35,469 nucleotides of DNA from positions 1-35,469 of IMG/VR virus record IMGVR_UViG_3300006737_000085; one strand, 5' to 3'. The position numbers and the translations under genes are program-made. Shown one piece after another: positions 1 to 35,469 of the stretch. The notes under the pieces are model-generated. The model was not told where the DNA came from. It searched no databases and was given only the letters and a program-made list of their open reading frames with translations. Each line of letters begins with the position of its first letter. Within the stretch, counting starts at the first letter, position 1. Source of the stretch: a virus.

Positions 1-2
1 AG

Positions 3-428
3 GCGATTGAGTATTTCTGCTCCCAACGTATTTGGTTAACAAAGCGAAAGGCTAAAGCAGGGTATGTTACTGACGATACCGGTTTACGAATTGGTTCTGA
101 AGTAAAGGTCAAGATTCAAAAATCTAGATTTGGTACGGAAGGAAGAACTTGTGGGTTCAAAATCCTGTGGGGTGGAGAGGCACGGATCCAAGACGAGGAA
201 TCGTGGCTTGAAGCCCTACGTTTATCTCAATCCGATCGTTTTCGGGTAGGAGGAGGTTGGTACTACCTTACTGACTCTAAGGGTAAGGAGATAAAGTTCA
301 GATCTTCCACTTGGGTGGATAAACTAAAGGATCAAAAATTTAAATCCCTAGTCTTTGAAATCATGGACGAAGAGATAATTAAAAAGTTCGATACAGAAGG
401 TAAGAACTTTAATGTTGACAAAGAATAA
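3..428 (+). CDS. RecA/UvsX-like recombinase, C-terminal part (5' end outside window)
   Basis: An open frame runs from the window edge to TAA at 426-428 and gives 141 residues. The segment VKIQKSRFGTEGRTCGFKI followed by a WGGEARI strand resembles the part of phage RecA/UvsX recombinases after the core ATPase motifs, where a basic VK.KN/KSR strand leads into the C-terminal region. The Walker motifs would lie upstream of the window, so the call rests on the C-terminal part alone. Its position before an exonuclease, a helicase and an RNR fits a recombination/replication role, forming filaments on single-stranded DNA for strand exchange. The gene ends at a strong intrinsic terminator. A different phage DNA-metabolism protein cannot be excluded. 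Confidence 0.6.
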   Translation, partial: AIEYFCSQRIWLTKRKAKAGYVTDDTGLRIGSEVKVKIQKSRFGTEGRTCGFKILWGGEARIQDEESWLEALRLSQSDRFRVGGGWYYLTDSKGKEIKFRSSTWVDKLKDQKFKSLVFEIMDEEIIKKFDTEGKNFNVDKE

Positions 429-451
429 ACGGTATTGATAGAGCCACTATC

Positions 452-485
452 CCCCGCATCCTTTTGGATGCGGGGTTTTTTCTTT
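452..485 (+). terminator. Rho-independent terminator after the recombinase gene
   Basis: A perfect 10-bp stem, CCCCGCATCC / GGATGCGGGG, closes a TTTT loop and is followed by TTTTTTCTTT. It lies 23 bases after the stop codon and just before a new promoter, so it marks a transcription-unit boundary. Confidence 0.95.
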
Positions 486-491
486 AATTAT

Positions 492-532
492 TTGACAAAA
501 TGATAGTGGTAAGTTATATTATAAACATAATA
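492..532 (+). promoter_or_regulatory. Sigma70-type promoter with start-site dyad (unit 544 onward)
   Basis: TTGACA at 492-497, a 17-bp spacer, and TATATT at 515-520. The -10 merges into an inverted repeat, TATTAT (517-522), AAAC, ATAATA (527-532), which covers the expected start site. GGAGGAC follows at once as ribosome-binding site for the ATG at 544. Confidence 0.88.
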
Positions 533-543
533 AGGAGGACATT

Positions 544-711
544 ATGAAAAAGATTAGATTTTGGCAGAAACACACTGACAAAAATAAAGTACACGAAGGT
601 TTTCTTGTGGAAGAGAAAGAGACCAAATTTATCATCAAGGTAGGAAAATATCAAATAGAATATCATTATCCAAAAGCTTCATATGAATTTGAACTAGTGG
701 AGGAAAAATGA
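544..711 (+). CDS. Hypothetical protein, 55 aa
   Basis: A small gene directly after a promoter, with GGAGGAC six bases or so upstream of its ATG. The product is lysine- and aromatic-rich, beginning MKKIRFWQKH and ending in ELVEEK. The alternating pattern in the middle (FLVEEKETKFIIKVGKYQIEY) suggests a small beta-barrel or sheet. There is no signal peptide or membrane segment. Its TGA overlaps the ATG of the exonuclease gene (ATGA), so the two are probably translationally coupled. No family is recognised. Confidence 0.75.
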   Translation: MKKIRFWQKHTDKNKVHEGFLVEEKETKFIIKVGKYQIEYHYPKASYEFELVEEK

Positions 712-1664
712 GTAAAACAGTTTTAATTATAGATGCACTAAACATGTTCATAAGGAACTATGTCGTCAATCCAACTCTAGACAGGCATGGGAACCCAATA
801 GGGGGTTGTGTCGGTTTTATAAAATCATTGCAAAAAGTTTGCAAAAAGTTTGAACCAAATGAGGTTGTAGTTGTGTGGGACGGCCACCAAGGATCACAGA
901 GAAAAAGATCTATTAATAAAAATTACAAAGAAGGAAGAAAACCAATACGATTTAATCGTAGATTAATAGATTTAAACCCAGAAGAACAAGATAAGAATAA
1001 GGCATATCAACTAATAAGACTAATGGAGTATTTGAATGAATTTCCAATTATACAACTTACAGTGGATTATACAGAAGCTGATGATATTATTGCATTTGTT
1101 TCACAACATGAAATGTATGGATTTTATAATAAAATTATTATTTCCTCTGATAAGGACTTTTTTCAATTATGCAATGAAACAACAAGTGTCTACCGACCCA
1201 TACAAGACAAAATTGTTGGAAAACAAGATATTCTTGAAGAGTTTAAGATTCACCCTGTCAATTTTGCCCTTGCTCGCGCCATTGCTGGAGACCCGAGCGA
1301 TAACTTACACGGCGTTGCTGGGGTTGGGCTTAAAACAGTTGCAAAGCGGTTTCCTTTCTTATATAACGAAGAGGAATATGATTGCGAAACGATTATTAAA
1401 AACTGTCTTAGCACTCGAAAAAAACTCAAATTACATGAAAACATTATTAAGTCTGAACAGTTGGTAAAAAATAATTATAAAATCATGCAACTTTATTACC
1501 CAAATATTAGACCAATAAACAGAATTTTTATAAATAATTCATTAAGTCAATTTGAAGCAGATTTTTCGAAACTAAATTTTACAAAAATGTTGTTTCAAGA
1601 TGACTTATCATACATCAACTTTGAAGAATTAATAAGAATAATGAAAAATATAAACAGACGATAA
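708..1664 (+). CDS. 5'-3' exonuclease / flap nuclease (T4 RNase H-like)
   Basis: A 318-residue FEN/PIN-like nuclease that would remove RNA primers and 5' flaps during replication. The acidic metal-binding clusters are visible: IIDALNMF near residue 9, VVWDGH near 55, EADDIIAF at 123-130 and SSDKDFFQLC at 146-155. They are followed by the helix-3-turn-helix signature GDPSDNLHGVAGVGLKT, which binds duplex DNA. This order and length match phage stand-alone 5' nucleases such as T4 Rnh and T5 D15, not the N-terminal domain of Pol I. It overlaps the upstream 55-residue gene by four bases and is followed by the helicase promoter, so it belongs to the 492 transcription unit. Confidence 0.92.
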   Translation: MSKTVLIIDALNMFIRNYVVNPTLDRHGNPIGGCVGFIKSLQKVCKKFEPNEVVVVWDGHQGSQRKRSINKNYKEGRKPIRFNRRLIDLNPEEQDKNKAYQLIRLMEYLNEFPIIQLTVDYTEADDIIAFVSQHEMYGFYNKIIISSDKDFFQLCNETTSVYRPIQDKIVGKQDILEEFKIHPVNFALARAIAGDPSDNLHGVAGVGLKTVAKRFPFLYNEEEYDCETIIKNCLSTRKKLKLHENIIKSEQLVKNNYKIMQLYYPNIRPINRIFINNSLSQFEADFSKLNFTKMLFQDDLSYINFEELIRIMKNINRR

Positions 1665-1670
1665 AAGTTT

Positions 1671-1699
1671 TTGACTTTTTGAATAAAAAATGTTATAAT
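1671..1699 (+). promoter_or_regulatory. Sigma70-type promoter for the helicase
   Basis: TTGACT at 1671-1676, a 17-bp spacer and TATAAT at 1694-1699. A TG at 1691-1692 gives an extended -10. The -10 sits in the palindrome TTATAATTATAA. GGAGGAC follows before the ATG at 1720. Confidence 0.85.
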
Positions 1700-1719
1700 T
1701 ATAAAACACTGGAGGACAA

Positions 1720-3075
1720 ATGAACAATAATCAACAAGAAACATTTTTAAGGTTTGGAAAAAAATTCCAAGAAAACATGTGCCAACTTATGCTCGAAGAT
1801 AGACCATTTTTTGACCAAATTAGTGAAGTTTTGAGAATAGAATTTTTCGAATTAAAATATTTACAAATTTTCACTGAAACACTTATGAATTATAGGTCTA
1901 AATATAACACCCATCCAAATCACGAAGTCATGATGGCCGTGCTAAGGACAGAATTAAACCATTGTGACCCCGCAGCAGCAACTCAAGTTAGGAACTTTTT
2001 TGCAAGAATAATGAAATCTGAAGGTGTGGAAGAAGCAAATTTTGTTAAAGATAAAGCGTTAGATTTCTGCAGGAAGCAGGTTTTAAAAGGGGCAATGATG
2101 CAATCAATAAAACTTATCAAATCTTCATCATTTGATGAAATTGAAAAAGTTATTCAAGATGCATTAAAATTGGGAACAGATAATAATTTTGGACATAATT
2201 ATCATACGGATGCTTTGAAGCGTTTTGAATATATAAACCGAGCTCCTATTTCCACTGGCTGGGATAGGATGGATGAAATTGTAAAAGGAGGACTGGGAAA
2301 GAATGAACTTGGAGTTGTTATTGCTCCTACTGGCGCTGGAAAGTCAATGGTTCTTGTCCACCTCGCAGCCCAAGCGATCCGACAAGGAAAAACAGTAGTT
2401 TATTACACATTGGAATTGAAGGACACAGTTGTCGGTGGCCGATTTGATTCTAACTTAAGTGGTGTCCCCTTAAGTGAACTTAAAGATAGAAAAGAAGAGA
2501 TTTTATCATGTGTAGAAGGAATTGACGGAACTTTAATTATTAAAGAATATCCTACAAAATCAGCGTCCGTTCAGACAATCAAGAATCACATTGAAAAATT
2601 AAAAAAGAGAGGTGTATATCCGGATATGGTTTTACTTGACTACGCAGATCTACTCAGACCAGATCGCACCGGGAGAGAAAAAAGACATGAACTTGAAGAG
2701 ACCTACGAAGGCCTGAGGGCTTTGGCTCAAATTTACGAAATACCAGTGTGGACAGCATCACAAACCAATAGAAGTGGTCTTAACGCAGAGGTGATAACTA
2801 TGGAGTCTATTTCGGAGGCTTTCAATAAATGTTTTGTAGCAGATTTCATTTTTTCTTTATCTCGAACTGTTCAAGATAAGCAATCGAATAAAGGAAGAAT
2901 TTTTGTTGCTAAAAACAGAAACGGACCAGATGGATTAGTGTTTCCTTGTTTTGTTGATTGGTCTGATGTTACGATAAAAGTTTTGAGTAGGGAAGAAAAC
3001 GACAGCGAAATGCCCTCGACTACAGATGCCTTAAATATTTTAAGGCAAAAATACAATGAATTAAGTGCAAAATAG
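1720..3075 (+). CDS. Replicative DNA helicase, DnaB / T4 gp41-like
   Basis: A 451-residue RecA-fold hexameric helicase that would unwind the fork on the lagging strand. An alpha-helical N-terminal domain (about 1-150) precedes the motor. Walker A is APTGAGKS at 202-209, Walker B is PDMVLLDYADLL around 301-312, and the sensor segment WTASQTNRSGL follows. All are typical of the DnaB/gp41 group. It begins at an ATG with GGAGGAC spaced correctly downstream of its own promoter. The next gene, an RNR, follows after 10 bases, so fork motor and nucleotide supply are co-transcribed. No primase is visible in the window. Confidence 0.93.
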   Translation: MNNNQQETFLRFGKKFQENMCQLMLEDRPFFDQISEVLRIEFFELKYLQIFTETLMNYRSKYNTHPNHEVMMAVLRTELNHCDPAAATQVRNFFARIMKSEGVEEANFVKDKALDFCRKQVLKGAMMQSIKLIKSSSFDEIEKVIQDALKLGTDNNFGHNYHTDALKRFEYINRAPISTGWDRMDEIVKGGLGKNELGVVIAPTGAGKSMVLVHLAAQAIRQGKTVVYYTLELKDTVVGGRFDSNLSGVPLSELKDRKEEILSCVEGIDGTLIIKEYPTKSASVQTIKNHIEKLKKRGVYPDMVLLDYADLLRPDRTGREKRHELEETYEGLRALAQIYEIPVWTASQTNRSGLNAEVITMESISEAFNKCFVADFIFSLSRTVQDKQSNKGRIFVAKNRNGPDGLVFPCFVDWSDVTIKVLSREENDSEMPSTTDALNILRQKYNELSAK

Positions 3076-3085
3076 GAGGTGACAA

Positions 3086-4939
3086 ATGAACTTAGAAAAC
3101 AAAGTATTATCTGATTTGACAGTTTATATGAAATATGCTAGATTTTTGGAAGAAAAAAATAGAAGAGAAAATTGGGAAGAGTTGGTGACTCGTAATATGG
3201 AAATGCATATAAAAAAATTTCCAAATCTCGACACAGAGATAAGAGAAGTTTATAAAATGGTTTATGATAAAAAGGTTTTACCATCAATGCGATCGATGCA
3301 GTTTGGAGGAAAACCCATTGAGGTCTCTCCAAACAGAATATTCAATTGCGCCTATACTCCGGTTGACAACTACCATGTTTTTTCCGAGATTATGTTTCTC
3401 CTTTTGGGAGGCACTGGTGTGGGATTTTCAGTCCAGAGACATCATGTGAGTAAATTACCAGAAATCAGGAGACCATCCAACAAGAGTCGTAGGTTTTTAA
3501 TCGGAGACAGTATCGAGGGTTGGGCAGATTCAGTTAAAGCACTGATCCAATCTTACTTTAAAGGAACTTCCCGCCTTCGTTTTGACTTCTCAGACATCCG
3601 TCCAAAAGGCGCGAGACTAGTTACCTCCGGAGGTAAAGCTCCGGGACCACAACCACTCAAAGAGTGTTTAGTTAAAATAGAAGGAATATTAGATGAAAAA
3701 GATGACGGGGAACAACTTACTCCCATTGAGGTTCATGATATCGTCTGCTACATTGCGGATGCGGTTTTGGCTGGGGGCATTCGTCGCGCTGCTCTTATCT
3801 CCTTATTCAGTGCTGACGATGAAGAAATGCTCGCAGCAAAAGCAGGAAACTGGTGGGAACTCAACCCCCAACGAGGACGAGCCAACAATTCCGTTGTTCT
3901 TATGCGTCATCGTATTAATAGGGATACTTTTATGTCTATCTGGGATCGAGTTCGTGAGTCTGGATCTGGAGAGCCGGGTTTTTATTTTTCAAACGACAAA
4001 GATTGGGGAACCAATCCCTGCTGCGAAATAGGCTTAAGACCAAATCAATTCTGTAACCTCACAGAGGTTAATGTTAGTGATGTCTCGAACCAACAAGAGC
4101 TTGAAAAGAGAGTGGCTGCTGCGACCTTCATAGGCACCCTTCAGGCCTCTTACACAGACTTCCACTACTTAAGACCCATTTGGAAGCGAACAACGGAAAA
4201 GGATGCCCTTATTGGCGTTTCTATGACGGGTATTGCATCTGGTGGTGTTTTAGGGCTTGATCTAACAAAAGCGTCGTTAATAGTAAAAAGAGAAAACCGA
4301 AGAATTGCTATGCAAATTGGAATACGCCCAGCAGCAAGGACAACTTGTGTTAAACCTGCTGGAACGACCTCTTTGACCCTTGGGACTTCCTCGGGAATCC
4401 ATGCATGGCATAATGAATATTACCTCCGCCGAATTCGCGTAGGAAAGAATGAAGAAATCTATTCTTATTTGAAAACCAACCTACCAGAGCTAATTGAGGA
4501 TGATAAGTTTCGACCTCATGATACGGCTATAATAAAAGTTCCACAAAAAGCACCAAGTGGTTCAATAACACGTCATGAAAGCGCCTTGGATCTTTTAAGA
4601 AGAATTAAATTAATTTCTGAATCTTGGATCCAAGGAGGGCACCAAAATGGCCATAATACACATAATGTTTCTGCAACTGTTACCATTAAGCCCGACGAAT
4701 GGAAATGTGTTGGGGAGTGGATGTGGTTGAATAGAAAGTGCTACAATGGTCTGTCGGTTTTGCCTTATTCAGACCACAGCTATATTCAAGCGCCTTTTGA
4801 AGATTGCACCAAAGAAGAGTATGAAAGTCTACTACAATTTGTAAAAAGAATAAATTTGGATCTAATTACTGAAGACAAAGATGAAACAAATTTATCTGGT
4901 GAACTAGCCTGCTCTGGTGGTTCATGTGAAATTTTTTAG
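3086..4939 (+). CDS. nrdJ: Class II (adenosylcobalamin-dependent) ribonucleotide reductase, monomeric type
   Basis: A 617-residue RNR that makes deoxynucleotides. NCAYTPVD carries the first redox cysteine (C88). GGTGVGFSVQ and IRPKGARLVTSGGKAPGP match the monomeric RTPR group. NPCCEIGL carries the thiyl-radical Cys and the Asn/Glu partners, QFCNL the second redox Cys, and the tail LACSGGSCEIF the Cys pair that re-reduces the site. No small-subunit gene is adjacent, as expected for class II. It is somewhat shorter than the lactobacillar enzyme. The start follows a near-perfect TAGGAGGTGA site. It depends on coenzyme B12 from the host or environment. Confidence 0.9.
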   Translation: MNLENKVLSDLTVYMKYARFLEEKNRRENWEELVTRNMEMHIKKFPNLDTEIREVYKMVYDKKVLPSMRSMQFGGKPIEVSPNRIFNCAYTPVDNYHVFSEIMFLLLGGTGVGFSVQRHHVSKLPEIRRPSNKSRRFLIGDSIEGWADSVKALIQSYFKGTSRLRFDFSDIRPKGARLVTSGGKAPGPQPLKECLVKIEGILDEKDDGEQLTPIEVHDIVCYIADAVLAGGIRRAALISLFSADDEEMLAAKAGNWWELNPQRGRANNSVVLMRHRINRDTFMSIWDRVRESGSGEPGFYFSNDKDWGTNPCCEIGLRPNQFCNLTEVNVSDVSNQQELEKRVAAATFIGTLQASYTDFHYLRPIWKRTTEKDALIGVSMTGIASGGVLGLDLTKASLIVKRENRRIAMQIGIRPAARTTCVKPAGTTSLTLGTSSGIHAWHNEYYLRRIRVGKNEEIYSYLKTNLPELIEDDKFRPHDTAIIKVPQKAPSGSITRHESALDLLRRIKLISESWIQGGHQNGHNTHNVSATVTIKPDEWKCVGEWMWLNRKCYNGLSVLPYSDHSYIQAPFEDCTKEEYESLLQFVKRINLDLITEDKDETNLSGELACSGGSCEIF

Positions 4940-4948
4940 GAGAAAAAA

Positions 4949-5137
4949 ATGAGAGAGAGACTTGAAATAATTATAGAAGAATTAAAATCTGCTATGGGAG
5001 ATATTGATAAAGTTGAAAGTGGTTCTTATGGTTATAAGGCGGCAGCCCCTAGAGCAAGAAAAACAGCTTTAACTGCCATTAAAGAATTAAAAGAACTAAG
5101 ATTAGAGATTCAAAACAAGAAAAATTCTCATAATTAA
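4949..5137 (+). CDS. Small Hc1-like (histone H1-like) basic protein
   Basis: A 62-residue helical protein. SYGYKAAAPRARKTALTAIK followed by ELKELRLEIQNKK resembles the GNKAAAQRVR...KLEK.....RKES pattern of the bacterial Hc1/H1-like nucleoid protein family, and the length fits the phage short forms. The family binds DNA non-specifically and condenses it. Here that could mean handling replicating phage or host DNA, which is inference. It follows the RNR gene by nine bases with an AGGAG site and is the last gene before the groES promoter. An unrelated helical protein is possible. Confidence 0.5.
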   Translation: MRERLEIIIEELKSAMGDIDKVESGSYGYKAAAPRARKTALTAIKELKELRLEIQNKKNSHN

Positions 5138-5139
5138 TG

Positions 5140-5168
5140 TTGACAATTGCCTTTTAATGTGTTAATAT
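5140..5168 (+). promoter_or_regulatory. Sigma70-type promoter for groES
   Basis: TTGACA at 5140-5145, a 17-bp spacer and TAATAT at 5163-5168. It overlaps the last codons' downstream flank of the previous gene and drives the ATG at 5210. Confidence 0.82.
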
Positions 5169-5186
5169 ATTATATGTTAAAAGGCA
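5148..5186 (+). promoter_or_regulatory. Candidate operator: 10-bp inverted repeat around the groES -10
   Basis: TGCCTTTTAA at 5148-5157 is a perfect inverted match of TTAAAAGGCA at 5177-5186, with 19 bases between. The left arm lies in the promoter spacer and the right arm just after the expected start site. A dimeric repressor bound here would block the promoter. In RNA only the right arm would be transcribed, so DNA binding is the likelier function. It is unlike the CIRCE heat-shock element. Confidence 0.6.
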
Positions 5187-5209
5187 TTGGCTATATTAAT
5201 GGAGGGAAA

Positions 5210-5485
5210 ATGTATTTAGAGCCAAAAAATAGACATCTTCTGGTTTTACCACTAGAAGAAAAAAGTGAAAAATCTAAGATCATTCTACCGGATGATTATA
5301 AAAAACCGGAATCGCCTTACATCACCTGTGATGTTTTGGGGATCTCAAGCGATAGCACGATAGAAATTAGTATCGGAGATCGTGTTGTGATAGAAAGGAG
5401 AATGATACAAGAAGTAAAAGCAATGGGTGAAACTAATTACCTAGTGTTAGAAAATTACGTATATGGGAGATTACAGGATGAATAA
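5210..5485 (+). CDS. groES: GroES-like co-chaperonin
   Basis: Product of 91 residues, usual for GroES (about 95). It starts with a RHLLVLPLEEKSEKSKIILPD stretch matching the DRVLVK...E.KT.GGIILPD opening of GroES. IGDRVVIERR matches the VGDRVLF strand, and the end matches the YLVLEN.VYGRL closing strand. The segment between K and I of IILP, where the mobile loop would sit, is very short. T4 uses its own gp31 in this role to fold the capsid protein. A GroEL gene lies 25 kb downstream. The ATG at 5210 is preferred over an in-frame upstream ATG because GGAGGG lies just before it and the promoter covers the upstream region. Confidence 0.72.
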   Translation: MYLEPKNRHLLVLPLEEKSEKSKIILPDDYKKPESPYITCDVLGISSDSTIEISIGDRVVIERRMIQEVKAMGETNYLVLENYVYGRLQDE

Positions 5486-6305
5486 AGAAAATTTAAAAGA
5501 AATAATTAAACAGGTTATAATTGAGAACAACCAAAAGTCTGTGCTTTTAGAGAGCCCTGAACTTAATGAGGCAACTTTTGCAAAAGCAGCAGATTATATA
5601 GATAATAAAAAGGTTCCATTTTTTATTCTATCTGGTTTTCGTGGGGAGCGTGGATCAAAGTATAGTAGAAAAAATATTTCTGCTGCTTCTGAAGTCAAAG
5701 AGTTTCTAAAATCTAAAGGCCTATCTTACACGATTGTAGATGGTGGATATACTGAGAAAGTTCGCGACCAAGTAACAAAGCAGGACCTTAAAGACCCAGA
5801 AACAGGGGATCCGGTTTACAGCATAGAAGAGGAAGAGAGTTATCTTGTCTTCGGCGACGTGCCGCATTACGGAGACACTGCGAAGGCGGTAAAAAATGTA
5901 CAAAAACTTTTTGATATTGCTAAACAAGCAAGCGTTCTGGACTCATCAAACCCACAAGAAACATTCAGTTTTGGATATCCAGTGGACGTTACGGATCCTC
6001 AAACAGGAGAAACCACGCGTGAAATGCGCATTGCACTTTACAAGCCGAATGCCCCAACTTATGGCACCAAGCATATGTTCACAGCATGGGGTGGACCATG
6101 GTCATCATTTACAAAAATGATGTCAGACGTTGGCGCTTACACTAAGATCCGTGGAACCAAAGGGACTTTCGCCGAGGAAAAATTAGAGGAAGCCAAAAAT
6201 ATCAAAGTCAATAGTGTTTTAGATGGATATAGAAAACAACATCACGTTCAATATTGGACAAAAATGAAGGCTCGTTGGGATCACGAAAACAAAAAGAGGT
6301 CCTAA
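5478..6305 (+). CDS. Unknown protein with capsid-targeting-like leader
   Basis: Product of 275 residues. It begins MNKENLKEIIKQVIIE, a short amphipathic helix ending in an IIE site that fits the (L/I)xE cleavage rule of T4-type prohead proteases, then NNQK. After the leader comes ADYIDNKKVPFFILSGFRGE and a mixed alpha/beta region with SYTIVDGGYTE and EESYLVFGDVPHYGDT, suggesting a globular, possibly nucleotide- or sugar-binding fold that I cannot name. The start at 5478 overlaps the groES end by eight bases, with AGG just upstream. It could be an internal head protein ejected with DNA; this is inferred only from the leader. Confidence 0.7.
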   Translation: MNKENLKEIIKQVIIENNQKSVLLESPELNEATFAKAADYIDNKKVPFFILSGFRGERGSKYSRKNISAASEVKEFLKSKGLSYTIVDGGYTEKVRDQVTKQDLKDPETGDPVYSIEEEESYLVFGDVPHYGDTAKAVKNVQKLFDIAKQASVLDSSNPQETFSFGYPVDVTDPQTGETTREMRIALYKPNAPTYGTKHMFTAWGGPWSSFTKMMSDVGAYTKIRGTKGTFAEEKLEEAKNIKVNSVLDGYRKQHHVQYWTKMKARWDHENKKRS

Positions 6306-7019
6306 ATGTCTTATCAAAAAACAATCGACCTATACGGAGACGGAATAGGTAAGGTTCAATATATAGACCACATGGGCTCTGACCTCACGATCGTGAACAG
6401 CGCCCGTGTTTCATTTGGAGTTGAAAAGGAGGAACTAGATGCTCGAGATAAGAAACTTATTAATTACCTTGTTAAACACAGACACACGAGCACATTCGAG
6501 CACAATGTGGCTACCTTTAAGTTTATTGTTCCTTTATTTGTGCGCTCTCAGCACCATCGGCATCGGACATGGTCATATAACGAAATTTCCCGAAGATATA
6601 CAGACAAAGATCTTGCTTTTTATTGCCCAAATGCATTCCGTACACAGCATAAGTCCAATAGACAATCTTCTAACAAGGACGAAATAGATCCGGTTCTTTA
6701 TCCTGACCTATCTGACCCAGCATTCGGTATTGTCTGTAGTCAAGAACTCAGGTCTCATATAGGACGATCTGTTGTCTTGTTTGAAAATCTAATGGCAGCA
6801 GGAGTTTGCAGAGAACAAGCCAGAATGGTGTTGCCCCAGAATATGTACACAGAATATTATGGAACTGTGAATTTGAACAACTTATTAAAGTTCATAGGCC
6901 TAAGGGTCCATGATGGGGCCCAACAAGAGATCCAAGACGTTGCCTTGGCTTGCTTAGATATAGCCATTGATCTCTGGCCCACTGCTGTTGGTGCCTATAG
7001 GAACAACTCAGGTGTTTAA
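6306..7019 (+). CDS. thyX: FAD-dependent thymidylate synthase ThyX
   Basis: A 237-residue flavin-dependent enzyme that methylates dUMP to dTMP using methylene-tetrahydrofolate and NADPH. The ThyX signature is clear as RHRTWSYNEISRRY at residues 85-98. The upstream STFEHNVATFKF and downstream CREQARMVLPQNMYTEYYGT segments are also typical, the latter carrying the Arg of the dUMP site. Length is in the family range. The ATG follows the preceding stop codon directly, with AGAGGT as binding site. Together with the RNR and dUTPase in this window it supplies dTTP for phage DNA. Confidence 0.96.
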   Translation: MSYQKTIDLYGDGIGKVQYIDHMGSDLTIVNSARVSFGVEKEELDARDKKLINYLVKHRHTSTFEHNVATFKFIVPLFVRSQHHRHRTWSYNEISRRYTDKDLAFYCPNAFRTQHKSNRQSSNKDEIDPVLYPDLSDPAFGIVCSQELRSHIGRSVVLFENLMAAGVCREQARMVLPQNMYTEYYGTVNLNNLLKFIGLRVHDGAQQEIQDVALACLDIAIDLWPTAVGAYRNNSGV

Positions 7020-7254
7020 GAAGGGTGATTTATTTTTTCTAAACACAGAAGGTTTTATTCTATTTCAGCACATCGGAGGCGAAAATGGTATTATAATGAG
7101 CGACCCTTATCTGTTATTCCAGTGTGACTTTGATGATAATAGGGAGAACATACAGTTCACAGGCTACGATGTTTTAATAAAAGGGATACTATTTAAAGAA
7201 ATACCAGAAAAATTTTTAGAGAGAGTTACAAAAAATGAAAAAAATATTAAATGA
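7012..7254 (+). CDS. Hypothetical protein, 80 aa (GTG start)
   Basis: The frame continues upstream inside thyX, but GTG at 7012 is the likely start: AGGAAC lies about eight bases before it and it overlaps only the last codons of thyX. The product begins (f)MFKKGDLFFLNTEGFILFQHI. Alternating hydrophobic residues (GDLFFL, YLLFQCDF, VLIKGILF) suggest a small beta-barrel. There is no signal peptide or membrane helix and no family is recognised. Its 3' end overlaps the next gene by 20 bases. Confidence 0.6.
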   Translation: MFKKGDLFFLNTEGFILFQHIGGENGIIMSDPYLLFQCDFDDNRENIQFTGYDVLIKGILFKEIPEKFLERVTKNEKNIK

Positions 7255-7900
7255 GTGGAAAAATTTTCTCAAAGAAAATTCTGAATTAGAGATTGATAAA
7301 GAAGAATTATTAAATAAAGTCAGAGACATATTTTTTGGAGCATACAACAGTTGGTCTGATGAATATAAGAAGCTTCATGATAAAGAATTTGAATTATTAT
7401 ACAGTGATCTCGAAGCCGCCGTTGCATCCGATCAATCTCTATCCGAGAGAGACATAGAAACCATTTTGGGTAATGCCAACATTGGACTCACTTTATATTG
7501 GTCGGATGAAAGTAAAAGAGGCCACGGCTCTTCTGAAATTGTCAAAAAAATAATAGACAAGAAATTGAAAATCTTGGAGTCTACTCTATCTCAGGAGGAG
7601 CAACAGTTTTTAAAAGAAAAAGGGATGGAACAGGTCTTAGAAATAATCTCAGCAGATCGTGGCGGAATGGTCTTTCCAACAGACCTCCCAGTTGGTCTTG
7701 GAATCATCAACGGAAAGAAAGTGCAGGATGCATATATGACTACAACTTCTGCCATCAATAGGCACCTAATTCCTGTGTTAGAAAATAGTGGATATGTTGT
7801 TCAAAAAAGAGCGCCGAAACAAAAAAGAAGAGCAAAGAAATCACCTCCGCTGTCACCAGCAGAGATGCTAGCGCAAATGAAAAAATTCGGTAGAAAATAA
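7235..7900 (+). CDS. Unknown protein with capsid-targeting-like leader
   Basis: Product of 221 residues. The N-terminus MKKILNEWKNFLKE-N closely follows the MKTYQEFIAE-A pattern of T4 internal-protein leaders: a basic start, an aromatic, FL, then an LxE site. The body is helical and acidic (residues 15-120), followed by a conserved-looking MVFPTDLPVGLGIINGKK segment. The C-terminus has a very basic patch, KRAPKQKRRAKKS, that could bind nucleic acid. Function unknown. A virion-internal DNA-binding protein fits leader plus basic tail but is inference. Confidence 0.7.
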   Translation: MKKILNEWKNFLKENSELEIDKEELLNKVRDIFFGAYNSWSDEYKKLHDKEFELLYSDLEAAVASDQSLSERDIETILGNANIGLTLYWSDESKRGHGSSEIVKKIIDKKLKILESTLSQEEQQFLKEKGMEQVLEIISADRGGMVFPTDLPVGLGIINGKKVQDAYMTTTSAINRHLIPVLENSGYVVQKRAPKQKRRAKKSPPLSPAEMLAQMKKFGRK

Positions 7901-7909
7901 GAGGTCTTA

Positions 7910-8725
7910 GTGTCGGATTTAGAATTACACTATAAAGAGCTTAATATAGGCAAAACAATAACATGTTTATTGCACTCATTTAGGACTGAGACACCTTGCG
8001 TGTTAACATCGCCCATTCCGCCCTTCAAATTAGATGTTCAGTATAATGATTACGACTTTTCATGGCTTGGACTTGACAGTCCAACACCACTGCAGGTGTG
8101 GGATCGACTTTGTTTTTTACTAAGCATGTCTGGAAATTTGCTATTTCCGAGTGAAATCCGGGGCTACCGTAAAGAAAATCAAAATTTAATTTTAATAACA
8201 AATCACAACAATAGAATCTCTATTTCGTATAACAAACTAAATGAATTTGATCACCAAGAAACAGGGTGGTATCACGTCTATGATTTTTATGATTGGAGGA
8301 TTGGTGGTAACCATGATGTTAACGAAATTATTGACCCCCAAGATGAGTTTATAAAGACCATAAAATTCTTCTCCTCGGAGAGGGAAAGCGTAGGATCTCA
8401 CGTTAAAGATTTGGTGGGCATTTCATACCTATCAGACGATCAACTAGATAATGTAGAATTGTCACCGATCTACTCAAGATTAAAGATGCTTCAGATGATA
8501 AAAAAAGAAGGAATTAATGGCAGCGTTGTTGGGTACAACTCAAGGGGTTTGCCAAAATTTCGCAAGCCTGTAATTGAGTTTAACAAGCGTGTTGTCGTGC
8601 CACATTATGTACCAGAAATATCGTTCAAAGATGTTTACGAAATGAAGCAGAAAAAAGGTTACACATGGAAGTTACTAGAGAAAATGATACAACATACTTT
8701 CACCTCGCAGGCATCGTCCCGGTAG
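7910..8725 (+). CDS. Unknown protein, 271 aa (GTG start), paired with the next gene
   Basis: Translation starts at GTG 7910 with GAGG six bases upstream. No ATG lies nearby in frame. The N-terminal half contains LLHSFRTETPCVLTSPIPPF and a WDRLCFLLSMSGNLLFPSEI segment. The middle has an aromatic run, GWYHVYDFYDW. The C-terminal part is helical and basic. There are no membrane segments. I do not recognise the family. It overlaps the downstream nucleotidyltransferase-like gene by 61 bases, which suggests the two products act together. Confidence 0.75.
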   Translation: MSDLELHYKELNIGKTITCLLHSFRTETPCVLTSPIPPFKLDVQYNDYDFSWLGLDSPTPLQVWDRLCFLLSMSGNLLFPSEIRGYRKENQNLILITNHNNRISISYNKLNEFDHQETGWYHVYDFYDWRIGGNHDVNEIIDPQDEFIKTIKFFSSERESVGSHVKDLVGISYLSDDQLDNVELSPIYSRLKMLQMIKKEGINGSVVGYNSRGLPKFRKPVIEFNKRVVVPHYVPEISFKDVYEMKQKKGYTWKLLEKMIQHTFTSQASSR

Positions 8726-9579
8726 CAGGTCAGTCCTTAGATTTTAACCAAGCATGGCCCGACTGTTTGATGCCAATTGCTCCGGACTATTCTTTACTCG
8801 AAGCAGCGGTGGTTGAGTGTGCTTATGCCGGCTGCGATACGATTTGGATTATTTGTAATGATGACATTTCGCCGCTCATAAAAAAGAAGCTTGGAGACTT
8901 TGTGAAGGATCCGGTCTATGCTCACCGTAGACACGAGAGAAGACCAGAAAAAACTATTCGATACATCCCAATTTATTATGTCCCTATTCACCCAAAGGAT
9001 AGAGACAAAAGGGACTGCCTTGCTTGGTCAGTTATTCATGGGTCACTATCAGTTTTTAAGATAGCAGATGAAATCTCTAGATGGGTTATCCCAAATAAAT
9101 ATTACGTCAGTTTCCCCTATGGATATTATCCGGCATGGCAAATCCGAGAACATAGGAAATTAATCTCTTCCTCTAAGAACTTTTATATATCTTCCAATGG
9201 GAAGACCTTTAAGGATGGATTATATACCTCATTCACGTTTGGAAAAGATGAGTTTATAGAATTCAGGAAAGTGATCAGAAGCGGAACAGGAAGATTCCGC
9301 CCCGGATCAGATTGGCAAGACCACGATGCTCTCCCTATTGAACAACGATGGTCCGCTCGTTTTTTTGAGATTGATCAAGTATTTTCTTCATTTAACTTGG
9401 AAAATGCCACAGAAGAGAAGGTGAATGATTTTTATAATATTTCTTGCTGGGATGAATATAAAAAATTCATATCTGACAATGTTGACAAAAAAATAAAAAG
9501 ACCTACGAAGACGATTCTTACGAGACAAAAGTGCAAACCAATAGCGGCAAACTATTTAGATGTTGATGAGCAAACTTGA
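8665..9579 (+). CDS. Putative nucleotidyltransferase-like protein, 304 aa
   Basis: The start of the fold, AGIVPVAGQSLDFNQAWPD then CLMPIAPDYSLLEAAVVECA and YAGCDTIWIIC, resembles the Rossmann-like beginning of NTP-transferase/GT-A enzymes: a glycine-bearing strand-loop, a proline-substrate loop, then an AG...I.IV helix-strand. KDRDKRDCLAWSVIHGSL could be the next conserved region and NKYYVSFPYGYYP the strand before the metal site, but I see no classic DxD. The assignment is from pattern only. The gene starts 61 bases inside the preceding gene; the first 12 residues before the first strand may be extra. Confidence 0.5.
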   Translation: MEVTRENDTTYFHLAGIVPVAGQSLDFNQAWPDCLMPIAPDYSLLEAAVVECAYAGCDTIWIICNDDISPLIKKKLGDFVKDPVYAHRRHERRPEKTIRYIPIYYVPIHPKDRDKRDCLAWSVIHGSLSVFKIADEISRWVIPNKYYVSFPYGYYPAWQIREHRKLISSSKNFYISSNGKTFKDGLYTSFTFGKDEFIEFRKVIRSGTGRFRPGSDWQDHDALPIEQRWSARFFEIDQVFSSFNLENATEEKVNDFYNISCWDEYKKFISDNVDKKIKRPTKTILTRQKCKPIAANYLDVDEQT

Positions 9580-10177
9580 ATTAAAATTTAAAAAATTATT
9601 GAATGAGTTTAGGTCCAATTCGTATGAATTACAATACGTAAATGAGATTTTGACAGATGCCAATCAAGAATTCAATAATTATCGTGATAATTTTATTGAA
9701 AGAAAAAGGGTGCGCTTAGAGAAATTAAACGAGAAGCATTCTAAAAGATTAAAACAAATTTTCTCCCCTCCTTCTAAGCAAAAAATAAAAAAAATTAAGG
9801 AATATAAAAAGAGCCGATTCAACTCTAAAAAAGTCTTCAGAGAGATGGCAAAAAAATTCCACCCAGACACCTTACCTTTGGACGACCCTAGACATCAGGA
9901 ATATTCTGACATTTTTCAAAAAACTACGAACGCAATCGATGAGGGTAATTGGGGTGAGCTTTTTAATTTAGTTGAAAAATATGATATCAAAATGGATGAC
10001 TATGTTGGTGCTATTTCTTGTTTGGAATTAGACATTGCGGAAATAAAAAGCGAAATAAATAGTAAAAAAAATTCTTATGCTTGGTTAATTTACCATGCCG
10101 ATTCTTGTGTGGAAAAAGAAAGACTAATGAAGGCTTTCTTGAATCAAGTCTATATTAATTACACAGATCCGTCTTGA
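9560..10177 (+). CDS. J-domain (DnaJ-like) protein
   Basis: Product of 205 residues. A long basic coiled coil (about 5-85) precedes FREMAKKFHPDTLPLDDPRH, in which the HPD tripeptide at 101-103 sits between a J-domain helix II and helix III (EYSDIFQKTTNAIDEGN). J-domains stimulate the ATPase of Hsp70 (DnaK). No DnaK is in the window, so the host DnaK would be the partner. The gene starts inside the end of the previous gene (ATG 9560, or the ATG at 9566 two codons on). Its TGA lies inside the -35 box of the tmRNA promoter. Confidence 0.72.
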   Translation: MLMSKLELKFKKLLNEFRSNSYELQYVNEILTDANQEFNNYRDNFIERKRVRLEKLNEKHSKRLKQIFSPPSKQKIKKIKEYKKSRFNSKKVFREMAKKFHPDTLPLDDPRHQEYSDIFQKTTNAIDEGNWGELFNLVEKYDIKMDDYVGAISCLELDIAEIKSEINSKKNSYAWLIYHADSCVEKERLMKAFLNQVYINYTDPS

Positions 10178-10202
10178 CAACTCTATATAATCGTGTTATA
10201 TT
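10174..10202 (+). promoter_or_regulatory. Sigma70-type promoter for the tmRNA
   Basis: TTGACA at 10174-10179, a 17-bp spacer and TATATT at 10197-10202, continuing into the inverted repeat TATTAT-AATT-ATAATA. The mature tmRNA 5' end at 10216 is 14 bases after the -10, so little 5' processing would be needed. Confidence 0.88.
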
Positions 10203-10215
10203 ATAATTATAATAA

Positions 10216-10548
10216 GGGCTCGCAATGGCTTCGACGGGTTAGAATCAAGGAGAGAGTGCATGCAGGCGTGAATCAGCCTTAATCGTTCAAATTTTTATAA
10301 ACGCAAACAATAATTTGTATTTCGAAGAAGCCCTAGCGGCTTAATCGGGTGGCCGCTCCGAGCCATCTATCCAAGAGGAGCAAAACAACAGGACAGTTGT
10401 AAAAATCAAAACAACTCAACGCAATAGGACGGTAAGCGTTGTTTTATAGCCGTCTATCTTGCTGGTTGGAGAAATAATCAGATAAGCATGTGAATGACTC
10501 AAACTAAGACTAGCGCGGACAGGGGTTCGATTCCCCTCGAGTCCACCA
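10216..10548 (+). ncRNA. ssrA: Transfer-messenger RNA (tmRNA), one-piece
   Basis: The 5' end GGGCTCG pairs with CGAGTCC at 10538-10544 as a seven-base acceptor stem with one G-U. The characteristic TTCGACGGG follows near the 5' end. At the 3' end there is a T-arm, AGGGG-TTCGATT-CCCCT (10521-10537), and an encoded ACCA tail (10545-10548). Between lies a tag reading frame ending in ALAA-stop and a long helical/pseudoknot region. The length of 333 bases is a little below that of typical bacterial tmRNAs (about 350-400). It rescues ribosomes stalled on broken mRNA and tags the product for proteolysis. It is one-piece, not the permuted two-piece form. Confidence 0.95.
10303..10344 (+). other. tmRNA tag-peptide reading frame
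   Basis: From a GCA resume codon the frame reads ANNNLYFEEALAA then TAA. The ALAA end is the standard degron recognised by ClpXP and ClpAP. The resume position is inferred from the usual alanine codon and distance; the end of the frame is unambiguous. Confidence 0.85.
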
Positions 10549-10553
10549 CCTTT

Positions 10554-10626
10554 GCGGGTGTAACTCAGTTGGTAGAGTATCTGGTTGCCAATCAGATTGT
10601 CGTGGGTTCGAGTCCCATCACCCGCT
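10554..10626 (+). tRNA. tRNA-Gly (anticodon GCC)
   Basis: The acceptor stem GCGGGTG / CACCCGC is perfect over seven pairs. D-arm CTC-AGTTGGTA-GAG, anticodon arm TCTGG-TTGCCAA-TCAGA with GCC in the centre, and T-arm GTGGG-TTCGAGT-CCCAT all fold. The discriminator is T, as in bacterial tRNA-Gly. CCA is not encoded, unlike the tmRNA five bases upstream. The two RNAs are probably cut from one precursor. Confidence 0.95.
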
Positions 10627-10649
10627 CTTTTTTAAACTTGGAGGAAAAA

Positions 10650-11534
10650 ATGAGATATATTTTAATGGGATTAATTTTGAGTTGCACAGAGGTGTCAATC
10701 TCAAAAGTTCCAACGCCCACAGAGACAGGTATGACCTCTCCCAGAACAGACACCTCACCACCTTCACAGCCGTCCACAGAGCCTTCTTCTGAACCTATGG
10801 AAGGCATCGGAGGGTATGTGCACTACCACCTACGACAAGTAGCTTGTCCGGCTTGTATGGGCGAGACAAATGAGATCACGCTTGAGTTTGATGCGAGGTT
10901 TCATGAGAAAATTTCTGATACTTACACGAGACATGTACCGGCACAAGGCCAGTGCACTCAAAATGTTAATCAAATAGTCCCAGTTGTTTCTCTTATAGAT
11001 ATGGGATCAGAAATTAAAGCAACAGCAAACAACCAAAGTATTCATGCCTACAAAACAAATCAGGGTAATTATTTTAACAGTTGGTATTCTGACTCCACAT
11101 ATATTAGGGACACTGTGCATACTATTTCTCGTGAAAATAATTATGAGTTTGCTGAATTCACATCTTTTCATGGCTTTGATTCAATAGAGCCTTATGAATT
11201 GAGGTTTGTGGATCCTTCATATGCTTTTGCTGCTCCGATCTATAGGTCTGGTGCTACCTTTTGGTGGATGCCCTATGGGTCCAACAGCACCTTTACGGTG
11301 ATGCTAGCGATCTATTCATCCGATGGCTCTTCTCTTTTGGGCTATGTTGCTTGTTCGGGTGGAGACACTGGCATGATGACAATTCCCGGACAGTATTTGT
11401 CCTACCCAGCTTGGTCTTTAGTAGCAGTTCATATGATTAGGCACAAGATAGAGATGGTCCCTTGGGAAGAACAGAACACATTTATAGAGACCCATATGGA
11501 GTGGGAAGTTGTAGGGACAGGGCACATAGAATGA
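10650..11534 (+). CDS. Putative secreted lipoprotein, 294 aa
   Basis: The ATG at 10650 follows GGAGG. The frame continues upstream through the tRNA, but that cannot be coding. The N-terminus MRYILMGLILSC is a short lipoprotein signal with a lipobox and acylated Cys12. A Thr/Ser/Pro-rich linker (about 22-50) tethers a globular domain. That domain carries a CPACMGE motif and several later cysteines (QGQC, YVAC), perhaps disulfides, and is rich in aromatic beta-strand-like segments. It would be anchored in the host envelope; exclusion of other phages or a surface role is possible. No family is recognised. Confidence 0.75.
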   Translation: MRYILMGLILSCTEVSISKVPTPTETGMTSPRTDTSPPSQPSTEPSSEPMEGIGGYVHYHLRQVACPACMGETNEITLEFDARFHEKISDTYTRHVPAQGQCTQNVNQIVPVVSLIDMGSEIKATANNQSIHAYKTNQGNYFNSWYSDSTYIRDTVHTISRENNYEFAEFTSFHGFDSIEPYELRFVDPSYAFAAPIYRSGATFWWMPYGSNSTFTVMLAIYSSDGSSLLGYVACSGGDTGMMTIPGQYLSYPAWSLVAVHMIRHKIEMVPWEEQNTFIETHMEWEVVGTGHIE

Positions 11535-11695
11535 CTGATCATGAGAAAAGGATTATAAAGGAATCAATTGAGGCTTACCAAAGAATGATAGATCGTTTCC
11601 AATCCAGAATCAACGAGCTTCGTTCAAAGATAACCACTGGTTGTTGCCAAGAGGTAAATAATAATTACAAACTGAAGATAAAGAGGATACAATGA
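11531..11695 (+). CDS. Hypothetical coiled-coil protein, 54 aa
   Basis: The ATG at 11531 overlaps the lipoprotein stop (ATGA). The frame extends further upstream, but this coupled start is more likely. The product begins MTDHEKRIIKESIEAYQ and is almost one long helix with heptad-like spacing (MIDRFQSRINELRSKI), then TGCC and a basic tail. Its TGA overlaps the clpS ATG. Function unknown. Confidence 0.6.
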   Translation: MTDHEKRIIKESIEAYQRMIDRFQSRINELRSKITTGCCQEVNNNYKLKIKRIQ

Positions 11696-11994
11696 CAAAA
11701 AAACAAAAGGATACTTTAGTAAAAGATAGAGAAAAACTAGGTCGCCCTAAGAAATATAAAGTAATTTTTTACAACGATGACTACACACCAATGGAATTCG
11801 TGACTTTGCTTATCATGGAAGTATTTAATAAGAGCGAAACCGAAGCAAAGAGCATTATGTTAAAAATACACAGAGGAGGTAAAGCAATTGCAGGAATCTA
11901 TTCAAAACAAATCGCAGAGACAAAAGTTGAAACAACAAAAATGTACGCCCAAGGAGCCGGCTACCCACTGTATGCAGAGGCCCAACCAGAATAA
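11692..11994 (+). CDS. clpS: ClpS adaptor protein
   Basis: A 100-residue protein matching ClpS along its length: KYKVIFYNDDYTPMEFV, MLKIHRGGKAIAGIYSKQIA and ETKVETTKMYAQGAGYPL correspond to the NDDYTPMEFV, IHxxGKAxxGxxxxxxAETK and A...G.PL signatures. ClpS binds N-degron substrates and hands them to the ClpA unfoldase. A flexible basic N-terminal tail of about 20 residues, needed for delivery to ClpA, is present. It lies about 1.1 kb after the tmRNA, and ClpP is encoded at 26.9 kb. No ClpA or ClpX is in the window, so the host unfoldase is the probable partner. Confidence 0.95.
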   Translation: MTKKQKDTLVKDREKLGRPKKYKVIFYNDDYTPMEFVTLLIMEVFNKSETEAKSIMLKIHRGGKAIAGIYSKQIAETKVETTKMYAQGAGYPLYAEAQPE

Positions 11995-12049
11995 ATACTG
12001 CCCAGTGTGCGAATGTGACCCATGTGATTGTCATTGGGGGAATTATTAG
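11972..12049 (+). CDS. Cys-rich micro-ORF, 25 aa
   Basis: An ATG inside the end of clpS, in another frame, opens a 25-residue peptide with the core CPVCECDPCDCHWG: five cysteines and a histidine in 14 residues, a likely metal site. It ends in TAG exactly before the TTG start of the next gene, so it fills an otherwise empty gap. No good binding site lies at normal spacing (AGGAG is about 16 bases upstream), so it may depend on coupling. Confidence 0.4.
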   Translation: MQRPNQNKYCPVCECDPCDCHWGNY

Positions 12050-12268
12050 TTGTCATCTTTTAACTACAATTATTCAATTGGCGATTTAGTGATCTTCATT
12101 TCAAATGTTGAGTGGGACAACCTGAGGGCTATTGAGGGCGAGATAGGCATTGTAATTGAGATTTATGATCCAAACCAAGATCAGTCTTTCTTTGATTTAA
12201 ACATCCAGCTTTCCGATGGCGGGTCGATACCGGTCTGGACCGGCGAAGTGAAGAAATTGAAGAACTAG
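12050..12268 (+). CDS. Hypothetical small beta-barrel protein, 72 aa (TTG start)
   Basis: Starts at TTG 12050 with a GGGGGAA site about eight bases upstream. No ATG is available in frame. The pattern YSIGDLVIFIS...GEIGIVIEIYDP...IQLSDGGSIPVWTGEVKKL resembles small SH3/KOW-like barrels (GDLV, GxIGxV). It ends two bases before the next promoter's -35, so it closes the tmRNA-clpS unit. Function unknown. Confidence 0.6.
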   Translation: MSSFNYNYSIGDLVIFISNVEWDNLRAIEGEIGIVIEIYDPNQDQSFFDLNIQLSDGGSIPVWTGEVKKLKN

Positions 12269-12270
12269 AT

Positions 12271-12299
12271 TTGACAAACAATCGGGAATAAGTTATATT
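12271..12299 (+). promoter_or_regulatory. Sigma70-type promoter for the GIY-YIG and SprT-methyltransferase genes
   Basis: TTGACA at 12271-12276, a 17-bp spacer, TATATT at 12294-12299. The dyad is TATAT-TAG-ATATA, a variant of the usual one. CCGGAGG at 12309-12315 serves the ATG at 12319. Confidence 0.85.
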
Positions 12300-12318
12300 A
12301 GATATAACCGGAGGATAA

Positions 12319-12906
12319 ATGAGAACAGATTGGCAACTTAGAGAACACAATGATTTACATGAAATTCTGGCCCCCCTGATCAATTCTGGTGGGGCTGTTT
12401 TCGCAGTAGTGTACACTTTAAGCACAGAAGAGTGGACACAAGATTCGGATAGGACTACAACACGCCTTCTTAAGCTAATGACCAAGAATTACAATTTCAG
12501 AGAGAGTAAGGTCTATTGGTGCCTAAGGTTATTGAAAGAGTGTGGTGCACTTAGGGGGTTCGAAGAAAACATAGGGAAACAATTTAAAAAGAAAGATAGG
12601 CTACCAAAAAAAACGACACCAAAAACCTGTGGCATTTATGGTATATTTGAAGGAAAAAATGTTTACGTTGGCCTGAGTTCTGACATTGAAAAGAGATTTG
12701 TTGCCCACAAAACGCAACTTGAAAGAGGAACCCATCCATACTCGAAATGTTTTTCAGAGGTTAAAAACTTGGAATTTAAAATCATAAAGGAATATAAAAA
12801 GTCTCAACTAGAAAAGAAAGAACCACTTCACGCACAAGTGTTGGCAACTAAAGGATATAATGTTGTTAATAGCAACAATTTTAATTTAATATTGGAGGAC
12901 AAATGA
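12319..12906 (+). CDS. GIY-YIG domain protein
   Basis: Product of 195 residues. The C-terminal half (about 105-185) has CGIYGIFEGKNVYVGLS followed by DIEKRFVAHKTQL, i.e. the GIY...(V)YVG strands and the Arg/His helix of GIY-YIG nucleases. The later ...EKKEPLHAQ region supplies a possible catalytic Glu and YNVVN the Asn. The second element is YVG instead of YIG. The N-terminal part has a TRLLKLMTKNYNFRESKVYWCLRLLKECG stretch that looks helical and may be a winged-helix DNA-binding domain. It overlaps the SprT-methyltransferase gene by four bases. It could be a homing-type or repair nuclease. Confidence 0.72.
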   Translation: MRTDWQLREHNDLHEILAPLINSGGAVFAVVYTLSTEEWTQDSDRTTTRLLKLMTKNYNFRESKVYWCLRLLKECGALRGFEENIGKQFKKKDRLPKKTTPKTCGIYGIFEGKNVYVGLSSDIEKRFVAHKTQLERGTHPYSKCFSEVKNLEFKIIKEYKKSQLEKKEPLHAQVLATKGYNVVNSNNFNLILEDK

Positions 12907-13982
12907 AATATATATGGAACTACGCTTTTAGCTATTTTATGAGAAAGTATTGGGACAATAAATACAGATCTGTGTCTGTATTCTTAAGGGAAATGGATGA
13001 TGACATGTTAGGAAACTACCGTCATGACGAACTGGGCTGCAATAGTATTTTGTTAGCCTCCAACCAAGGCTTATCAGAAAGACAAATGTTGGGCGTCTTG
13101 TTGCATGAAATGTGCCATCACGTTGTATATGAAGAATACGGCATGGAAGTTGATGGGCATGGTTCAGAATGGACAGCAGAAATGAAAAGAGTGGGGTTTG
13201 AAAATCCTGATTGCTTCTCTAACGGAACAGAATTCTTCTCAGAAGCAGACCACAAAGAAATACTTCGAATGCTCCGAGGTGAAATACAAGATTTTGAATG
13301 CACAGACTCCTTATCTTTGATGAAAAAAATGGAAAAGAATTGTGTCGATTTGGTCCTAACAGACCCACCATACATTATTAGCAAACCATCAGGCTTCAAG
13401 AGCGTGGTTAACGGAGAACAACGTTTTGCTGTATCAACTGAGCACGGAGAATGGGACAAAGAGGAAAATTTTTCTTTGGAAGATTTGCGAGATTCGGTAA
13501 AAGAATATTATCGTGTTCTTAAGAAACATGGAACAGCCATAATTTTTTGTGACCTCTGGAAAATCAGTGATGTAAAGCGAATAATGGAAGAAGCCGGGTT
13601 TAAACAAATTCGCTTCATCGAATGGCTAAAGACAAACCCAGTCCCTCTTAATTCCGGTCGTAATTATCTTAGCAACGCTAGAGAGGTCGCTCTCCTAGGC
13701 GTAAAGGTCAGCAAGCCCACGTTTAATTCGAAATACGACAATGGAGTGTATCGTTTCCCTATCTGTCACGAGAAAGGAAGATTTCACCCAACACAAAAGC
13801 CCTTGGCGTTTATGGAAGCCTTGATCAAAAAACATAGCAAACCCGCAGACGTGGTATTGGACACATTCGCCGGCTCAGCAGCAACGCTGCTCGCCGCCAA
13901 AAATTTGCAACGTGGCTTCATTGGGTGCGAACTAGACGAGGAATTCTTCGATAAAGCGGAAGAAAGACTCTTCAGATCCTAA
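12903..13982 (+). CDS. SprT-like metalloprotease fused to DNA methyltransferase
   Basis: A single 359-residue frame carries two domains. Residues 1-105 form a SprT-like zinc protease: the HEMCHH motif gives HExxH at 68-72 and HGSEW (86-90) the third ligand. Residues 112-359 form an amino-methyltransferase: VDLVLTDPPY with catalytic DPPY at 154-157, HPTQKP, and DTFAGSAAT (320-328) for SAM binding, in the motif order of the beta/gamma-type DNA methylases. SprT/SPRTN proteins digest proteins crosslinked to DNA; the methylase marks adenine or cytosine. The join is continuous, with no stop or frameshift visible. GGAGGACA precedes the ATG. Confidence 0.85.
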   Translation: MKYIWNYAFSYFMRKYWDNKYRSVSVFLREMDDDMLGNYRHDELGCNSILLASNQGLSERQMLGVLLHEMCHHVVYEEYGMEVDGHGSEWTAEMKRVGFENPDCFSNGTEFFSEADHKEILRMLRGEIQDFECTDSLSLMKKMEKNCVDLVLTDPPYIISKPSGFKSVVNGEQRFAVSTEHGEWDKEENFSLEDLRDSVKEYYRVLKKHGTAIIFCDLWKISDVKRIMEEAGFKQIRFIEWLKTNPVPLNSGRNYLSNAREVALLGVKVSKPTFNSKYDNGVYRFPICHEKGRFHPTQKPLAFMEALIKKHSKPADVVLDTFAGSAATLLAAKNLQRGFIGCELDEEFFDKAEERLFRS

Positions 13983-14013
13983 TTATTACAGCAATATTCG
14001 GGAGGGATTATGA

Positions 14014-14289
14014 ATGGAGGCGATAATTGAAGGACTGGCTCAATACGGGCCACTTGGACTATGGACGGCATCTTTGCTTTGGATGAACTGGCAACAACGC
14101 AAAGAGCAAAAAGAAGATGAAGAAAGAGCAGCCGATCGATTACGGTATTATCAAGAAAACATCATAACAAGACTTGAAAATCAGGAAAAAATGCTCGAAA
14201 AGGCACTAATTAAGATTGACGGCGGACTTCAAACAATGCGAGAAAAATACGCCGAAGAACGATTGATGCGAATGAAGGGTGACAAATGA
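14014..14289 (+). CDS. Holin-like small membrane protein, 91 aa
   Basis: The ATG at 14014 follows GGAGGG by seven bases; an ATG four bases earlier is out of frame and stops quickly. One short hydrophobic segment, about residues 8-24 (YGPLGLWTASLLWMNW), is followed by a long, charged coiled coil (25-91). This layout is that of BhlA/UviB-type holin-like proteins, but the similarity is architectural only. It overlaps the following large gene by four bases. The endolysin lies far away at 27.7 kb, so a structural membrane role is possible. Confidence 0.5.
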   Translation: MEAIIEGLAQYGPLGLWTASLLWMNWQQRKEQKEDEERAADRLRYYQENIITRLENQEKMLEKALIKIDGGLQTMREKYAEERLMRMKGDK

Positions 14290-15908
14290 AAAAAGAAAAG
14301 CTTATTGAACTGATTAAAGAAACTTTAGAAGAACAAATGCTAGATGAAGAAGGCAAGAAGGACGCCTGCTACCATAAGGTAAAGTCACGCTATGACGTGT
14401 GGCCTTCGGCTTATGCTTCCGGTGCTCTATCAAAATGTCGTAAAGTGGGAGCAAAGAATTGGGGCAACAAATCTAAAAAAGAAAGTTTAGGAGAAGCAGA
14501 AGAGTATAGTGCTGAAGACTTAAATGGGCTGTTGCGAAGCATAAAGGGATTTGATTACCAAGCATACACACAGTTTGCAAATTTGGTCCCGTTTATCATT
14601 GAAGAAATGTCTGATGCTCTTGGTGTCGTAGAAGTTGAAGAGTTTGCCGATGATGATGTCCCAGACATAAAAATAATCTTTAAAGATACCGAAGCAGCAA
14701 AAAGTTTTATAGGCGTCTTGAGGAGATCCGGTCTTTCCGCTTTCGGTCAGCCCGGTCACTATAAGATGAACAAGGGAGTGTCTAGACTTAAAGATCATCC
14801 CAAATTCCACAGGAAAAGTCTACCCAGCATAACCTTTAACGCAGATAACTACTATGAGAATCGTGAAGTCGAAGAATCCCTTCGCGAAGAGTTTGAGACT
14901 CATGACATGTATGATCCAAAGACTGGTCAAAAATATGTGGCCAAAAAAGAACAAGATCATAAAGATATGGCCGCCAAAGGTTACACTCACGTTGATCCTA
15001 AGCGAATTGAAAAAGTTCTTCGTGACGAAGGTGGCGCTTCCGGTATGGACCCATTCTTGAAAGAGTTTGGTAAAGAAATGGAAGAGGAGATCATTAAGGC
15101 TCTAGATGCAATGCCAAATGTAGGACAACATAAAGATAAGGATTATATCCTAGACGACAATGAAGAAGTTGAGATTGCAAAAGAAGGCAAGAAAAATTGT
15201 GGATGCGGTCAAGATCCTTGTAAGACCTACGGAGTCCAAGAAGAGAAGAAAAAAGCCGGAACTGAGTCTAGCAAAGAATCATCGCTTCGCGATTGGTTTG
15301 GACGTAAAGGAGCCAAAGGCTCCAAGGGCGGCTGGGTTGATTGTAATGCACCAGACGGATCTGGTGGATACAAATCTTGTGGGCGTAGTGATGGAGAGAA
15401 AAGAAAAAAATATCCATCCTGTCGACCGACACCGGGAGCCTGTAAAGAAAAAGGCAAAGGAAAGTCTTGGGGAAAGAAAGGATCTAAAAAGAACGAAGGG
15501 ATGCTGTACGAAGGAGATGACTCAATACTCGATTTATTTGAAGATGCCACCCTTGAAGAAGGTGGTCTTGTTTGTGGAGGTTGTCTATTTGAAATGCTTC
15601 AAGAAGCATCCTGTGGATGCCCAGACTTGGTTGGCGAAGCAGAATACCAAGGAAGAAAAGTAACGCTCAATAAGCCTACTCGAGGCGATGTGAAGAAGTT
15701 TAAGGTATATGTAAAGGATCCAAAGACCGGAAACATTAAGAAAGTAAACTTCGGCCATGGAGGAACATCAGCTAAATCTAAGGGCGAAAAAACAATGAAG
15801 ATCCGCAAAAATAACCCAAAAGCACGTAAATCATTTCGTGCACGTCACAACTGCGACAATCCGGGACCAAAGACCAAAGCACGTTATTGGTCTTGCAAAA
15901 AGTGGTAG
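14286..15908 (+). CDS. Large mosaic Lys/Cys-rich protein with leader, probable internal virion protein
   Basis: Product of 540 residues. The leader MKKEKLIELIKETLEE ends in an LEE site that fits (L/I)xE processing. Then comes a motif DACYHKVKSRYDVWPSAYAS leading into LSKCRKVGAKNWGNKSKK. An acidic region (about 75-330) follows, then a Gly/Lys/Cys block with GGWVDCNAPDGSGGYKSCGR and KYPSCRPTPGACK. The C-terminal domain ends RHNCDNPGPKTKARYWSCKKW. From memory these modules recur in proteins of large marine phages, often with other partners, but I cannot name the domains. Basic, Cys-bearing blocks suggest DNA or protein packing in the head. Confidence 0.65.
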   Translation: MKKEKLIELIKETLEEQMLDEEGKKDACYHKVKSRYDVWPSAYASGALSKCRKVGAKNWGNKSKKESLGEAEEYSAEDLNGLLRSIKGFDYQAYTQFANLVPFIIEEMSDALGVVEVEEFADDDVPDIKIIFKDTEAAKSFIGVLRRSGLSAFGQPGHYKMNKGVSRLKDHPKFHRKSLPSITFNADNYYENREVEESLREEFETHDMYDPKTGQKYVAKKEQDHKDMAAKGYTHVDPKRIEKVLRDEGGASGMDPFLKEFGKEMEEEIIKALDAMPNVGQHKDKDYILDDNEEVEIAKEGKKNCGCGQDPCKTYGVQEEKKKAGTESSKESSLRDWFGRKGAKGSKGGWVDCNAPDGSGGYKSCGRSDGEKRKKYPSCRPTPGACKEKGKGKSWGKKGSKKNEGMLYEGDDSILDLFEDATLEEGGLVCGGCLFEMLQEASCGCPDLVGEAEYQGRKVTLNKPTRGDVKKFKVYVKDPKTGNIKKVNFGHGGTSAKSKGEKTMKIRKNNPKARKSFRARHNCDNPGPKTKARYWSCKKW

Positions 15909-15915
15909 AAAAAAC

Positions 15916-15944
15916 TTGACAAGAGTCTCCCAATCAGTTATATT
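15916..15944 (+). promoter_or_regulatory. Sigma70-type promoter for the 79-aa zinc-like protein
   Basis: TTGACA at 15916-15921, a 17-bp spacer and TATATT at 15939-15944, then the inverted repeat TATTAT-AA-ATAATA. TTGGAGGACGC leads to the ATG at 15967. Confidence 0.88.
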
Positions 15945-15966
15945 ATAAATAATATTGGAGGACGCA

Positions 15967-16206
15967 ATGCCAAACTATGTAAACCAAAGAGTGGTCTTGT
16001 CATCAAAAGGCAAGCAAAGTAAAAGAAATGAGCAATTTCTAGGAAAAGTAGGTCTGTGCACAAAGATGTACACAAGGCCCAGAAAGGTAAACGATAATAA
16101 TAAAGATTGGTTTGATGTTTGCACAGTTGTTTGGGGCTGCCCTTGTTGTGCCCAAACAATAGAATCCGAAATGCTTTTTCATCAAATAAAACTTGACAAA
16201 CAATAA
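15967..16206 (+). CDS. Small Cys-containing protein, 79 aa
   Basis: The ATG at 15967 has GGAGGAC at the correct spacing; an earlier in-frame ATG overlaps that binding site and is rejected. The product is basic and has cysteines in KVGLCTKMY, DVCTVVWGCPCCAQ. The WGCPCC segment with the earlier cysteine could bind zinc. No family is recognised. Its last codons (ACTTGACAAACAATAA) contain the -35 box of the next promoter. Confidence 0.65.
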   Translation: MPNYVNQRVVLSSKGKQSKRNEQFLGKVGLCTKMYTRPRKVNDNNKDWFDVCTVVWGCPCCAQTIESEMLFHQIKLDKQ

Positions 16207-16232
16207 TCAACACGTTATATTATAAACATAAT
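16193..16232 (+). promoter_or_regulatory. Sigma70-type promoter for uvsE
   Basis: TTGACA at 16193-16198 lies inside the preceding gene. After 17 bp comes TATATT at 16216-16221, then TATTAT-AAAC-ATAATA as start-site dyad. TTGGAGGACACA precedes the ATG at 16254. Confidence 0.9.
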
Positions 16233-16253
16233 ACAAAGACATTGGAGGACACA

Positions 16254-17195
16254 ATGACTGACTATCGACTAGGCTATGCCTGTATAAACATGACACTTGG
16301 TGCACAAAAGCCCAAGATTACAACTAACCGCTCTATGATCAAGCGAACTTTCAAAGAGAAAGGCATTGCGTATGCATCAGAACTCGCACTGCAGAATGTG
16401 AAAGATCTGCGACAAATTCTTGAGTGGAATTTGCAAAACGATATCACGTTTTTCCGTATGTCTTCCGATATCTTTCCGTGGGCGTCAGAGTATGCACTTG
16501 AAGATCTTCCTGACTTTGCTGAAATCGAAGAAATTTTATTTGAATGCGGACTATTTGCTGAGGAGCATAGTATGCGTCTCACAACGCATCCCGGTCCGTT
16601 CAACAAACTTTGCTCTCCTAGAGAGCAAGTGGTGTCTAACACCATCCGTGATCTTGAAATTCACGGTAAACTAATGGACTTGTTGTGCCAACCACGCACA
16701 CCGCAAGCCAAAATCAACATTCACGTTGGAGGCGCTTACAATGATAAACCTATGGCCCTTGGCAATTTTTGCCGGAACTTCGCTAAGTTATCAGAATCTG
16801 TACGGTCTCGACTGACTGTAGAGAACGACGACAAAGAGTCGCTATATTCAACCCAAGAGTTGTACGATGGTATATTCAAAAAGATAGGCATCCCCATTGT
16901 ACATGACTACCACCATCATCATTTTTGTACCGGTGGTTTGTCTCAACTGGATGCCGTTGAATTGGCTCACTCTACGTGGGGCGATGTTCGCCCCGTAGTT
17001 CACTACAGTCAGTCACGCTCCGTAGAGCACAACGACCCTAAGATCAGAGCCAACGCCCACTCGGACTCTTACTGGACTCCAATTGACACCTTTGGTCTTG
17101 AAATGGATGTGATGCTTGAGTGTAAACACAAAGAGTTGGGACTATTTAAAATGAGAGAATTAATGTCAGAAGATTTGCAACTAGCTGCAAAATGA
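16254..17195 (+). CDS. uvsE: UV-damage endonuclease UvsE/UvdE
   Basis: Product of 313 residues, a TIM-barrel metal-dependent endonuclease that nicks 5' of UV photoproducts and starts repair. RLGYACINMTL at the start, ITFFRMSSDIFPWASEY, HSMRLTTHPGPFNKLCSP, LTVENDDKE, PIVHDYHHHHF and PVVHYSQSR are the UvdE signatures, with metal-binding His, Glu and Asp residues visible. The ATG at 16254 is chosen over an upstream in-frame ATG that overlaps the GGAGGACA site. Carrying its own repair enzyme fits a phage exposed to sunlight. It has its own promoter and is followed eight bases later by a membrane protein gene. Confidence 0.95.
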   Translation: MTDYRLGYACINMTLGAQKPKITTNRSMIKRTFKEKGIAYASELALQNVKDLRQILEWNLQNDITFFRMSSDIFPWASEYALEDLPDFAEIEEILFECGLFAEEHSMRLTTHPGPFNKLCSPREQVVSNTIRDLEIHGKLMDLLCQPRTPQAKINIHVGGAYNDKPMALGNFCRNFAKLSESVRSRLTVENDDKESLYSTQELYDGIFKKIGIPIVHDYHHHHFCTGGLSQLDAVELAHSTWGDVRPVVHYSQSRSVEHNDPKIRANAHSDSYWTPIDTFGLEMDVMLECKHKELGLFKMRELMSEDLQLAAK

Positions 17196-17202
17196 GGATA
17201 AG

Positions 17203-17547
17203 ATGTTGAGATTTTTAATAGCCACAATTATATTTACAATTTGTCAATTAGCCGCTTGGTTCCAGAGTAACGCTGGTATCATTGGTGGAAAATTTGAAGA
17301 GAACTATATTCTGTTGGCTATCTGTCTTGGTCCTATCGTTTCTGTCGGGTTCGCTGTTGCTACAAAGATGATGTATCACGAAGTCGAATCTCTATGGGTC
17401 ATTAGATTTTTGACCTTTGGTATCGGTTACCTTATATTTATTCCTCTTACGTGGTATTTCCTAGGGGAAGAATTCTTAACCGCAATAAATATTATTTCAT
17501 TTTGTTTGTGTCTAGCTCTAATACTTACACAATTCTTAATGAAATAA
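17203..17547 (+). CDS. Four-helix membrane protein, 114 aa
   Basis: Four hydrophobic helices are predicted by eye at about residues 3-20, 35-56, 64-86 and 91-111, with short loops (QSNAGIIGGKFEEN, YHEVES, LGEEF). The hairpin-pair layout and length resemble small transporters of the SMR/EmrE kind, but I see no conserved membrane Glu near the start of TM1, so this is not claimed. It shares the uvsE transcript. The function is unknown. Confidence 0.7.
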   Translation: MLRFLIATIIFTICQLAAWFQSNAGIIGGKFEENYILLAICLGPIVSVGFAVATKMMYHEVESLWVIRFLTFGIGYLIFIPLTWYFLGEEFLTAINIISFCLCLALILTQFLMK

Positions 17548-17548
17548 C

Positions 17549-17588
17549 TTGACAACTAAACAAGAACACGTTATATTATAAACATAAT
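17549..17588 (+). promoter_or_regulatory. Sigma70-type promoter for DNA polymerase
   Basis: TTGACA at 17549-17554, a 17-bp spacer, TATATT at 17572-17577, then TATTAT-AAAC-ATAATA. The leader to the ATG at 17615 contains GGAGGACA. Confidence 0.9.
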
Positions 17589-17614
17589 AAACAACAACAA
17601 TCATGGAGGACAAC

Positions 17615-20600
17615 ATGAATAAGATTGACTTTGTTGGGCTACACGCCCATTCTGGGGTTGGATCCCCTTTCGATGGATTTGGATATCCACAAGACCATAT
17701 GGACTTTGCTTACAATAATGGAAGCAAAGCCCTCGCATTAACAGACCATGGAAACATGAATGGTCTGGCTTACCAAGTTCTCCACGCCAAGCGTATGAAG
17801 AAAGAAGGTAAAGACTTCAAGCCCATCTTTGGTGTCGAAGCGTACTTTATTGAGTCCGTTTCTGACTGGAAGATGAAACTTGACGAACACCGTGCAGACA
17901 AAGTTAAATCTAAAAACATTGATGACGCTCGTTCCGGAACTACTGTTGAGAACGAAGCAGAGTCAAAGTCTGCCTCCAAATCAGAACTAAACCGTAAGAG
18001 ACACATCGTTCTTCTCGCTATGAACCAGACTGGCTTGAATAACATTTTTAAACTAGTGTCTGCTTCTTATCATGGTGATAATTTCTATCGCAAACCTAGA
18101 ATAGACCTAGACTTACTACAGCAACACAATGAAGGCATCATTGCCGCTTCTGCTTGCCTTGGCGGTATCTATGCTGGTTGCTACTGGGAACATCGTGAAG
18201 AAGGCCCTAAAGCCGTCAAGCAAGCTATGCGAGACATAACTGTAAAAATGTTAGATATCTTTGGTGATCGTTGGTATGGTGAATTGCAATGGAATGCTAT
18301 TCCGGAGCAACACGAATTGAATCGCTACGTTATTCAGATGCATAAAGAGTTTGGTATTCCTCTGATATCAACTTGTGATTCTCACTATCCATCCCCGGAC
18401 GCTTGGAACGACAGAGAACTATATAAGAAAATAGGTTGGCTCGGAAAGGGTAAACCAGAATGGATGTCAGATGAACTACCTGATAATGTGGACGAGATTG
18501 GTTATGAATTATATCCAAAGAATGGCGAACAAATGTGGGCAGACTATAAACGATATAGCAACATTATCACCACCGACGTCCAGTACGATGATGATATCGT
18601 TCGTGCTTCAATGCTGGAGACAGTCCGTATTGCTTTTGAAAGGATTGATGATTTTCTTCCTGATAACACTGTACGTTTGCCTGATTTTGTCGTACCTGCT
18701 GGCCATCATCCTGCAGAATACTTGGCTCAACTATCCTTCGAGGGCTTATTTAAGGTTCTGGAATCACGTTCTGTCAAGCGAGGAGCGTCCACTTGGGTGG
18801 AATACACGACACGCCTCAAGCATGAATTGGAAGTCATTTCAGACCGAGGATTCTCAAAATATTTCTTGACAATGAAGTCAATAACGGATAAGACAAATGA
18901 AGTACAACTCGCCGGACCCGGAAGAGGATCAGCAGCAGGATCACTCGTTGCTTATGCACTGGGCATTACACAAGTGGATCCAATTAAGTATGGTCTCTTA
19001 TTCTCTCGTTTCCTCAGAGCGGACGCCACTGATTATCCTGACATTGACTATGATGTCTCTGATCCTATGGTCCTTAAAGAAATACTTATTGATGAATGGG
19101 GTTCCAACACTGTAGTTCCTATTTCCAATTTTAACACACTTCAATTAAAGTCTCTTATCAAAGACATTTCAAAATTCTATGATATTCCATTTACTGAAGT
19201 GAATGTTGTGACTAACACTATGTTGAAAGAAGCTACTCCTCTTGCAAAGAAGAAGCATGGGATTCGTGCCGGTGTTTACACTCCGACCTTTGAAGAGGTC
19301 TGTGAGTTTTCCGAGACACTTCAAAAGTTCTTTATAAAACACCCAAAGGTCAAGTCTCACGTTGAGGGCTTGATGGGCCAAGTTCGCTCTACTTCTCGTC
19401 ATGCCGGTGGTGTGGTTATCGGTGCAGACTTAGATAAGTATATGCCTCTTATTGCATCCAAAGGTGTTCGACAAACTCCTTGGTCCGAAGGACAGAATGT
19501 TCGACAACTAGAACCCATGGGCTTTATTAAGTTTGATATCCTAGGCCTAGCAACCCTTAGAATGATGGAAGAGTGTATTGAGCGTATTCTCCAGCGACAC
19601 CACGGTGTTGAGTCCCCGACCTTCGAGGACATTAAAAAATATTATGATGAAAATCTTCATCCGGATGTAATTAATTTAAATGATAAAGAAGTTTACAAAA
19701 ATATTTTCCAAGCTGGAAAGTGGATGGGCATATTCCAATTCACAGAGAAGGGTGCACAGAGCCTTGCGAAGAGAGCCCAGCCAAAGTCAATCATCGACAT
19801 CTCTGCTATTACGAGCATTTATCGTCCCGGGCCTCTGTCTGCTGGTGTTGACAAAGCATACGTCCAAGCAGTCAAAGACCCGTTATCAATAAAATATGAG
19901 AATGAAATTGTCGAAGAACTCACAACAGAAACAAGAGGGTTCCTTATATTTCAAGAGCAAATTGCTCTTCTTGCCAATCGCCTTGGGAAAAACATCTCTC
20001 TAGATGATGCCAATCTATTACGTAAACTATTAACTAAAAAGGGCTTGGATGCCTCCAAGCAGGCAAAGAAAGAAGAAATTCTTCATAAGTTTGTCGATGG
20101 TTGCATCGAAAAAGGAATGACAAAGAGAGCAGCCGAAGATATGTGGCAGAAGTTTGAATACTTTTCCGGCTATGGTTTCAACAAGTCCCACGCCGTTGCT
20201 TACTCTATCATATCCTACCAGACTGCTTGGTTGGCTACTTACTACAATGCAGAGTGGGCTTGTGCTTTCTTGGACAAGGAACCAGAGTCTCGTAAAGAAG
20301 CGGCTATCAACATTGCTAAGTCTTGGGGCTACACAATCAAACCGCTGAACATCAACACGTCAGGCCGAAGATGGACTCCACAAGATGATCAAACTCTTAT
20401 TGCTCCACTTACGACAATCAAAGGTCTTGGTGATGCGGCGATTGATGAAATCATCGAAAAGCGCCCGTTTACATCTGTAGAACACTTACTTTTTGATGGT
20501 GGTGTGGTGGCAAGGAAACTCAACAAGAAGTCCTTGGATGCCCTCTGTAGAGCCTCTGCGATGAATGATTTGCTTGATGATAGATTCACAGGTGACAAGC

Positions 20601-21070
20601 ATTTCTGGTCTGCTGTTGTTGTTGATAAACCAAAGAACAAGAAGAAACTTAATGAAAACATTGAGAATTATAGACCCGAGGGATCATTTTCAACAGCAGA
20701 AAAAATCCAGAACACCCAAACTCTAACAGGGATTTATCCAATTAATATGGTAATGTCCGATAGGGCCTTAAAGATAATCAGTAATTACAAAGTCCCTCCC
20801 TTATCAGAATTCGACTCAGATTTAGGATGTGCTTGGTGCATCCCAATTAAGTTTACGTCTAAAAAAACAAAGAATGGCAAGTGGTTTTACACAATCGATG
20901 TCATAGATTCCAATTCAGAAGTAACTCGAATTCGTTGTTGGGGCGTTAACCCACAAAAGGATCATATCTTTCTCAATAAACCTTATGTGCTGAAGTATCC
21001 AAAATACAATGAAACTTGGGGCTTCTCAACCTACGGGTCGGTTGATAAGAAATGGATGATGATCGGCTAA
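17615..21070 (+). CDS. dnaE: DNA polymerase III alpha subunit (C-family, DnaE-type)
   Basis: Product of 1151 residues, full DnaE length. The N-terminal PHP domain has LHAHSGVGSPFDG, ALTDHGNM and PIFGVEAYF. The polymerase palm has GPGRGSAAGSLVAYALG and the catalytic PDIDYDVSD pair. Further on are QVRSTSRHAGGVVIG, YRPGPL and GFNKSHAVAYSIISYQTAW. The C-terminus carries an OB-like segment (WCIPIKFTSKKTKNGKWFYT). No 3'-5' exonuclease insertion is seen, so proofreading would be by the PHP domain or a separate protein. The start at ATG 17615 follows GGAGGACA; an ATG 12 bases earlier overlaps that site. It is the likely replicase. Confidence 0.95.
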   Translation: MNKIDFVGLHAHSGVGSPFDGFGYPQDHMDFAYNNGSKALALTDHGNMNGLAYQVLHAKRMKKEGKDFKPIFGVEAYFIESVSDWKMKLDEHRADKVKSKNIDDARSGTTVENEAESKSASKSELNRKRHIVLLAMNQTGLNNIFKLVSASYHGDNFYRKPRIDLDLLQQHNEGIIAASACLGGIYAGCYWEHREEGPKAVKQAMRDITVKMLDIFGDRWYGELQWNAIPEQHELNRYVIQMHKEFGIPLISTCDSHYPSPDAWNDRELYKKIGWLGKGKPEWMSDELPDNVDEIGYELYPKNGEQMWADYKRYSNIITTDVQYDDDIVRASMLETVRIAFERIDDFLPDNTVRLPDFVVPAGHHPAEYLAQLSFEGLFKVLESRSVKRGASTWVEYTTRLKHELEVISDRGFSKYFLTMKSITDKTNEVQLAGPGRGSAAGSLVAYALGITQVDPIKYGLLFSRFLRADATDYPDIDYDVSDPMVLKEILIDEWGSNTVVPISNFNTLQLKSLIKDISKFYDIPFTEVNVVTNTMLKEATPLAKKKHGIRAGVYTPTFEEVCEFSETLQKFFIKHPKVKSHVEGLMGQVRSTSRHAGGVVIGADLDKYMPLIASKGVRQTPWSEGQNVRQLEPMGFIKFDILGLATLRMMEECIERILQRHHGVESPTFEDIKKYYDENLHPDVINLNDKEVYKNIFQAGKWMGIFQFTEKGAQSLAKRAQPKSIIDISAITSIYRPGPLSAGVDKAYVQAVKDPLSIKYENEIVEELTTETRGFLIFQEQIALLANRLGKNISLDDANLLRKLLTKKGLDASKQAKKEEILHKFVDGCIEKGMTKRAAEDMWQKFEYFSGYGFNKSHAVAYSIISYQTAWLATYYNAEWACAFLDKEPESRKEAAINIAKSWGYTIKPLNINTSGRRWTPQDDQTLIAPLTTIKGLGDAAIDEIIEKRPFTSVEHLLFDGGVVARKLNKKSLDALCRASAMNDLLDDRFTGDKHFWSAVVVDKPKNKKKLNENIENYRPEGSFSTAEKIQNTQTLTGIYPINMVMSDRALKIISNYKVPPLSEFDSDLGCAWCIPIKFTSKKTKNGKWFYTIDVIDSNSEVTRIRCWGVNPQKDHIFLNKPYVLKYPKYNETWGFSTYGSVDKKWMMIG

Positions 21071-21074
21071 AAAC

Positions 21075-21114
21075 TTGACAAGTCATTAAAAACTTGTTAT
21101 ATTATAAACACAAT
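21075..21114 (+). promoter_or_regulatory. Sigma70-type promoter for the ParB-like gene, with spacer inverted repeat
   Basis: TTGACA at 21075-21080, a 17-bp spacer, TATATT at 21098-21103, then TATTAT-AAAC-ACAATA (one mismatch in the dyad). ACAAGT (21078-21083) and ACTTGT (21092-21097) form an inverted repeat inside the promoter, a possible operator. Confidence 0.88.
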
Positions 21115-21132
21115 AAACACAAAGGAGGACTT

Positions 21133-22299
21133 ATGTCTGCTAAAAGATCAAATGTAACCAATATTAATGAAAATTACTATCGAGATGTTGGTTTAGCTAT
21201 AGTAGCTTTGAATTATAATAATCCCTTTATAGACAATGACCCTCGTCAACGTGAGATAATGGATTATTGTAAAAATAGGGGCATAAAAATGCTTGTAACA
21301 CCAAATCATGATTATGATAAAAACATGAGAAACCGATCTGATAAATATTACTCAGAATCTCAACCGAGATGGAAATCTGAAGATCAGGAGAAAATCGATT
21401 ATTTAATCGAAACCATCCACCAAAACCCGAATGGGTCTCAAAATAAAATCATCTTTGGGACCATAATCAAGGGTGTAGTTTACATTATTGTGGGAAACCA
21501 CAGAGCCGAGGCGATCCGCAAAGCCATTCGAATGGGGATCTCTTGTAATGAAGGAATTGTCCTGTTAGGAGAAGGCCTTTCCGATAATGAAAAAAGACTG
21601 ATGATGTCGGATTTGTCTGCCATGGGTAATAAAGAAATAGAGGACAATGTCTTGGACGAAGACGAAAAATCTATTCGCCATTGGTTAATAAAGCGAAGAG
21701 AAATAGTGAGCAACTGTAATCCTTCCATGAACAAGTGGGACAACAATAAGTGGTTTGAGTGGGGTAAAGTTGAGATTATCAATAGTAGACCCCATTATGC
21801 GGCAGACATTAAGAAAAACCGATTAGGTCGGATGGTTAATAAGGCATTTGGAATAGGTGTGGAACAATCCCATCCCTTCCCAGATGATTTAGAAATAGCA
21901 CTGAATTTCAAAAAGTACTTCGAACATTGTGATTGGGATCCTACTAATGAAAAAACTATTGCACAAGGTAAAAAATGCACCAATCTCACTTCTCTTATTT
22001 CTTGGCTGGACTCCGTTTGGGATGATTCTCCCGCTGGTGAACGCAAAGAGGTTTGGCTAACAGTCAGGGTGGGCCACCAAATGGACGCTGCGATAGAAAA
22101 GAAAGCCACATTAATTTCCGGCAGAGAAACTTTCATTAAAAATCTGGAAAAAAGAAACAAGTGTTCTCGTAGAAAAAAAGGGGAATACCCTTTGGTAACG
22201 AAAATTCTTTTTGTCTCACAAATGGAATCAGATTCTTATGAGGCTTGGGAATGGCACCCTCAAAAAAAGAAATTCTTTAAAGTGAAACAGAATACTTGA
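21133..22299 (+). CDS. ParB/Srx-like domain protein, 388 aa
   Basis: The ATG at 21133 follows AAAGGAGGAC. KGVVYIIVGNHRAEAIRKA at about residues 115-134 is the GxHRxxA strand-helix motif of ParB N-terminal domains, whose members bind CTP or act as nucleases or kinases. The preceding region with YLIETIHQNP and IIFGTI fits the usual strand before it. Residues 170-388 are unassigned, with SRRKKGEYPLVTKILFVSQ near the end. The ParB fold in phages is found in segregation proteins and in DNA-modifying or transcription-altering proteins; which applies here is not visible. Confidence 0.65.
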   Translation: MSAKRSNVTNINENYYRDVGLAIVALNYNNPFIDNDPRQREIMDYCKNRGIKMLVTPNHDYDKNMRNRSDKYYSESQPRWKSEDQEKIDYLIETIHQNPNGSQNKIIFGTIIKGVVYIIVGNHRAEAIRKAIRMGISCNEGIVLLGEGLSDNEKRLMMSDLSAMGNKEIEDNVLDEDEKSIRHWLIKRREIVSNCNPSMNKWDNNKWFEWGKVEIINSRPHYAADIKKNRLGRMVNKAFGIGVEQSHPFPDDLEIALNFKKYFEHCDWDPTNEKTIAQGKKCTNLTSLISWLDSVWDDSPAGERKEVWLTVRVGHQMDAAIEKKATLISGRETFIKNLEKRNKCSRRKKGEYPLVTKILFVSQMESDSYEAWEWHPQKKKFFKVKQNT

Positions 22300-22336
22300 C
22301 AACTGGTAAAAAACCAGTTATATTATAAACATAATA
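22296..22336 (+). promoter_or_regulatory. Sigma70-type promoter with 7-bp spacer inverted repeat
   Basis: TTGACA at 22296-22301, a 17-bp spacer, TATATT at 22319-22324, then TATTAT-AAAC-ATAATA (22321-22336). AACTGGT (22301-22307) and ACCAGTT (22313-22319) form a perfect inverted repeat around AAAAA, filling the spacer. Confidence 0.9.
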
Positions 22337-22360
22337 AAAACAAAAACATTGGAGGACACA

Positions 22361-23251
22361 ATGAAATTAAGCAATTTATTTTTAAATAACCCTGCTATCT
22401 TCAAGCATGCACTAGAGAACGCCATGGTTATGAAGGTTGCCACTGATTCGCCGCAAGCGGGTGGAGTAACGATTGAAATGAACAGTGAAGAGGTTGCAAA
22501 TAAAATGTTGCAATCAATGTCTGCGCCATATATTTGTTTAACTAACAAAGGAATTGAGAGAGCCATGAAACGCTCGTGGTCTTTTGATTTCTCTTCAGTT
22601 AAAGCAAAGAATTATGATGCATTTAAAAAAACAATAAAGACTTCTGACAACATTGCCTCGTCAGCAGATCTTTATCTATTCAAAATTGGTGATAAACTAA
22701 CCTTGGTAGATGCAGAGAGTTTTAAAACATCCACTAGTGATTCCACAGGAAAAATTTATCTTCACAATGATGCTGACGGTACAATTTATGACGGTGTCGA
22801 ATCCAACAAACATCCGGACTTTGGACAAGTTTTAATGCTTAACTTTTCACCAAAAACAGGTATTTGCGACGTTTATTATACAGATGGTAAAATGTCATCT
22901 TTTACTGGTCTTTTTAAGAAGCCAATCATAAAAGAAGGTGAACTGCAATATCACGGGAAAAACCTAAAGAAGAAGTCCGACATGTCCGTTGCGACAGGAG
23001 TCAACAGAGTCTTGGTTAAAATAATCAATCGGAAAAAGAAAAAGAAAAAAGAATCTGGAGAAGATCTGGCCAACACTTCTTTTACTAGAGGGGTTTTGTT
23101 AGATAAAGGATTTCTATCAGTTCTAGCCAAAAGAGGTGTTATCAAAAAGTTTTATTCATTTAAGATCGATTTTAACAGATTAGAAGAAGATGATTATCTT
23201 CGAAGATACCCACAATTATGCAAGGAGGCAGCAAATGACAACGCAGCGTAA
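22361..23251 (+). CDS. Hypothetical protein, 296 aa
   Basis: The ATG at 22361 follows GGAGGACACA; an upstream in-frame ATG overlaps this site. Residues 1-200 look mixed alpha/beta (YICLTNKGIERAMKRSW, DLYLFKIGDKLTLVDAESF, GQVLMLNFSPKTGICDVYY). A very basic patch NRKKKKKKES lies near 226-236 and could contact nucleic acid. There is no membrane segment. No family is recognised. It overlaps the downstream methyltransferase gene by 17 bases, so the two are translated together. Confidence 0.75.
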   Translation: MKLSNLFLNNPAIFKHALENAMVMKVATDSPQAGGVTIEMNSEEVANKMLQSMSAPYICLTNKGIERAMKRSWSFDFSSVKAKNYDAFKKTIKTSDNIASSADLYLFKIGDKLTLVDAESFKTSTSDSTGKIYLHNDADGTIYDGVESNKHPDFGQVLMLNFSPKTGICDVYYTDGKMSSFTGLFKKPIIKEGELQYHGKNLKKKSDMSVATGVNRVLVKIINRKKKKKKESGEDLANTSFTRGVLLDKGFLSVLAKRGVIKKFYSFKIDFNRLEEDDYLRRYPQLCKEAANDNAA

Positions 23252-24191
23252 ACAAATAAACAATGAACAGTTCTTTACGAATTTTGAAACAGCCGAGAGG
23301 TTAGCAAAAGTCATAGAAAGCCAGCCATGGTTTTCAAACATCACAAAAGTGATAGAGCCTTCTGCTGGTGACGGTGCTTGGCTCAAGGCTATGAAGGTTG
23401 ACGAGGCTTATGACATTGAACCCCAACATCCCAATGTAGCCCTGCAAGATTTTCTGGATCCCAAGTTTACAATTAAGCGCGAGGGTTCAATCCTCTCCGT
23501 GGGTAACCCGCCTTTTGGAAGAATGGGTAAGCTAGCTAAATGTTTTATGCATCGGTGTGCCGAGTATTCGGACTACATCGCGTTTATTCTCCCTGCATCT
23601 TTTGCAAAAGTGACACAAATAAGACAATTACCGGAATACTTTCATCTTGTTTACCAAGAAGATCTCCTCGAGGAGACTTTTAGATTCGAACGTGATGGCA
23701 AGAAGGTGTCAACCGTCTTTCAAATTTGGGAGCGTCGTGATGTCAAGCGGATAGACCCACCGAAAAAGAATACGTGTTCTGATTTTGGCTGGTCTCGAAT
23801 AGCAGAGGTGTCCTATGGTAGTGTTGCAAATCAAATCATGACACTCCTTGATCTAGAAGATACTGACGCTAAAAAGAAAATGATTGCTTTAATGAAAGAA
23901 TCTTTATCCCAAAGAGCAGCACCCGTTCCCAAAGATGCAGACTTAGCTATTTGCACACATGGCTCCGGAGCCGGTAAAGTTTATCTAAAAAACTTTGACA
24001 AAGTGTCATCTAGGACTCATAGATTTATTAAGATTAAATCAAAGATTACCAAGGAAGTCCTTACCAAAAGACTTCGGTCTTTAGATTACGATAGTATAAT
24101 GAAATATACCGTTGGAGCCACCTGTGTTTCAACAGAAGAGATAGTTTATCTCTACACACAGAAATATCCGGAGGAGCAATGCAACACTTAA
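23235..24191 (+). CDS. N6-adenine-type DNA methyltransferase
   Basis: Product of 318 residues starting at ATG 23235, with AAGGAGG eight bases upstream. NEQFFTNFETAERLAK is the typical entry of this class. VIEPSAGDGAWL is the SAM-binding motif I and SVGNPPFGRMGKLA holds the NPPF catalytic motif IV of N6-adenine methylases, in that order. The remainder has FILPASFAK, common in phage members. No restriction enzyme gene is adjacent, so it probably protects phage DNA or regulates. Target sequence unknown. This is the second methylase in the window after the SprT fusion. Confidence 0.88.
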   Translation: MTTQRKQINNEQFFTNFETAERLAKVIESQPWFSNITKVIEPSAGDGAWLKAMKVDEAYDIEPQHPNVALQDFLDPKFTIKREGSILSVGNPPFGRMGKLAKCFMHRCAEYSDYIAFILPASFAKVTQIRQLPEYFHLVYQEDLLEETFRFERDGKKVSTVFQIWERRDVKRIDPPKKNTCSDFGWSRIAEVSYGSVANQIMTLLDLEDTDAKKKMIALMKESLSQRAAPVPKDADLAICTHGSGAGKVYLKNFDKVSSRTHRFIKIKSKITKEVLTKRLRSLDYDSIMKYTVGATCVSTEEIVYLYTQKYPEEQCNT

Positions 24192-24307
24192 CAAACTGCC
24201 ATGGCGAATGGAATTTGCTATTGGCTTTGCTATCATCGATCCCTTTTGCGGGATTTTACATTAAATCAAAAATAGGAGGATATAATGAGAATGATAAAAA
24301 TAATTAA
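24179..24307 (+). CDS. Small membrane protein, 42 aa
   Basis: A frame in the gap between the methylase and the next gene, with CCGGAGGAGCA before its ATG. Residues 12-28 (NLLLALLSSIPFAGFYI) form a probable membrane helix, followed by KSKIGG and a polar tail. It overlaps the methylase stop by 13 bases and the next gene by 23. The good binding site and hydrophobic stretch support it, although its size makes it uncertain. Confidence 0.5.
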   Translation: MQHLTNCHGEWNLLLALLSSIPFAGFYIKSKIGGYNENDKNN

Positions 24308-24494
24308 CACAAATGGGATAGAATGTTTAATAAACCCTGATCAGATAGCCCAACTATGGTATTGCTCCAGCGGAAGCAAAGATGTAATAATCTCTTTATC
24401 TGGAGGCCCTACCATTAGGACACAATTTACAACAATCGATCATGCTCTCGATTACATACAAAGAGCATCAAGTCATTCACTAGTAGGAGGATAA
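24285..24494 (+). CDS. Hypothetical protein, 69 aa
   Basis: GGAGGA at 24275-24280 precedes two possible ATGs, 24285 and 24291; the second has the better spacing. The product reads MIKIINTNGIECLINPDQIAQ onward, with INPDQIAQLWYC, DVIISLSGGPTIRTQ, resembling short FlbD/LytTR-like beta proteins (an I..NPD.I strand-turn). It is followed at one base by the next gene. Function unknown. Confidence 0.65.
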   Translation: MRMIKIINTNGIECLINPDQIAQLWYCSSGSKDVIISLSGGPTIRTQFTTIDHALDYIQRASSHSLVGG

Positions 24495-24495
24495 T

Positions 24496-24795
24496 ATGAC
24501 TAAATTTGAAGTATACACAAACAACCCAACAGAAATTGTTGAAGATTACGAAGAAGCCTGTTTTAAAACAAAAGAACAGCATATGGCTGACTACATTAAG
24601 TCGGTTAAAGCACTGGAAGATGCAATGGAGCCTTACAAAGAACAGAAGCGTGAGCTAAAAGCAGACTATATCGATAGCGGTTGGTTAACAAAAGAAGATA
24701 TCTCATTAACAGTTCGGGCCTATAGATTACTTAAGAGTGAAGTCGACATAGATTCGCTTATTGACATTTATGAAAATTTAAAAGGAGGAAAATAA
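24496..24795 (+). CDS. Hypothetical helical protein, 99 aa
   Basis: Highly charged and helical: residues 20-65 (KTKEQHMADYIKSVKALEDA) look like a coiled coil, and a second helical part follows GWLTKEDISLTVRAYR. GGAGGATA lies before the ATG. Its stop TAA overlaps the ATG of the next gene by one base. No signal, membrane segment or family is recognised. Confidence 0.7.
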   Translation: MTKFEVYTNNPTEIVEDYEEACFKTKEQHMADYIKSVKALEDAMEPYKEQKRELKADYIDSGWLTKEDISLTVRAYRLLKSEVDIDSLIDIYENLKGGK

Positions 24796-25025
24796 TGAGT
24801 TGGTTTTATGAAGGAATGATTTCGGCCCTAGCGCAATTGGCAATTTTCTCAGGTTTTTTAATATTAACTGCTGCTGCATTATGGAGTTGTCAATATTTAG
24901 GTATATCAGAGGGTTTCGCGATTTTATCATTTTACGCCCTGATGATTGTGACGGTCAACCTATTTTTCGCTTGGAAGTCACAATCGATAGGAGCAAAAGC
25001 AAAGGAGACAATTGATGTTAATTGA
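24795..25025 (+). CDS. Two-helix membrane protein, 76 aa
   Basis: Two probable membrane helices, at about residues 8-32 and 40-60, are joined by a short QYLGISE loop. The C-terminus (KSQSIGAKAKETIDVN) is polar. GGAGG lies six bases before the ATG. It overlaps the dUTPase start by 11 bases. The family is not recognised; a holin-like or envelope role is possible but unsupported. Confidence 0.7.
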   Translation: MSWFYEGMISALAQLAIFSGFLILTAAALWSCQYLGISEGFAILSFYALMIVTVNLFFAWKSQSIGAKAKETIDVN

Positions 25026-25473
25026 TTATTTTAAACTAAGAGAGAATGCTCTAGATCCAGTTAGAGCCAACGCCTCTGATGCAGGGCTTGATGTTTTCTA
25101 TTGTCCGGCCGATGATAGAGACAGCATTTCGGTTCAAGAGGGAGAATCAGTAGTTTTAGAAACTGGAATAAAATTTGGTATTCCACATGGTTTCATGTTA
25201 GAAGTCAAGAATAGATCTTCTGTGGCTTCCAAGCGAAGACTGATAGTTGGTGCATGCGTGATAGATCCGGGCTATAATGGTGAGTTATTTATTAATCTAA
25301 TTAACATTGGAAACACCGGCCAAATTATTGAATCCGGAACCAAAATCGCTCAAGTTGTCATGATTCCCATAATACATTTCAGAGCCAGAAAAGTAATGAC
25401 AGATACTCTTTATAACAGTAAAATTTGTATTTCTAACAGAGGTTCTAGTGGTTTTGGCTCATCAGGTGAGTAA
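25015..25473 (+). CDS. dut: Deoxyuridine triphosphatase (dUTPase)
   Basis: Product of 152 residues, the usual trimeric dUTPase size. All five motifs are present in order: ASDAGLDVF, KNRSSVAS, GACVIDPGYNGELFINLIN, GTKIAQVVMIP and SNRGSSGFGSSG. It splits dUTP to dUMP, keeping uracil out of DNA and feeding ThyX. ATG 25015 sits seven bases from GGAG; a TTG one codon earlier is a less likely start. It follows a small membrane protein gene and precedes a ribbon-helix-helix gene on the same transcript. Confidence 0.96.
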   Translation: MLIDYFKLRENALDPVRANASDAGLDVFYCPADDRDSISVQEGESVVLETGIKFGIPHGFMLEVKNRSSVASKRRLIVGACVIDPGYNGELFINLINIGNTGQIIESGTKIAQVVMIPIIHFRARKVMTDTLYNSKICISNRGSSGFGSSGE

Positions 25474-25481
25474 TTATAGTA

Positions 25482-25814
25482 ATGCCAAATAAATACGCAA
25501 AAGACACAAAGAAATTCACGTTTTATGCAAAAGATGAATTGCATGCAAAATTCAAAGTAAGAATGCAATATCACAGTTTGACTCAATCAGAGTTTCTTCG
25601 TGCTTGTGTTGAGGCTGTTGTAGAAAAAGACGCAGTTATAGAAATGTTCATAGATCAATACAAAGAAGATAACTCAAAACAGTCAAAACATCAGAGAAAT
25701 AAAATCAAAGATGATCAAGAAAAGTCTGAAGAGCTATTAAATGACTTTGGTCTGGGTGATGGAGACATAGATAATATATTTGATATAATCGCAAAAGAAC
25801 ACCCAGAAATTTGA
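25482..25814 (+). CDS. Putative ribbon-helix-helix DNA-binding protein, 110 aa
   Basis: The N-terminal part KKFTFYAKDELHAKFKVRM then HSLTQSEFLRACVEAVVEKD fits a ribbon-helix-helix: one beta strand, a helix, a turn with SLTQSEF, and a second helix. The C-terminal half is acidic and helical (LLNDFGLGDGDIDNIFDII). Such proteins act as dimeric repressors, and one that binds the dyads at this phage's promoters would be reasonable, but that is inference. It is the last gene before a 70-base gap. Confidence 0.6.
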   Translation: MPNKYAKDTKKFTFYAKDELHAKFKVRMQYHSLTQSEFLRACVEAVVEKDAVIEMFIDQYKEDNSKQSKHQRNKIKDDQEKSEELLNDFGLGDGDIDNIFDIIAKEHPEI

Positions 25815-25884
25815 TTCAATCTAGTTCTTTTATCTTTCTTGTTTCTATTTATAATGAAATAACGCTTTAAGGAGAATAATAATT

Positions 25885-26433
25885 ATGTCTAAAAAACTTT
25901 TGAATGAGCAGCAAGTCCAACGTTTTGCTAAACTTGCAAATATCTCTACTCTAAATGAAATGTATGACAAACGTGATGATGAAGTCATGAAGGAAGAGGA
26001 AGCAGCAGAAGAAGTTGCCGCAGATGCCGCAGAAGCAGCAGTTGAAGAAATTCCGGGCGCAGATGAAAAAGAACTCGAAATGGACGCTGGTGATTCAGAT
26101 GTCGATCTTTCACAAGACATGGTTAATGCAATTAGGGAAGCTATTCCGGCTCTTCAAATGATTGCAGACGCAGCCGGTGGAGATGTCGAGGGTGATGTTG
26201 AAATGGATGCTGATGTTGAAATGGATGCTGATGCTGAAATGGCAGAAGAGCCTCCAGCAGAATTGGAAATGGATCAAGAAGAAGAGGAAGTTATGGAAGC
26301 CCTTAGTGGAATCAATTACATTCCGGAACAATCAGAAATTGTTGAAGAAGTCGCACGTCGTGTTGCAAAGCGTCTTTTGAGAGCAAAAAAAGCCGAAAAG
26401 AACCTAAAAGAGGCTCTTGGGCAAAAGAAGTAA
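25885..26433 (+). CDS. Acidic scaffold-like protein, candidate prohead core
   Basis: Product of 182 residues. It begins MSKKLLNEQQVQRFAKLANI, where LNE is a possible (L/I)xE site. The middle (about 33-135) is strongly acidic, Glu/Ala-rich, with 6-residue repeats EMDADV/EMDADA. The C-terminal part, EIVEEVARRVAKRLLRAKK, is an amphipathic basic helix. Acidic low-complexity core with a basic C-terminal helix is the layout of T4-type prohead core/scaffold proteins, which are digested during maturation. It has AAGGAG before the ATG and is followed by a strong terminator, so it may be transcribed heavily. Confidence 0.55.
   Translation: MSKKLLNEQQVQRFAKLANISTLNEMYDKRDDEVMKEEEAAEEVAADAAEAAVEEIPGADEKELEMDAGDSDVDLSQDMVNAIREAIPALQMIADAAGGDVEGDVEMDADVEMDADAEMAEEPPAELEMDQEEEEVMEALSGINYIPEQSEIVEEVARRVAKRLLRAKKAEKNLKEALGQKK
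26200..26242 (+). repeat. 18-bp tandem repeat in the acidic gene
   Basis: GAAATGGATGCTGATGTT at 26200-26217 is repeated at 26218-26235 with one change and then begins a third time (GAAATGG). It encodes the EMDADV/EMDADA hexapeptides. Copy number could vary by slippage in frame. Confidence 0.85.
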
Positions 26434-26467
26434 TTATTTTTCCTTTATTAATTAATTGAACATATTT

Positions 26468-26496
26468 AGGAGAGGAGTCCCCTCTCCTTTTTTTTT
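26468..26496 (+). terminator. Rho-independent terminator after the acidic gene
   Basis: AGGAGAGG (26468-26475) pairs with CCTCTCCT (26481-26488) around an AGTCC loop, followed by T through 26496. It lies 35 bases after the stop codon. GGAG of the next gene's binding site begins immediately after the T run. Confidence 0.93.
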
Positions 26497-26505
26497 GGAG
26501 TTAAA

Positions 26506-26889
26506 ATGTTAGATAATTGTCTGTCTTTTTTGATTGGAATGGTTTCAATGTGGTGCCTTATGCGAATTTACCTTGTAGGCACTGGTGTTATTGTCTTGAA
26601 AAATGTTCAAAAAAGCATTGCTATGATGCTAATTATGTGCGAACAGGGGATTCAAGAAATTTTAGAGTTAAAATATATTTCTATGAAAGATTCTGACAGA
26701 TCGGAACAAAACATAATTGCGCAAAGACACATTGACCAGATGAATGTTGACTCTATTAGAAAGACTGTAGTAAGAAATTACGTGAATTCATATCCGCCGC
26801 AATATATGCATTCGATCGAGTTTACAAACTGGAAAGAACTTGAACAGTTTGTTGATGTTTTAGTAAAAAATAATAAAAAAGGATTTTAG
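26506..26889 (+). CDS. Hypothetical N-terminally membrane-anchored protein, 127 aa
   Basis: Residues 4-31 (CLSFLIGMVSMWCLMRIYLV...) form one membrane helix, probably with the rest in the cytoplasm. The soluble part has IAMMLIMCEQGIQEILELKY and then a QRHIDQMNVDSIRKTVVRNYVNSYPPQY region and a helical end. GGAG precedes the ATG by six bases. It directly follows a terminator with no clear promoter of its own, so readthrough or a non-sigma70 promoter is likely. It lies two bases before clpP. Function not recognised. Confidence 0.7.
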   Translation: MLDNCLSFLIGMVSMWCLMRIYLVGTGVIVLKNVQKSIAMMLIMCEQGIQEILELKYISMKDSDRSEQNIIAQRHIDQMNVDSIRKTVVRNYVNSYPPQYMHSIEFTNWKELEQFVDVLVKNNKKGF

Positions 26890-26891
26890 AT

Positions 26892-27512
26892 ATGCCTAAA
26901 AAGAAAACGAAAGAAAAAACTGAAGAAGTAGAGGAGACCCAATCGGTTGTAGAACTACTTCAGACACTAGAAGGAAAGCCCTCCCCAGAACAAAGAAGCA
27001 TAATGTTTGTAGGGGAATTGACAGAAGAGAAAGCAGCAGATCTGATTTCGGCCTTACTAGTTTTGTCCCAAGACAAAACCGGAGATAGCGAAAGAGCAGA
27101 TGATATTAAACTTTACATTTCAACCTATGGGGGCTCAGCCCATGAGATGTTTGGGATCTATGATGTTATGAATTTTTGTAAAGGTTTTTGTGATATAGAG
27201 ACAATCGGTATTGGAAAAGTCATGTCAGCCGGGACACTACTGCTAGCAGCAGGAACACAGGGAAAAAGAAAGCTCGGGAAACACTGTCAGGTCATGATCC
27301 ATTCTGTCAATGGTGGATCAATCGGAGAACTTCATAGTTTAGAAAACGAAATGGAACAAATGAAAAATTTACAAGACACTTACATTCAGTGCCTCTCGCA
27401 AGAGACTAGTATGACAAAAAGGCAAATACAGAGACTAATTAATAGAAAAGTAAATGTTTATTTTTCAGCAACGGAAGCCGTTGAAAAAGGGTTAGCAGAT
27501 GGAGTATTATGA
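26892..27512 (+). CDS. clpP: ClpP-like serine protease subunit
   Basis: Product of 206 residues. DIKLYISTYGGSAHEMFGIY, GIGKVMSAGTLLLAAGTQGKR (nucleophile Ser112) and CQVMIHSVNGG (His137) are the ClpP core. At the third catalytic position, where the family reads RD.FLSA, this protein has VNVYFSATEA, placing Asn188 in place of Asp by my alignment. The first 20 residues are lysine/glutamate-rich and replace the usual N-terminal loop. ClpP forms a two-ring protease that works with ClpX or ClpA; neither is here. Its TGA overlaps the next ATG. Confidence 0.9.
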   Translation: MPKKKTKEKTEEVEETQSVVELLQTLEGKPSPEQRSIMFVGELTEEKAADLISALLVLSQDKTGDSERADDIKLYISTYGGSAHEMFGIYDVMNFCKGFCDIETIGIGKVMSAGTLLLAAGTQGKRKLGKHCQVMIHSVNGGSIGELHSLENEMEQMKNLQDTYIQCLSQETSMTKRQIQRLINRKVNVYFSATEAVEKGLADGVL

Positions 27513-27751
27513 TGACTAGAAGATTAATAACAGAAAATTGGTATAAGTTCCTTAAGGAATATGAGGAGCCTATGCCTAGTTCTTACGATAACGACCCAGA
27601 AGAAGGGTTAATGACAAAGATGGCTCTAGAAAAACTTGTGTCGCTAAAAGCTCAAAAGGCTGCGATCGAGAAGGAAATAGAGGAATTGGAATTGCAAATT
27701 GGATCTGGCATGCATTCTGTATCTCAAATAAAAGAGGACAATGATGGATAA
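27509..27751 (+). CDS. Small protein with capsid-targeting-like leader, 80 aa
   Basis: Starts at ATG 27509, or the next codon ATG 27512, overlapping the clpP stop. The N-terminus MTRRLITENWYKFLKE-Y is basic, then aromatic, then FLKE, an LxE site very close to T4 internal-protein leaders. The remainder is a coiled coil (LEKLVSLKAQKAAIEKEIEE). It lies between clpP and the endolysin. A small internal or scaffold-associated protein is the best guess, but function is not known. Confidence 0.6.
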   Translation: MMTRRLITENWYKFLKEYEEPMPSSYDNDPEEGLMTKMALEKLVSLKAQKAAIEKEIEELELQIGSGMHSVSQIKEDNDG

Positions 27752-28634
27752 GATCTTTTATAATGAAGGTTCTGCTGCAAAACTAGGATGGACTCCGGAA
27801 TGGTTTGGCTGCAACAAACACGGTGAAAAACTTGTTGCTGCCATTGAAAAATTTCAAAAAGAACATAAGATAACAGCCGATGGTCTTTGTGGGCCAACTA
27901 CATATCGACGAGCTTATACACATCGAGTCGCAACGATGGAAGATCATGCTCCGATGGGGCATAAAAACAACACTGAGTCTTATGTTGTTTATAACTCGGA
28001 ATATTTCCCAATCGAATGGCCAAAAGTCAAATTGTTTTTCGAAGGCGGCGGTCTGAAACTACGAAACGGATGGAAGAAAGCCAAATATAAACGAGATCCA
28101 AAGTTCTTTGTGTGCCACTGGGACGTCTGTCTTTCAGCAGAATCTTGCTACAAGGTCCTACAGAAGCGAGGAATCTCAGTTCACTTCTCCATAGACAACG
28201 ATGGCACAATCTATCAGTTTATGGATATGAATGATGTTGCTTGGCATGCCGGAGGCAAGACTTGGAATGACCGCTCTCTTGGAGTTGAGATAAGCAACGC
28301 TTACTACACGAAGTACCAGTCTTGGTATGAAAAGAGAGACTTCGGTCCACGCCCAATCATCACAGACGCCCACGTTCATGGCAAGAAACTACCAGAACAT
28401 CTCGGCTTCTATCCTGTACAAATCGAAGCCTTAAAGGCTCTCATGAAAGCCGTTCATAAATGCACAGGAATCCCTCTTCAGACGCCTCTAGATCGTGCAG
28501 GCAACACGAACACCAAGGTGAGTAAGAAATGCGCTGAAGGGCGTTTTGAAGGCTTTATAAGCCATTATCATTTGACCAAGCGGAAGATTGATTGCGCTGG
28601 TTTAGACATTAAGAAATTGTTAGAGGAATTATAA
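27741..28634 (+). CDS. Endolysin: N-acetylmuramoyl-L-alanine amidase
   Basis: Product of 297 residues. An N-terminal part with KLVAAIEKFQKEHKITADGLCGPTTYRRA resembles a peptidoglycan-binding repeat (about 27-57). The catalytic Amidase_2/PGRP domain follows: FVCHWDVCLSAESCYKVLQK with zinc ligand His126, GISVHFSIDNDGTIYQF, MNDVAWHAGGKTWNDRSLGVEISNA, and SHYHLTKRKIDCAGLD with the second His and Cys ligands. It cuts the amide bond between MurNAc and L-Ala. There is no signal peptide, so a holin would release it. It overlaps the preceding small gene by 11 bases and abuts the next by one. Confidence 0.93.
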   Translation: MMDKIFYNEGSAAKLGWTPEWFGCNKHGEKLVAAIEKFQKEHKITADGLCGPTTYRRAYTHRVATMEDHAPMGHKNNTESYVVYNSEYFPIEWPKVKLFFEGGGLKLRNGWKKAKYKRDPKFFVCHWDVCLSAESCYKVLQKRGISVHFSIDNDGTIYQFMDMNDVAWHAGGKTWNDRSLGVEISNAYYTKYQSWYEKRDFGPRPIITDAHVHGKKLPEHLGFYPVQIEALKALMKAVHKCTGIPLQTPLDRAGNTNTKVSKKCAEGRFEGFISHYHLTKRKIDCAGLDIKKLLEEL

Positions 28635-30625
28635 TGAGCAAAGAATTGAACAAGTTGATTGAGCAAGTGTTGACGGAAAGAGAGTGGGGCAAGTTGCCTA
28701 TTGGGGTCCCGAAGACTTTGACTCCTGATTTTCAAAAAGACCTTGGAGATTATACGAAGAAAGATGATCAAAAAAGTCGCTATTATCAATTTCTTCAAAA
28801 GCTAGCTAATTCTGAGAGCCCTGCGAACGAATTGAGCGATGAAGATTTAATTCACTTCATTGGTCCGAAAACAGGAAAAGATGACAAATTTGCAAACAAT
28901 CCGAATGGTCTCTATAAAGACCTAATAGCAAAACTCGGAACGGGACTGGCGGGATCCAAATCGTTCAAGAACAATCTAAAAAATTGGATCAACACCGCTT
29001 TTGTTAAAACAATGAAACAACAGCATGCAGAGTGGAAAAAAGAGATCAACCCTAATGTTAAAGCTGGAAAAGGTGAAGATTTATTATCTAGGTACAGAAA
29101 TAACTTTGGCTATACAGGTACAGCAGCCGATAATCAAATAATTAAAAAATTCTATACGGGATTTGAAAAGTCAGTTCGTAGAGCAGAGAATAAACACTGG
29201 TCAGATGAGAGATATGAGAATTCTTTTAATAAAGATCCGAAATCAAATGAGTGGAAAGCAGCTTGGGAAATGTTGAGCTCTCTAAATAAAGAAAGTAGAG
29301 TAAAAGCAGAAAATGCTTACGCTTCTTTCTTAAATAAGACTGCGGGTGAAAAAAATGTAGAACCAGAGCAACTCCACAAGGCTTTCTTGAAATTAGTAGG
29401 GTCTTCGAAAGAGCCCTACTTTCAACCTTTGGGCACAGAGAAATTCCCTCAAGCATCACTAGCTGTTGCCCAAGAAGATGTTTTTGGGTGGAAAGAAGGC
29501 AGTCCAGCATTGGTCACTGCTAACCCTTCGTTGGTTAATACTTTCGATGCTATTGCTGGTGATTCTGTTGCCAGCAAGCTTAACAATATCAGGAACTTTG
29601 CTGAGGCCCTTAATACTGATACATTAGACCAATGGGTTAAAAAAAATGGAGAATTGAGTTATATAACTTATGCTCGCGTGATAGCCTTGTTGGCTGATTC
29701 AGTCGCAGCAGCATCAGCAACAGATGCCGGTGGCGAGTTTGAGCGGTGGCTAACTCTTCTACTGAACATTCCAGTAGTTGGGGCTGAACAAGGTGCTGCG
29801 GATAACATGGGAAAAATCACCGGAGGAAAAGGGGTTATAACAAGCGCAAAGATGTACTCAAGTATTTGCGGGAAAGAAGCTCCTTCACAAAGTACCGAAG
29901 GTTTGGCTGCACAAAAAGAATTTGACCAGCCGGGAGATAATATGTATTATTTCGTGGGCCATAAGATAAAAGGTGAACAATCAGATGTTATTTCTGGAGA
30001 GCAAAAGATTATAACGGACATTAATTTTTATTTAATAGAGCTAGAGCGTATTGATAGCACTAACATAAAGGGTAGACTCATAAAAGCTGATAAGACTGCC
30101 TCTGAGTGGTATCCCTGTAGAAAAAATGTACAAAAAACTGGTATAAACCAAACTCTTTTATTTCCTTGTGGCTCTGAGAATAAGCCTTCTGGTATGAGCG
30201 AGCCCGAAGTTGAAAAATACGCATTCATCAAGATACCAATAATGACCAAAGAATTTCAAGAACTTTTTACTAGTAAAAGATTGGTCGCAACAACAGCAGA
30301 CTATCTTGCTTCTTTAACCGAAGGTGAGGGATTTGAAGGCCTAGCTAAAGCAGTAGTTGAATCCTATAAAAACATACAAGCAGTAGAGGCAAGCACCACG
30401 AATTATTATTCAGCCAAAACCAAGGGTGAGCAAAACCCAACAGATTACATTAATGATGTTGGGTCGAAAGTTGTACAGATGAGATCTCAGTTGAATAAAA
30501 TCTTTGCTTTAGCTGGAGAAGCTGGGCAGAAGCCGGGAACCAAGGCTCCAAAAGAATTAGTTGAATCCGAATTATCTCTTGATCAATTAATTGAAGCAAT
30601 TATAAAACAAACTTTATTAAAATAA
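28634..30625 (+). CDS. Large unknown protein, 663 aa, with leader
   Basis: The N-terminus MSKELNKLIEQVLTE-R ends in an LTE site fitting (L/I)xE. The C-terminus ELSLDQLIEAIIKQTLLK is another amphipathic helix like the leader, so both ends may interact with the same partner. The body is mixed: a Lys-rich helical part (50-230), a Gly/Ala-rich helical region around 370-410 (ADSVAAASATDAGGEFERWL), and a later beta-rich part (YYFVGHKIKGE..., INFYLIELERI, ...). No catalytic motif is recognised and no clear membrane helix. A packaged virion protein is the inference. Confidence 0.7.
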   Translation: MSKELNKLIEQVLTEREWGKLPIGVPKTLTPDFQKDLGDYTKKDDQKSRYYQFLQKLANSESPANELSDEDLIHFIGPKTGKDDKFANNPNGLYKDLIAKLGTGLAGSKSFKNNLKNWINTAFVKTMKQQHAEWKKEINPNVKAGKGEDLLSRYRNNFGYTGTAADNQIIKKFYTGFEKSVRRAENKHWSDERYENSFNKDPKSNEWKAAWEMLSSLNKESRVKAENAYASFLNKTAGEKNVEPEQLHKAFLKLVGSSKEPYFQPLGTEKFPQASLAVAQEDVFGWKEGSPALVTANPSLVNTFDAIAGDSVASKLNNIRNFAEALNTDTLDQWVKKNGELSYITYARVIALLADSVAAASATDAGGEFERWLTLLLNIPVVGAEQGAADNMGKITGGKGVITSAKMYSSICGKEAPSQSTEGLAAQKEFDQPGDNMYYFVGHKIKGEQSDVISGEQKIITDINFYLIELERIDSTNIKGRLIKADKTASEWYPCRKNVQKTGINQTLLFPCGSENKPSGMSEPEVEKYAFIKIPIMTKEFQELFTSKRLVATTADYLASLTEGEGFEGLAKAVVESYKNIQAVEASTTNYYSAKTKGEQNPTDYINDVGSKVVQMRSQLNKIFALAGEAGQKPGTKAPKELVESELSLDQLIEAIIKQTLLK

Positions 30626-30626
30626 C

Positions 30627-30655
30627 TTGACAAACCTTTGACAAGAGGTTATATT
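30627..30655 (+). promoter_or_regulatory. Sigma70-type promoter for groEL
   Basis: TTGACA at 30627-30632, a 17-bp spacer, TATATT at 30650-30655. The start region has ATTAT-AATAA-ATAAT. AACCT (30633-30637) and AGGTT (30646-30650) form a weak inverted repeat in the spacer. TGGAGG serves the ATG at 30677. Confidence 0.86.
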
Positions 30656-30676
30656 ATAATAAATAATGGAGGAAAA

Positions 30677-32245
30677 ATGAAACATTATGACCAAGGACAA
30701 ACTCTCAACCAAAAGATTCTGGAGGGAGTTGACATTCTTGCGGATAATGTTGCAACCACTCTCGGTCCTCGAGGGCGGAATGTAGCACTATACCACAAAG
30801 AAGAGAATCTACCTGTCATCACCAAAGATGGTGTGACAATTGCAAAGTTCATTGAACTTGAAGATCCGTTCCAAAACCTTGGAGCACAAGTTATTAAACA
30901 AGCAGCAGAAGAAACAGTAAACTCTGCTGGCGATGGAACAACTACTGCAACCGTATTGGCTCGTGCGATCCTAAAGGAAGCACAGAAGTATATGACAGCA
31001 GGTGTATCTCCTGTTGAACTAAAACGCGGAATGGACAAGGCTGTTGATGTTATCACAGAGAAACTAACAGAAATGTCGAGACCTATCCAAACAACCGAAG
31101 ATATAAGACACATCGCTACAATCTCTGCCAATAACGATAAATCCATCGGTCAGCTTATTGCAACCGCCATTGACAAAGCAGGAAAAGATGGATCAGTCCT
31201 TGTTGAAGAAGCTCGAAGCATGAAGACTTCATTGGATCTCATAGAGGGCTTCAGGTTTGACTCTGGCTACGTTAGTAATTCATTCATAACGGATGCCAGA
31301 ACTGCCACAGTGGACTATGATAACCCTATTGTTTTGGTAACCGATGAGAAGATTGAGCATGTTGATCAAATCATGCCAACTCTAGAACTTGCAGCCAGAG
31401 ATAACCGTCCTCTCGTAATTGTTTCGAATGATATAGAAGGACAGGCCTTGGCTGCTTTGATTGCAAATGCAGCAAGGGGCACAATGAAAATTTGCGCTAT
31501 AAAAGCTCCGAAATATGGTGAAGAACGCAGAAGTATAATGAAAGACTTATGCATCAGTACTGGTGCGACTTTCATAACCCGTGAGAACTCTTTGACCCTA
31601 AATGATATAAAGTTAAATCATTTCGGTCAGTGTAATCGAGTTAATGTAACAAAAACTTGGACAACATTAGTTGGAGGAAAAGGTGATAATAGCAAAATTG
31701 ATGAAACGATTGAAACAATTAAAGCACAAATACACCAAACAGACAACCTATCTGAGTGCGAACGACTTCAAGAACGTGTTACTCGCCTTGCAGCAGGAGT
31801 CGCAGTTATCAAAGTCGGTGCACAAACCGAAATAGAAATGATTGAAAAGCGTCATCGGATCGATGATGCACTAGAGGCTGTCCGCTCTGCGCAACAAGAA
31901 GGGATCGTCCCCGGTGGCGGCATCGCTCTACTCAGAGCAACTAAAGATTTGTTTGTAGAGACCGAAAATGAAGAACAGAACTTGGGAGCCCAAGTGGTCC
32001 TTAGGGCATGCGAGGTTCCACTGAGACAAATGGCAATTAATGCCGGAGAATCACCAGATATTATTTTAAAAAATGTTAAAGAACAGCCGATTGAAAGAGG
32101 GTACGATTTTCTTAATAGAACTATGATAAATACTTATGAAGTGGGGATAATAGATCCCTGCAAGGTCACAAAGTGTGCTTTGAAAAATGCAGCTTCTGCT
32201 GCTGGTACTTTATTGACCACTTCTCATGCTATTGTAGCGTCTTAG
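30677..32245 (+). CDS. groEL: GroEL chaperonin
   Basis: Product of 522 residues from the ATG preceded by GGAGG; an upstream ATG in frame lies inside the promoter and is rejected. LGPRGRNVAL, KDGVTIAK (about 50-57) and AGDGTTTATVLA (84-95) are the ATP site; the hinge/equatorial VGAQTEIEMIEKRHRIDDALEA and GIVPGGGIALL follow. The apical region FRFDSGYVSNSFITD aligns with the GYLSPYF substrate-binding segment. The tail lacks the usual GGM repeats, ending TTSHAIVAS. It would fold phage proteins with GroES encoded at 5.2 kb. It is divergent from bacterial GroEL but the ATPase residues are kept. Confidence 0.97.
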   Translation: MKHYDQGQTLNQKILEGVDILADNVATTLGPRGRNVALYHKEENLPVITKDGVTIAKFIELEDPFQNLGAQVIKQAAEETVNSAGDGTTTATVLARAILKEAQKYMTAGVSPVELKRGMDKAVDVITEKLTEMSRPIQTTEDIRHIATISANNDKSIGQLIATAIDKAGKDGSVLVEEARSMKTSLDLIEGFRFDSGYVSNSFITDARTATVDYDNPIVLVTDEKIEHVDQIMPTLELAARDNRPLVIVSNDIEGQALAALIANAARGTMKICAIKAPKYGEERRSIMKDLCISTGATFITRENSLTLNDIKLNHFGQCNRVNVTKTWTTLVGGKGDNSKIDETIETIKAQIHQTDNLSECERLQERVTRLAAGVAVIKVGAQTEIEMIEKRHRIDDALEAVRSAQQEGIVPGGGIALLRATKDLFVETENEEQNLGAQVVLRACEVPLRQMAINAGESPDIILKNVKEQPIERGYDFLNRTMINTYEVGIIDPCKVTKCALKNAASAAGTLLTTSHAIVAS

Positions 32246-32272
32246 AACTATTTAGTAGTGGAGGATCTGACC

Positions 32273-32533
32273 ATGAGCGAGAACGAACACCAAGACTTAA
32301 AAGACGCGATTGTAGATTTGGCGCATCAAATTCAAAGAATGGCTGATAAGCAAGACGAGATGCTTGATGATGTAAAAAAAATCAAAGAGGCGATCTATAA
32401 TCCGGATCAAGGTCTATATGCAAGAGTTAGAGATCTTGAACAATGGCAAGCAGGCATGAATAAATTTATTTGGTCCGTCGGCTTAGCAGTTACAGGTTTA
32501 GTAATTCAAGCAATATACTCTAATATTTTCTAA
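32273..32533 (+). CDS. Coiled-coil/TM protein, XhlA-like candidate, 86 aa
   Basis: The ATG at 32273 is eight bases from GGAGG (32260-32264). A GTG in frame upstream would overlap that site. Residues 5-55 are a coiled coil (HQDLKDAIVDLAHQIQRMAD), followed by DLEQWQAGMNKFIWSVGL and a C-terminal membrane helix (about 64-83). This order matches hemolysin XhlA-type proteins, which associate with holins in lysis. It shares the groEL transcript. Confidence 0.55.
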   Translation: MSENEHQDLKDAIVDLAHQIQRMADKQDEMLDDVKKIKEAIYNPDQGLYARVRDLEQWQAGMNKFIWSVGLAVTGLVIQAIYSNIF

Positions 32534-32543
32534 CGGAGGCTAA

Positions 32544-32888
32544 ATGAGAGTAAAGATTTCTTACGGAACACATATTAATTCGGTTCCCAGAATAGCAAAA
32601 CAACTATTAATTGAAACAATAAAGGAACTACAAAGTTCAATAACTAAACTAAATAACACTCTTGACGAGTTTGATGATCAAGAGGTGAATTTCTTGCTTT
32701 GCGCAAGTCTGATTGATAAAAGTAGAACTAAATTAACTGATGTCGATTCAAGCCTGATAGACATTCAATCGATCCTACAAGGATTAGATACACATTACAA
32801 CGGAGAAGAAAATGTATCAGAGAGGAGATCTGCTGTGGATACCAGCAGGAGCAATGCTACACAGACAAAGGATTCCGGGGAAGGATGA
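32544..32888 (+). CDS. Hypothetical helical protein, 114 aa
   Basis: CGGAGGC precedes the ATG. Residues 15-95 are mostly helical with LLIETIKELQSSITKLNNTL and DEFDDQEVNFLLCASLIDKSR; the C-terminus is Ser/Thr-rich and polar. No family recognised. It overlaps the next gene by 77 bases in another frame, unusual for this genome, so one of the two ends may be mis-set. Confidence 0.6.
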   Translation: MRVKISYGTHINSVPRIAKQLLIETIKELQSSITKLNNTLDEFDDQEVNFLLCASLIDKSRTKLTDVDSSLIDIQSILQGLDTHYNGEENVSERRSAVDTSRSNATQTKDSGEG

Positions 32889-33045
32889 CCTTTTTTCTAA
32901 TTGGTGGCAAACAAGTGCTCCACAAGTTGCTTTATTTATGAAGTTTTTAGATAGAAGCAAATGTCAGATTGTTCTGGGTGGAGAAGACTGGATCATAGAC
33001 ACAAAAGATGTTCGGCACAATGTAGGGGAGTCTGTAAAATGCTAA
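32812..33045 (+). CDS. Hypothetical small protein, 77 aa
   Basis: GGAGAAG lies nine bases before the ATG. The opening MYQRGDLLWIPAGAML, with QVALFMKFLDRSKCQIVLGGEDWIIDTKDV, resembles SH3-like barrels (GDLLWIP; V/I strands). It overlaps the preceding gene by 77 bases and the next by seven. No function can be given. Confidence 0.6.
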   Translation: MYQRGDLLWIPAGAMLHRQRIPGKDDLFSNWWQTSAPQVALFMKFLDRSKCQIVLGGEDWIIDTKDVRHNVGESVKC

Positions 33046-33305
33046 TCAAGTTAATTGAAATAACTAGAGACCCAACCGGAGTGTCTGGGTTGAAGGAAAT
33101 ATATGTCAACTCTTCTCATATAATCTCTATTAGTGAAGAGTTGAGTGAGCAACCTTTGATTAAAGAGAGCTTAGGGCTGTCAGAAGACATAGCCCTCAGT
33201 TCTGTTCTTTTGTCAGAAGGCCAGTCGGCAAGAAGAGCAACAGTCATTGGCTCCCCCTCAGAGATAAACTCTAAGGTCAAAAGACGCCAAGTGCTACGAG
33301 GATAA
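33039..33305 (+). CDS. Hypothetical protein, 88 aa
   Basis: The frame runs upstream, but ATG 33039 with AGGGGAG about nine bases before it is the likely start, overlapping the previous stop by seven bases. The start MLIKLIEITRDPTGVSGLKE continues into IYVNSSHIISISEEL, resembling short FlbD-like proteins (I.L......L....I.VN...I). The rest is polar, Ser-rich, with a basic end. Unknown function. Confidence 0.65.
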   Translation: MLIKLIEITRDPTGVSGLKEIYVNSSHIISISEELSEQPLIKESLGLSEDIALSSVLLSEGQSARRATVIGSPSEINSKVKRRQVLRG

Positions 33306-33307
33306 AA

Positions 33308-33595
33308 ATGAAATATTATAAAATTATTTGTTGGAATGAGTGCCCCTTTTGTTTACGAGCAAAAATGGAAATGATAGAAAGATCACTGCCCTTTGAATAC
33401 TGCTCAATCGATCACAGCAACCAGATGTTAGTATATTATAAATCTATTTATAAACATGAAACCGTACCTATGATTATCGAAATTGATAAATTGACAGGGC
33501 AAGAAAAGTTTATTGGAGGGTTTACAGATCTTATCAAGTACTTCAGAAAAGGAGACATTAAAACAAAAGTTTGCTCTCTTGATGGAGAGGGCTGA
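33308..33595 (+). CDS. Glutaredoxin-like protein
   Basis: Product of 95 residues. KIICWNECPFCLRAK contains the CPFC redox pair, HETVPMIIEID the cis-Pro strand, and FIGGFTDLIKYF the GG...L helix of glutaredoxins. It could reduce the class II RNR C-terminal cysteines or other disulfides. The first 10 residues make the initial beta strand, so no signal peptide. It lies two bases after the previous gene with GAGGAT upstream. Confidence 0.9.
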   Translation: MKYYKIICWNECPFCLRAKMEMIERSLPFEYCSIDHSNQMLVYYKSIYKHETVPMIIEIDKLTGQEKFIGGFTDLIKYFRKGDIKTKVCSLDGEG

Positions 33596-33938
33596 ATATG
33601 ATTTCAATGTTAGTGTGGAGTTCACTAATGGAGACAATTCGTTTTGGATACCTACGCCCAAAGAAGAACTTGAAGACCTAGACTGCTTTGGGATAATAGA
33701 CATAGGTGATGACCAAGATGATTTTGAAAAATTAATTTCTTTAATTCATGAAATCGGACATGTTATATTCGAAAATAATAAAATGTCAGAACACCGAAGA
33801 ATAAAACTATTTGAAGAATCACTAGCATGGCACCTTGGATATGACTATGCCCTGAGTAACGGAGTAGAGATAGACACTGGTGAATATGCTGAAAGAGTTG
33901 AGATCGCTCTTAATTTATATGTAAAGGAGATAAAATGA
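33582..33938 (+). CDS. HExxH zinc metallopeptidase-like protein, 118 aa
   Basis: SLIHEIGHVIFENNK holds the HExxH motif (HEIGH), and FEESLAWHLGYDYAL downstream supplies a possible third-ligand Glu, as in IrrE/ImmA-like (M78) or related peptidases. The frame reaches back into the glutaredoxin gene; ATG 33582 is the nearest methionine start but has no good binding site, and a GTG at 33615 with GGAGAGG upstream is also possible. It overlaps the next gene by four bases. The peptidase activity and target are not shown. Confidence 0.62.
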   Translation: MERAEYDFNVSVEFTNGDNSFWIPTPKEELEDLDCFGIIDIGDDQDDFEKLISLIHEIGHVIFENNKMSEHRRIKLFEESLAWHLGYDYALSNGVEIDTGEYAERVEIALNLYVKEIK

Positions 33939-34285
33939 TCGTAAATAAACCATGGGGATTTGAAAACATTTGGGCCCTGACAGAAAAATATGTAGGTAAA
34001 ATTTTGCATATTAAAAACGGAAAGAGGTTGTCCCTACAATTCCACAACATAAAAGAAGAAACCATAATGGTTCTGGAGGGAACCTTGGAGCTTGTTCTAG
34101 AAGAGGGATCACAAAGAGAAGAGAGAAGAATAATTATGAACCCGGGTGACACCTATCACATCTCTCCACTCACTGTACACAGATTTAGTGCATCCCAAGG
34201 AACAGATGTGAAGCTAGTAGAAGTCTCAACAACAGAGATTCATGACGTTGTTAGGCTGGAAGATGACCATGGGAGGATTAAATAA
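33935..34285 (+). CDS. Mannose-6-phosphate isomerase-type cupin
   Basis: Product of 116 residues. KPWGFENIWALTEKYVGKILHI is the typical opening of the type II PMI/ManC cupin. LSLQFHNIKEETIMVLEGTLELV carries the cupin box 1 (His, Glu), NPGDTYHISPLTVHRFSA is box 2 with the metal-binding His, and VEVSTTEIHDVVRLEDDHGR is the family end. It would interconvert sugar phosphates or bind a nucleotide sugar. Only one cupin domain is present. GGAG precedes the ATG, and the stop overlaps the following ATG. Confidence 0.88.
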   Translation: MIVNKPWGFENIWALTEKYVGKILHIKNGKRLSLQFHNIKEETIMVLEGTLELVLEEGSQREERRIIMNPGDTYHISPLTVHRFSASQGTDVKLVEVSTTEIHDVVRLEDDHGRIK

Positions 34286-34857
34286 TGTTTTGGATTCTAA
34301 CTTCCTTGCTTCTATCAGCGGAGCCAAAAAATCAGGAAAAAATTTATGTTGCACCGCCGACTATTCATGATCCGTCTTTAAACGAATATCAGTCTTATAT
34401 AAATAGTCTTCTGGTTGCTACCTCCAATTCTAACACCCATTGGGTTGCAAGGACCAATAGAGCTAAAACTGCTATTATAATGGACAAGCACACCGTTGAG
34501 TCTATTCTAGATACTACCTGCAATTATAGTCGTCCATTAAGTTGTGGCTCTGAAAATTATCACTGGGTGCTAATAACGGACATTTTTGCTACTGAAAATT
34601 TTGCAACAATAATTGTTAAACTGTATGATCAAAACACTAATTTGATTGCTTCGACATCTAGGACTTCTTATTCGATAGAGAAGTGTCGACAACAAATAAA
34701 AGAAACAAGCGTAACATCCCAAGGTCCACTTGGACAAAACAACACAGAAATTATAGAAAAATTACCGGATAAATGTATTATGCTGGAGCCTAAAATTTTA
34801 GCTAAAGACATAAATCAAGCGGTTACAATAATGTTTGCCAGTATTCATCCCATTTAA
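34285..34857 (+). CDS. Putative secreted protein, 190 aa
   Basis: The start MFWILTSLLLSA-EPKN is a short signal peptide with probable cleavage after SA. The mature part has four cysteines (TTCNYSRPLSC, EKCRQQ, DKCIML), enough for two disulfides, and a beta-rich middle (HWVLITDIFATENFATIIVKLYD). No lipobox. It belongs to the same run as the cupin and ends at a terminator. Function not recognised; periplasmic localisation is inferred. Confidence 0.72.
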   Translation: MFWILTSLLLSAEPKNQEKIYVAPPTIHDPSLNEYQSYINSLLVATSNSNTHWVARTNRAKTAIIMDKHTVESILDTTCNYSRPLSCGSENYHWVLITDIFATENFATIIVKLYDQNTNLIASTSRTSYSIEKCRQQIKETSVTSQGPLGQNNTEIIEKLPDKCIMLEPKILAKDINQAVTIMFASIHPI

Positions 34858-34869
34858 AGATTTGTGTTT

Positions 34870-34894
34870 AACCCCCGTCCCTCGGGGGTTTTTT
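34870..34894 (+). terminator. Rho-independent terminator after the secreted-protein gene
   Basis: AACCCCCG (34870-34877) pairs with CGGGGGTT (34883-34890) around TCCCT, then TTTT. It lies 13 bases after the stop codon. Confidence 0.93.
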
Positions 34895-34899
34895 ATTTT

Positions 34900-34928
34900 C
34901 TACCCCTAGTTATTAATAGGGGGGGTAG
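34900..34928 (+). promoter_or_regulatory. Hairpin that can hide the protease gene's ribosome-binding site
   Basis: CTACCCC (34900-34906) pairs with GGGGTAG (34922-34928). The GGGGGGG run in the right arm is the only plausible ribosome-binding site for the ATG at 34933. The hairpin is followed by AAAAA, not T, so it is not a terminator on the + strand. Confidence 0.5.
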
Positions 34929-34932
34929 AAAA

Positions 34933-35469
34933 ATGATTAAAGGTTTATTATTTTTTTTAGTGTTGTTTGCAAAACCAGCGGATGCACATTTAAATTTTGA
35001 CTTAAAGCCTGAATTTGACGACAGTCACACGTCTGAGTTGGATCCTTATGCACCTAGAGGTCTTAAGGTATCTTATTTGTCGTCGATTGCAATTCAGTCT
35101 GTAAGTAATGGGGTGCCATCAGGTACTGGTTCAGGAAACTATTTCAAGTTAGGAAAGCACCGGTTTATAATAACCGCTGCTCATGTGGTAGATGACCAAG
35201 ACGAAATTCTAATTATAGAAAAAGGTTATGTAATGACTAAGGCGAGAGTAATCTATAGCAACTCAAATTCAGATATTGCGATTTTAGTTCCGGAGCAAAA
35301 ACTAAGATATACTAAAGCGATCTCTTTCCGCAGAGATATTAATAATCAAATGGGAGAAAAAACCTACCACTGTGGCCACCCCGCTAGAGAAGGTTGGCAC
35401 ATTTCTGAAGGATTGCTTACCGGCACAAACAACGATGTTTTGTTATTAAATACATTCGCTTGGCCCGGC
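34933..35469 (+). CDS. Exported trypsin-like serine protease, 3' end outside window
   Basis: The open frame runs from ATG 34933 to the window end (179 residues, no stop). MIKGLLFFLVLFAKPADA is a signal peptide with cleavage after ADA. GTGSGNYF, FIITAAHVVDD (catalytic His) and NSDIAILVPE (catalytic Asp) belong to the HtrA/trypsin fold; YHCGHPAREGW and LLLNTFAWPG lead to where the catalytic Ser would be, just past the end. No PDZ domain can be judged. It would act in the host periplasm or outside. Confidence 0.85.
   Translation, partial: MIKGLLFFLVLFAKPADAHLNFDLKPEFDDSHTSELDPYAPRGLKVSYLSSIAIQSVSNGVPSGTGSGNYFKLGKHRFIITAAHVVDDQDEILIIEKGYVMTKARVIYSNSNSDIAILVPEQKLRYTKAISFRRDINNQMGEKTYHCGHPAREGWHISEGLLTGTNNDVLLLNTFAWPG

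Follow-up and report, generated by a model that had tools for sequence, protein, structure and literature searches.

A SprT-like protease and a DNA methyltransferase joined in one conserved gene of large, uncultured phages

In this study, we analysed a metagenomic virus record (IMG/VR IMGVR_UViG_3300006737_000085; the whole stretch of 35,469 bases is referred to as the window) and characterized a gene that joins a SprT-like protease to a DNA methyltransferase. The gene and its features described here lie on the plus strand. Direct reading reveals a GGAGG ribosome-binding site at 12894-12898, followed by a single open reading frame (ORF) at 12903-13982 that encodes 359 aa, starts with ATG and contains no internal stop. 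The SprT-like part spans residues 1 to about 128 (12903-13286) and matches PF10263 over residues 9-100 (E 2e-10, 40.8 bits against a gathering cut-off of 25.6). It carries the zinc-binding and catalytic HExxH motif as HEMCH (residues 68-72; 13104-13118), and the SprT signature is completed by a third zinc ligand, His86 in GHGSEW (13158-13160), which corresponds to HGPEF of SPRTN in the alignment with 6mdw. H68, E69, H72 and H86 are invariant in an alignment of 14 SprT proteins, and by profile and motif the protein is predicted to be a PF10263 SprT-like protease. The remaining residues, 128-359 (13284-13979), make up a predicted beta-class DNA amino-methyltransferase, matched by PF01555 (N6_N4_Mtase) over residues 148-354 (E 2e-36, 126 bits against a cut-off of 26.7) and by the fold of a structural model. 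Its catalytic DPPY motif (residues 154-157; 13362-13373) is invariant in 58 aligned methylase sequences and precedes the SAM-binding FAGS motif (residues 322-325; 13866-13877), in which G324 is invariant and F322 nearly so; this order is that of the beta class. The initial annotation, which had described a protease with HExxH at residues 68-72 and a DPPY/FAGS methylase running in one frame, is thus borne out, and the frameshift or stop between the domains that it named as a possible refutation was not found in the ORF.

The SprT half resembles SPRTN only remotely in sequence. The best match of this part to a solved sequence is human SPRTN (6mdw), at a weak E of 0.05, and the PHROGs families that it matches are annotated as of unknown function (phrog_6361, E 1e-7). 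It shares with SPRTN and SprT the HExxH motif with a third His in HGxE(F/W), a small single catalytic domain and a suspected DNA context, but it sits before a DNA methylase and has no detected zinc-ribbon tail. Indeed, zinc-ribbon families are absent from the Pfam matches of the fused protein up to E 1, and the 26 bits for the NCBIfam full-length SprT model fall short of its cut-off of 175, where PF10263 membership does not require a zinc ribbon and full-length SprT/SPRTN is the narrower definition. The protein therefore appears to lack the C-terminal zinc ribbon of SprT or zinc-binding subdomain of SPRTN. An AlphaFold2 model built from 58 sequences, namely fused proteins and methylases, with the stand-alone SprT rows left out since they were misplaced when mixed in, reached a mean pLDDT of 79 and a pTM of 0.66, compared with a mean pLDDT of 46 for a prediction from only 10 sequences. 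Model helices at residues 59-79, over the HExxH motif, and 88-96 fit the motif positions, with pLDDT of about 80-90 there; the mean falls to 65 at the junction (residues 121-130). Searches with Foldseek and VIA returned only methylases among the matches listed.

For the methylase half, profile and fold searches agree on M1.HpyAVI, CcrM and MboIIA as the closest solved relatives. Model residues 127-359 superpose on CcrM (6pbd) with Z 26.7 and 2.3 A over 206 residues and on M1.HpyAVI (5hfj) with Z 25.9, which identifies a Rossmann methylase fold in the model. The half shares the DPPY-then-FAGS order with these beta-class enzymes (Z 24-27 overall) and with phrog_67 and phrog_498, the phage DNA methyltransferase families that it matches in PHROGs, and it differs from them in carrying an N-terminal protease domain. 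Its SAM motif reads FAGSA in place of the common FxGSG, a variant also seen in unfused relatives such as L016. The methylase is most likely of the N6-adenine type, which the DPPY motif favours and to which the nearest solved relatives belong. No restriction endonuclease was found in the five neighbouring ORFs scanned, and all of the top 25 PADLOC models that the fused protein hits describe methyltransferases; judged by the need for a cognate endonuclease, the locus does not appear to be a restriction-modification system. The class assignment also bears on an early suggestion that the fusion clears the methylase's own adducts. C5-cytosine methylases form a covalent enzyme-DNA intermediate, whereas amino-methylases of the DPPY class act by base flipping and form none, which makes removal of self-adducts unlikely.

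Immediately upstream, a GIY-YIG ORF (12319-12906, plus strand; PF01541, E 1e-5) shares the four bases ATGA (12903-12906) with the start of the fused gene, as the initial annotation had noted. The ORF has a weak match to a homing-endonuclease profile. The fused locus L007 has a GIY-YIG gene in the equivalent overlapping position, with an extra zinc-finger-like N-terminus, and four other fused loci (L001, L003, L006 and L008) have no ORF of at least 90 aa directly upstream. The proposal that this neighbour contributes a third DNA activity is not confirmed, since it is present in only some relatives, and a functional three-gene unit that includes GIY-YIG was rejected for the same lack of conservation. 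The GIY-YIG genes look like mobile endonuclease genes that use ATGA junctions and stand outside the unit.

The fusion gene is real and conserved in a family of large, uncultured phages. An IMG/VR scan with the fused protein yielded 29 loci, and a profile scan of all loci retrieved placed both domains in one frame in nine contigs only, the window and L001-L008. These eight derive from several metagenomes, on contigs of up to 192 kb, and encode proteins 71-88% identical to the query over the full length (those of L005 and L006 are identical to each other), with H68, E69, H72, H86, DPPY and FAG kept in every one. The identical frame in eight other metagenomic contigs excludes a chance or sequencing fusion, and an artefact of assembly or frameshift was likewise discarded because those contigs come from other metagenomes. 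Nei-Gojobori counts gave a median pairwise pN/pS of 0.21 for the SprT half, where synonymous sites are mostly saturated, and 0.15 for the methylase half; both halves are thus under purifying selection, with the SprT half evolving faster. Beyond this clade, no fusion was found among more than 70 homologous viral methylases. One phage record covers 80% of the query, yet a true SprT half is unlikely there, as tblastn with the SprT half found nothing in phage records at E 0.01. In 299 genomes of one bacterial phylum, none of the matches listed spans both halves, and we found no report of a SprT-methylase fusion in the open-licence literature searched. What is new is the combination of two known families.

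The two proteins also occur apart. On the 120-kb contig L010, a 126-aa SprT protein (3233-3613), which aligns end to end with the SprT part of the fused gene, is followed 1.4 kb further on by a separate methylase (5019-5711) that is 85% identical to that of the window. The insert between them (3610-5022) holds a GIY-YIG gene, a 112-aa ORF and an HNH/recombinase-like ORF, the last combining HNH-like zinc residues seen by eye with a sub-threshold recombinase match, and ATGA overlaps occur at the SprT end and at the methylase start. The last ORF of the insert ends like the GIY-YIG gene of the window (TTGGAGGACAAATGA). L009 encodes the methylase alone, with SprT absent across 58.9 kb. Physical linkage of protease and methylase is therefore not essential. 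Of the condition that homologues always be encoded as two genes, offered initially as grounds for rejecting the fusion, the "always" fails on the eight fused contigs and the two-gene arrangement is found in L010.

The junction suggests how the fusion arose. At 13275-13289 the window reads CGAGGTGAAATACAA (RGEIQ), an apparent relic of a methylase ribosome-binding site and start codon, which aligns by position with GGAGGAGAAATG in fused L007 and with GGAGGACAAATG before the methylases of L009 and L010. More fully, the L007 junction reads GGAGGAGAAATGGATATTTTT, against GGAGGACAAATGAATAT at the start of the separate methylases; at this position most other fused genes carry (C/A)GAGGNGA(A/G)AT(A/C). 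The RGE-I/M residues would thus be translated from what was once the ribosome-binding site and start codon of an independent methylase gene, and because the GGAGGACAAATG of the relatives is read through in frame, the fusion looks like a collapsed two-gene operon. For the methylase family as a whole, the unfused arrangement is probably the older one, since single methylases fall outside the fused clade in trees. Within the group, fused L007 branches outside L009 and L010 (at a node not starred), and an AU test did not reject a single fused clade (p 0.41). L010 may accordingly be ancestral and never fused, or the product of a later split, as may L009; the trees are compatible with either history.

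A search that used the SprT alignment as query recovered stand-alone SprT genes from further phage contigs as well as from a single contig of a metagenome-assembled Methylococcaceae genome. In L051, L052, L053 and L056, a Mre11-Rad50-type gene of about 1049 aa, which combines the Mre11/SbcD phosphoesterase and Rad50/SbcC ATPase parts, lies downstream of SprT, either immediately or with one small gene in between. A DnaG-type primase lies upstream of SprT wherever the region is covered (L051, L052 and L054-L056; L054 and L055 cover the primase-SprT-Mre11-Rad50 block only partly), preceded by an ORF that is RuvC-like by eye, with no Pfam match. The RuvC-like ORF, DnaG-type primase, SprT and Mre11-Rad50 (SbcD-SbcC) fusion form a conserved phage block, for example at L051:4233-9503. 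ClpS is also present in the primase/SprT region of L054, and the 202-kb phage contig L050 carries two different SprT genes (1807-2217 and 6586-7056). PF01555 methylases are absent from the stand-alone SprT records of these sister groups. In three records of the window's clade, fused G001 and G006 and unfused G010, Mre11-Rad50-type homologues (50-52%) lie near the primase with no SprT in between, and each record has exactly one SprT domain, the fused one in G001 and G006. Microcystis phage Mel-JY01 has only a short hypothetical ORF, and no annotated SprT, between its primase-like gene and a distant Mre11-Rad50-type gene. These neighbourhoods suggest that the SprT family of these phages is associated with genes of replication and recombination, except in one clade, where a methylase takes their place. 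The position of the sister-phage SprT between primase and Mre11-Rad50-type gene supports a possible role in DNA repair or replication and is an independent hint of a phage-borne crosslink-repair kit. Given that the neighbourhood is a property of the sister group and not of the fused gene itself, its support for a DNA-linked protease role of the SprT half is indirect.

In animals, SPRTN is a main protease acting on DNA-protein crosslinks, and it cuts DNA-crosslinked proteins when it is itself on DNA; to our knowledge, the roles of its many bacterial and phage relatives have been little tested. Our favoured model, to which we give a probability of about 40%, is that the fused gene encodes one bifunctional protein in which a SprT protease tethered to DNA removes bound or crosslinked proteins from the phage genome and the other half provides protective methylation. 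The C-terminal half, judging from its family, would act as an orphan beta-class methylase whose marks at a short site on phage DNA would shield that DNA from restriction. The N-terminal half would be a zinc protease of the SprT/SPRTN type, without the zinc-ribbon tail through which such proteases usually bind DNA. As no SprT zinc ribbon is detectable, the methylase could serve as the DNA-holding module; the protease would then stay on double-stranded DNA and cut proteins bound covalently or tightly to the phage genome, which would allow replication and methylation to proceed. Protease activity, tethering and substrates are all predictions of this model. Together with its unfused counterparts as controls, the fusion offers a direct way to ask whether a phage SprT acts on DNA-bound proteins and whether holding it on DNA makes it work.

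Ranking close behind is the possibility that operon collapse brought no functional coupling, each domain working alone in a fusion kept for co-expression. The junction is in keeping with this: it reads like a former methylase ribosome-binding site and start in frame, with hardly any linker. The same two proteins are unfused in L010, the protease is missing from L009, and the tree needs no more than one fusion, a single fused clade not being rejected by the AU test. A free methylase could even still be made in L007, which retains GGAGGAGAAATG in frame. However, the other fused genes no longer have the internal ATG, and the fusion has lasted in eight distinct sequences long enough for synonymous sites to approach saturation, with no splitting except possibly in L010.

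A role in counter-defence or host takeover is possible but less likely. The SprT half would here cleave restriction enzymes, nucleoid proteins or other host proteins bound to phage DNA, while the methylase protects the sites, giving one anti-restriction protein with two arms. In phages, methylases of this kind probably act against restriction, and the window has a ClpS gene some 0.9 kb upstream of the fused gene. Stand-alone SprT-like peptidases of the same family occur in jumbo phages, some of which also carry ClpS; the available text of the survey that describes them proposes host proteins as their targets, lists ClpS as a phage adaptor and mentions no methylase fusion (Iyer et al. 2021, PMC7824862). 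Plasmid ArdC, which overcomes type I restriction, likewise unites a SPRTN-like zincin and a DNA-binding module within one mobile-element protein, but that module is an ssDNA-binding domain instead of a methylase, and the third metal ligand is Glu where the fused protein has His (PMC7213743). The precedent is mixed, since the ArdC effect did not need the protease active site and cleavage of HhaI was not seen (PMC7213743). The Mre11-Rad50/primase neighbourhood of stand-alone SprT also points away from counter-defence and towards repair. Less probable again is a sequence-addressed protease, whose methylase would scan for its recognition site and put SprT on proteins at unmethylated sites, destroying competing restriction enzymes or blockers. 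Least probable of all is a self-cleaving pair, in which the SprT half would cut near the junction to free or inactivate the methylase and so time methylation during infection; the short junction, the lower model confidence at residues 121-130 and the established autocleavage of SPRTN would suit it, but the sequence has no evident cleavage site and no sign of autocleavage.

Elsewhere in the window, a second small HExxH protein (HEIGH) is encoded at 33513-33938, and an ORF at 23190-24191 has an NPPF motif resembling that of N6-adenine methylases; neither has a Pfam match at E 0.001. ClpS (11692-11994) and a ClpP-like protease (26892-27512) are both confirmed by Pfam, and an apparent GroEL was recognized by eye at 30638-32245. 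A tmRNA gene (tag ANNNLYFEEALAA) followed by a tRNA-Gly gene occupies 10216-10627.
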